The notes under the pieces are model-generated. The model saw only the letters and a program-made list of their open reading frames with translations. It ran no database searches and was not told where the DNA came from. Of a stretch of 64,000 nt of DNA, positions 1-64,000 are shown piece after piece (position 1 is the stretch's first letter; every line of letters starts with the position of its first letter). The position numbers were made by a program, and so were the translations under genes. The stretch is from contig JAQGEQ010000045.1 in NCBI GenBank assembly GCA_034620365.1, positions 744,001-808,000 on the forward strand, given 5' to 3'. Origin of the DNA: Pegea sp. RAD2-039 (taxonomy: Eukaryota; Chordata; Thaliacea; Salpida; Salpidae).

Positions 1-36
1 ATATAAAACTCCTGAGAAAAACCATAAAAAACTCCT

Positions 37-87
37 GAGAATGTGTGTTAGTGAGATGTGCTCTCTTTAGGCACCCTCCTTCGTATT
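37..87 (+). repeat. 3' end of a non-LTR retroelement, left copy
   Basis: This 51-base stretch is the reverse complement of 5494-5544 with 6 mismatches (about 88% identity). The right copy lies downstream of a decayed reverse-transcriptase C-terminus, so both are best read as the 3' untranslated end of one element family. The left copy points right, and an A-rich run (about 95-103) follows it. It contains a small hairpin, GAGA-TGTGC-TCTC, the kind of structure non-LTR elements often carry near the 3' end. The preceding bases repeat ACTCCTGAGA twice. Confidence 0.6.
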
Positions 88-429
88 TATATACAAAAAA
101 AAATTGACATCGAAAACGTAGCAAGGGATAACATCTTACTCTGTGGAGGTTGAGCCTCTCGAGACTTGAAAAAGACGGAGCTTCACTAATATCTTATGAA
201 TCGGGGCACCATACTATCACTTGATGCTAACATTGATGATAAATTAGCAACAGAACCTTTGATCGATTTTATATAAAAGTTTGGAGTAACTAAGAGCTAA
301 GATAAATATCAAGCTTTACCAAGCGGTTGCTCTGACCACGCTTTTGTACAGATGTCGATCTTTCGTCTTAGACGTTCGTAATTATAACTTCAATCATACA
401 AAAAATCATATTTGAAGTGAGTGTACTAG

Positions 430-720
430 ATGACAAACTCTCACTTGGCTGCGGAGATAAAGATGCTCCAAAAAAGATTGTCAAAAATCGTGTAAATCAT
501 CGACGCTCCAGAAGAAAAGGTATCCAATATCACCCAACAATTACACTCTTGTGGAAAATCCAGTTTATCTCGAGCTTATCAAACCATGAGCTTGCTGGCC
601 AAAAGGAGATCTTTACCTTTTGAGACTTTTTCAGTATACTTCGGTGTATCTACATCTATTTTTTGCACTTTTGATGCTTTATCTTTGATCCTTGAACAAC
701 TGCCAGTAAATTCCACTTAA
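430..720 (+). pseudogene. Decayed ORF of unknown origin
   Basis: An ATG at 430 opens a frame of 97 codons interrupted by one TAA at 493-495 and closed by TAA at 718-720. The stretch after the stop runs about 74 codons without another stop, unusual in such AT-rich DNA. The first part is Lys/Leu-rich. No family is recognised. It lies just downstream of a retroelement 3' end but is not obviously part of it. It could be a relic, a misread exon of a gene starting left of the window, or chance. Confidence 0.2.
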
Positions 721-1440
721 ATTCCTTTAAAAATAACATTTCATCTTTTTGATTGATTTGAAATTTCATGGGGTTAATTTCCTATCAGCTTCTGACATTC
801 GACATTCGATATTCGACAAACTTCATTTAATATTTCGTATTTTGGTCATTTTAAAAGAAAACATGAAAAATAAAAATTTGGAATTACAACAAATCTTAAA
901 GAATTTTCATTTCTACTTTTGAATTCTACCATCTAACTGTTGTTTGAAATTGCTAAAATTGTCTACAAAAATAAACCATTAAAATTAAATCCTTTAAAAT
1001 TTCTATTTATTCAGTTAAAAAATTTAAAACAACTTTATATTAAAACTTAAGGTCATTAAAAAATATTTAAGTTTTTGTTTAGTGACGACCTTTTAATTAG
1101 ATTTACTAGTTACCTGTTGTTTAATAAGCACTTAACAAGTAATTTTAGAAAATTCAAAGTCAAAAAACATAACTTTAAAAACCAGAATTTATGCCAAAAC
1201 TGTTTCTTAACAAAATAAAAGTTTTTCGATGTTAAGATTTTCAAAATTTGTTTTATTTAAAATTTAATCAAGTAAACATAACAATAAAATTACATCAAGC
1301 AGATAAACAAATATTTTAGAAAAATTAAATATTAATGTTAAATTTAAAATTTGAAAAAAGCCAAATTATTACTATTTTTGTTTCCATGATTTTATGATGC
1401 CGTACGCTTGAAGAAAAAAATTGTTTTTTTTTCCGGAATC

Positions 1441-4400
1441 ATGAACGTAACACTTTTGCATGAAAAAGAAAAGAAATTGAATGAAGCTCCAAAAATATCT
1501 TTGTGTTCGACCAACTTTTGCATTTCAAAAGGAAAAAATATTATATTATATGGATCTTACAGACAAAAAGATAAAACGGTAAATAAATATTTTAATTTTT
1601 GTTATCTTTTTCTAATTATTCTTTTTTAGGAAATAACTTTGATTGGACACCAAAGCGAAGTTACTACTTTGAAATTTGTGACAATTAATAAAGAATTAAA
1701 TTTGTTGAGTGCTGCATCAGATTATTTGATTTCATGGGATGTAGAAGAAGTTTCAGTGGCAGACAGTAATGGTAAAAAAATTCAACTAAAATATTCCAAC
1801 CAAAAAAATATTAAGAATTATGATTTTGAAAAAATTAAAAAAAAAATTGAATTTAAATTGAAACCAGGTGATAAAGTAAGAGGTCATGTAATTGGACGAT
1901 GCTTCATTACACCTCATTGTATTTGCATATTTGGAAAGATAGTTTGCTTAACTTCATCAGATCTTTTAGTAATTTATGATCTGGATCAAAAAAAGGTTTA
2001 AAAAATTAGATCGAAAAATGTATAAAAATTTCAAAATTTTCAGATTTTGATGGAAATTAAATCATCAAATATTTCAGCTACTGAATTTTTAAATGAAAGT
2101 ATTTTACTCACTTCCACTTTTAATGGTTCAATTTTAATCAGAGATCTAAATAATGGAGGCCAAATTATTTCCAAATTTATTCCTTCTGTACTTGGAGTTG
2201 GTAATTTTTTGAAATCTATTTTAGAACATTATTTAAATTTTTCTCATTTTTAGGAGCAAATTTTTTGAGTTCTTCAATTTTCATGGATCACTTTGCGGTT
2301 GGTTCTTCTTCATCTCTGGTTAGATTTCCTTTTTTTTTATTAAAAATGAAATTATTTTGTTAATTTTCAGATTTATGAGTTTCATTTTGATCAAGAGAAA
2401 TTATCAATTAAAGAAAATTTTCATTTTGATTTAAATCAAATTTTATTCCATATTCAGTATTCAAATAAAACTGCTCGTAAGTTAACATCACACAAAGAGC
2501 ATACCTAATTCCCGTTTCCATAGCAATAAACGAAGTTTCTCAAGAGCAACAAGTCTTAGCAACAATTTACACAAATCAACAGTTTCCAGGAAACACGTAA
2601 AATCATTTCTATTTTCATTCATAAAAATTTGACGAAGATCTTTTTTAGAATCTTCAATTCGCGCCGTTTGTTGCTATTAGCAACCGAGCAAGCAATTTAT
2701 GCTATCGATGTAGACAGCCATGACGTCACAGCTCATTTGTTTACTACTGATGACGTCACACCATTCATCAACGATGCAATCTTCTATCGCGACGATGACG
2801 ACTCGAAGGTATGACGTCATCTCACAGTTATTATCACGACTAATATAAACAGTATTTAGGTGATGTGTATGACGTCATCAACTTTTGGGAACAATATTCA
2901 AATTTATTCAATCGATATTTCTGATGACGTCACATTCGATATTTCAACAATTTCATTTTCATCAAGGTTATCGAGGAGTTATTTTCCTTTAACTTGTTTT
3001 CAATCTAATCTTTCAGTGATCCGCTTGTCTCTTCATCTCCTCTTTGGAAAAAAATTGAAAAAGTAAAAAAAAAACCGGAAAAAAAACTAGAAAAAAATTT
3101 GACATTTCAAAAAAAAATTCAAAGTTCCGGTTATACGTCATCACCTAGGTAAGAAGTCACGTGGTTAGATGTCACGTGGTAAGAAGTCACGTGGTTAGAT
3201 GTCATATGAATTCAAGTTGATTGGTTTTCAGAATGGGAATGTTTAAACCAAAAACAAACTTCAAAAAACCCAAAAATCGGACTTCAAAACTGCAAAGCTC
3301 TGATTTGATGAAAATTGAAAAGAGAGTTTGTGATTGGTCCAATTTTGAAGCTTCTGATTATATTTCATTAAACAGAAAAAGTGAAAAAGTGACTTCTATC
3401 AAATGTAAGAAGTTTTCTTCATCATTTCATCTTAATCTTCAAATATTTGTTTTTTGATTCTCAAATTTATCTAAACATCTAATCTTTATTCCCTAAATTT
3501 ATCATCTAATCATCATCATCTGATTTTTATCATCTGATCTTCATCATCTAATCTTCATCATCTAATCTTCATCATCTAATCTTCATCATCTAATCTTCAT
3601 CATCTAATCTTCATCATCTAATCATCATCATCATCTGATCTTCATCATCTGATTTTTATCATCTGATCTTCATCATCTAATCTTCATCATCTAATCTTCA
3701 TCATCTAATCATCATCATCATCCGATCTTCATCATCTGATCTTTATCATCTGATCTTCATCATCTGATCTTCATCATCTGATCTTCATCATTTGATCTTC
3801 ATCATTTGATCTTTATCATCTGATCTTCATCATCTGATCTTCATCATCTAATTTTCATCATATGATCTTCATCTTCTGATCTTCATCATCTGATCTTCAT
3901 CATCTGATCTTCATCTTTTATCCTCTTCAGCAACAGAGAAGATGATATCTGTCGGTTTTTCCGACTCCACAGTTTTTATCTCGAATCTTCCTCTCCAACA
4001 AAACTCTTCACCAAAATCTTTCAAATCTCAACGAGTCTTGACTCATCATCAAAAAGAAATTCTTTCATGTGATTGGTCAAACAGCGGAAACTTGTTGATG
4101 ACGTCATCAGCCGATAACACGATCGCGTTGTGGAATCCTTCAAAAAGCTCCGAGCTTCTTCTCGATGTACAAGTGAAAATATTTAAAGTAAGTCCATCGG
4201 ATGTTGATCTTCTCTTGGTGTTGATCTACTGGAAGTTGATCTTCCAAACAGAACCGCGCGATCAACTCAGCTCAATTCTTCTTCGGTGATAGATTTGTGA
4301 TGACGTCACAATCCAACTCTCATCTTCTTTACTCTTATCAGTTACATGAAGGTCCAAAAGATGACGTTAAAAGGTGACGTCATCAAACAATCGCGTTTTC

Positions 4401-5148
4401 GCTTCGATAATATTTTCATTTAGATATTTAAACGTTGGAACTTCAAAACTGATTGGTAATTGGTCAATGGAGGAAGCTCAGGCGATCACGTGTTCAACAG
4501 CAGCCAATCACGTTAATTCATGTTAGTGTTAACACCATCACGTGATTTATAAATCGATGATGACGTCATATAGATGTTATGATGCGAGCAAGCTCTCAAA
4601 AAGTTGTTGAAGTCTTTGACATGAATCATTGTAAGGTAGTTCGAAGATGGGAACAAGTTCATCAGAAACCACCTCATATAATTCGACTTGATGACGCAAG
4701 TGATGTGTTTGTGACGTCATCACAAGGCGATGGCATCAAACTTTGGGATTTGAGGATTAAAAAGTCCGTTGCTAAGTGATAACGCGTTTCAAAACTTTCA
4801 TCTTTTTTTCTGAAGATGCCTTCATAAATTTCATCATCATTCTTGCGTCAGTAAGTGTGACGTCATTATCAGCGATTGCCTTCGATATTTGTCGAGTGGA
4901 ACGGATGATAAAAATGTTGTTTTGTGTTCTAAACTGGATTTTTTTGATTTTGTCTTTTTTGCAGATTTGTCTTTATGATTTACGACAAAATCTGCCCCTA
5001 AAAATGTTGACAACAAAAAACAAAACGACCAAATTGTGCCAATCGATTCAGGTAAGATATCTGATGAATTTTTTATGATTTAAAGAAGATTTTGTTGTTT
5101 CAGATGTATGCTGGTGATAATTTGGGAGGAGTAGAAATTTTTTGTTAA
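1441..5148 (+). CDS. WDR27: WD40 repeat protein, WDR27-like (17 exons)
   Basis: Exons: 1441-1578, 1630-1995, 2044-2200, 2254-2318, 2371-2476, 2524-2596, 2649-2808, 2860-2966, 3017-3148, 3232-3404, 3931-4187, 4342-4373, 4424-4521, 4574-4775, 4816-4915, 4965-5051, 5104-5148. Phases agree throughout and give about 765 aa. WD repeats are visible as GHQSEVTTLKFV with SASDYLISWDV (N-terminal), HHQKEILSCDWSNSG with TSSADNTIALWN (middle), and VTSSQGDGIKLWDLR followed by GTDDKNICLYDLRQN (C-terminal). The order and wording of the first and last repeats resemble vertebrate WDR27 as I remember it, and the length is close to that family (about 830 aa). The protein is presumably a beta-propeller scaffold of uncertain function. 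The start is the first in-frame ATG. Most introns are 40-55 nt; the 10th is swollen by a minisatellite. Another WD40 family cannot be excluded. Confidence 0.7.
3149..3204 (+). repeat. 30-bp tandem duplication that copies a splice donor
   Basis: Bases 3149-3178 are repeated at 3179-3204. Both copies begin GTAAGAAGTCACGTGG, so the duplication copied the 5' splice site of the 9th intron. Use of the second donor would put TAA straight after the exon 9 reading frame, so the first donor must be used for the full-length protein. Confidence 0.85.
3501..3918 (+). repeat. 15-bp minisatellite in intron 10 of the WDR27-like gene
   Basis: About 28 units of roughly TCATCATCTAATCTT, with TAATC/TGATC and CTTC/TTTT variants and occasional 3-bp insertions. 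It fills an intron (3405-3930) that would otherwise be near the local norm of 50 nt. Confidence 0.95.
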
Positions 5149-5303
5149 CAGTTTTCAAAAATCTTTATAATTTGAAGCAAAATTGTTAATTATTTTCTTT
5201 TGTTCTTCACTTTATCTCTTTTTGATAAAATTTTTTGTTTAACTTAAAAACCAAAAACGGAACATTTAACTGCAGTTTTCAACAATTTGTTGTCTTAGTT
5301 TAA

Positions 5304-5309
5304 AATAAA
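5304..5309 (+). terminator. Polyadenylation signal AATAAA, WDR27-like gene
   Basis: AATAAA lies 156 nt after the stop codon, the first canonical hexamer downstream on this strand. Confidence 0.4.
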
Positions 5310-5493
5310 AATGAAAAAATATTAACTTGAGGACTTTATTTGCTCAGCATTACATGAAAATATTTATCATAGAAATTAACAAAAAATAGTGTTGTGGTGA
5401 TAGAACCTAACTTTAATAAGGCCATTATGTCCCAATAAATTTCAATTAAATTGTAATTAACAACTAGGGTTTAAATATTTATTTATTTCAATT

Positions 5494-5544
5494 AATGCGA
5501 AGGAGGGTGCCTGAAGAGAGAACCTCTCGCTAACATACATTCTC
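5494..5544 (-). repeat. 3' end of a non-LTR retroelement, right copy
   Basis: This is the inverted partner of 37-87. On the minus strand it lies about 120 nt past the stop of a decayed reverse-transcriptase C-terminus and is followed by a short AATAAATAAATA tail. It contains a clean hairpin, GAGAG-GTT-CTCTC. The two copies face each other across the WDR27-like gene. Confidence 0.65.
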
Positions 5545-5661
5545 ACAAATAATATCTATTTAGTCAAAAGTATAGAAAGCAAAAGACTTCAGTAGTCCTC
5601 AAAGCATATAACAGTGAACAATTATGTAGAATGTTAATAGTATTAAAATAGACAAAAAAAA

Positions 5662-5991
5662 TCACAGTTTTGAAATGAGAATGTTGGCAATATTAAAACG
5701 GTTCAACTTCTTTTTGAACAACGCGAGTGATTCTGACATGACAATGTCTGATGGCAGCTGGTTCCAAGTACTAATTGTGCGGTATGAGAAAAAATTTCAA
5801 TCTGATTAATGTATAAGGTGATATGCACTTATTAAAATGTAATGTTTGTTGTCTGAGTTGGTATAACATGAGGAAAAGTCTAATAGAAAAGAAAGCATCG
5901 AACTGAAGGTTAATTAAATTGTGGATAATTTAAAAAATAAGAATTAAATCGTATTTAATCCGTCGAATTTCCAAAGTATCTAAATTCAAGC
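5662..5991 (-). mobile_element. Non-LTR retrotransposon relic, reverse-transcriptase C-terminus
   Basis: Reading the minus strand with frameshifts gives LNLDTLEIRRIKYDLILIF, a stop, then FFSYRTISTWNQLPSDIV and an FKKKLNRF segment before a stop at 5662-5664. This order (a 'LxLxxLExRRxxxDLxxxFK' stretch, then 'R..xxWNxLPxxIV..xSxxxFKxxL' at the extreme C-terminus) is typical of CR1/Jockey/RTE-type reverse transcriptases. The frame is broken by several stops, so it is an inactive 5'-truncated copy. It precedes the 3' end at 5494-5544. Confidence 0.7.
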
Positions 5992-6627
5992 AGCTAAGAT
6001 GATCGTATAGCAACCATGAATTACATCTAGAAATGTTTCAAATAATTTCTTTTAAATTATTTAGTAAATCTAACTCTTTACGACAATTGTATTTTACTTG
6101 GAACCTAATCTTATTTATTTTTACTAATCATGTTTCAGTCAGTTTCCACTTTAAACTTTTTGACCAAAAAATAATATTATTTAATATAATGAACGAATTT
6201 ATTTTTATGAAAAAGATATTTAAAGTTTAGTTTTTATATCTCAAACTCAGAAATTAAAATATTTAACTTTTAATACACTTAGATAATTAAATTAGAATAA
6301 AATTTTGAAGTTAATAAATGTTTTCTACAAATAATATTTCGCTTTTGATATTAGAAACTTGAAGACTAAATCTGTAACTAGATGTAATTTGAAGAAACTT
6401 TAGTAGTAATTCTATCTCTTTTTCTAATACTAACATTTCATATAATTATTCACTGTTTTATGTTTTAGGGAATAATTTGTTACATCTTCTACTTTCTATA
6501 TCTCTAACTGCTTTCTATGAAATTAGTAGAATGACTTCAAGTTGTAATTTGTCTTTAAAAAGCTATCTACAGAAAAGTCAGTTTGCTTCAATTTTAGCGG
6601 CAACAATTTTTGTAAAGAAATAAAAAA

Positions 6628-6633
6628 TTTATT
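6628..6633 (-). terminator. Polyadenylation signal AATAAA, kinesin gene
   Basis: AATAAA on the minus strand, 45 nt past the kinesin stop codon at 6678-6680. Position and sequence are typical. Confidence 0.6.
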
Positions 6634-6677
6634 AGTAAAAAAAAAGAAAAAGTTAGAAGAAAGAAGAAGGGAGAAGA

Positions 6678-9600
6678 TTATTTCTTCCTTCGAAGGCGAG
6701 ACGACCATGATCCCGTGTTTGTCGTCGCGGTTAAGAAGCGATCTTTCTCTTCATCGCCCTCTTGTGGTTCCAGCCGACGCCGAGGAGTTTTTCCTTTCAC
6801 AGGCCTCTTACATTTGATTGGGGATTCTTCTAGAGAATAAAACTGCATGAAAAAGACTGAAAATAAGATAAATAGCAGACGAGACCTTCATGTGAGGAAA
6901 GATCTGCCATACAAGAGGCATTCATCATCTCAACTTCTAATGACGTCGATGATGATGATGATGAATTTAGGGTCTCATTTTCTTTATCAAGATCTTTTTC
7001 AAGAACCCTCGCCTAGTTGAAGAGATTAAAAAGAGATCTTGGATGCTAATTAACAACTACCTCTTCTAAACATTTCTTTGTTTCAGCCAGCTTGTGATTT
7101 ACATCAAGTAATTCGCTGCTGAGCTGAACATTTTTCTGCATTTGTTCATCCAGAAGTTGCTAAAAAGTTCAGAAATGTTTTCAATTAAAAATAAAACTTG
7201 TTGAAGTTCAACTAACTCTGATTTGTAGCACGCGTTCGTCAGATGATGATTTAGATTCACCAAGTTCTTCAATCTAACAAATAGATGAAGATAAATAGAA
7301 AGAAATTAATCTTTGAAGATATGGACTTACAACAGATTTCAATCTGATAATTTCAACTTTTGAATCTTCAACTTTTGAACCTTCCACTTTCAAATTTTCA
7401 ACCTGAAAATAACATTTGGTTTTTTACTGAGTTTTTGTAGAAGTATTTTACAAACAAACAAAAGAGTTTAGAATCGAATCAACTCACTAAGAGTCTCAAC
7501 TCTTCTCTTTCTTTCCTATGATTACTGATTAAAGTACCCTCGATTAAATTTCTTTTGTTTATCTCTTTTTCCAAACTAACTTTCTTTTATTTATAAATAG
7601 ATTAACAACTTACATCAAAATCTCATTCATAAATTTTTAAATCATTTAATCGACTTATATCATGAAAATCTACAAAATACTTCAACTAACCTCTAACTTT
7701 AACTCCTCAATCATCTTCTGCTGGTCTGCAACTTTATTTTTCAGCTCTTCAGAGTTATCAACCTGCTGATACAAAGATGTGTGAAGGATGTTTTATACAC
7801 AAAACAAATCTTACTAAACAAATAGAACATTTCGTTATGACTTCGTTAGCAGCAACAGCTTCAGCATTTTTCAATTCCACCTACAAATATTTGTTTCAAC
7901 TAAACGATGGAAATTGATGGATTTGTGAGCAACAAACCTTCAAAACCTGAATTTCTTCTTTACACTTCTCCTTGTCTACTTGGAGATCACTAGTGACTTC
8001 ACGACCTGCAACCACATCATCAAGTAATTTCTAATTACGACAATCTTCATCAATTACTTTCAGTGAGCTCTTTTTTTAACTCTTCATTTTCAGCTAAAAG
8101 ATAAAAAGAAAGTTGAAAAGAAACAAGTAAATAGATAAGTTGAAAATACCTTCCGTCTTCTCTACGATTCTTTTCAACTCTTCTATCATATCCTGTAACA
8201 ATAAAACGATCTTTAAAACAACTCTTTCAATCTTGTGACTTCAAACATTTTTCTCCGTAACAACAGCCGTGTGTTGCTGTTGGACAAGGTCAGCGTAGAT
8301 CTGGATCCGTTTTTCGGCATTATTCTCCGCTCTTTCTACCTCATTGATTCGTCTTTCGCTGTAAAGATTGAGATCAGATGACGTAGACATCAAAACGCAC
8401 GCTACTTACTCGCCTTGCTCACGGACTTGATCAATTTGAGCCATAAAGACTTTTGTGAGATGGTTTCGAGTCTTCACGTCAGCTTCTTCCCTTTTCTGTT
8501 TTTCCTTATTTCGAGACTCGATCGCAAAATTGATGACTTTGAGTAATCGCGCCTGAAACGTCGTCAGCTTTGATGACGTCATCAATTGTCACATGACGTC
8601 TACAAACCTCTCTTTGTTTGAGTCTTTCTATTTCCTCAATCATATCGATCGAAGATTCTTCATCTTCGGTCTCTTCTTCTTCTTCTTCATCATCTTCTTC
8701 CTCCTCTGTAAAGAAAATCCAGCGAAATGACGTCACCACTGAAATGACGTCACAACAGACCTTTCAGGGTATTCAAAACCGGGTTACACTGTTGTAACCA
8801 AGATGACTTCCTTGGGAGCAGAGACTGCTTCATCTTGATCTAGATTCAGTGGAATTTGGAAAAAGCTTTTGAAAACACGATCTCTCTCAAACCTTTGAGG
8901 CACTCGCACTAAATTTCAAAACATTCAAACTTTCGTTGAAAGTGATGCAAGCTGGACTGATGTTGACCAACATACAAATGCCCCCAAACTCAAAGTGGTT
9001 CCTAAACATCCGGGTCATTTTGGACTCACGGAACGGAACCATTTGCTTCTTTTGATTCTCTGAATATTTGAAGAAGAAATTGAAGAAAATCAACTTTGAT
9101 AATCAAACTTTCAATTTGATTTCTTTCAACTAAAACCTTTTCTTCTATATTTACTGACATCTTATCAAATGTTTTTACTTTTAACAGACAATTAATGACA
9201 TTTGATGAAGCAACAAACTAACTGAACAAATTCTGGTTACTCCGGACACAAGCGATGCATTTGCCGAGCGTCAACATCGCTGTGTTGATCTTTCCAGCTT
9301 CTTTCAATCTCATATTCGCATTCATCGTCTTCTTTTGTCGTTCCATTCCAGCTAAATCACAGAAAGACAACCTACAAAGAGTTTATATTTACGACAAGAA
9401 GCGATCAAACACAAACATCCTACTGAGTTGCCAGGGTTTCTTTGCGGTCGCCATCAATTGTCTCTCGAACACATTTGATGGAGAAGATGGAATGACTGAA
9501 AAACAGACACGATCACAAACACGCGAGATTTCTTGATGCAACAGACCTTCTGCTGGATGCTTTATTCAAGCGGGTATTCCCCACATGAAGGTTTTGTTTA

Positions 9601-11303
9601 CCCAGGTTGATTAACTTGAATACCTCTGTTGGGTTTGAAACCTGAAAATTGTAATTTTTGAAATCTAAAAGACTTAAATCGATTGATTGACGAACAGGGA
9701 TGACTAGCGCTCCATTTACATAAGTCTCACGACGATTTTCCGCCAATTTTAATTGGTTTCGTGAAGTCCCGAAACTTGTAAGTAAATCGAAAATTTGCTC
9801 ATTGTAAATTTCGATATAACTCACAAATAAAGAATAGCTGAAAGAGATTGTTTTAGGTTTATGAGAAGATGGAGTCGACTAGTTACCGGAATGAGCCGTG
9901 TGTTGATGGAAGTTCACTGCCAACGCTGATATTCTCGTTGAAATCGAGATACGAATATCTCCTTTTATAAGAGGAAGTTCCAGAAGATGAACAAGAAGCT
10001 CTTTCTAAGGAAGAATCGAACCCCTAAAATCAAATCGTTGTTATGGAGTAGAGAGATATATGAGTCTCTGAAGTCAACTACTAGCAGATCAAGTATCAGA
10101 GATTAGAACAGAGAAGACAAAATGATGAACATGTCAAGATTTGTAAATCTCCATGATCTCTTTTCTCATATTCTCAAACCTCTATTTATCTAGTTGTCTT
10201 GTATCGACGCAAAATATTAGTTCATGGAAATATTTAGTTAATAAAAATTAATTAAATTTTATAGAACTACAAACTTTGCTTCCATTTCGCAATAATTGTT
10301 CCTTTTTCTCCATCACTACAGCATATTCTTCATCTGATACATATGCTACCTCATTTGCATTATTTATCAGTACTCTCTACAAAAATATGTCTTGTAGGAA
10401 GCTTAAGACATTATCTAATAGAAAACCTCATCACTAATCTTTCCGGAGATACTTCTAAAAATAGAAGCAACACTCCGTGGTAGAATCCCTTCCTCTCCTG
10501 GTAAACCTCTGATTGTATAAGTCTTACCTGAAATTTCTCAACTTGTTATATTTTACTTTTTATCAGTATGCAAATTACCAGCATTCGTGACGCCATAAGT
10601 AAATATGAGGCCATCCCTTCCATCCAGCAAATTCTTAATTAATGGGACGGTCGTCTCATCAAAGAATTGCTTTTGGCTGAAAGTAAAAGTTAAAATTAAA
10701 TACTTTTAAGATAAGAAGATAAGGAAATATCTATTTCATTTTCAACTGACTTCACATTCTCCCCGAAAATTTTTGAGAAGCTGAACAAGGCTTGCTCATT
10801 GCTGTTGTCTGGATTTGAAGCTATTATAGTTTTACCATTTCCAGCAACCGTAAATCCAATCTAAGGTCATTACAACTGTTGTTACTTAAATTAAGGCTAA
10901 AATTATAATCATTTATTAATGATAGTTATAAAGTTATGTATATGATAATTATTTTACGGTGATATTAACTTAGATAAGTTATGAAAAATATTTATATCTA
11001 CCTTATCTTCAGCTAAAAGCTCCTCTTTTGTTAAAGGTCTAACACGAAGATAAACTTTTAACAAGTTTGTGTCCTCTTTATTCTTCAACTCATCATTTAA
11101 ATTTAAATCATTATCCAAGTTCTATTAAAAATAAAACATTAAAGCAAACAAATTGATATTTACAGGAGTTTTAATGCAATAAAATAATGTTACAAGTCAT
11201 TAAAACTATGAACAAAATTAGAAACCTTCTTTATATCACTAAATGATTCATTAGATTCAGAAATGCTATATTCAGAAGAAGATAACCAACTTGCTCTATC
11301 CAT
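6678..11303 (-). CDS. KIF20A: Kinesin-6 family motor protein, KIF20A-like (27 exons)
   Basis: Exons (descending): 11303-11226, 11121-11002, 10860-10751, 10676-10579, 10527-10427, 10376-10275, 10023-9887, 9837-9696, 9641-9547, 9495-9424, 9371-9241, 9059-8893, 8839-8761, 8705-8608, 8552-8410, 8358-8247, 8192-8150, 8093-8058, 8005-7938, 7880-7815, 7762-7691, 7583-7488, 7402-7331, 7273-7217, 7159-7061, 7012-6886, 6829-6678; about 890 aa. The motor spans about 46-451: KVYLRVRPL, P-loop GVTNAGKTYT (near 131), SSRSHSIFS (near 324), LSFCDLAGMER (near 353), VPFRESKMTRMF. A long insert (about 165-250) before YIEIYNEQIFDLL marks kinesin-6. An acidic run follows (about 478-495), then coiled coil to about 810 and a basic tail (KRPVKGKTPRRR). 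Kinesin-6 motors bundle antiparallel midzone microtubules and deliver the chromosomal passenger complex in cytokinesis. KIF20B is the alternative. The exon at 7583-7488 is the least certain; its acceptor is weak. Confidence 0.88.
6753..6771 (-). promoter_or_regulatory. CTCF-like site inside the last kinesin exon
   Basis: The minus strand reads ACCACAAGAGGGCGAT, 12 of 14 positions of the CTCF core CCASYAGRKGGCRS. It is coding sequence, so the match may be chance. Confidence 0.2.
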
Positions 11304-14300
11304 TGTATATATATAATATATTAGTAATAATATCTGAAAATATATCTAAAAAGATAATAAGCTGTTTAATGTCCATTACTATTATTTATAACTTAATATT
11401 TTAAAACATAAATAAATAAATCTTACAAAATACAACTTTTAGCTTTAATATTTTGTTTAACTTATCAACAAATTAAAAAAAATTTTAAGAAAGATAAAAT
11501 TTTAATTTTGAATAAGTGACTACGTACCAAATAATAAAAAAATATAAATTATATGCTTAAAATTAGAGTCATTATTCAATAATTAAAAATCTTAAATAAA
11601 TAATTGTTGACAAGATTTTGTAATTATTTTACAGAGTTTGAAGAAAAAGTCATTTAAAATAATGAAAAATTGAAAAAATCTAAATATGATGTAAAAATAA
11701 AATAAATATTTTGAAAAACATTAGAATAAAAACTAAACATTTAAAAATGATACAAATAAATACTCAAGATTTAAAAAAATGTAACAAAATAGGTAGAAAA
11801 ATTCAAGTACCATTTAATATAAAAATATTTCAAAAAAAATAATAGCAAATAAAACTATTCGCTTTTTATAGAAATGTGAATAAAGACGATATAAATTTGA
11901 AACTAGCTAACATAAGTTTAAAAACTTTTAAACAAAATCCTGAAATCAAAACTAACTGTGACACAAAACTAACTTTGACAGAAAACATCTGAGAAGAAGT
12001 CATCCGCAAATTGTTAATTTGAAATGCGCGCACAAATAAATTTTTCAAAATTTAAAATTTTAATGAAAAAAACAAATTTGAGTTTTAAAAGTAAAATTAA
12101 TTAAGTACAATTTTTTTAAAATTATATTAAATAAAATTTTGTATTCAAAGGTTCTTATTGACTTCGAGAAATTTTTTTGAAAATACCTTTAACAACTGCT
12201 ATGTCTAGACAAGAATCTTTTCATTTTCCACTAATTTCATTCAACACATTTTTACTCGACATAGAAAAATATAAAACTTACAAATTGCCTATCCGAGTGC
12301 TCTCTATTTTAAACAGACGTGTGCCAATGTTGTATCTTTGTTATATATGTAATAAGTGCGTTTATAAAACGACTTAGCTGAAGATGAACTTGAAAAAGTA
12401 GGCGGTACTCATATAGAGATGAAAAAAGGCGTTGTAAGTGGTTAAAGATGTCCCGATAAGGCTAAAATCCGATCACTAGCAACAAAAGAGTACAATGAAT
12501 ATATTAGATTATTTTCCAATATTAAGTAGCGTATAATGAAACCCAAAGAGAATGACAATAGGATTAATAATAAGCGTTCTAGAGCATCAGTAAAGATTTT
12601 AAATCTAAAAGTTCCTATTTGCGAACCACCAAGAATCATTGATGAGGCTGCAAATGATTATCTACCATTTACATGAACTTCAAAGTCTTACCAAATTTTA
12701 GAGATGACTTTATCAACCGTAAGAAAGTCAAAGATTGGTGGAGACTATGGCATAATACAGTTATGATTAAAAATATGTATTGTTCCGTATATAGTCTAAC
12801 AACATTTACTTTACTATAAATCTCACAAATATAATAACAGCTAAGACAAAATCTTAAAAAACATTTTACATCAGTATCTCCGTCAAACTTATTTTAAGCC
12901 TAAACAAAGTTTATAAAAACCAATCTTCTAGTTTTTATCTTTTAATAATATTTCTTGTCATTTTTCATTTTTCTATTTAGAAACACTTAAGTAATTCAAT
13001 CAGACGGTATTTTGTTACACGGCTCCTAAAATCACAAAACTTAAAACTTTTGAAATTTCTTTGAACCGTGATCAATCACATACTTACAACCAAAAAAGTT
13101 TGGAAAAAATATATTACATAATATGCAATCTACTGTAGATGCTTATCTTACAAATGACTACTTCGTCAAATTAGTTACTAAAGAAGCGTTATATGCCAAC
13201 AATCTACAAATAGATTCTTATATTAAAGTTCTTCTTGAATGCCAATAAAGTTAATTATCATGCTCTTGTAGATTTTTTTTTAAATCAGTTTAAAAAACTT
13301 GTCTTTATAAACATCCACTGTGAGTCACCAAAGGTAGTTAAGAATCACTTACATATATGCTTCTTTTTGATTCCGTAGATAATTCTTTGACCTTTTTTTT
13401 ACTATGATTTACATTTTTTCTAATATATTTTTACATAATTTTAAATCAAATTTCTATTTATTTTACTACCTTAAAACATTATAAAAGTGATTATTTCTGT
13501 ACATAAATATATATTATGTTCAATTATACTTTATACTTTTACAATGTAATGTTATACACATGTGTTTTAATAAGTATTTATAATAAACAATAGAATTATT
13601 TTTAATGGTATTTTTGTTAAGGTTTTGTTGAATACTATTAAATTAAGAAGTTTAAAACAACTAAAAAGCAATTAGTTTTTATAAAATATTTTTAATCTAC
13701 TTTGTAAAATTGGAAGAACTTGAAATTTAAATATTATGCGGATATGGTTTTATCAATTATGGTATATAGTTTTGAGATTTATTTGAATTTTTTATATATT
13801 TTTAAAATGAATTAAAAATGTAATATAGAATTTACTTTATTTAAGTTTCTATAAAGTTTTGAATTAAAGTTATATTTGATTGTAGCTAATATATTTATGC
13901 TTACAGTATTTAATCTATTTGATAAAATTGTGGTTGACTTTTTCTTAGATTTTTTTTGTATATTTTTCAACATAATACTTTTTTTATCGATTAATTTGAC
14001 AATAATCAGGAACCAAACAATTATTGGATTATAAAAAGATAGCTTATTTTATATAAATTAACTGATTAAAATGAAGAATTTGTTGTTTTGTAAGCAGTTT
14101 TCAAACGCTTGTACGAGCTATAAAATTCATTAAGCTCTTACAGACTGAACTTAGGTAGGCGTACATGTGAGCAACTAATTTATAGAACCAAATATAGAAA
14201 ATAATTGTTAAAAGAACAGGTTTTTTGAGTAAATATTCAAATTTCGAGGTCAGATTGTTTCATAAAATTATAAAGGCTTTGGACCAATGTTACGCAGTCT

Positions 14301-15677
14301 AAACGCAAAATGAAATGTGTAAATACATAATTTATCTCACTTATTTCAAATATGATAAAAATGGCTTTAAATATCTTATTTTTTGATAATATATATTATT
14401 GTTATCGTAACAAGCTTTTATGATATAAATATATACGAAATTCGCCAAAATACTTGTTTCAAAAACTAAATATGTTTTTAAATAGTGATTACTACTCAGA
14501 TATTATATTTTAAAGTTATGTAACTTTTTCCACTCTAAAACTTTCAGTTATAATGTATTAATAATTTTTCAGTATTTAAGTAAACCAAAAGATGCAGATA
14601 AGTCTTTATTTTACTGAATGCTGAATATATAACTTTTCTGCTTGGTTGGATAACGTGCAAATTTGTACGTTGAAATGATAACACTGAACAAGATTATGAA
14701 GCTTAATTAACAACCTTGATAATTTATTAAATTCAAATATTGTTGTTTTAATCTGATTTTTTCATAAAAATATGAAAACTTTTCTATGGATATAAAAAAT
14801 AAATAATTTAGCCAAAGTAAAAGTTTGAATTTCTAATAATTATCACTTTAAATTATTTGAATAATAATTTATGAATTTTTAATATTTTATATGGAAAGTA
14901 TTTTGATGAAAGTTTTGTAGAAAGCTCGAAATAAATGTTTGTGTTGAAAATGTTTTGTAATTTCTATGGCAATAACCTTGTAATTAAATTGTTATTGAAG
15001 TAAATATTTAACTAATATTGAGAGCTACTTTTATTGATTTAAATTCTTTTAAACACCTTCATATAATTTAAGACTGAAATATGTTGCTCTTGTCTATTAA
15101 ATTGCTTACACAACAAAACAACTGACTTGTCTCATTTTAAAAACAACAGCTTAATATAGAGATATTTACTAATTTATTGTAGTTCTGAATATCTTTGTGT
15201 TTTTGTAATAGTTTGTTTTTTTCCACCTTTTTTGTTTATATTGTTATCATATCTGTAATATTTACTTTCATTATTTGAACTCTATAGTCTTTTATGACAT
15301 TAGAAAATATTTTAAAAACAAATTCTTTTAAACTAGTTGTATTTATTTTCATGAAATTTCATTTTGAAACTTTTAAAGAAATTTTTTTATAAATAATTTT
15401 TTAAAATAAATAACTACATTTTGTTGGTGTCTCTGGTATTACTTAATATGAATTTATGAAATTTAGTGAAATTATTGAAGGGTTTTATTTGTTAATGTTA
15501 TGTTTAAAAACTTACATAATTTACTTTGACTAACATTCAAATATTGAAACTATCTCTTGTATTTTATTATAAAACTTTTTGTCTGTTGACTTTGTAACCA
15601 ATCTAATAACTTCACCTTTTTTTATTTCTAGGAATTGTTTTTCAAATTATGATTATTTTTGATTGAATTAGTTTAAA
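11304..15677. other. AT-rich intergenic region with possible coding relics
   Basis: Upstream of the kinesin gene and of FAN1; both promoters must lie here, but no distinct element is seen. Most is AT-rich repeat-poor sequence. Fragments of open frame occur at about 12177-12376, 12447-12806 and 13121-13250 (separate entry for the second). Confidence 0.5.
12447..12806 (+). pseudogene. Possible coding relic, family unknown
   Basis: One plus-strand frame reads RCPDKAKIRSLATKEYNEYI onward with a single TAG at codon 28 and a TGA at about codon 76; an adjacent stretch includes DWWRLWHN. Codon content is protein-like compared with the surroundings (Arg, Cys, Pro, Trp). An upstream piece at about 12330 reads YICNKCVYKT, suggestive of a zinc-binding Cys pair. 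A decayed transposon or zinc-finger gene is possible; I do not recognise the family. Confidence 0.25.
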
Positions 15678-18032
15678 ATGATCTCACTAATTTCAAACAT
15701 TCAAAGTAAAAGCATAGAGCTGAGAAAAACAACCCCACAAATGGAGAACGCATTAAAAAGACGATTTCGTTTTTTAAAGTCAGCTTCAATCTCTCAATTT
15801 AATGAAGATGATGAAAACTTCCATCCAAAAAGGAAGATAAGGAAGTGTTCGAAACCAAAAAGCTTGAAAGAGAGTGACAATCTAAATGTGCCCCATAAGC
15901 CAAGTGACCCAGATTCTTCAAAACTTGAAATTGAATGTATTAGCTTTGAAGATTTTAGTGAATTGGTTTCAAGTGAAGATAACTCATCTAAAAACACATT
16001 ACTTGAAGACTCATTAAGTAAACAGACTATAAAAAAAGAAGATAATTTAGAAATCTTTAAACAACCTTCTGTTGAAATAGTTGATGATAATGATGTTGAT
16101 TTTTACTTGAATAATTTTAAAATAATAATTGAAACAATTAAAAGTAACCAGCTTGATTGGAAACTATTTGATGGATATGATGCAGAGTGTATTAACAAGT
16201 TTCAGACACTGAGTACATCTTGTCAGCAATTGTATATTCGCCTATACTTAAGAAAGCATATTTGGTTGCTTGTTGATAAAATCAAATATCCTTATATATC
16301 AGATGATTTATCTCCCTTTTTGGAAACTTTGTACCAAAATGGTTTCTTAGATTGTAGTGTATGTGATAGAAGTGATGGATTATCAATTCCTGAAATTCTG
16401 GATATTTTGCCATTAGCAAAAGCGAAAATTTTCAGCAAATACTTAAATATAAAATATACTTCAAAACCTCAGTTAATCAGGTTTGTTTTGAATCTTTGTA
16501 AAAATAAGAACAATGCATTTTTCATCAACAAAAAGAACAACATTGTAGATAAAATAAAAGGCAAGTTAAATAATCTTCTTGATAAATGTTATAAGATCAG
16601 TATTGAACCAAAGAAGGTCTTTGGTAGATGTATGCTTGTGTTTGATGTTTCCAGAGGTATAGAGCCTGAGGGTAATTACTCTTCAAATTCAAGAGGACCT
16701 AATCAACTATCTAGTATGATACTTGCTGGTATGCGGAAAGTGAAATATCCTACTTATAAAGTAAATGTAACTCGGCCATTATTTCAAAGTAGAAATGAGT
16801 TGTTGGGTTATGAAAAGGCTTGTAATATTTTACTGAAGGTTCAAGAAGAGTTTGATAATTCAAGATATAGTCATGCTCTGAGTTTGTGTAAAAGTAGTGA
16901 AGAGTTTAGTTCAACAATTGATCGTACAACTATCAAGTCCCACAAGCAACTACCTAGGTTTATGCAGCGATATACATCTAGTTATATTTGTAGGAAGATC
17001 AAATCGTTGAAGTTTGAATCACTACAGAAGCTAAAGAAGTATGAGGCTGCTTGTGAAGTTCTATCAGAACTTTTGGCTGATAATATGAGTTCATCAAAAA
17101 GAGGTTGCTGGTATGAAAGATTGTCTTTAAACTTGGAACATCATTTAAAAGATCCTATAAAAGCTATAAAAGTCATTGGAAATGCTTTAAAAGATAAATC
17201 TTTGCACTCAGCACACTATCTATCATTAAATGAACGTTTAGATAGATTAAGAACTGTGAATAAAAAATGTTCAACAGTTTTAATTGACGGTAAGCAAGAG
17301 ACTGTTCGTCAGGCTTCTGTTATAAATATATCCGGGAGGTATTTACCAAAACGCTTTCAAACTTCAAAAGCCAGATTCATGAAGACAATCGAATCAAGTG
17401 AAGATGTAATTCTGTGCTCTGTTGAAGAACTGGCTTTAGATCATTATAAGGAAGAGGGTTTTAGCAAAGGTAGGCATGGTGAGTCATCAACATTTTTCTC
17501 ATTGTATACCCTGTTGATGTGGGATATCATATTTGATTCTGTTGTACCTGACGTATTTAGAAATAATTTACAATCATCTCCTTTAGATTTTTTGACTAAA
17601 GACTTTTATCTTTATCGGAAATCTGCAATTGACAATCGTTTAGAAGATATCAGATGTTGGGTTAGCAAAAGATTTGATTGCAATAAACATATTAGGAAAG
17701 TTTGGAGTGACAACTTGAATTCTTCTTGTAGTTTTATGAACTGGGAACTGTTCAACTCATCAGAAGAAGTAATTGAGTTGGCGTTATGTATTGGTGGTGG
17801 TATTCTCGCAAAAATTTTTAAGAGGATTTCGTTAGATCCAGGAGGAAATAAAAGTGGAATGCCAGATCTTGTAGTTTGGAATGTCGCTGATAAAAGATTT
17901 AAAATTGTTGAAGTCAAAGGACCTGGAGATAAGTTATTTGCAAAACAAAAAGTTTGGATTCATTATTTACTGTCTGTTGGTGTAAATGTTGAACTGTGTA
18001 ATGTAATCGCTTCCGCCTCTAGAAAATTGTGA
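15678..18032 (+). CDS. FAN1: Fanconi-associated nuclease FAN1, intronless
   Basis: One open frame of 784 codons. FAN1 is a structure-specific 5' flap endo/exonuclease in interstrand crosslink repair. The C-terminus is a clear VRR-NUC nuclease: HGESSTFFSLYTLLMWDIIF (Glu602), GMPDLVVW (Asp730), and IVEVKGPGDKL (Glu745, Lys747) supply the expected E-D-ExK catalytic set. The middle (about 420-540) is helical, matching the TPR-like region, and about 225-290 (SIPEILDILPLAKAKIFSKY) matches the SAP-like DNA-binding region. The first 130 residues are low complexity. The N-terminal UBZ zinc finger, which in vertebrates binds ubiquitinated FANCD2, is not visible. ATG 15741 (M22) is an alternative start. 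Length is shorter than human FAN1 (about 1017 aa), mostly at the N-terminus. Its neighbours have 17-27 exons, so the lack of introns suggests retroposition. Confidence 0.93.
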   Translation: MISLISNIQSKSIELRKTTPQMENALKRRFRFLKSASISQFNEDDENFHPKRKIRKCSKPKSLKESDNLNVPHKPSDPDSSKLEIECISFEDFSELVSSEDNSSKNTLLEDSLSKQTIKKEDNLEIFKQPSVEIVDDNDVDFYLNNFKIIIETIKSNQLDWKLFDGYDAECINKFQTLSTSCQQLYIRLYLRKHIWLLVDKIKYPYISDDLSPFLETLYQNGFLDCSVCDRSDGLSIPEILDILPLAKAKIFSKYLNIKYTSKPQLIRFVLNLCKNKNNAFFINKKNNIVDKIKGKLNNLLDKCYKISIEPKKVFGRCMLVFDVSRGIEPEGNYSSNSRGPNQLSSMILAGMRKVKYPTYKVNVTRPLFQSRNELLGYEKACNILLKVQEEFDNSRYSHALSLCKSSEEFSSTIDRTTIKSHKQLPRFMQRYTSSYICRKIKSLKFESLQKLKKYEAACEVLSELLADNMSSSKRGCWYERLSLNLEHHLKDPIKAIKVIGNALKDKSLHSAHYLSLNERLDRLRTVNKKCSTVLIDGKQETVRQASVINISGRYLPKRFQTSKARFMKTIESSEDVILCSVEELALDHYKEEGFSKGRHGESSTFFSLYTLLMWDIIFDSVVPDVFRNNLQSSPLDFLTKDFYLYRKSAIDNRLEDIRCWVSKRFDCNKHIRKVWSDNLNSSCSFMNWELFNSSEEVIELALCIGGGILAKIFKRISLDPGGNKSGMPDLVVWNVADKRFKIVEVKGPGDKLFAKQKVWIHYLLSVGVNVELCNVIASASRKL

Positions 18033-21000
18033 GGTTTCTCAAGTCAGATTTTGTTTGTTGTAGATAGTTGTTAGATTTGTAAAAGATATTTTTGTTTTAT
18101 AACTGTCGGCTGAACTTGTAATGAGATATTTAATAATGTTTTTCAGTTTTTTGTGGAAAATATATTATAAAATCATGATTGAAAGTTTCAAAGACTTGTT
18201 TAAAAGATTGAAATTTCGGCTTTAGAAAAATAATGGGAAAGTTTTAGAGGCAGAAAATTCAAATTAGACGCAAATAAAAGGAAACTATTCAATAGAAGAA
18301 GTTGGTAAAAGACTTACTTCGTTTACCTACTTAACATCTGCTAGCTCTAACCAAACATATAGTAAATTTTCATGATGTAAATAATTGCACGAAATGTTTG
18401 GAACAGTAAAAAGACTGTAGATACAGTTTGTAAAGTCAAAAATCTTCAGTTTAGAAATTGATGGATGCAAAAGTTTCATTACTTTAATTAATTGATTGCT
18501 CAAATACCTACCACCTCATTTGCTTTACAACAATACCTCAGTTGTTCGGAATGAGCTTGATTTACTAGCAGGCTGTTATTTTAAAACTGATTCCGTTGCT
18601 TTGAAGTTGTGTTTTTTTAATTTTTGTATTTTTAAACAAATAAAATGTTTAGTTATGACTTTTTAATTGTCTTGAATTGAAAGGTCAATTATTATTTATA
18701 ATTTATCTTTAGATCAATAAACTACTTCATCTTCAAATATAAAATAAGAATTAATAAGCTAAATGTTTCAACTCAGAAATTCAATTATCAGAAATTCAAT
18801 TCAATTTCAAAATTAGTTTAATATTTTGACCTCATAAGAAATTCTTATTTTGTAAACTTATAATCAAAATTAATAAACTGTCAACATAAACTCTTCTGCT
18901 GATAATTAAACTATTTAAAATAAAATATTTTATCAACGAATTACTTTTATACCCGACTTATTTAACTTAAACAATTTTTGTAGCTCTATAAGCGTAGGTT
19001 ATGTTTTATCAAAGTACCTTGTTTTTAATCTCTACAAATTAAACAATGTCTAAAACTGTTTTCTAACTGATGTAAATCAGAATTCATCACAGCTTTTGTG
19101 TTATTATACAATAGTTGTCAAATTAAAGAAATTTAGTGCAACAGAAATTTGTAGTACTACAAAGGTTGATTGATTGTTACTAGACTATACAAATAGTAAA
19201 TTATTAGGGTTGAAAGTTTAAAAAAACAAAAAATTGTTTACAATCCATCTTAAAATAGATTTATCCTCCATAAAAGCTTACTTAAGGAGTTAGTTTTAAG
19301 CAGCACAATTGTAACAGATAAAATATCTGGAATAGGATTTTTTATAGAACAATTTTTGAGATATTTCTAAAATGGTAAACAACTAAATTAAAAAAGTTTT
19401 ATAATTTGATGTTACTAACACCAAAATAGCAGAAATAAAATCTAGTTTAGAAAAATTTATTTTTTAAATTTAACCTTCCTAAAAATATTGTTGTAAACTA
19501 TTTAAGCAGTGAAATTCAAGTTTTTGATAAATAATGAATAATAATAAAACTAAATATTTTGCTTCAAGCAAATATTTTTAAAGTTTTTAACTACTATTAA
19601 GATGCTAGCTTTGACAAAAGTATTCGAAAATATACAAAAAAGATAATCAGATAATGATCAATTTGATACTAACTAAATTATACAGAGATCTTTCAATCAG
19701 AATATAATTTTACTATCTTTGTTTCCCATTTTAACTCCAGACAATTTGTGTTTCATTGACCAGAACCTACTAAAATTATAGATCTCAATTACTAAAAAGA
19801 TAATTGTTTTACTAACTTGGTTAAAGGTATGACTTTCAATCTCTTCAAGATGTCCATGTTATCTAAAATCTCCAATCTGATAGTATGTTGTTGTTTTTAG
19901 GCAAGTAATTTGCAAAACAAATCTTAGTTCACTCTTCTATTCTTCTATTCGAATTTATTAGCATTGCTGATTAAAGCAGACCCCTTGCTCTTGAAATCAA
20001 CATTTTTTTAAAGCTAACCTAGCAAATATTATAAAAGAGCAAGCTATTATTCACTTTCTAAGTTAGATGTACCTCTACCATTTTATCTTAGGTTTGCCCT
20101 CAAAAAAAGATTAAAAAGAATAACCTTAGTAAAATATAATAACTATTAATAGCTAAAATAATTTGTTGATACCATAAAGTTTTTTTTATCAAATAATTAA
20201 TCTCAATTTCTCGTTGAAGACCAACCAACAACTATCTTCACCAACTCTAAGCCATTGCCTTGTACTTATTTCAAGAGTAAACTCAGATAGAAAAATTGCA
20301 ATCTCGTAACCTTGATGTTACTGCCACAAAGTCATTGGGCCATGTCACTGAGTATCAGGTATAAAGATTGAGGGTTTTCAGCGCACGCTGTTTTAATAAA
20401 AGCGCATTCGTAAACAGAAATGACGAAGTGGCTCTTCTTTTCATTTACTGTTTCAGTTTACAAAACTCGGCTAAAGCAATAGAACATGTGATTTCTATAA
20501 AATAAATCGAATCTAGTTAATAACTGATAAAATTTTTTAGTTTTTAGTTACATCTTTAAGATAACAATTTATTTATATTATTACTATTTAATTGTGGGTC
20601 ATCTAGATCTAAACAAAACTGTGTATCTTAAATCTCCTCGTCTTTTGTGAAGATTTTATCTATTAACTGTTTTTTCATTTATAAAAGAAGAAAATTTATG
20701 AAAGCGCTTTGCTTTTTAATATAAAATTAAAGTCGTTTTTTGGGTCTTTTGTATAAAACGTACTTCTTAAAAATCTCAGATTTAAATGCCATTCACATTA
20801 TCTAACAATTTGTCAATTTGACTTGTTTTTAAGTTTCAGGAATAATATATTACTTTTTTATCTTTTTAGGGACATTCATGTGACCATTTAGAGAAGCACT
20901 CTTCCTACGTTCCAATATAGCAAACCAAAGTTTTCATGAAGGACAGATGTAACTTGCAGTCGATTTGAAACGCGATAAATAAGCTGAAAGTTCAGTTCAT

Positions 21001-24000
21001 TTATGAAGATAACAGACTTACAAGACCACAAAGTATGTAAGATAAAATGGTTAAAGGTTTTTTATTGTTTGATATTCCCTCTTTCAAAATTTGCCAAAAC
21101 TAGAAAAGGTATTTTCGGAAATTTCTTTAGCCATACTTAAAGATAAACTTTAAATAGAAGTTTTGCTCGATTATAAATCAGTTTTGATCAAGTCTTGTTG
21201 TATTTAGAGATCTATACTTATCTAGTAGTATGACTTTTAATGAATTGAGTCCTTTGTGACCGAATCTTTTACAGCCAATACAAGGCGTTGATATCAGTAA
21301 AAAAGAAATTAATTACTTTTACATCTGATGTCATGTTTGAATGATTTGATAAAATTAACTTCAAGCTTGAATAGACTTTTATTCTTCTTATGGAAGCTGA
21401 TGTATAGCAGATGCTTGATTACAAAATTCCAATTATTTGATAAATTCAAGATTTTATAAAAACAGCCTGAAACAGTATGTGGTAAAAATATCCGCAACAT
21501 TACTTACATAAACAAACTTTTCAACTTTTTACTATTGACTGATCACATTTTGAAATCTCATTTATTTATTTAATTTTTTTTATTTTGATGATAAGAACTT
21601 CTTTTAGTAGTAAACCTTTACTCTAAAAAAATTAGAAATTTCGATTGAAAGGTTTTATTATAAAACTAAAATATATTCTGGTCTCAAATTACATTTTTAC
21701 ATCTAAAACATTTTTAGAGTGGTAATTGGATCTTCTTTCAGTTGTCAAAAATTGTTTGTAAGTTTGGAAAGAATTTCGGTTTTTTACTGATAATCACTAA
21801 TGGTTTTCGAAAATTTGTTTAGAGCTTTTTGCAGTTTAATTAGACCTTCTTAAAATAAACTTTAGGATATCTCATCAAATTTAATTTGGTTTTTAATCTT
21901 TTAAGCTTATTTTCATATACAACAAAATGAGTCAAATGAAACGACTGTTTGTGAATGAAAAAAACTTTTGGGAAGTTAAAAATGATCAGTTAATTACTCT
22001 AAAAATGATTTCCAAGAATATTTAATTTATTAAACTTTAACATTTTAAGTACAATTTATTGATAACATGTTCTGTGATAATTAAGCGATGTAAAACACAT
22101 TTAAATAATTAGAACTTTTAGTATTTGAATAATATGACAATATTATAAATAACTTTGAATAAATTTTATTACATACATATTTGGAATTATCAAGCATTTA
22201 GTGGTTATTTTATTATTAAAACCATTTTAAACTAACAATTTGTTATTCTACTTTCGTAAAGTAAAAGTTTAACCAACAAAGAAACCAGATCTAGTTTAGA
22301 GTCAATAATTTTGAAGAAAATTGAGTATAAGTTGTTTATTTGTAGGAGTTTTTGAAAATTATAAGTTTGATATACTTTTTATCAATATAATGATTATTAA
22401 TAAACTTTCTCTGAGCTAACTTTTCTGGAGCTAAATCGATGTTAAGTTTATTTTGCTGCTAAATATTTGTGATTTTATAAAATAAAACTCTGTTTCATGA
22501 ATATTAAATACAAATTATAATTCTTCATAATAAATATTTTGGTAAACTATTTGAATTATATCTATAAATGAGATAGTTTTAAGCAAGCTTTAATTTATTA
22601 ACCAGTTTTAAAATATACTTCTGCAAACTACGTTTCTTTAGACAGAAACTTTAAAAAATATTTATTTAAACTTCTATAAATAATTTAGATTTGTTTTGAA
22701 CTTTTTAATAACAATTAGGAATCTTGTCTAGTTTCTTACTTAATATTAAAGCTAGCTGCTAATTTATAGATATAAAAAAAAATATTGAAAAATTAGATTT
22801 AAAACAAACCTGTTTGTCAATAAATTAGTAAACAAATTTAAATTGTTCATAAAAAGTAATTGAACAAAAAGCTTTCTAATAAAAGCAGTGGTCTCTAGAT
22901 GACTTTTTTTAGTTTTAGCTTCTCAGTACAATTAGTGAACTTGATTTTATCATTTTTTGATTAGATGTTTATTCAAAATAAAGAAAAAGTGATCTCTGGT
23001 TAGTGTATATTATAATACCTTTAAGTATGTACTTATACTAAAGGTTTGAGGTATTACTCATTTGATTATTTCTTTTAGATAACTGCAACTTATTCATGAC
23101 AAGTTTTTAGTGATACAGTAACCCATAGCTTAAAATTCCTATTGCTTGTCTGCAACTTTATAATTGTTGAGATCAAATCAAAAGCCCTGAAAGATAAACG
23201 TTAGATAAAAATTTGTTTTTAACTCTAAAGAATTTATTCGTTTAAGTATCGATCTATAGAATTGCTCAGCAGTTTTGTACAAATCACAGTTTAACATTTA
23301 TACATTGTGTTAGAAGATGCAGTCAGACTTTATAAAATTACAATTTTCATACAAGTGTACCTAAATATAAAAAATATTAGAATTATATAAATTAATTTAA
23401 CCCAAAGCTGCAAAAAATCAGTTTTGTACAAAGCATTTTACCCAAAAATTAAAACCTTAATCAAAATTTTCAAGTTAATTTTGTTTTGTGTTAAACTTAA
23501 AAAGAAAAAAAGAACTTAAACAATTTTGAAGTTTATCTTATGTTAAAAAATTACAAGTTTGTTAAGTTAATTAAATAATTAGATTTTTTACTTTAGATGT
23601 CTTAAGTACTTACTTCATATATAAAGATAATTAGTAAAAAATTTATTCAATTCTTTTCATTGAAATAATACTTTTCAATCTTTCAACAGTGTTTAGAGTA
23701 TTTTTACATTTTTAAAAGTTTTAGCTGTTTAGAAAATAACAAAATTGTTAAGTTTAAATTTCTTTAGTTATCTAAATTTCTATAAATAAACTTTTTTTCT
23801 AAAAGAATGTTTTTTAATAAAAGAAATATTAAATTTGCCAATTATAAGTTTTTATTTCATATACTTTTATACCCTCTGTAAATAACAATTATTCAAATTT
23901 TCACAAAACATCTGAAAATAATTTCTAAAAAAACACTTTAACAAAAAAACATTTTATTTAATATAAATAAAAACAACTTAGCATAAAAAAAACTATTAAT

Positions 24001-27000
24001 TCTGTTACAATAAATTTCAAAACAAACTAAATACTACAAATATTTTTAAGTTATTATCTATTAAAGACAAATTTCAATCTAATAACTTTTTTAATTATTT
24101 ATATTTTATGTATTTTTTCATGCGAATATTTTAGTAAAAAAATTGCTTTTTTTTTCTTGCTTTGTATAAAAGTGGAGTTAATGAAAATTAAGAATAAACT
24201 TCATTATGTGTGATTTACTTTCCATTATAACAGCTTCTCTTTAAAAATTTGAAAACTTTAATTTTGCAATAAAAACCATTTTTATAATGGCTATAATTTA
24301 GTAAGTAAATTTTATTAACTCATAAAATGAATTAAAAATTAGCTTCTTCAGAAGCTGTAATAAAAATTCATTTTTCTCACAAAGTTATCTTGGCCAAAAG
24401 ACTTAAACGTATTTCTTTTTTAAATGATTAGAATTTATTTTTGCAAAGTTTTTTAAAATAATGAATCAAAATAAAATTGTAATATGTGTTATAATAATTT
24501 AAATACAATTCTAATAATTTTATAAATAATCTATATATTTAATATCGAATAATTTTTTCATTGATCTAAAAGTATAAAAAGATACTTTCAATAAACGTTT
24601 AAATATTAATCATCAAAAAAAGTTTTTAGATTTCCTTCGTTTTAATTGATGATTGCTGAGTGTCTTTTGAAGATTAATCATAATTTCATTGTAAGACAAT
24701 GACAAAGAATATACTCGACAAAAAAGCGTGAGAAAGAAATGTATTTTTGCTGATTCGACGTCTCAATTTTGCTGAAAAACCAAAACATCTATTCATATCT
24801 AGAAGAAAAAAGAAAAATCCTTTTAAATGTGCAAACCAACAAATCATTGGTAGTATAAAGTAGATATTTAAAAAAAGAAATTCGTGTCTTCCAAGCTAAA
24901 TACATCAAAACGACAATTGCTGTTGGTTAGTAACTGCTACTCACTGAACAGTTTAGATGGTGTAATGGTGCATACCTTTTACTCTGTCTCTTATGTCCAG
25001 CAAAAGTTAAACAAGCTTATCTCGTTTACATAAGACCGTTGTAACAAAAAGATTGCCATAAATTGAATACATGGCAGCAGGCATGAATTAATTAGGAATT
25101 CTCTAAATTTGCTTTCAAGAGTTTCTTAGTCGTCTCTCTTAAATCTTTCTTTTGGATCATTTTTTTTATATTGGAAGCTTTGAAAACAGCAAAAGCGACG
25201 AAATGGTTGATTAGCGCGGAAATCATTTTCACTACTTTATTATTTTTTGAAAATAAAACTTAACAACTGTTTAATTTGCCGAAAATTGTCCATTTTATGG
25301 AAGTAGTAAATGAATTAGAGCAAATGATGAAAAGGTTTTCAACGAGAAACTAATAATAGGAAGTGAGATCTTTTATTTTTCTTCCGATCTTCATCTAAAA
25401 TTCAGAAAACTTCAATTTCTATATAACGAGAAATATGTTCTCAAATTGAAGTTCATTCGAATGAATTTAAGATATTCAATTACGTCGTTATTTGCAAATG
25501 AATTTTCCTATTTTCATGCTTATTTATAAGAGAGATATTTTACAAAACCCGTTCGTCTTTACAGACGCTGATGACGTCATCATCTTATTGCGTCATTTTT
25601 GTAAGCTCATTTAGTTATTGGTTAAAAACATTAACTTATTATCAGGAATTAATTTTAATCAACCACAATTTGTTTTTCATTTAAAAAAATTCAATTTATA
25701 AATTGTGAAAGATCTTGATTTAATTTATAAAGACGTTATCAAAAATATAATAATAAAATAATAATAATTCAGCTATACAAATTTATTAACAGAAAATTGT
25801 TTTTATCCTACATCTCATATAATATTGTTTTTGTTGTTTTTATAAAACGAATATAAATTTAAGTAGATACTTGATAAAAACTTTCATAAGCTTTCTAAAA
25901 AAGATTTTTATTCATTATCAATTCTTAAATATCTAACAATGATTTTTCAAATTAAGTTTTCGTTTTTTCAAAAATATTTTGTTTTTGCTATTCAAAGTTA
26001 ATAGATTTTGGCATTTTTCCATCTAGACAAGGCTGCCAAGTTAAATAAAATATTCTTATTTTAGTTTGCACATAATTACGTTTATTAATGTAATTACTAG
26101 CTCTCGCTTATTACAACTGTAATCTGTATTTTTACTCACTTTAAACTGACTAAAATCACTTTCTATCTGTTATTATACATCACGTTTTGCGATGTCACTT
26201 TTAAAATCGTTTTTATTTTAGTAGAAATTGTTTAATATTGTAACTTGTTGTTTTTCACAGTAACAACTATATTAAAATAAACTTTTTTCTCTACTGACAC
26301 GGCCATAATTGATTTACTTGATAAGGTTTTTTATTATTTGTTTTATTTTGAAAACTCCGTCAAACTTTTGAACCTTTCACCGAATAAAAACAATTAAGTA
26401 TTTTTCAACAAGTTTACTTTTAAAATCTTAAACAAGTTCTGTTAGAGGTGAGAACGAGACATAAAAACAATTTATTATCATTTCAACTCCTTTTGTAGAT
26501 TTAATAATTTTGTGAATGCTTGGTAATCCAAAACGGTTCAACGCCATAAAAGACAGAAATGTCAACAGAGTTTAATTTGAATAAATAAAAAAATCTGTTA
26601 ACTATTTTACGTTTTAAAAATAATTAACAAAGATTGATTGTTTTGGAAGACAATTTTTAAAAATTAAGAAATTTGTAAATGAATATATATAATAAACAAT
26701 TTCTTCTATTCTTAGATATTTTCTTATGTTTACATATACTTTAAGAAATCTCGTGAACTTCCATTCTTACATATTTACTCATTTGAGGAGTTATGCTACT
26801 AATTGACCGATCATTTGTTTAAGTTGATACTAGGAGTTTAAGTATGATAAAATTGAACTAAAAGCCAAATTAAAACGATATTTTTTTAAAATTCCAAATT
26901 TTATTCGGATTAAATTTGGAGTTTTTGTAAATTCCTCTGTTATCAGTAACAATGATATCGGTATTTATATAAATTGATGTTATTTCAAATAAAATAGATA

Positions 27001-29738
27001 AAAACAAAACTCCTGAAAAGTATAATGATTCTACTTTTTAAGACTTTCAAAGCTTCAAGATGAAAATTGAAAATCTGCTAATTATATAAAACTATGAAAA
27101 AATATCTGACAGTGGTTTAAAAACGAGATTTTTTACTGAAATATTTTTTTAATAAAATTTCTAGACATGAAAATTGTACTTTTTAAATTAATCAGTATTT
27201 TTGATATTATTGAAAAAGTTTTACTAAAAGATTCCAACTTCTTACAAAGATTTTGCCGAAAGTTTTACAATTAATGAAAGTAAATTTAATTAAACTTTAC
27301 AAAAATTATAAACTAACATGAAATTAAATTTCTTGACATATTTGTCAAAATACACCTGCAACTTTTTTATATTCTATTTATTTGAAAAAATATATATTCA
27401 AAATGATTCTAAAAATCCAGTTTGCAATAACTCAAAATATTTCAAATTAAATAATTTTTTAGCCATATAATCTGTTTTGAAAATAAACAATCTAAACATT
27501 TTCGGCTAAAAAAATTAACCAAAAGAATTGACTTCAATAAAACGAAAATGTTTATAAATATTAAATAGATTTAGTTTTAAATTCTTATAGATTTCAATAT
27601 CTTTTAAGTTAAATAAAATTAATAGCTTTCAACAAAAAAATTGATTTATGAATAAATGTTATTTTTTTTCTCATTAAATAGAAATAAGGTTGATATGATA
27701 ATTACAATTTTATTTTGGAAGAAATTAATTTGTGCATAAAGTAAAATTAATTTTCTCATGTTAAAATGATTCATAAGAAAATTAATTGTATATTAATGTT
27801 TATTTTGAACTAATTTGTAGCTTCATTGATAAGACAATAGCTTCCTAAATTAAAAGAAGATTTAGAAATTCTCATCTTCATTCTTTGGCAAGTAAATAAA
27901 ACTTTTTTGCATTTCATTTTAATCTTCTTATCAACGGTAATTAAGATTCGTTGTTCTGATATTTTAGATAACATTTTATTGCAGGTAATCATTTTTAACT
28001 AGCTTATTTCAATTACTGAAAATGTTCATTTTTGCGTAATCAATGTTACTGATTAAAATCGGTTAAAAGCAGAAAATGTAGAAGAAGTTTTCTCTGCAGT
28101 GTACCTAAATAACTACGCCTTAAACAAACAGTAGAGCGATACTTTTTATCCAATTGTTTGTTCACATACTTTGAGAACATCTCTTTATCTTATAAATTTT
28201 AATTTAAAAAGCGATGATTAAAGAAAGAAACCTATCTATCAATTAATGTTTACTTTTGCATGAACTGTGATAGCAGTTTTATACTGCGTATGACGGCATA
28301 AATATTTGAGTTTAGCCAAATTAAACTGTCAGAAAACATCTTTTAATAAGAAATATAATGGAAACAGTAGTTACAAGAGGATCATAACAATATTTAATAA
28401 GATAGAGTTTAAATAAATAACTAATTCGATTATTTTTAGAATAATCTTCTTTAGATCATCTCATTTTGAAATATGATATAAGAGATAAAATAATTAGTCT
28501 AAAGTAATTATAATTTGGTAAAATTAAAAATGAATCAATTTTTTGGACTCTTTTTTCCATGTTGATTTGGTAATTAGTGATTCATTTAAGAAGACTTGAT
28601 TACAGAAGGTAAACATCACCAAATCTTCTTTTATCTTTAAACTCAACATTTTTTTTCAACTAATTTCTAAGAGTCTCTCAGAAAGCTGCGAAGAAATTAG
28701 ACAATAATATAACAACGAAATTTTATGTTTTTTTCTCTCAATCATTTTATATGTACAAGCTTTTCTTCTCATGACGAACGAATATGTGAGAATTATCAGA
28801 ACAAAATTTCTTACTATTCAACAGGAAGAAAATTTGAATTTTTAGTGGCAAGAAAAACTATATTACCGGAAAATACTATAGTATCAAAACAAGTAAAGCC
28901 GTCAGGAGCTGTGAAAGTACCGATATTCAGACATTCAACATTCAGTAATTGATGCAAAAATATTTGAAGTAAAGCAAGTACAATCGAGCACAAGTATTAA
29001 CAACGAAAAACGATTTTTGTAACTACCAAAGTATCCTCTGTGTGAAAGTATGTAAAAAGTTGACGTTCCTCATAAAAGAAAGCAATTTCAGTTGTTTATT
29101 TATGAAATAACTAAGAATTGGAGATTACCTGTCGTTAAACTAGCAATATAGGAGATAAGAATCTGTAATTTGTGTCTTTTAAAGATTCTACAAATCTTTC
29201 TGATACTTTTTTTTCGAGTTATTTGTAAACTTAATGTTAGCATCACAATAATACATTAATAACAATAAAATGATTTACAAAAATGTTCACAATTCTTCGG
29301 AAAAAGGCTTTTAAAGTCATAATTCAAATAAATGATGGTTCATATATATAAGAGCAGTCAATATATAGGTTTGCTGTTTCCCATCACGATGGTATATTCA
29401 TAATACGTTTATATAACTGTTCACTGCTTGCTAGTGGTGGTTATAGCAAAAAGAACATACAATTTTTAGCGTTATAACAAAATAAGTAGCTCAAAATGTA
29501 TAATGCAAAATACAGAATGAAAACAGAAGACAAAAGAAAGCGTGATGGTTGTAGCTAATGAAGTTGCTACAGTTGTTAAAGAAAATACTTTTTCATGTCA
29601 AAGAATAACTATAAGAAAAAGAAGAAAGAAAATTATTTATCATTCGAAGATTCGATAGTTAGAATCCACCAAAGAAGTCAACTCACAATTAAGATATAGA
29701 AAAGATTGTTTTATTTGTTCGAATGACAATATGAAAAA
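18033..29738. other. 11.7 kb AT-rich gene desert
   Basis: No coding exon, RNA gene, tandem array or recognisable transposon could be supported on either strand. Open frames here are short and have AT-driven composition. One TGACGTCA occurs near 25570. Slightly higher GC patches lie near 20370-20430 and 24650-25260 without interpretable content. A 75-codon ORF at 28725-28952 (+) has no recognisable motif. Confidence 0.5.
18273..18278 (+). terminator. Possible polyadenylation signal for FAN1
   Basis: AATAAA, 241 nt past the FAN1 stop codon. In AT-rich DNA this hexamer is common, so the assignment is weak. Confidence 0.3.
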
Positions 29739-30044
29739 ATGAAAATCCCGCCCAGCGGTTCACTGAAAGTCCTCCAACAACTGGAAGATCGAGTCTTTCT
29801 ACTTGGAGCAGAAATGATCTTGGTAGACAACAAGAAGCAAGATGATGAGTTCAAGGAAAATGTTGAAGACACATTTGACAGTTGGTTTGGAGACTTTTAT
29901 GAAGTTTATTTTTATCAGTTGGAACTAATTGCACCTGAAAATACAAAAAATAAACGAAAGAAGTTGGAGGAAGGATTTTATTGCAGATTCGCCAGAAGTA
30001 GAGAGATGCCGTGTCACTTTTGTGTCCCCACAAGATCGAAATAA
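29739..30044 (+). CDS. Small ORF overlapping the Jagged 3' end, doubtful
   Basis: A 101-codon plus-strand frame beginning MKIPPSGSLKVL and rich in charged residues (VDNKKQDDEFKENVEDTFDS). It ends 16 nt before the Jagged stop codon, on the opposite strand, so it lies over the Jagged 3' untranslated region. Composition is more protein-like than chance, but there is no family match, no neighbouring exon and no clear promoter. It may be the final exon of an unseen gene or an accident of the opposite strand. Confidence 0.2.
   Translation: MKIPPSGSLKVLQQLEDRVFLLGAEMILVDNKKQDDEFKENVEDTFDSWFGDFYEVYFYQLELIAPENTKNKRKKLEEGFYCRFARSREMPCHFCVPTRSK
29905..29910 (-). terminator. Possible polyadenylation signal for Jagged
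   Basis: AATAAA on the minus strand, 150 nt past the Jagged stop. A second AATAAA lies at 29710-29715. Confidence 0.35.
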
Positions 30045-30059
30045 AAAAATGAAAGTTTT

Positions 30060-33000
30060 TCAGATGTTTAGTTCATGAGTTGAATCAAATGAGTCGGAAG
30101 CTGGAAGATCGGCTCTTCTTTCCTGGTCGGAGCTGATGTAGATGCTCGAATCATTTGAACTACTAACTGATGTAGACGCTTCAGTTCCTCTCCATCCGCT
30201 GCTGGAAGCTACCACTTGAGGGCAGTGTCGGGAGTAGGATGGAGGTGGAGACTGGTGATGTAGACAAGAAGATGAAACTGTGGGCGGAGATGGAACTTCG
30301 ACAACAGGATGCATGAAAGGGGTAGTAGTTGATGTTCGACCTCGTCTAGCGTGACGTGCACAACAATCACATGAAGCACCATGTGAGGTACTTCTCGACG
30401 AGGTTTCCACGACAACGCTTTCGTAAGGAGGTAACTCAGCGTCATCAGCAGCAGCAAGTAGACGAGTTGAGAGCTCCGCATTCACCCCAGATCCTCGAGG
30501 GTCCCCTGCATCCGCATAATACACTTGCTTCTGGTTTTTGTGACGTCGATGTTGTCGATGATGACGTGGTTGCATCGATGACGTCATCACGTTATCATAT
30601 CGTGATCTGGTTGGCTGAGAGAGCGACGATTGTTGCTGAGATGATCTTCGGGAGTGATGACGATCACAATGAGGATGAGCACGGATGTAGCTGTTGTGAT
30701 GACAACCAGCAGATGAGGAAGAACCCCCTCCAGTGGTTGAAGCATGTTCTCGACTCATATAACGCGCGACTTCTTCAGATTCAGGGCAATCAGCAGTATC
30801 AGTGATGGAGTGATGACGTTGATGATGTAGAGACTCACAAACACATGTCCCGTCCACTGACCCGTGAGTTTCGACCAGATGACTTGGTAGCAATCGACTT
30901 GTCTCGTATCGATTATCGATTTGGGAACTTTCTTCGATGGCTTCATCATCATCAATTTCGATGGTCCTCAACCGGAGTGGTTGTGAAGTGGTCCGGAAGT
31001 TAGTTGTGGTCGGGATGACATGATGGTTGGACACTGGTACTGATGACCGTTCACAACTGACCACAGTTGATAGATTGAGGGACACACGCTGGGCTACAGA
31101 TACATTAAGAGCTGAAAAGTCTCCTGGTTCCTCCACTACAACTACATCAGATCTTCGCGTGCTCTTTGCAGCATCACGTGATCGCTTTTCCATTCTCGAA
31201 GTATTTTTATCAGCTGATGACGTAAGAGTTGCAGCAGCAGAAATCATCTCAGATCTTTTCTTCAAATGAGACATCTCACATTCTTCAGCTCCTCTAGCAT
31301 CCGGATCATGATCACAATTAGTGAAAGACTTCTCGTCATCGCGAACAGAAGATCTGGATGAGGAGTCACGAGTCCCGCCGCGATACAAATCTCCTTGACG
31401 ACGCCGCATGTTCATCTTGACAACGCCAACGATGAAGAAGATGCAGCAGATGATCGCGACCATGATGCAGATCAGTGGGATGTAGTACTGGGAGTCATCT
31501 GCGCGATCAAAGCGGTTGAAGCGATCTTATCTTTACATTTTTAACTCACCACTAGATGGAGTAGCGTCATGTGAGCTGAGGATCATATCTTTGTATGACG
31601 TCATCACGCACGCGGAGGCTTTCTTGGCGGTGAGATCAGCTGGATTAGTGGTGTTGCTCGACTGTGAGATGATGAAGATAAGATTGAGAGCACTGTAGGG
31701 GGCGTGGGGCACTTACAAAAGTGATGGTGATACGTTGAGGCTTCAAATGATGTTTGCTGCATCTGATGAAGAGGGAGTTTGTGAGAGCAAACTCCTCCAA
31801 GCAACTGATGTTGCGAATCTCAGCACAGATGTCCTCCAAATAGCGTCCCTAGATGATTGATTAAAATTAGAAAAAGTCTGAAGAAGACGGAAGTTGATCT
31901 TACAGGTGAAAGTTCATCAGACTCAAATCGTAGTGAGATCTGATGACAGTTTCGAGAAGGGATCGTGAGAGAGTTTGGGACACATTTCAGAACAGACTCC
32001 GGGAGGTAGAGACTCCCTCCAGTAGGAAAACGATCATCAGGATGAAGACACACGCTCCGTTTAAGACAAGGAGGAGAATAGCAGTGAGGGAGGCTTCTGC
32101 CCACGCACATCAGGTCACGTGGACACGAGATCGAGTCCTTGGGAGTGAGGCAGATCCGTGGACCACACCAGAACTTGGTACAGGTCAGTGTCCCGGATAA
32201 GCATCGACATTTGTTACAAACTTCGTTCCATTCGTCTCCATCATTATAAATCCTCCCATCAGTTTTAGAGTAACAGGAAGTTAGAGGAGTGATGACTGTT
32301 TAAAGACACAGATTAGATGCTGAAGACACACTCCAGGTTGATCTCACCTTTCTCACATCTCTTCCCACTTCTTCTCGGAGGACATTTGCAGCGATAGTCA
32401 TTGATACCATCGATACAGATACTTCCAAAGGCGCAAGGTTCTGACAGACATTCGTTGATATCTGAAAATGATGAAGAGATGAAGATGATGAAGAGAAAGA
32501 TCACAGGTTTGTTTGTAGAAGAGATTTTTGTGAGTTGATTCACAAACGAGTAAGTTTTGACCTTTACATTTAACTAAACACAATCGAATGAAGTTGGATT
32601 GTGGATTAGATAAGTTGGAAAAGGTTGTCGACTAATTGAATGGTAATTAGTGGAATGGAAAGTTTTGTTGGAAGCTGAATTGGAAGGTAAACTTACTTAT
32701 ACGGCAATCAGGCCCGGCGAATCCGGGTAGACAGTCACATGTGTAGTGATTGACGCCATCAACACATCTGCCTCGATTGTAACTGTAGCAGTAAGAAATA
32801 ATTAGATTTGATGATGGCAAGTTTGTTTGAACTTACCAAGGGTAAGGGTTACAGTCGTCCAAGTCTGAAAAGTTCACAATCAGTTATTTGGTGGTAAAAA
32901 AGAAGTGAAATATGAGAAGATTTTTGGAGAAATCAAAGAGGTTTGCGGCAAGCACAACTTACTTTGTTCACAAGTAGAACCTGAGAAGCCTTCACGACAG

Positions 33001-36000
33001 TAGCAACTGAAACTGCTTCCTTCATCGATGCAAGTACCTCCATTGTTACATGGATTCGAAGTACATGGAGGGACTTTCCCTGAAAAGGTTATCAAGCTTA
33101 CTGTTCAAAGTTCAAGAAATTTGTTCAGAAAAAAGTTGACTAATAGGACTTACTTTGTGAGCAAAATGGACCAGTCCAACCATCTTTACATTCACAGTGG
33201 TTGATGTTGGGACCTCGAACACATGTGCCAAAGTTCTCACATGGTCGATCATTACAATGATGAGTTCCTAGAAGAAGAAGAATTTGAAGATGAGGGAAAT
33301 CCCGGTTGGTAGTTTGTGAAATTGTTGTAGAAATCCAATAATTACTTGAAAGTAGTCTGCTACTTTCTACTTATAATTGAAATGTCTCAACTAGTTCAAT
33401 GTAAACAAAAAAAGTGAAGCATTAAACGAGTTGCTAAATATAGAAGAAAGTTGGTGAATGAGAAAAGACAATTTGATTTTTCATAAAACTACAGAAATAT
33501 GGACCGACCAGTTGCTTGTGGACCGACCAGGTTTCTTATCTTTATTTTAAACATACAAATCGAGCGAAAAAAGATAAATTGTTGAAAAGTTGAGCAAGCA
33601 AATTCATATATGGAAGTTGTCTTAAAAACTAGAGATGTGGGAACAACTTCACATTTCTTTCTCTCACCAAAAAATCTCATTTTTTTTACTTGATAATTAG
33701 AAGAAGCAGGTGTAAGACTTCTGTGATAAGTACATAAAAGTCTCTCCCTTGATTATTAAATATCAAGTTTCATATGTTGACTGACATCGAATAAATCTAA
33801 TTAACGGAAGCAACATAAAAATTAAGATAATTTAATTAATACAAATAAATTTCTTTATCAAATTTGAATTGATGTAAGTGAGATGATGTCTTGAATAAAC
33901 GAAAGTGAATCAAAAAGAACAATATTTTAAAAACACCTGCATAAACACATGCACATCTCGTGCAACACACACACACCTCAAACTGTTTGGATTTAGAAAC
34001 TTGTTTATATGCAAGATGACAGAATCTTGTTGATAGTGTAGAAGTTATGTTGATTAAAATGTAGTTGAATCAGTAAAACTAGTTGTAAGCAGAAGTTGTC
34101 ACATGAACAAATGTAAATATCTAAAGTATCTTCAAATAGTAGAGGTGTAATTAAGAATTGTAGTAGAAAGATGGAAGATAAGAATATTTGAATAAGATGT
34201 GATTTGTATTTAGACAGCTAACTGATAATGACGACGTTTTTGTTTCCTTTGTTTCGATTATTTAATACTTACGTTCAGAACATAAAACTCCTTGAAAACC
34301 ATCTTGGCATATACAAGTGTACTGGTTAACACCATCAATGCAAGTTGCTCCATTCATACATGCAGCTTTCTCGCAGTCATTGATGTCTACAAGATTTGAT
34401 AGAAATATAAACCAACAAACTTTTTCAATAAAAAATGATTAAAAATCGAAATCTTTAAAAGAGAATGATGAATAATTGATAATAGAAGTTAACATCCAGA
34501 CACTTGTAATGATTTGTTGTTTATTGAGGATATTAACAAGATTATTACATAATTTTTATCATTAATAAATTAATTTTGAAAAGCATTTCAACAAATCATA
34601 AATAAATTGATTTCAAAGTTAGAAAAAGGAAATTGATTTAACTAACTTGTTTCACAGTGGTCTCCGCTGTAACCACTTTCACATAAACAACTGTACATGT
34701 GGATATCAGCTGGATGCTTTACACAAGTCCCATGTGCCCCGCATATAGTGGACAGTTGAACTTCATAACCACTTGAAGTTTTATTAGAAGGTACTCGTGT
34801 CCGGCAGCTATCTATCACTACAAGTGAATAAATTAAGAAATGTAGATTGAAAGATGTCTGAAACTTACTTTCGCAGTTTGAAAGACTTCCTTTACATTCA
34901 TTCTTTAATTCAGAACAATTTTTTCCAACATATCTATCAGAACAGTTACAGTAATAATCACTGTTCAAATTGAAGCATAGTGCTCCGTTTTCACAAGGAT
35001 TTGGTTCACAGTAACCCTGATTCAGCTGCTTTTAAAAGATAAAAAAGCAATTATACAAACGGAGATATGAAAGTATTTGATATGAACGTGATGAAACATA
35101 TTTGCAAGTATCTTTTGGTTTGTAAATATTAAAACGTTTTTCGGGGCTTCTAAATCACACAGTAATGATTGGAGAGCGGTATGTTTTAGCGACTAGCGAC
35201 GAAAGGTTTTAATCTCTCTTATCAAATGCTAACTTCTAAACGCAAACAAGATTTTACGCAAGCCGTCGGTTTGATTGGTTAGAAAATCATGTGATAATTT
35301 GATTGGTTGCTGCTACTTCGAGAAAAATAATTTATAAAAAGTTCTATCAGTGGTTTGGTGATATGAAAGCTTTGATAGAAGGCTGGTTGATGTGATTAAA
35401 TGGTCAATATTGTTTTATTTCTTTTATTAATGATTAAGTAAAAAATTTCAAACTTTACAATAAAAGCATTTATCAATCAAATATTTAAATGATTTGTTAA
35501 TAAAAGTTTTCAAATATTTTCAAAAGTGAGTTAACATCAGTTATATAAGAGAAGTTATTATGCGTAAAGTGATTCGTTCAATCTCATTCAAGTGGAAGAA
35601 TTGATATGAAAAGACATCAAGCATCTTAATAAAGACACATTTATCATTGAAGCATAATTCAAACTGAATTGTTGCTTCCACTACCAACCCGTGACTTAAG
35701 TTTTTAATTATCTCATTACAGTAATAAGCACTTGTCGTTGTTAATTACAAGCTATAGGTAATTAAAAGAATGGTCATGGTCCATATTAGTGGCCAAAAGT
35801 GGTCAGTGTCCAGGTATAAAGTCAGTGAAGCAGTAAATACTGGAATAAGTCTAGTCATCACTGTGGGTGGATGTCGCTTGTAAGGATGTGAACTTAAAGA
35901 GCAACAAACGTGGCTCACTAGTAAGCAGTGAAGCGCATAAAGGACAATTTTCTAGTAATGACGGCTCATATAGGCTATTAAATATTTCATTACTTACCTC

Positions 36001-39000
36001 ACAATGTTTTCCTGAATATCCAGGAGGACATATACAGTGATAATATCCAACTTTATCAATACATTGACCACCGTGCATACAAGGTTCATTGAGACAGTCG
36101 TTGATGTTGATACTACAACGTTTACCGGAATATCCTTTCGGACAAATACAGTGGAAGTCATCCAGCATGTCCTACAAGCAAATGATCAAGATTTGAAGTC
36201 TTTAAAGATCTTCCTACCTGGCAAACTCCGCCGTGATAACAAACATCTTCTGCTGCACAATCATCAATGTCTATAAATTGAAGATGATCAGAAGATGAAA
36301 TTGAGATTTTTTTGATTACTAACCGATATCACAATTTTTTCCTGTCCATCCTGCTTCACAAGGACACTTATAATTGCCGAAAAGATTGACGCAATCTGTA
36401 GCATGGACACAAGGACTATCTTTACACTCATTTGCATCTAGAAGAAATTAGAAGAATGACGTTTAGCTTGTCACATATGTTCGGAAGCAATTATTTATCA
36501 ATTTGAAGCAATCATGGAAATATTTGTTGAAAAATTCAACAGATGATTAAGTTGAATGGAATTCTAGAGAAGAGTTAATCTTCTGAAATGACGAGATGAA
36601 TAATAAGACAAGACAATGAGTGTATCTCCTCTAGTCATCATAAACAAGTAATTATCACCAACTTTAATTATATACAAATCGTAACAGCGATGACGTCATC
36701 TGATAAAATGCGGACCAGTACCTAGCTGGCAGTGGTTGCCTTCCCAATGAGGTGGACAGTCACACGTGAAGCCATTGAGTAGGTCGGTGCAAGTGCCATT
36801 GTTTGAACACGGTTTTTTTGCGCAATCGTCATAATCTAGAAAAACAAACAAATAACAATCGATGGAAATCGTGTGAATCGCGCCCCGCACACGATGACGT
36901 CATATTCGCGCGAATGAGTAGTAGCTGACCACATAAGAGCGAACTCTTGAGAGCTTTTTGCGACTGAAGAGGTTTTAAGTGAAAAGAAAAAAACTCGTTG
37001 ATGATGATTTGGTTGAAGAAGTTGAAACTTGGGAAGATTTGTGATCTTATAGTTGAGATCTTTCGCTTTTCGCATTAAATTTCCATTCGAGCAAAAAAAT
37101 TGGTGAATACAGATGAAGGTGGTAAAAGATACTTTTAATCTAATTAAGAAATCGCGCTGATGACGCGGCTTTATCAACCTTTTTTTTAGCTTGTGGTTAA
37201 AAGTATCTCTTAGTTGAGATGTGTAGCTTTTGAGGCTACTTTTTTGTGGATCATTAGGGTGAGTCTTTATTTACTCAATCTAGTAACAAAACACCGAGGC
37301 AGACGACCTTTTGATGCAGATGGTATGCATTTAAGATGAGTAAGTCTTCAAGATACTTTCAAAGTAATTCTTTTCAAAACCAAAAACCACTCAAAATAAT
37401 AAATATAAAAAAGTGTTCTTGTGATTTGGAAGATTAAATTGAAATCGGTTGATCACTTACAATAGTAATCAAAAGATTAAATGATTGAACAGATCGCTAA
37501 CATGGTTTTATTGATTCATCTGAGAGATAACCTTGAAGATCTCTAATGATTTTCTAAGCGGATTTTGGAGCTTGATTTTGAGCCGCATTTACTAAATTTT
37601 TATTTTATTAATTTACTTCTGGGTAGCGAAAGTATGAGGGAAAGATTTGATCTTAAGATGCTTGTGGGAACCTGTATGAATTGGTGTGCAATTAAGAAAG
37701 AAAAAAGATGAGAGGTTCTGTGAAAAAATTTCGCTAATTTAAGAGTAAAAGCACACGAATATTTGAAAATAAAAAGCGTTTGTGGGAATCAAAAAAAGAA
37801 AAGAGATATTGAAGACTAGAAGATGAAGTAATGATAGGTTGGTGGATGTAATAGAGATAAGTTTCACTTGAAATCATTTGAAGCTATTTGCGACAAAAGG
37901 TTTTCTCATCAGAAGACTTATGTGAAGGTGATAACTTCAAATGAAAAGTTATTTAATTATTAAAATGAGAATTCAGTTAATCGAAAGTTGATTTTTCTAC
38001 AACTAAACGACAAACTAAATAAATAATCATAATTTTATTCTTTTCTTCTTCTTGTTTAAATTGTTGAATCTATTATGAAAAAGATTCTGTAAATTTGATG
38101 ATTGAAACTGAACTAGCAGCATAAACATGTTAAAAGCTCGATAAGACCGGAACCTTTGAAGGACCCTCAACTTATTGCTACTACTTGTACAACCACGAAT
38201 CACTAAATAACGTGTGAAAATGTGAAAGAGCTACAACATTAAGTGATCTCAAAATAAATAGAAAGTTAACAACAATTACAACATCAAATACTTCCTGATG
38301 TTATTATCAACAAACAAAACTGAACTATTTGTAAACAGGCGCTGTGGTTAGGTGCAAGCCTCAACTATCTACACAGAAGATGCTAATTATCGCGAGCGAG
38401 CGAGCGTGACGTCATCACGAAGAATAAAAATAGCGTCGATATAATAAGGCCCATTAAGCAGCCGATACAAGGACAAGATTTGAAATATGGAATAGAAGAA
38501 GAACAAACCAATTTCACACTGGAGTCCACTCCAACCAGGAAGGCAATTGCAGTAGAAGTCACGAACTTTGCTATTGTGACATGTTCCTCCATTTTTACAA
38601 GGATTTGAGATGCAAGCATATTCAGCTGATGAAGAAGATGAAGATGAAGTCTTGTGATACATCCTGATCCACTTACCTGTCTCACAACGTTCTCCAGTGT
38701 ATCCTTCAGGACAGTCACAACGGTAAGTATCTGGGTCAGGGTTACTACAAACGCCCCCGTTTAGACATGGATGGTATGTCCCACAGTAATCAAGATCTGT
38801 TGATGATAATCAATGAAGATCTTAGTAAGATCAGATTTGTAACTCACTTAGATTACATCTCAAACCGCCCCAATTCTTGTCACAATTACAATCCAAAGCA
38901 TCTTTACAAGTGCCATGTTCACATTTGGGGTAAGGGACACATTCGTTACAAAGATCACCTTGCCATCCATATTCACATCTGTAATTGCAAAGATTGATTA

Positions 39001-42000
39001 AATGATGAAGAAAATACTTGTGTACAAGTGAGTCATCACACGCATCACTGCACATGTTGCATTCGAGTCGCGATGACGTCACTATATCCCGAGCACTGTC
39101 ACCGAATCTTCTAACTACTTCCGGTAGGGACTTAACAGTTGTCCTGACAGAGGTGGTCGGAAATTGATTTCGACAAATTATAGTAATGAGTTCAGAAATA
39201 GGAAGACACAAATGATCTTAGCTGGATGCAAGTGAGAGGATCTTTTTCGGACACAAAAGAGCTCAAAAAAGCAACAAGAAGTGAAGAAACGGGGAGGGAG
39301 GGGGGGGAGATTGTGACTGGTTGTAAGACTGACGCATTGTCGTCACGCTTCAGTGACTTTCCCACGAGTGTACGCGCCGCTCTACAGAGCTCGGAATGTT
39401 CCTGAACGCAAACTGAAAAGGAGGAAAAAGATTTGCTGCCTCCCCCTCCCCCTCTCACTTCTCCTCTTGCTCTTCAACTACTGAGCAGCAATCGAAGCTT
39501 CGCGACTGCACAGACCTGCCTGCCTGGCTGCTGGTCGTCAAGTAGACGGCTTCGAATCGCGCCGACTTCTTTTTTTTTACAATGAAAATGAAGCAGCCAA
39601 TCAGAAGCCGTTATTTGCTCTCCTAGGAAATTAGTGATAGAAAGTTGTTGATTTTGATCTCAAAGAAACTCCTATTAATCGAAATCGATGATTTGTTTGA
39701 AATTGAAGAAGTTGGTGGTGAGAACGGCCTCTAGTTGTCAAACATCAAACACATATCCCCAACACGATCAGATCGTACTTGAACCCGCAGCTTCGAGAAA
39801 GCTTTTGTCGCCGAAACGCTTTGTCGCTCACAAAAGGCTTTAGACTTGTAAATAGTTAGATGATTGTCAGAGAACAAAACGAAGCGAGTTGAGAAACCAG
39901 GAGGAACTAAATGAGAATTTAATCGATCAAACAAAAGATTCCTGCGTGAGCAGAAGATGTTGTAGTTGGTGATGTAGCAAACTCAGATCACTACCAACAG
40001 TATGACGGACAGATTTTTAATCAGTTTGTTGCTGATGATTAGCTGGTGACAACAATAAGTTGTTCTGATCAATTGATGAAGATTAATTTTGTGTGAATCT
40101 TTTTAAATGATGAGTAGTGAAAAAGTTCAAGCACTTTTTACACGCAAGCAACTCTTAAAGATACTTTGAGTTCAAGCTCTTTTCTTGCAGTTGTTGCTGA
40201 GACACAAAAAGGATCTACAACAAGTAGAGGTCAGGCGAACTATTGAAAAGTTCACATGAGATTAAACACTCATAAAACAGATATAAAACATCACCACCAC
40301 CAATCAAATTGCTTGTATTGATATTATCTACAATAGTAAGATTACGTAAGTAGTAAAGAAAAGCTGACCTGACTGTAATTACATGTCTAATGAACTTCTT
40401 ATTATGTTTCGGACAATATTTAAAATGCATGCGGCTTATTTAGCTGCATGTGATTTATTTAGCTGCATGCGGCTTATTTAGTTGTATTTGTAAATAACCA
40501 GAATTCACCAAATAAGGAAGCTCATTAGACTTGATCTTACATTGGTCGGAAGGAGAAAAAAGATTTAGTTTTAAATTAAGGCGACTGGATTTAGTTTGCT
40601 GTTATCAGAAGACAAAAATGATAAAGTTGAATAATCTGATCACAACATCTTTATTTGAGAAGAATATTTGATGTCATTAACTTAGAATGGATTATTGGGT
40701 TTTGGCCTCAAATTTCAACCTTAAAAACTGATACTTTTAAGTTTTCGGGATTTAGTCACAAAAACCACGAAACTGATCAAACTTTTTTAAATCTTTAGAA
40801 TCAGATTATTTGTAGTAGAGAAGAGTTCAGAAAAATTATATTTTTTATAGAATCAAAATTAGAAATGAAATTTGAAGAAAATTAAAAGTAGAAAAAAAAA
40901 GAGAAATATTTGTTGAAATAAAAAGCAAACAAAAAGTTGATGTATGATCCCTATATACCTTGAAGTAGAACAAACAATGTCTTGATGATGGAGACACTTA
41001 TATTAAATCATCAAATGAAGATCAGCAAATGAGTCTTTAAAATGAGATGTCATCAGAACACACGGTTTTTCCTACCTCTGTAACCGACATAAACCCCGGA
41101 TTTTCACACGGGAAAAAGTCCATCAGCAAAAAAGTATCAGACAGAAAGGATTTAAAAGAAACATAGAAATGAGATAGGGTGGCACGCGCCACTACTAGTC
41201 TGGACCACTAAGTTGGGACAATCAATTGGTGGACAGAAGTTTTTAGTAAAAGAATTTGTCAGAAATTAAAGTTGCTTTACTAAATCTCATTTTCCATTTT
41301 CAAGCTCCTTCTAGAAATTGATACAAAATGGCTAATTTACAATCTGGTGTTTGCTAATCATAAAAGTCTGTGATGATTTAGTTAGGATGAAAATTTGATG
41401 TTTAGAAAATAAATAGAATGTTAATTTCTGCTCATTTAGTTAATTACAAAAATCTGCAGAAAAATATTTCAACTAATTTGAAGATGAATTGAAAAAAGTG
41501 TTTCAAGATTATTTCATGAAAATCATACACAAATGATATTTGATGGTAATATACAAGGTGTTGACATCAAACAAATGAACAAAGAAGAAAATATTTACCA
41601 TCTTTCTAAGCAAGCAGTAGAGTTGTGCATTTTATGATTAAAAAATATTAACTTCAGAAAAGATGAAATAACTGACATAACAAGATCAAAGAAGTCTTAC
41701 TGATCATCAATCTACTCAGCAAATAGTCGCCGTAACACTGTTTCTTAGTAAATTTCTCAATTTTAATTGATGTTGGAGTAGAAAAGTAGAAGAAAATAAA
41801 AGCTGTTATTTGATACGTACTAATATCAAGACAAGGAGTTTTACTAATTCCACAATTTAGATTGTTTGTAAGAACTCGATGTAAGACGATATCGAACACG
41901 TTTCAAATTTCCTTCTACTACATTCAATTGTGATTTTTTATAACAAAAAGAGAAAGTTTTTGATTAAGTTCACTATGTGAGCTAGTTTGATTGCAAAAAC

Positions 42001-45000
42001 TAGAAGAAAAACTGACTCCTCACCAACAACTGGTGACAGCAGCAGCCTTTTTCTATTGGGTGTTGATTAATTTAACTTTTCCAACTTTAAAAATCAACAA
42101 ACTAACTAGCTTTGAACGTAATGATGCATAAGAAAATAAAAAGTAAAATGTAGAAAAAAAATGACAGTTTAAGACATAACAATTGGTAGAAAAGAAAATA
42201 GTTCATCTCACTAAACAGGAAAAAGAATGAATGACAGATTTCAAATGACGAGAAAGTTCTTCAGATGAGACGAAGAAATAAAAGTGAAGTCACTCATATA
42301 TCCAAATAAAATAATTATAAATAAATATAAAAATGGCGAAATAATAAATATTCGACATGTAGAAGAAAATATAACAACTTTTCAAGCTTTTGTTATCAAT
42401 ATAGATTCAAATATAGTAACATATGTTAAAATATGTAGGAGATAAAACCTTATGTTCACTCACTTGCATTGGTAGGGTTTATCACAAGAACCATTGACAG
42501 GATTGCATCCAATCTTACAAATAGCTGTAGAAAGAAAAATTGAAAAGATTAATTTGTGACAAAGGTCTGTAGTAATCGAAGAGTACGCAACTTTAACATA
42601 TAAATAGATATCAGAAGTTATTTAATCAACTCGTAGTTAGCCCGTTGTCTTTGATGTTCGGTCACGTGATGTCTTTGAAGATTTAACTTATAGAATCAGA
42701 GACGATGTAATCATGGAAATTATTTAATTCAGTGAAGATATTATCAACACTTACGGATCTTGCATTCTTTCCCCATCCAACCATCGTTACATTGTTTGTT
42801 TCCATTTTTATCACAGGTATAATGACCGAAATAACCAGAACGAGGCTGACAAAACTTGGTACAGTTGAAGCCATAATAATGAGGGTAACATTTCACTCGC
42901 ATATAGTAAATGACATGAGCTTTAGTGCCGACGAAATTGCGTCGTTGCCAGTTTTTGCCAGGAAGAATCATGGCTCTGTGTGAATCGTGGTCGATGAGTT
43001 CTTCACTTATTCCATTTCTTTTCATATCTGTAAATATTTGAGAAGTTTGTAGATTTGTTGTCATTTTCACCTTTTTCTTTCTAACCTGTTGTGTTATCGA
43101 GGTCTTTAATCTTTAATAAGATGGAAAAAGTTCTCTGTGGACAGAAAAAACATGAAAATGTAACCAGTGACGAATCTGGCTTTTACTTAAAATAACTTTT
43201 TGTCAACTTTAAATCTTCACAAATGAATTAGACGCAGAAAATTTAAAGCTTGGTAATTAAAGATGATATGTTGACACTAATAACCAAATTGATATATTAC
43301 TACTAGTATTAATAAAACTGAAACCAAGTTATGTCTAGTAAAATAGAATATCTTTCACAACATGGTTCATTGAAAATGAGGGATTTTTTCCATGTCAATC
43401 ACAACATAAGCGACCCCTAAAACTTGATGCTTTTAAACTTTTTCTTTATCCAATAAAATTTGCTTAAATATTTCAAAACAGGCTACTAATTACAGTCTAA
43501 CAGTTAACTAGTAGAAAGTAAGTTGATTTGTTTAGAAAATTAAAAGCTCACAAAGGCGGTCTACTAATACACAGTAAAGTATTAATTATGAAGATAATTA
43601 ATTGAAGATGTGAGTTTGAACTGCAAGTTTCACATAACAAATAGAAATAGTGAAAAAGAATGACAGTGAAGATAGGATGATATTTGAAAGGTATTAGTTG
43701 ACAGTGAGAGGGTTGAATAGACACATCAAATCCACCAGTTGGATGAGAGACTGGTTTCTTTCGCTGATATTTGATACAAACCCTACATCATGAAGAAATA
43801 GAAAACAAACAAAATAAAAAGTAGACTACAAATAAGTAACTCAATACCCATGAAAAAGTTTTTTCGTCAACTTTTAATCCTTACCAACCTATTTCACCCC
43901 CATAATGACTCAACAGTAAAATAAAGAATTTGTTCGAGTTGTCTTCGATTCAATTGCTATCGATTAGGTAGGAAGAGAGGAGGTAGAAATATTCACGAGT
44001 TATCATTTCAAATCCATGATCAAATCCAGTGATGAAGAGTTAAAAACAATTTCAAAGACATTAAAATTTTTATCCATAAAAGTTTGGTTTAATGACAAAA
44101 AAATTCAATTAAAAAAATGTAAAAAGCCAAATTCTCAAATGATAAGAGGAGAAAAACTTCGAGAGACTTTAATTAAAGTAGAACAAAAAAAAATGCTAAT
44201 TAGTAACTAGTGATTGGCGAGACTTTCATTCAATACAGTCGTATTTGATATATATAACTAAGTATCAGCGCGAATTTGGAAAAGAATGAAAGAAGAAATG
44301 ACGTCAGCTTGAATTCGCCAGCCACTAGATGATACATCATTATCAAGAAGTTACTTAGGAGACAGTTTTTCAAGATCACTTATTGAGCTAAAGGTAAATT
44401 CAAAGCTTTTGTTCGATTTTATCAGCGGCCATTGCTGGCAAAAATTGAATAGAAGCTGAGATCGTAATTTCAAATATGTTTGATATTAAAAGCAGCACAA
44501 GCAAGTAGGTGGTAAATGGAAGTAGTTAAAGAAAAAAAGAACTTCTTTATAAAATTTGTTAAAGTAAATTAAATGTTAAAAGATTTTATTCATCTGATTT
44601 CACTGTGATGTAGTACATAAACTAGCTAAAAAATAAGTCCTGTGAATTAGAGATGTTTGGATATTATGTTTGTTTAACACATTGAAATTTTTATTGAGAT
44701 AAATTCTATGGTTTTCTTGTAATTTTCAATAAAATCATTTCTAAATATATAGTGCTAAATACCAAAAATACCAAAAAACAACTTCATTTAGATAAACATC
44801 AATCAACAACAGAAAGAAAATCAATTTGAAGAGGTTGGTGAGCGAAAATAAGATTCAATGTTAGAGGAACGATGACTAGACTAAAAAGTTGTCAATTTAA
44901 TCACTGGAACCGTTTAACATGTGAAAAAATAAATGTTGTTGGAATCAGTAGTGTTGTGGTGATAAAAATTTGCAACTTCCATATTTCAGTTTAATATATA

Positions 45001-48000
45001 AAAGAGTGAGTTTTGAAGATCTCGTAAATTACCGGAGTGTTTGTGTTAAGTCTTTAACTACTTGAGAGAGGCAATCAGATATTTTATTAGTTGTCAACAA
45101 CACAAGAGAAAAAAAACAAAAGTTAATATTTGAAAAAGAATCGCAAGCACTTTTACAAATCTTACAGTTACTGAAAGTTTATCACGAAAAAAAAACAATC
45201 TTTTTAAGCCAGACTCACCACCAACCACATATTTATATCGTGCTTATAAGAAAATAGTGAAAACCATGGGAAAAAAACGTTGTATGACTTTGAGAGTGAT
45301 TAAAAAGTAGTGTGAGTATTTTCTCTCTTGCATCTGTTTAATTTCAAGGTTTAAACCCTTCTTTGGTAGGGTTTAGCTATTCATTCAGTTTTTAGTGGCT
45401 TCTAAACCTTAGTATAATTGGTTTCAAAGTTGCTATTTATTTGAGTAGAAAAAAAGAAGTTATTAAATACAGATGAGGAACACTAATTATTTGATGATTT
45501 GAAATTAGTTGTAAGGTTTGAGTTTTATATTGAAAAAAATTAAAAAAAAAAACTTTTCTAGATTTGAAGAATTGTTAAAAGACACCGTAATCGCAACACA
45601 AGATATCTCAAGCCAATTGCTGAGGTAAAACCAAACTTCAAAAATAGAAAATAGATAGAAAGACGTTTACTTGCATCAATTTGTCTTTTTGCCAAGAAAA
45701 GCAAAAGGCTTGATAATAATCCAACAAAACTTAGCCAAGATGAAGATGAAAATTAAGGAAATTATCAAAGCGTTTACATATGAAGACAACATACAGAAAA
45801 TCTCCAGTTGAAAACTCAATAATTAAAGTTTTTTTACGATACAAATGGTTGTTGTAAAAAAGATTTAATTAATTGATTTGACAGAAAAAGGATTTTGCAA
45901 AACTTTGTCGCGTCACAAAAAAAAGCTTATTTGCATAAAGCATAGACTTCTATAATGTCAACATATTTTAGGAGATTAGTTTATATAACAGCAAAGATTA
46001 GATATAAAGTAAAAGGTGTCTTTAGGAAGTAAAGTAATAATAAAAGCTATTTTGAGAAAAAAAGGAAATAAAGCTAGTTATCAAGCCTTATAATATTGTA
46101 GAAATTATAGGTATGTTGCTATTAACAACTTTAATCATTTTGTAAAAGCTAGTATTTGGCATATTCAAGTAGAAAGCAAACTAATGTTAAAAGATAAAAA
46201 CGTTCATTTATCTATATTATTGAGTACAATGGTTCTGCTCTGCTAATAACAACTTCTATAAAATCATACCTATAAAATTTTTGAAACCGTCAACGACTAT
46301 ATAAGGACTGACAGAAAAAATATTTCAAAATTACTGAAAAACCACAAAAAGAATCATTTAAAAAGTTCTTATATGAAAGAAATGAGAATTATATTGAGCA
46401 GACAGAATTAAATGATACTTATTTCGTTACTATTACCATAAATTTATAACTATTTAAAGATAATCCTTTTTTTATAAAAATAAATTTTTTTAATTTAGTT
46501 TTTAAATACTAAAAGAATATATATTTCTATTCTAGTTATAAATTGTTAACTAGGGTGGTCTTGGTAGAGGTATTTTCATGGTTGATGTAGTGAAGAGGTC
46601 TATGGAGAAAATATTTCAGTATTTTTTAGGATAAACTTCTAATAATGCTTCATTAAGCTTAAAAAAGGTTCACATTTATCCATAAGTAACAAGATTTATG
46701 ATAAAAGAAAAATAATTAAAAGATAAAAATAAAGTAAAAAAAATAGTTGCAGAAATAAATTTGATGTTTTGAAATTTTCAAAGTATTTGGAAATATTTAC
46801 ATTAAAATTAGGCTGACACTTAAATATCAAAAAGCAAATATTATAACGCCGAGAAGGAAGATAAGCAAGATAGTGAAGAAATCGAAGCAGCTGTTACAGA
46901 ATCAAAAAACCTACGAGTATTTTCCTCATAAATCACTATTCTGCATGAGAGGGAGAAGACATAGTCACTGAAGTAGTAAGATGTGATGTTCACCTTTTTT
47001 TATCATACAAATAATTTAATTGTGATTTATAATAAAAAAATTCATTTTAATCAAATTTAAAAAATAGTTAACTAAACTGAATCTTTAAATAATTGTTAAT
47101 TTTTAAGATTTGTGAAATTTTAAATTGTTGATTTTAATAAAAGATGTTAGAAAATTATCTGTAAAATTTTCAGGATTTATAAAACTTTAATTTTTATTTA
47201 ATGATTTGAAAGTTTTACTAACTTCAGCTCCTTGAATGTTATTGGTCAAGTAGAAAGTTCAAATGTTTACATCAATTCATGTAAATAAGTTTACAGTTTA
47301 AAGGATAATTGAAAAACTAAAAAGCGTAAAAATGGTAGCCCAAAAAAGAAAGGTATATGTGAAAAATGTTAAGTAAAAAATACTTGACGCTTACAATAAA
47401 AGTTAACAAAATAAAAGAAGCTTAAGAAAAACTTATAAAATTTGCAGTGAGTCTAGTAACAAATACCAGTAAAAAATAAAGTAGATAGTAAAAGTTTTGT
47501 GTCAGGCAAAAAGATTAAACACAAAAGGGCATTTGTGTGTTTTCGGTTGTCCAGAAAGAAAGATAAGAAGCAAGTGGTGAAGGGTTTCGACGGAGAAATA
47601 AGCAGTATAGCCTCACAAAACAAGCATACACAGAATTGTGATGGTTACATGTACAGCTTCATAAAAGAGTAAACATACCGATAGAGCAATTTTCTGTTGT
47701 TCAAATTAAAAGTGCTGTGGGAAAAAAGTGGCAAAAAGAAGCTCTTGACAACAATGAAAGAAGAAGAAAGTGTACTGTTGATGATGATAAGTCAATTTTA
47801 GTTAAATTGTTGGCAAAATAACTTAGCTGTTTAATTGATGCTCAAGTAAGTTACTTTTCGGTAAAGAACGTCGAAAAAAAAACCAATAAAAAATCTGTTT
47901 CGGAGAAAAAACTGAAATGAACAGATGATAGGGGTCGCAGGGTCGGAACTTGGAGAATATGGTGAAAAAAGTACTTGAGGCAAGACCTCAAATACCCATT

Positions 48001-48841
48001 TTATCAAAACTCTTTTTAGTTTTGTAAATTATAAAAATCAATTCGTATTTGAGTAGATTTTCATGTAACAAAAAATTCCCATAAAAATTTCTACTAAAAA
48101 TTCAAACAAAATATAAATAAATAAATAACATTTAAAAAAAAAACTTACATCAAAAAATAACTAGAAACGTGAAAGTAACTCACCATCCAAGTAGATCTCA
48201 GATTAATCATAATCCTTCCAGGGTTATCATCATCTTCAAAATTAGGGATGTTCACCACGTTTCCTCCTAACACTGAAGTTTGCCCAGAACCAAAAACACA
48301 CTTGCTATTTAGGTTATTAACTCTGTGGTATTCCTTGATGCAAGCGTGGACGAATGTGTCACACTGATCCAGGTCACATTTACCATCTGAGTTTTTGGGG
48401 CCGTCACAACATTTCCCTTCAGCTTGTTCACCAGCAGCATTTCGTATTTCTTGGATTTGGACTTCAAAGTACCCTCCAACAGTATGATCAGAAGTACATT
48501 TGACAGAAGAGATAATCTACAAAAAGAAATATTTTGTTTTCTTTTATAGATAATAACGAAAATATAAGCAACAAAATCGGAAAAAATGTTATTTTCATAA
48601 AACTACAGCGCAAAAGGAGATTTTTATAAAAAGTTTATTCCAAATCTTCTTTGTGTCGACGACGAAGGACTAACGTTTAATTGGATTATCACAAAAAAAT
48701 ACAATTCTAGAATAATTAAAAGATTTTACTTTAAAAAAAAACTACTTTTATGGTAAGCTAATGATAATTGAAAGGCTTCTTACTTACCATGAAAAGAAAA
48801 ACGGGAAACAGCAAAATGCTAAGAATTCTTCCACTAAACAT
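30060..48841 (-). CDS. JAG: Jagged/Serrate Notch ligand (24 exons)
   Basis: Exons (descending): 48841-48788, 48516-48184, 43134-43086, 43027-42755, 42524-42464, 38978-38848, 38796-38677, 38625-38509, 36835-36722, 36437-36324, 36270-36218, 36171-35998, 35025-34869, 34817-34647, 34386-34273, 33267-33154, 33079-32963, 32864-32837, 32782-32697, 32461-32348, 32295-31904, 31848-31717, 31661-31550, 31498-30060; about 1522 aa. Order: signal peptide ([18 protein letters not shown],1-18), MNNL/C2 domain (about 19-146; [17 protein letters not shown]), DSL domain (about 185-235; [30 protein letters not shown]), about 15 EGF repeats, VWC-type Cys-rich domain ([20 protein letters not shown]), membrane helix about 1049-1070 ([17 protein letters not shown]) and a long Ser/His-rich tail. 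EGF10 carries the Jagged-specific insertion ([16 protein letters not shown]). It is a type I membrane ligand for Notch on adjacent cells. The tail ends ELNI, a class II PDZ-type terminus like vertebrate JAG1. Introns 2 and 5 are 5.0 and 3.5 kb; most others are about 50 nt to 1 kb. Confidence 0.95.
31547..31566 (+). promoter_or_regulatory. CTCF-like site at the last Jagged intron boundary
   Basis: CCACTAGATGGAGT matches 12 of 14 positions of the CTCF core. It overlaps a splice donor and coding sequence. Confidence 0.2.
33501..33530 (+). repeat. Short direct repeat GGACCGACCAG
   Basis: Two copies (33501-33511 and 33520-33530) separated by 8 nt, inside a Jagged intron; GC-rich against an AT-rich background. 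Confidence 0.8.
39040..39900. promoter_or_regulatory. GC-rich island inside Jagged intron 5
   Basis: This stretch is clearly richer in G+C and CpG than the surrounding intron. It holds a TGACGTCA (about 39073), a G-run tract on the plus strand (39292-39308) and a C-run tract (39440-39455). An open frame of 84 codons on the minus strand ends at 39731. It may be an alternative Jagged promoter with a first exon, an enhancer, or part of a nested gene. No transcript can be built from it with confidence. Confidence 0.35.
40427..40483 (+). repeat. Three tandem 19-bp units
   Basis: Units 40427-40445, 40446-40464 and 40465-40483, consensus GCATGCGGCTTATTTAGCT with a few substitutions in the second and third. 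They lie in Jagged intron 5. Confidence 0.9.
47460..47822 (+). pseudogene. Possible coding relic within Jagged intron 2
   Basis: Antisense to Jagged. One frame is open for about 70 codons up to TAA near 47672 ([20 protein letters not shown], then [14 protein letters not shown]). A second overlapping frame continues open to about 47822 ([20 protein letters not shown], then [20 protein letters not shown]). Together they look like one frameshifted coding segment of about 120 codons. Family not recognised; a decayed transposon gene is a reasonable guess. Confidence 0.25.
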
Positions 48842-51800
48842 CGTTTTTTGTAGTTAAATATTCTCTATATCTTAATTTGTTTAAGCCTCAAAATTGAGAA
48901 TAATAACATCCGCAGATACTTCACAATTATATTCACAAATTATGTTTATCACTTTAATGATTCATAAACAATAAAAATGCTTCTAAAATAATTTGAGATT
49001 GATTTCAAATCAACAAATCACATATAAATAACTTTAAAAATAATTTAAATAAATGAAAAACTATTTAAATTTAAATGGACAATTATTTTTTTTAAATTTA
49101 AACGAATTGCTAATAATAGGTCGACGGCTTTCTACAAAATGTCAAGTAAGAAATTCACTGTAATTTGACAAGTAAAACTGACATATAAAATTGTAAAACT
49201 CTCACAGCAAAATTTTGTGAAAAAAAAAGTTTTTAATGGGAAAGTTATTATTCTCAAATAATATTATGATATAGAATATACAATTTATCTTTTTATCTTA
49301 AATAAATTTTTGAAAATTCTACTATTTTTAGTGAAAAGTAAATTTTTCAAATAACTTCTCTTTTTTAGATGGAAATCTTGAAACAAAATTGTAGAAAATT
49401 AGAATCAGATATATTTTTTTACTTTTTTGTGTAACACATAAATCAAAGCTATCTCGAGACTTCTGATAAGATTTAAAAGATTTTTTATAACGCACTGAAC
49501 AAAAAAAAACATTTCACAAAATTTAGCAACAGTAAAAAAACTTTACTTTTAATTTGATAGTTAATATTTAAATAAATAAAAAAGTAGAGTTATATGTTAA
49601 GTAAAGAAATATTTTTAATAAAATTAGTTCACACGAAAAGCAAATTACTTTGGATTAAAGCAGATTACACTAACATACGAAAGAAAAATAATTATTTCTA
49701 TTTTACACTAACATCTGATTATACTGCTCTTAATTAATTTGCACAGCATTTCTAAACCGATATAAAATGGTTGAATCAAATTAATCACCAGAAAATAAAA
49801 ACAAGATAAACTTTATTTAATCATTCAGAAACTAGACTCGAAGTAAGCTTTCTACACTTGGTAAGACTGAGTAAAAATGACTGATTCAAAACGCGATTAT
49901 GCCGAGAGGCGAGCTTCATGTAGATTCAGTACAAGTAAGGTATAAGCTCCATTAAACACGTGAAGCAAGAGCATGGCTGCGATAAAAGCGGTATTTTTTT
50001 CTCTCTCTAAAATAAGTCGGTGTTTGCCACACAGCGGAAAAAAGTTATTAAAGTTTTTTTATTCTAAACTTTTTTTAATGATTAAAAGAAAGCAACCAAG
50101 TGGCTCTTCATATAAATTAGCAAAAAAATTATCTTGCTGGACATTAGATCGTGAAGTTAAAAGTATTTAGTAAATACAACATTCGATGAATATTTTATTA
50201 AAGTTTAATAGTGATTTAATTTCTGAAAATTTATATTAGAATACAAAACTTTTGTAGGCTTTGTGACTTTAAGTTTTAATTTCCCAAGTTAAATACTCTG
50301 AGCACAGTAAACTTAAACAAAATTATAAAAAGATTTTATTTTCCAAAATAAATAACTTCTAAACTTGAAAATTTTAAGTGTATATGATATTAAAAATGAT
50401 TTTTAAACTACTTTTTCTATAAAAATTACTTTTATTGTATTACTAATAGTATTTTATATTTCGAAAACTATAAAACTATCTGTTCTCATAATTAAGAACC
50501 TCATATTAAGCTAAAAATATGTTTATATGATTGATAAATTTATAAATAGTATCATATTTTAATTATATCAATAAAATTATTTATATTACCAGTTTGTATT
50601 TTGGACATTTTAAACTTTATTTATGAGGTAGATGAAATTAATGTAGTGATACAAAACTTAGAAATCAAGTTACCAACAACTAATAACTAAAGAATATGGT
50701 TGGATATGAAAAGAAAGTTGTGTACAACTACAAGCAAAAAAAAGGAATTAAAATGTTTTAATCTTCTTCATATAAACATTTAAATATGTAGTATGATACC
50801 AGATCATGTAAACCAAGGTAGTTACAAGTGGACTGAAGCAACATTAAAAGCCAATTATAGTTTCCATCAATTTTAATAGAAAATAGTTTAAGATTGAACG
50901 ACTTTTTTAAACACTAAATCGTGTTTAGTGTTATTTACAAGGCACTGTTTCTAAACCTAGACATAAAATTGTCATTTTTACGCACCCACAATATCTGTAT
51001 TATGACAACAATCACTGTTACATTGTGTATGGCTATAACAAGCCCAGCGTATTTTCATTATTGATTTGAAATTCCTTTAAAATTTACTAGGAAAAAGTTC
51101 AAGAAAATTACGATTTTTTATCTATTAGTTAGAATGTCTTAAAAAGGTCGTTGCTTCTTGTACAAACATGTTTATATATTAAGCTACAAACAACCAATTA
51201 AAGTTTAGCCAAAAGCAGAAAATTAAAAGAACATTTAGTTTTTAAAATGTTCTAACAACAGTACTAAATAGACAATAAATTGTGTATATGATACTTTAAA
51301 ACTAAATTAAACATTTAATAATAGACCAGAGTTTTTAATTTTAAAAGTTTGTCCTTTTCGATGTTTAGATTTAGTCTGTCTCAAGAGTCTATGTTTTTAC
51401 ACCTTTTAAATTAAAGTGAAAACTTGTTTCCAATTATCAAACTCTTTAAACAAGTTTAATTTTATAAAGTTTGATCTTGAGGTATTTATTCTTCTTAGTT
51501 TATCTGCTTCATTCATATTCAATAGAAATTATGTCCTGCGTGTTATTAACAATATGAAAATTCTTTTTAGTTACTTTAGAGGCAAAATTGAAGAAAAAGA
51601 AGATTATAGACAATACAAAAGCTCAATGCTTACGACTTCTTTTGATAGTTCAAAACGTGAATAGCACTAAAAAAATAAGTTCTTCAAAACAGTGTAATAA
51701 TCATCAACAATCTACAAAGAGACAATAAAAGCATTTTAAAGAAACTTTTTATGATTTGAATTTCTTCTTTATATAATTTCAAATTAATTTTATAACTTTT

Positions 51801-54446
51801 TAAACTCATTTAGAGCAATGTGATTGGTTGATGAATACTTTAAAAAAACTTTTTTGGTTACAACTACTTTTGTTGTTCTAACACCTAAAGTTAAGAACCC
51901 CTTTTTCATTTTTGTTTGCATTTTATGCAATTCAAGTTAACTTATAAAGTTAATTTAATTAAAATTTGAGAATTTCTCTTTACTTCTCTAGTCACGTCCA
52001 AAAATTATCTTCACAAGAGAAAGAACTTTCGATCAGTAATATTTTCTGACAAGCATCTATAATTACATACTAGACCTTTCCAAACCACATACTTCTTAAT
52101 CTAGAAACCTTTACTCGTCATATTTTTCTTTCAAAAAGATCTACTTCTTTTGAGATGGTTATAATTGAGTATTTCAAATAATTTTTCTAGTTTTAAACTT
52201 GCTGTAGTAACATCTAATTAACAAGAGTATTCTTGAAAACATTTTTTGGTTGTATGTTTTATCAGTTATCAAAATAAATACAATTTTGCTTGAAAGTTAA
52301 TCACAGCGTTAATCTCTAGATATAAACCTCTAAGAACTGATTAACTATTGTGGAGTTGTCATTGACAACAGGAAGAGTTTTTATGTTTCAACTTTAATCA
52401 CACTAACAGCCGACAGCAACTATTTTGAAGGTTTTGGAACTCTTAATCTGTTTCCAAAACTTTCTTGTTTGTATAAAATGATGACTTTGAAAATGTTTTA
52501 TAATTGTTTCAAATCACTTTTTTATTAAACGAAACAAAATATGTAATTAGAGAGATAAAAATTGATTGATAGCTCTAAAAAACGTTTATAAAATCCTCTC
52601 GTATTCAATTGTTGTCTATCATACGAAAGTTTGACCTTTTTGTGATAAGTCATCTCTTACAGCACAACCTTAAAAACAACGGAAGTAGAAATGTTCACAA
52701 AGCTTTTATATTTTCACCTTGCAAGTGAAAAATTTCCTTTGAAAACTACAAATCAACCAACAAATGAAGATTGAACAAATAGTTATTTATTCTGAATTTT
52801 TGACAAAGTCACACATAAAATTATTTATGAGAAGATTGAGAGAAAGAGGTGGGGTAAGTATTGTGAAGTTTCTCAATCTTGTGATTGATAAATCAGCGTT
52901 TTATACATCTGGTAAGCGATAAGTTGTGATATGAACAAAAAGCCTTTTTACCATCATCAAATCTTCAAGATTATCATCTTAATGCTTTTTAAGAGTGTTG
53001 CTGAGAAAGTTGATATTGGTAAAAAGTTAACTTTTTATCAAAATAACTTTGAATTTTACTTGATAAAGTTTGATAAAAATCTTTTTTAACTATGATAAAG
53101 TATCTAACTAAGCTAAGGGAATATGCTTTTAGTGTTTATCTGATCAACTTTCAAATAAATTCTTCTCATAGTTAAACTTTCGATTTTAATTTATAGTTTT
53201 GCTACTAATAGGTTTTTTTGGTAAACTCAGATTGATTGTAAATTATTTAAAACAAAAATTTTTTTTAGATTCTTACTGAGATTATATTGAAGTCTTTTAT
53301 AAAAAAGAAATTTAGATCAAGCTATCTATCGATTCTTTTGAAACAAATACTTTCAAAGGTTTGATACTTTATCATATTTTTGAAGAAATAAATTTAAAGA
53401 AAACTGATTTTGAAGCACTTTGAAATATATCTGTAATCTCTAGCTAAAATGAATTTTATTAAAATGATTTCTGTTTTGAAAGCGAAGTATTTTATCTGTT
53501 AGTTTTGCTATATAAGCTTTTCGAGTATATTTCAGTTTCAAATTTCTGGTCTAACCTAAAGCAGATAAAATTACACACCAAAAAAAACAATTATAAAAGA
53601 ATACTGATACAGAAAAATTGTTAAATATTTGGCTTGATTAATGTTTTCGAAAACCGATCTTTTAATATATCGTTTCACTCAAATATGTTTGTATTTCTTT
53701 GCATATATAAGATTTAAATGATGTAAGGATATTAAAGACTCAATTTCATATTTCTAGCCACAATTAGTGTTTCATATTATCTAGAAAAAGTTTTCAAAAG
53801 TTCATTTTCAATATTTATTAGTATTTTCAAAGTTATCACATAGTTGGTGACTTCAAAAACCATCGGAGCTAACAAAGATTTATCCAACAATATCTTTTTG
53901 AGTCTATAAATCTTCTAAAAGATGAATTCTTTGCAAAATCTCAAACATAATACAAAAGGATTTTGTTAAATTCAAATAAACTGTAAATCTTTGAGTAAAG
54001 TTTTAGAAAGTTGTTTTCCAATTGAATATTTTACAAATTCCTTAAAATAAATTCACTTATTGTTAAGTTAACAGGAATTTGTTGAAAATATTTAAAGTTA
54101 CTAATATTATAAAATAAATAAAATATTGTAAAGTAATTAAACATATAAACAATTGAAAATTCATGTTTGTATTTTCAGTATAAGCTCGTTTATATGATCC
54201 AAAAACAATTTAATTTTACTGAAATATAAAATCGATTCATTATAATAAAAATATAAACTAAACACAAAAGCTGATAACTTTTATAAATTTATAAATTTCG
54301 GAATTTAGCATCACTAAAAATTAGATTTATGTCGTCACAGTTGGGTTGTTGCTGGACAAAAATGACTATTAAATACATGATTATAATACTGGAGTTTAAT
54401 TAAGGAAATTTGCTAAAAACAACTTATTGATGCTAACAAAATAACT
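48842..54446. other. AT-rich region between Jagged and the kinase gene
   Basis: The two genes are divergent, so both promoters must lie here, but no distinct TATA box or motif cluster stands out. A slightly GC-richer patch at about 49860-50060 contains a 65-codon ORF (49973-50170, +) that begins MAAIKAVFFSLSK and could be split by a 45-nt GT-AG intron-like stretch; no family recognised. The rest is featureless. Confidence 0.5.
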
Positions 54447-56981
54447 ATGATTAATATTTATAAGAAAGATGATAACAAGAAGCCGACTAAACTTCTTGAA
54501 AAGAGACATGGACATAACTATGACTCTATGGAGGCTGATATGTTGAAGAGAAAGGGGTATTTTATAAACAGTCTGCTCGGGGAAGGAACTTACAGCAAAG
54601 TGAAGGTATTTTTTGCAATTTATTTCTAATTTTGATGATAATCTTAAAAATTTTAATAATTGCTTTAAATTATTAGATTTAAAATACTTCACATTCAGAA
54701 AGCGCGATGTCGCGCGTAATAAAGCATTTATTTTAATGTTACCGTGTTCTCTTCTTAAATAATTTCAACTTTAATCATATTCTGTATATGTTTATGGATT
54801 TCTCTGAACTGATAACGATTGGGCGACTAATCATTATATTCTGCAAAGTCATAATTTTCAATAACTTACAGAACCTGTCATAAGCTTGCTTCAAATTATT
54901 TTATGTTTTCTTCCCACGATGTATTCGTAACTGATAACGTCATCATTAAATATTTAAATGAAATAGATGTTTATAAAAAAATTGATTTTTTCAATCAGTT
55001 TATAAACTTTTAAAGTTAAATTGTTCATAACAATTTTTTTATGTATATAGCTGTTACATCTTGAAACTTTATAACTTAAGTAAAGAAAAAATGTTATTGC
55101 AGTATTCTTAAAACTTTCTGCTTTTAATCTGATATCAAAATTATTTTCATAACAGTAGATAACATGACAAATAGAGTCACATCAACATAAATGTAGCTAC
55201 TTTTAAAGTTTAATTAATTTCAAAAGTTTGAATGTCTTTGAATAGGTTTTGTAAAATTGGTTTCCTATATTGTGTTAAACTCAGCTAAGTCAGATTTTAT
55301 CAAAAACTTTTTAAGTGATCTTCAATTTATAATAGGTTAAGTTGAAAGCTTTTACAAAATCTGAGAAAATTTCAAAAAAATTTTTAACATTTTATTGAAA
55401 ATTATCTAAACAAATTCAATTATGCAAACTTAAGATCGAAGATTTGATACAATCATATAAGAAGCATCTATAAAACTTGAAAACGATTCAATTTTATCTA
55501 ATATATTTTCTTACAATACTTTATTTTCCGTTTTAATCATACAAAGTCAGAAATATTGGGATTTGTTTATTAAAATAATTTGATAAATTCATTTTATTGC
55601 ATTTGAAACTTCACGTAATACATCATCTAACACAGCGAGCAAATTCAACATCACTACAACAGCAAGTCGCCATCAAAATAATATCACGTGACAGCGCGCC
55701 TAGACCTTTTAGAGAGCGATTCTTGCCTAGAGAAATCAAGATTCTATCTCAAGTTCATCACCCAAATATCGTTCATGTTTACGAGATCTTCGAAACGCGA
55801 ATACCGAAGCGTGTTTACATAGTAACCGAAATAATGGGGTGCGGTGACTTATTAGAACTAATTAAGGTAATTTGTTGTTTATTATTTACATCTAATTGCT
55901 GATTGGTTCGTTTCAACTAATAGGAGAATGGCCCTTTGCAAGAAAATTACGCCCGCGTTGTCATAAGCGATGTTTGTAAAGCTCTGTGCTATCTCCATAA
56001 CCGACAAATCGTGCATCGCGACATAAAATGTGAAAATATTCTTCTTAATCGAGTCACTTCAACAAAAACAAACAAACCAACTGAGCCAGGAGTTTTGCTT
56101 CGCGCAAAAATCTGTGACTTTGGCTTCGCGCGTCACTTTGAACACGATAGAGATGACACGCAGGTTGGTAGATCTCTGTTTGGTTGAAACACCAGCAATT
56201 AGTTGCTCATTGGTTAGTATTAGCTGGTGTTTAGAAACAGCGGAAACAGAATATAATAATTATGAGAGCGTAATAGAAGGTCTTCAGGAAGTGAGTTGAA
56301 GGAAGAGCTAGATAGTAATTACTAAAATAACAGTTCAACTTCTATTCTGTGTCCTAAAACTCTTCCTAAACCTTCAATTTCAATGACTACAATTTCACAA
56401 ACTCCATGACGTCATCGTCTCGTTGACAGGACACAAGATTCTTGACGAATACTTTCTGTGGATCTGCTGCCTACGCCTCCCCAGAAATCCTCGAACGAAG
56501 GACCTATGACGCGATGCTTGCTGACGTATGGGCGCTAGGCATTGTGGTCTTCATCACCTTATATGGATCGATGCCTTTTGATGACTCTGATATCAAGTAA
56601 GCGCTCGCTTTATTTTAGTGATGAACTACTGGAAGTGGTGACGTCATCATGTAGTGGTGACGTCACCAGTTTCGCTGTTCAAATAATTGAGGTAAAAACG
56701 TTGAAAATATCAACTTGTTGATGTAAGTCCTCATTAACAAAATCAACATCAATTTGATTGTCACGTGACTAACTGATGCTTGTTGATTGGTCAGGGCGAT
56801 GGTTGTGGAACAGAAAAAGGCGAATGTTATCGAAGATCGCGCGGGTCGTGTAAGCGCTTCTGCAAAGATTTTTTTGACCAGAGCACTTCAACCAAACCCA
56901 GTGAAGCGTTGCAAAATCGTCGATTTGTTACATCATCGATGGCTGATGCAATCAGTCGCGAGTAAAATCGTGACGAAATAA
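54447..56981 (+). CDS. TSSK: Testis-specific-type serine/threonine kinase (TSSK family, 5 exons)
   Basis: Exons: 54447-54605, 55636-55866, 55924-56163, 56430-56596, 56795-56981; about 327 aa. A compact protein kinase with almost nothing outside the domain, as in TSSKs. Glycine loop LLGEGTYSKVK (about 41-51), VAIKII with Lys67, ERFLPREIKIL C-helix region (PRE is TSSK-like), catalytic loop HRDIKCEN (Asp163), DFGFARHF (Asp195), activation segment TFCGSAAYASPEIL and GSMPFDDSDIK, both characteristic of TSSK. TSSKs phosphorylate sperm proteins during spermiogenesis; the role here is inferred from family. A stretch of about a dozen extra residues (SFTK-like, NRVTSTKTNKPTEPG) lies between the catalytic loop and DFG. 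Intron 1 is about 1 kb, the rest 57-266 nt. The start is the first ATG of the exon; an upstream exon is not excluded. The TAA stop overlaps an AATAAA. Confidence 0.88.
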
Positions 56982-56982
56982 A
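56977..56982 (+). terminator. Polyadenylation signal overlapping the kinase stop codon
   Basis: AATAAA at 56977-56982 contains the TAA stop (56979-56981). If used, the 3' untranslated region would be some 10-30 nt, ending near the A-run at about 56997-57007. Confidence 0.4.
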
Positions 56983-57060
56983 ATATGATAAAAATCAAAA
57001 AAAAAAAGTTTGTTGCTGTCATCTGATTGGTTGATTGATTTGCTGCTGGCTCTTCATCAA

Positions 57061-57290
57061 CTAGCATCCATAACGTGTCCTTAACGCTTCAACAATTTTC
57101 AAATCTTCTGAAATTTGAGATGAAAATTGAATTGGAAGAAGATATGGGCGTGTTCCTTCTATGTTCTTCACAATCATCTTGAGGCTACTGAAATCATACT
57201 AAAAGTCATTTGTTCGTTTCTTCTCAAAAGTGATTCGATATACTCACTTCTACAACACAATCTCTTGATTTTCTGTTTTTGACACGGTTC
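57061..57290 (-). CDS. Possible 3' exons of an unrecognised small gene
   Basis: The last exon (57198-57061) follows a good acceptor and encodes YDFSSLKMIVKNIEGTRPYL and about 25 further residues to a TAG stop. The preceding exon ends at 57248 with a good GTGAGT donor in the same phase (reading NRVKNRKSRDCVVE) across a 49-nt intron, the local norm. The start of that exon and anything upstream are unclear; a candidate first exon with ATG near 57752 exists. The protein-like composition in an AT-rich region supports a real gene, but the family is not recognised. Confidence 0.35.
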
Positions 57291-59780
57291 ACTGCGCATC
57301 ACTACTCAAGCACTGTCTTCAGTTTCACCAACGCTCGTCTCGTGATCGAATTTCGGTGGTGACGTCATCACATAAGTGTTACCACTTGGTGTTTATTGGA
57401 TGACTGAAATTTTGGCAAATATCTGAGGTTTGATTCTCAATTAGAATCGAGGCTTTAATACAAAAATAACTTTTTAAATTGTCAAATAAAATATTTTTAA
57501 TTTCTACATTAGTTTAGAAAATTTAATTTCCAGTGTTTCCAAACTGTTTTTTTGTAAATTCTATTCACGAAATATTTTTTATACAAAGTTTTAAATCATA
57601 ATTCTGTCATCAACAAAAGACCTTTTACAAAAGAAATTTAATTGGAAAGCAAAGAGCAACTCTCAAAAGATACTCTTTATCAAATCCTACACCATATGTC
57701 ATTGACGATGACGAATTTGGAGTCGAGATGAAAATACGCGCCAACCACCATGACGTCATCGCGCTCGAAGCAGTTGTGGTGGGAATGAAAAGTCTTGAAA
57801 TCGAATCAGGCTTGGAATGTATGAAATAGGAGGGTGTTGATGTTGATAAGGAGGTAAAGATGAAGATAAATAAGTTGTGAAGAGTTAGTGACTGGTTAGT
57901 TGTGTGAAGTGGTGGGGTTTGTGGTGGGAACTCGATGGTAGTGAAGCACCATTCAATTTCTTCAATCTATTTTATTCGTTAAAGTTATTGTGAAGAAGAA
58001 GAAAACGATGCTGAAGACCTCTCAATCAGTATTGTAACCTGTAGTATGTGAATCAATTCTTTGAAGTGTACTTCTTAAACATGTGGACTATTGTTATATG
58101 AAGTTATTTGAAAGAATGAAGGACTTATGTTTGTAGATATTCACCTTTTTAAGTTAAAACCTCTCATGGACATTACAATAGTTATAGAGTTCGTTTCTAT
58201 AAAAGCTTGTTCCTATAAGAAGTTATAAAAACATTAATGTTCATATGCCGGTCATAAGCTCACAAAATTCAACTGAACATATCTTTAAGCTGTCTCCTTA
58301 ATAATTTCAAAACTTGTTTAGTATCTTTGATGTTGTTAAAGAGGAATTTTTCATAAATTAGTTTCTCCCAATTTAGTAAAGAAAAAGTTTGAAATTTTTC
58401 ACAATTAATTATTTGATTCTGGAATATTTCAGTTAATTGAAAACTCACGTGATAAAGATAAGCAATTATCACGTTTAAATGAAGAGTATACTCGAATAGG
58501 TGCTAGAAGAAACGTGTTCTTCTTATTTTAATGTACGATAAAATTTTCTTATTTACTTATCATTAAAAGTAGTAAATGGAATTTTATCAAAAGTTTACTT
58601 GGGTGAATTTCAAACTTTTTTTTTTGATAAAATGGACTTTTCACAATTTGGATTTTTTAAAAATAAGATTTTTATAAAGTTCTTTATTTTGTTAACATAT
58701 TTGCAATTAATTCACAATCTATTTAAATAATTTATTATTTGAGTAACAAAACATGAACTCAAAAATTGACAAAAATAGTTGAGACAGATTCAATTATTAA
58801 TTTGATAAAATTTAATCTTTTGTAAGAAAGTTTAAAAAAATACTTAAAAAAAAATAAGTTTGTTCTCTAGCGCCACCAAATGGAAGCTTTCATCATAACT
58901 TTTACCAAAATTTTCAATTATAATAATCACTTAAAGCACGTTTTGAGAGAAATGTTGATTTATCACTGTAAACTTTGAAGAGTATATCACTTAGTATGCA
59001 AATTAAGATGAAATAGAGATGTGGGAATGATATGAAAGCTGATGTGATTCAGATATTAATGCAGAATCAGCAAATTTGTTTAATTTATTCTTAAGTTAAT
59101 ATTTGATGTGAGTTGAAACTATCACCTAAATTATAAAACTTCTCGAACAACGAAAAACTGTTTAAGTAAAAATTCATCTTTTTAAAGAATTCAAAAATTA
59201 ATTCTAATTTTTAAAAACGGCTTCTTTTTAAGTGGATTTTTTTATAAGTTGATTTAAAAACTGTTTTAATGACAAATTGTTAATAAATCTTTTGATCTTC
59301 TTTTAAAATTAAGATTTTATCAACAATTTAAAATAATAATGTTTGTGATAAAATATGTTGATGTTAAATGAAGCTAACACCTCATATATTTGTAAATAAT
59401 TGATATCAAATAAAATAATCTTCCAAAATTTGTTGAAAAACCCCAAAACATCAATCAAAAACCTATCTACATCATGAAAACTATTTGAAGAGATCTGTGT
59501 CTTACTAGTTTGAGATCATACAAATGATTAATCCTCACCTCCATCAGATCTGATTATAAGCTTTAAAAAAACCTCAAGAAAACTGATTCGGTTTGAAAAT
59601 GTCTTGATGGAATCGAATTTACATTTGAGAGGTAGCTAGAGAGGTATATGATGAAATGTATATTGTGAAGTTATTGCAGTTTATTAAATGGAATTGAAAC
59701 TTAAAGTTGAAACAGAAATCAAAATCACCTAATTACAAGATCTCTATACAATACACAAAAAGCTTAAACAAAAAACTAGA

Positions 59781-59799
59781 CAGCCACCAGATGGCGCTA
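59781..59799 (+). promoter_or_regulatory. CTCF-like site, near-consensus
   Basis: CAGCCACCAGATGGCGCTA matches 18 of 19 positions of the vertebrate CTCF consensus YGRCCASYAGRKGGCRSYV, in intergenic DNA downstream of PARP. Confidence 0.45.
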
Positions 59800-59890
59800 G
59801 AAGACTATCCTGAATAATATCGTTTCATTCCAACAAACAGTTCGGTGTTAATAGAAGGTTAGGGTTTGAAAATAAAGAGATGTGCTTGTA

Positions 59891-59908
59891 GCCCCATCTA
59901 GTGGTGAC
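59891..59908 (-). promoter_or_regulatory. CTCF-like site
   Basis: The minus strand reads CACCACTAGATGGGGC, 13 of 14 core positions. It is 92 nt from the previous site and in the opposite orientation. Confidence 0.35.
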
Positions 59909-59974
59909 GAAATTGAGGTTGAAAGCTGCCAATAAAGACGAAGTGTCAATAAATGGAGGCAGTGTGGGTGTGTT

Positions 59975-60000
59975 GGGGCGGGGTGTTGGGGTGAAAGGGG
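59975..60000 (+). other. G-quadruplex-forming motif
   Basis: Four runs of four G with loops of 1, 4 and 5 nt (GGGG-C-GGGG-TGTT-GGGG-TGAAA-GGGG). It lies about 200 nt past the PARP stop codon, on the strand opposite to the PARP transcript. Confidence 0.7.
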
Positions 60001-60195
60001 TGCAGATAGACGAACTATCATCTAATTTGCCGACTCATATGATTTATACATTTGATTAGATGAAAATATTCGTATTATTGACTTGAAAATAACATGATAC
60101 GAAAATTTGATGGTAAAAGAGAAAGATGACATAATTGGTTGGCATGGTAACCACGTTGGTTGGCATGGTGACCAGATTTACGCAATCATTTCCAA

Positions 60196-63100
60196 TCATT
60201 TTTCATCACTCTTTGTCACATCGTCAACAGATGAAGAAGAATCGACGTCAAAGCGGACCAGATACCGGAGACAAACCTGGAAATAAAAGCAAATAGTTGG
60301 TGGACAAGTAGAAGATAGACAAGTGGTTGGTGGACAGTGGTTGGTAGACAATAGTTGGTGGACAAGTAGAAGATAGACAAGTGGTTGGTGGACAGTGGTT
60401 GGTGGACAAGTAGAAGGTGGACAGTGGTTGGTAGACAATAGTTGGTGGACTAACCTGGTCAGGACTGTAGACAACATATTCATTATATTTGGACACTGCT
60501 GTCTGTGGGTTGTTATTCAAGCTCTTCTCTCCTAGCGCAATTGCGCCACCTGGTGACAATCAAATATAATGACGTAATAAGTGACGTCATCACTACCTTC
60601 TGGAAGGATTAATTCATAACCAGATTTTGGTACAAATTTTCCGATCATCTTCACCGAGTTGTAAACTTCGTTCTCATTCGCTTTCATCGCGACACCATCG
60701 CGCACCTCCTTCGTTTTCCCCAACGCCACCTATATGATGACGTCACAACTAGAAGCTTCGATAACGTGATATATTCACCTGACACAGCAACATGTAGCGT
60801 TTCTCTAAACCCCACTGCTTACATTCCTGCAAGGCATGAGCCACCATATCAGAGAGGTGAATCCCCTGAAAAGATCGAAACCATCAGTTTCATCCATATA
60901 TGGAAATCAAACGCGCGCGTACCTTCGCGTACTGATCGCAGTTATCCTTGCAGTTGGATTCGATTGGTTGAAGACCTCGATTAAGAGTTGACAACAAACT
61001 GATGATGTTGGTTCCGTACCACAACATTCGATGATTTCCGAAACCCAAACTATTCAGTTCACTTTCTTCATTACTTCTACTGATGCGGTAAATACAATCG
61101 ACTCTGACGTCATCACCGCCCGTGTTGTGGATGCATTGAAGGAGGTATTGTGATTCGATGTTGTTAGGAACCATCGCTTGTACATTACAACCAACTGAAC
61201 GATACACGTAGTCGACCGCGTTCATATCTGCAAGTCGCGAAGAGTAAGACGGTTGCTAGGGAGATGGTTGGGGCGTTTGGGGTACCGTTGATGCGATATT
61301 GAGCCCCAAGAAGAACTTTGTTGGCGAATTCTAACTCGACGAGTCGATTGTTCTGCACCAGTAACCTGGAAAGCGTTTTCGCGTCGTTGATAGGACTGAC
61401 GCGATCAAAGATGCCGCCACGAGGTGGCAGTATTCGATAATACTCGGTGCTCTTCTGTTGAATCTAAAAAACGTGATTTAGCTTCGATGACGTCATCACC
61501 GCTTTTACTCACTTTCTCAAGTGTCTTCTGAAGTTTGATGAGGTCTTGAGGATCGGAAGAGCGAAGATCATCACAGTAGTTCAACAGCGCTCTGGTGATG
61601 ACACATCGACGTGATGACGTCACATACGCGCGATCAACTTACTTGATTTCAGACAGCAGCTCGATACTGGTGTTGAGGCGTTCACAGTCGAGACGTCCGA
61701 AGGGAACTACTTCGGGATCGACGTTGGTGCTTTCACGCATCGCGCGTTTCATACTATCGATGTTGATCTGAAGAAAGTGGGGTTAGTGGGGCGAGTCCAA
61801 GCAGGGGCCGGACATGGGTACCAGGTCAGTGTAGACGTTTTGGACACGTTCGTCTATACACGACTCTACATCAGTGACAAGATCAAAGTCCAGCTCAGAA
61901 ACGATGCGATGACGCTGCGCATCGGCGGGTACGAGATGATATTTGCGCGTTTGTGGTTTGAATCTGAGTGAAAATAATGTAAAAGAGGGCGATGGGGCGT
62001 GGGGGCACCTACCCGTTGACGCTTCGCCATTCATTCGCTGTCTTCAACTTGAAATATTTGGCGAATTCTTTGATGGCGTTAGTGGCAGTGTTGAAAGGGG
62101 AGGTTTGCCAGGTGCCCCGTTCACCAATCACGCCCCATCTCATGAAGAACATGAACAGATCTTTGCCTTTTTGATGGATCACCTAATAGGAGGAAGATGT
62201 TAAAGATGACACTAGAGGGAGCAAGAGCAGAACCTGCATCCTGAAAAAGTTGTAGTGAACTTTATCGCTTGTTTGAACATCGACTGATGTGAGAAAGACG
62301 TCACAATGACGATTCGTCTGCGGATCAACCACTATCTCCCTGCACACAAGTATGACGTCATCACGCGATCACGACACGCATCACTGAACACGCACCCGCC
62401 TTCACGTAACCCTGACAACATGTCGGGACTGATGAGAGCAACTGATTGTTGTTGTTCTCCCTCGTCTTCACGAATCCGTTCGAGAATAGTGATCGCGTCA
62501 TTGTCGCAATCTGGGGCGGGATTCTCCCACTGGAGGGCGGTAGTGAAGAGCTCGTTTCTGGCGCTCGGTTTTCGCTGTAACAAGATCAGGATTAGGATCG
62601 GATGCAGATGATGAAGATCAACAGACTCTTTTTTCAACAGAGATATTCAAAGCTTCTTGTAACTCATTCGACATTCGACCAGAGCCGCCTTCTAACGCGT
62701 AATCGAGCGCTGTCTTCCCAAACTCATCCGCCTGACTCAGAGGCATCACTCCTCCTTGCGTCATCAACAGACTGTGACGTAATGATGAAAAAGTGGCCAC
62801 TAGATGGCGCAAACTCACCGCAAGATGGTGATGTTCTCCCAGTAGCCGTAAGGAAGCGGTTTAGCGGCATGATGAATGACGGTTCGTCCATTGTCGTCAA
62901 GTGATGACAACAACACCGGGGTCTTGTGGGTCAGCAACTTCTTGACCACGTGTTCATCATTCTAAGGGACACATGAGGAGTAGAAGAGATTGAAGAGGAA
63001 GAAGAGGACTCACTTGTTGGACAGCTATCATCAGAGGGGTCTGCTTCCCGATTCCATCAACTTGTGTGTTGATGTCGACGTTGTGGTCGAGGAGTAGATC

Positions 63101-64000
63101 GATGACTTTGTGAGCTCGAAGCTGGATCGCGCGAATTAGCGGGTTAATCAACGAACAGTCAGCTTTGCCGTGGAAGTAATCGCGGACCAGTACAGCGGGT
63201 TCGTCCACGTCACCACCGTAAGCTGATGAACGCTCGTTGTGGATGACGGATAATTTACAATCGAAGTCGAGAACAGGGAACTTGCAGAAGCGGTTGATGA
63301 CGCTACTGCTTCGATCTTGCTCCAGAAACAATCTGACGAATCGAGAAGATTAGAGGAGGAGACTGGGGTTGGGGCGTGAGGGTTACTTGAAGATTTTCAC
63401 AGATTCATCGTCATTGATAATTGAATTCCACATGAGGGCGCTAATCGCGTTTCGACCGTTGAAATCGACGAGCGCGATCATGTTGTGAAAGGTTTGAGGG
63501 TCTCGCTCTACAACAAGAGATGATTAGAAGAAGAAGCGCGCGACGCCGACGAACCCGCGAAGAATTGGATAAGATGAAAGTTTTTGGTGAAAGCAGCATA
63601 ATGAAGCGGTGTGCATCCGTAATCATCTGTCGTGTATGACGTCACACCGCGATCAATCAACACGTTGGCCACCTGAGGGCGTAACACAGCGGTTAGTGGT
63701 TGCTTAGCAACGGATGGTTGACGTCATCAACCTTGATTTGAACTTCAGTATGTCTTGGTCGATTGATGCTGAGAATATGAAGAAGATTTTGTTTCAACTC
63801 ATTCTTCTCGCACAGTTTGTTCGAATCGCGTTGCTTCCTTAGCAACGACAATACTACTTGGTAGTTACGCGCTCGCATCGCAGCCTGCAACCAATCACTG
63901 ATGACGTCATCGAAGCGCGAAACGTCGACAAACTAACCTCGACGGCTGCCGCGTATTTAACACCGCAACTTTCTAATCGATCCAACATCACATACGTCAC
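60196..64000 (-). CDS. Ankyrin-WGR-PARP protein, partial (N-terminus outside window)
   Basis: Exons (descending): 64000-63938 (cut), 63884-63732, 63672-63555, 63507-63387, 63332-63014, 62961-62819, 62771-62627, 62574-62411, 62339-62234, 62182-62013, 61963-61822, 61767-61643, 61591-61513, 61463-61286, 61227-60923, 60865-60779, 60729-60597, 60549-60455, 60276-60196; about 908 aa visible. Order: ankyrin repeats (DDYGCTPLHYAAF; LLLDHNVDINTQVDG; DDNGRTVIHHAA; FGKTALDYALEGG), a WGR domain (FFMRWGVIGERGTWQTSPFN), the helical PARP regulatory domain (DSMKRAMRE, VVPFGRL, YYRILPPRGG), then the ADP-ribosyltransferase domain. Poly-ADP-ribosylation would signal DNA damage; ankyrin plus WGR resembles nematode PME-5 and similar invertebrate PARPs. 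Oddities: the usual WHG His is Tyr (LWYGTN, codon 61016-61018) and the GIYFAD Tyr is His (GIHLSD, codon 60857-60859), while the YNEY Glu is kept; the WGR signature is WGV. Activity is therefore uncertain. Confidence 0.9.
60295..60450 (+). repeat. Minisatellite in the last PARP intron
   Basis: A 58-bp higher-order unit (60295-60352, repeated from 60353 with drift) built from smaller GGTTGGTGGACA and AGTAGAAGATAGACA blocks. It fills most of the 178-nt intron. Confidence 0.9.
60541..60557 (-). promoter_or_regulatory. CTCF-like site at a PARP exon edge
   Basis: The minus strand reads TCACCAGGTGGCGCAA, 13 of 14 core positions, spanning a splice acceptor. Confidence 0.35.
61413..61433 (+). promoter_or_regulatory. 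CTCF-like site within a PARP exon
   Basis: CCACGAGGTGGCAG matches 13 of 14 core positions. Coding on the opposite strand (PPRGG). Confidence 0.3.
62794..62812 (+). promoter_or_regulatory. CTCF-like site, near-consensus, in a PARP intron
   Basis: TGGCCACTAGATGGCGCAA matches 18 of 19 positions of YGRCCASYAGRKGGCRSYV. It fills the middle of a 47-nt intron between two ankyrin exons. Confidence 0.45.

Follow-up and report, generated by a model that had tools for sequence, protein, structure and literature searches.

A Tyr/His exchange within a widely substituted NAD pocket of a salp PARP-family protein with ankyrin-type Clade 1 architecture: a probable pseudo-ADP-ribosyltransferase

Introduction

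An architecture in which ankyrin repeats precede the WGR, regulatory and catalytic domains of Clade 1 PARPs is described in PMC4245714 for C. elegans PME-5, a lancelet (Branchiostoma) protein and Dictyostelium ADPRT3. The true tankyrases carry a SAM domain and no WGR domain and are set apart from ankyrin-type Clade 1 PARPs in the text of PMC2964712, which places PME-5 itself outside its clades. According to PMC9189837 and a table of PMC7955679, the motif 1 His is absent from human PARP9 (Q-Y-T) and PARP13 (Y-Y-V), both of which are listed as inactive on account of this absence, the pocket of PARP13 being closed as well. A complex of PARP9 with an E3 ligase is reported to modify ubiquitin, of which the partner alone is capable (PMC9189837), and replacement of this His by Ala in PARP1 is reported to lower activity substantially (PMC7955679).

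Here we describe a PARP-family gene of the salp Pegea sp. RAD2-039 whose catalytic domain has Tyr at the position of the motif 1 His and His at that of the motif 2 Tyr. The window, by which we mean the whole stretch of DNA analysed, comprises 64,000 nucleotides (contig C14:744001-808000 of a 105.7 Mb assembly).

Gene structure and domain layout

The right-hand end of the window holds the 3′ part of a large gene on the minus strand, with the following features.

60196..64000, minus strand: 3′ part of a large gene for an ankyrin-WGR-PARP_reg-PARP protein (hand-modelled C-terminal exons, GT-AG introns)
62339-62234 and 62182-62013, minus strand: exons of the WGR domain (Pfam PF05406, 53.6 bits, above cut-off)
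61286..61963, minus strand: PARP regulatory (helical) domain, within exons 61963-61822, 61767-61643, 61591-61513 and 61463-61286 (PF02877, 59.7 bits)
60196..61463, minus strand: PARP catalytic domain, from late in exon 61463-61286 to the stop codon (PF00644, 84.5 bits; phmmer matches to PARP1 and PARP2)
60923..61227, minus strand: exon with motif 1 (LWYG; the exon reads HRMLWYGTN), Tyr at the position of PARP1 His862, Gly863 kept
61016..61018, minus strand: TAC codon for Tyr at the His862 position, read directly
60779..60865, minus strand: exon with motif 2, GIHLSDMVAHALQEC, with His at Tyr896, His at Lys903, Ala at Ser904 and Glu at Tyr907
60857..60859, minus strand: CAC codon for His at the Tyr896 position, read directly
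60455..60549, minus strand: exon with motif 3, KYNEYVVYSPDQ, with Glu kept at the Glu988 position

The gene continues past the right edge of the window; an approximate automatic model, which draws on the adjoining stretch (L009, whose 2000-base overlap with the window is identical), takes it to coordinate 71403 in window numbering. This model gives the whole gene 46 exons and 2375 aa, both approximate; it bars stop codons by construction and its upstream part is approximate. For the C-terminal part we modelled 12 exons by hand, which form a single open frame with GT...AG at 11/11 introns, so that the open, in-phase frame reported by the initial annotation was upheld; the segment 60779-61227 on which that annotation centred consists of exactly two of these exons (61227-60923 and 60865-60779), and the other ten share their frame. 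The automatic model omits exon 62339-62234, extends the exon preceding it, and moves the exon ends near 61513, 61463 and 60549. We preferred the hand model here because homology to PARP1 and PARP2 continues through its exons.

Pfam was run on the C-terminal 559 residues, in which the matches to PF02877 (residues 187-335) and PF00644 (residues 354-543) both exceed their cut-offs, and the modelled N-terminal 1843 aa were searched for ankyrin repeats, which were found in nine stretches (Ank_2, 259.6 bits). The Pfam matches of the window protein include WGR and PARP_reg and no SAM domain. When the C-terminal protein was searched against the assembly, its own gene was the sole high-identity match, other places reaching 24-30%.

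The WGR motif itself reads W-G-V (RWGVIG vs RWGRVG in PARP2). As described in PMC8150716, Arg591 of the W-G-R triad of PARP1 contacts Zn1 and the arginine of PARP2 contacts a second nucleosome. We do not consider its absence telling, because three paralogue rows with an H-Y-E triad (C249a, C257 and C38) lack it too.

These gene models bear on whether the locus is a decaying pseudogene. The protein lies on a long branch with many changed contact residues, and a second paralogue (C47, below) has also lost motif residues; nor do the open upstream exons speak against decay, since the automatic model could not have placed a stop codon in them. We nevertheless regard decay as highly improbable, given that the C-terminal exons keep one frame with GT-AG introns, that the alignment to PARP1 is unbroken over residues 86-545, that WGR, PARP_reg and PARP all score above the Pfam cut-offs, and that identity to PARP1 outside the pocket (27%) falls inside the 25-34% range of the H-Y-E paralogues.

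Other features of the window and contig

The palindrome TGACGTCA, which is CRE-like, occurs at 36 sites in the window against 0.78 expected from shuffles (for example at 2721-2932, 4099-4865 and 60582-63909); six sites lie between 60582 and 62360, five of them intronic and one exonic in the hand model. The 14-base word GCGCCATCTAGTGG was found with at most two mismatches at four sites (31549, 59784, 59891 and 62797), against 0.03 expected. A degenerate repeat of the ACCACTGACCCACA type fills a 672-base modelled intron in the adjoining stretch (L009, approximately 3952-4623); the last intron of the PARP gene, at window positions 60277-60454, contains a repeat of the CCACCAACCACTGTCCA type that is related to it.

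Elsewhere in the window, a 786-codon open frame (15672-18032, plus strand) ends in PDLVVWN...VEVKGPGD, which to us resembles the nuclease domain of the DNA-repair gene FAN1. EGF-like repeats and a transmembrane-like segment are encoded by open frames at approximately 30060-38809 (minus strand), which look to us like a Jagged/Serrate-type Notch ligand, and exons with the protein-kinase motifs HRDIKCENILL and DFGFA (approximately 55924-56981, plus strand) we take to resemble a testis-specific serine kinase. The same contig contains a weak GH6-like match (27.5 bits, cut-off 27); the open frame just upstream of it encodes a hydrophobic segment and may be part of one gene with it. Tunicates are the animals from which GH6 genes are known, and this single weak match would accordingly suggest a tunicate. 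A search of the assembly for COX1, aimed at the mitochondrial code, returned no match.

Catalytic motifs and their register

The closest PDB chains by sequence were human PARP1 (phmmer, E 7.5e-30) and PARP2 (E 3.2e-28). Against these chains motif 1 aligns without gaps (RMLWYGT in the window protein, RLLWHGS in the reference), as does motif 2 (KGIHLSDMVAHALQEC vs KGIYFADMVSKSANYC), and motif 3 reads KYNEYVVY with its Glu on Glu988. A profile made from 23 PARPs, with the window protein and C47 left out, gave the identical register, and displacement of the motifs from the true catalytic positions, one of the circumstances that the initial annotation had named as fatal to its own reading, was thus not found. 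Nor can an alternative 87-base exon lie beside the one encoding GIHLSD, because the flanking introns of 57 and 49 bp are too short to hold it.

On the minus strand, positions 61018-61016 read TAC and positions 60859-60857 read CAC, as originally described, and of the H-Y-E residues the window protein has Tyr for the His of motif 1, His for the Tyr of motif 2, and the Glu of motif 3. Retention of this Glu and alteration of the Tyr907 position (ALQEC, where the residue is Glu) had likewise been noted correctly. Sequence or assembly error at both codons has a near-negligible probability in our view: each change is a single transition, as an error could be, but error would have to have struck twice, once in each direction, and the remaining pocket changes of these exons would still be unexplained.

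PARP genes in the genome

A PARP family search of the assembly returned 15 matches, which we count as 13 loci; this is a lower bound, since the search proceeded exon by exon and missed the window gene itself. The loci are C6, four in tandem on C249, C257, C38, two on C43, C194 (three matches), C11, C1 and C47. At 12 of these 13 other loci motif 1 has His and motif 2 has Tyr. The C194 locus is a PARP1-like gene with introns and intact motifs (LLWHGSRTTN, GIYFADMVSKSANYC and YNEYIVY); C11 we take to be PARP16-like, and C1 carries what we regard as ankyrin and tankyrase-like motifs. An HPF1-like gene was also found as two stretches (72.5 and 55.3 bits) of apparently one 333-codon open frame. With both PARP1 and HPF1 present, the ordinary route is therefore covered elsewhere in the genome.

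The four tandem copies (C249:1174086-1188286, L002-L005) are single-exon genes spaced about 4.3 kb apart, all H-Y-E, and their coding parts differ at 7-14 of 1650 bases, as in a recent array. Further single-exon PARP2/3-like genes with H-Y-E lie on C6, C257, C38 and C43 (L001, L006, L007 and L033). Unlike this set, the PARP1-like gene and the ankyrin-PARP gene have introns, and the intron-less PARP set is an expanded one, possibly through retroposition.

A degenerate single-exon paralogue (C47:45000-49000, L034; PARP, 30.2 bits) has LLWYW in motif 1, and hence Tyr; its motif 2 is shortened and the Glu of motif 3 is missing. The second motif is unalignable, appearing as Tyr in one alignment and His in another and being skipped by the profile; that it might be a second Y-H protein of this genome was considered and set aside on that ground. 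In a 24-row tree the window protein stands beside C47 (support 89/83), a grouping flagged as a meeting of long branches, and we make no claim that the motif 1 Tyr of the two has a common origin. By path, the nearest rows are human PARP2 and human PARP1, in a tree of 24 rows that includes no tankyrase row and in which the window protein has a long branch.

Residues of the NAD pocket

The pocket was compared at 15 NAD-contact positions of PARP1, a list fixed before counting. Tyr907 is the second nicotinamide-stacking residue of PARP1. Six of the positions (His862, Gly863, Ser864, Tyr896, Ser904 and Glu988) are named in a figure legend of PMC8150716. The 22 comparators were six paralogue rows, the PARP1-like C194 protein, human PARP2 and 14 plasmid and phage proteins; C47 was not among them, and the C249 copies, four in number and nearly identical, were entered as one row. 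Matches occurred in 24 plasmid and 15 phage records, of which 8 and 6, respectively, were picked for spread and ease; those passed over were near-duplicates, Vibrio, Tsukamurella, Lactococcus, Pseudomonas amygdali, two more Klebsiella phages and four further plasmid records.

The window protein agrees with human PARP1 at only two of the 15 contact positions (Gly863 and Glu988; 13%) vs 53/195 (27%) elsewhere in the domain. The comparators retain from 6/14 to 15/15 (43-100%), at 19-56% identity elsewhere, and all 22 have H-Y-E as assessed by sequence, which does not imply activity. Several of them match the non-pocket identity of the window protein, and the loss is therefore specific to the pocket. 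Positions 864, 878, 880, 889, 898 and 904 vary among the H-Y-E comparators too, Ser904 being Ala in 6/6 paralogue rows. Elsewhere the comparators are more uniform: Asn868 and Lys903 are each kept in 20/22 (Ser and His, respectively, in the window protein), and at position 907, where the window protein has Glu, 22/22 have Tyr or Phe; Phe897 is likewise altered. Only 862, 863, 896 and 988 are invariant in 22/22, and among these the window protein has lost exactly the exchanged pair, 862 and 896.

How special is the exchange?

The initial annotation held a reciprocal swap of two catalytic residues to be more telling than two random losses. This argument gains something from the invariant positions, since the two lost among four are the exchanged pair, and that count is the best argument for it; it is weakened by the setting of the swap among 13/15 changed contact positions. 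By BLOSUM62 frequencies, the residue most likely to replace His is Tyr, while for Tyr the replacement by His ranks third, and the probability of a His/Tyr exchange given that both residues are lost is approximately 0.0074 (0.098 x 0.075; ~0.7%). The exchange is thus uncommon, and a special cause is not needed. PARP13 already has Tyr for His, His to Tyr and Tyr to His are each a single transition, and such pairs are bound to turn up when many proteins are scanned.

Discussion

We consider it likely, judging from the sequence, that the gene encodes an intact ankyrin-type Clade 1 PARP-family protein that has lost its NAD pocket, that is, a pseudo-ADP-ribosyltransferase. PARP9 and PARP13 are precedents for such a loss, PARP13 being the parallel among inactive human PARPs with Tyr for the motif 1 His. 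This reading draws on the domain order, the open C-terminal frame, the positions of the triad, the pocket-wide substitutions and the presence of PARP1 and HPF1 in the genome. The combination that defines such proteins, a recognisable ART domain with lost NAD-binding residues, is found here, with PF00644 above its cut-off and 2/15 contact residues left. Of the three outcomes that had been envisaged for the swap, a pseudo-enzyme, an altered NAD pocket or a change of product type, the first is favoured by the 13 of 15 contact positions that differ from human PARP1, and for the last we found nothing in support.

The protein would retain the ART fold, would no longer bind NAD productively and might serve a non-catalytic function as a scaffold or regulator. 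Its ankyrin array could hold partner proteins, and its WGR, helical and ART part could serve as a module for interaction or regulation, perhaps in the response to DNA damage, in which C. elegans PME-5 is reported to act (PMC2964712 and PMC4245714). The Tyr/His exchange would then account for two of the 13 pocket positions that have been relaxed or repurposed, and would not be a designed swap. Against a pseudo-enzyme stand the conservation of Glu988 and KYNEYVVY, whereas the degenerate C47 paralogue has lost its Glu, the variability of several of the 13 changed positions among H-Y-E comparators, and the identity of the lost invariants with the exchanged pair. Because Glu988 and the YNEY edge are kept, we allow a small probability to a pocket that is active or binds a ligand.

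One such pocket would bind another ligand (ADP-ribose, a nucleotide or a peptide) without NAD chemistry, making the protein a reader and not a writer. The conserved domain and YNEY edge, together with new ionisable residues in the pocket (Glu at 907 and His at 903), are what such a protein might display, but relaxed constraint would produce these changes equally, and we think it unlikely. We give still less credence to a working, rearranged pocket, in which the Tyr of motif 1 stacks the nicotinamide, the His of motif 2 holds the ribose and Glu988 is catalytic, yielding a Y-H-E transferase or NAD glycohydrolase. It would account for the retention of Glu988 and YNEY and for the exchanged pair as the only invariant positions lost, and a His in motif 2 fits an ART active site in TRPT1 (H-H-V; table of PMC7955679). 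However, position 907, Lys903, Asn868 and Phe897 are altered as well, and PARP9 and PARP13, which lack the first His, are those listed as inactive in PMC9189837. That Y-H-E is the fixed functional pocket of this ankyrin-PARP lineage, with the side-chain roles exchanged and outside the H-Y-[EDQ], R-S-E and H-H-h classes, seems to us very doubtful.

In the open-access literature searched we found no paper on a Y-H-E PARP or ADP-ribosyltransferase, on PARP1 H862Y or Y896H, or on an ankyrin-WGR-PARP protein in tunicates or Ciona. A degenerate DNA pattern for LW-Tyr-G...GI-His matched at least 120 stretches of viral contigs, which, given so loose a pattern, we take to be fortuitous. A PARP-alignment search of viral and genome contigs likewise matched patterns, some of which include ordinary motifs, and confirmed no relative in those contigs; absence should not be read from these scans, since other collections do contain PARPs of bacteria and phages.

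PARP9 and PARP13, the two human PARPs that are listed as inactive, are members of Clade 3. If the preferred reading, a pseudo-ADP-ribosyltransferase, is true, a Clade 1-type WGR-regulatory-catalytic protein without an NAD pocket would be a natural split of scaffold from enzyme functions, and this separation would be testable in an invertebrate chordate; were the protein active, the accepted PARP triad rule would need revision.

Comparison with known systems

Tankyrases (Clade 4; ankyrin-SAM-PARP) differ from the window protein, which has WGR and PARP_reg domains and no SAM domain among its Pfam matches. PARP13/ZAP resembles it in having Tyr for the motif 1 His and a predicted loss of NAD binding; PARP13 differs in keeping the motif 2 Tyr, in lacking the Glu, and in its Clade 3 membership with zinc fingers and WWE, as given in PMC9189837 and PMC2964712. 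TRPT1, the RNA 2'-phosphotransferase (H-H-V), shares the motif 2 His, but according to the table of PMC7955679 it has the motif 1 His and a hydrophobic residue for the Glu, and it belongs to another family (PF01885). Human PARP1 and PARP2 have the WGR-HD-ART core in common with the window protein and differ in their H-Y-E triad, full NAD pocket and WGR arginine, and in being without ankyrin repeats. The ankyrin-type Clade 1 PARPs, as described in the sources cited above, are like it in combining ankyrin repeats with WGR-PARP_reg-PARP, and it is by this architecture that we liken the window protein, with its Y-H-E triad, to them.
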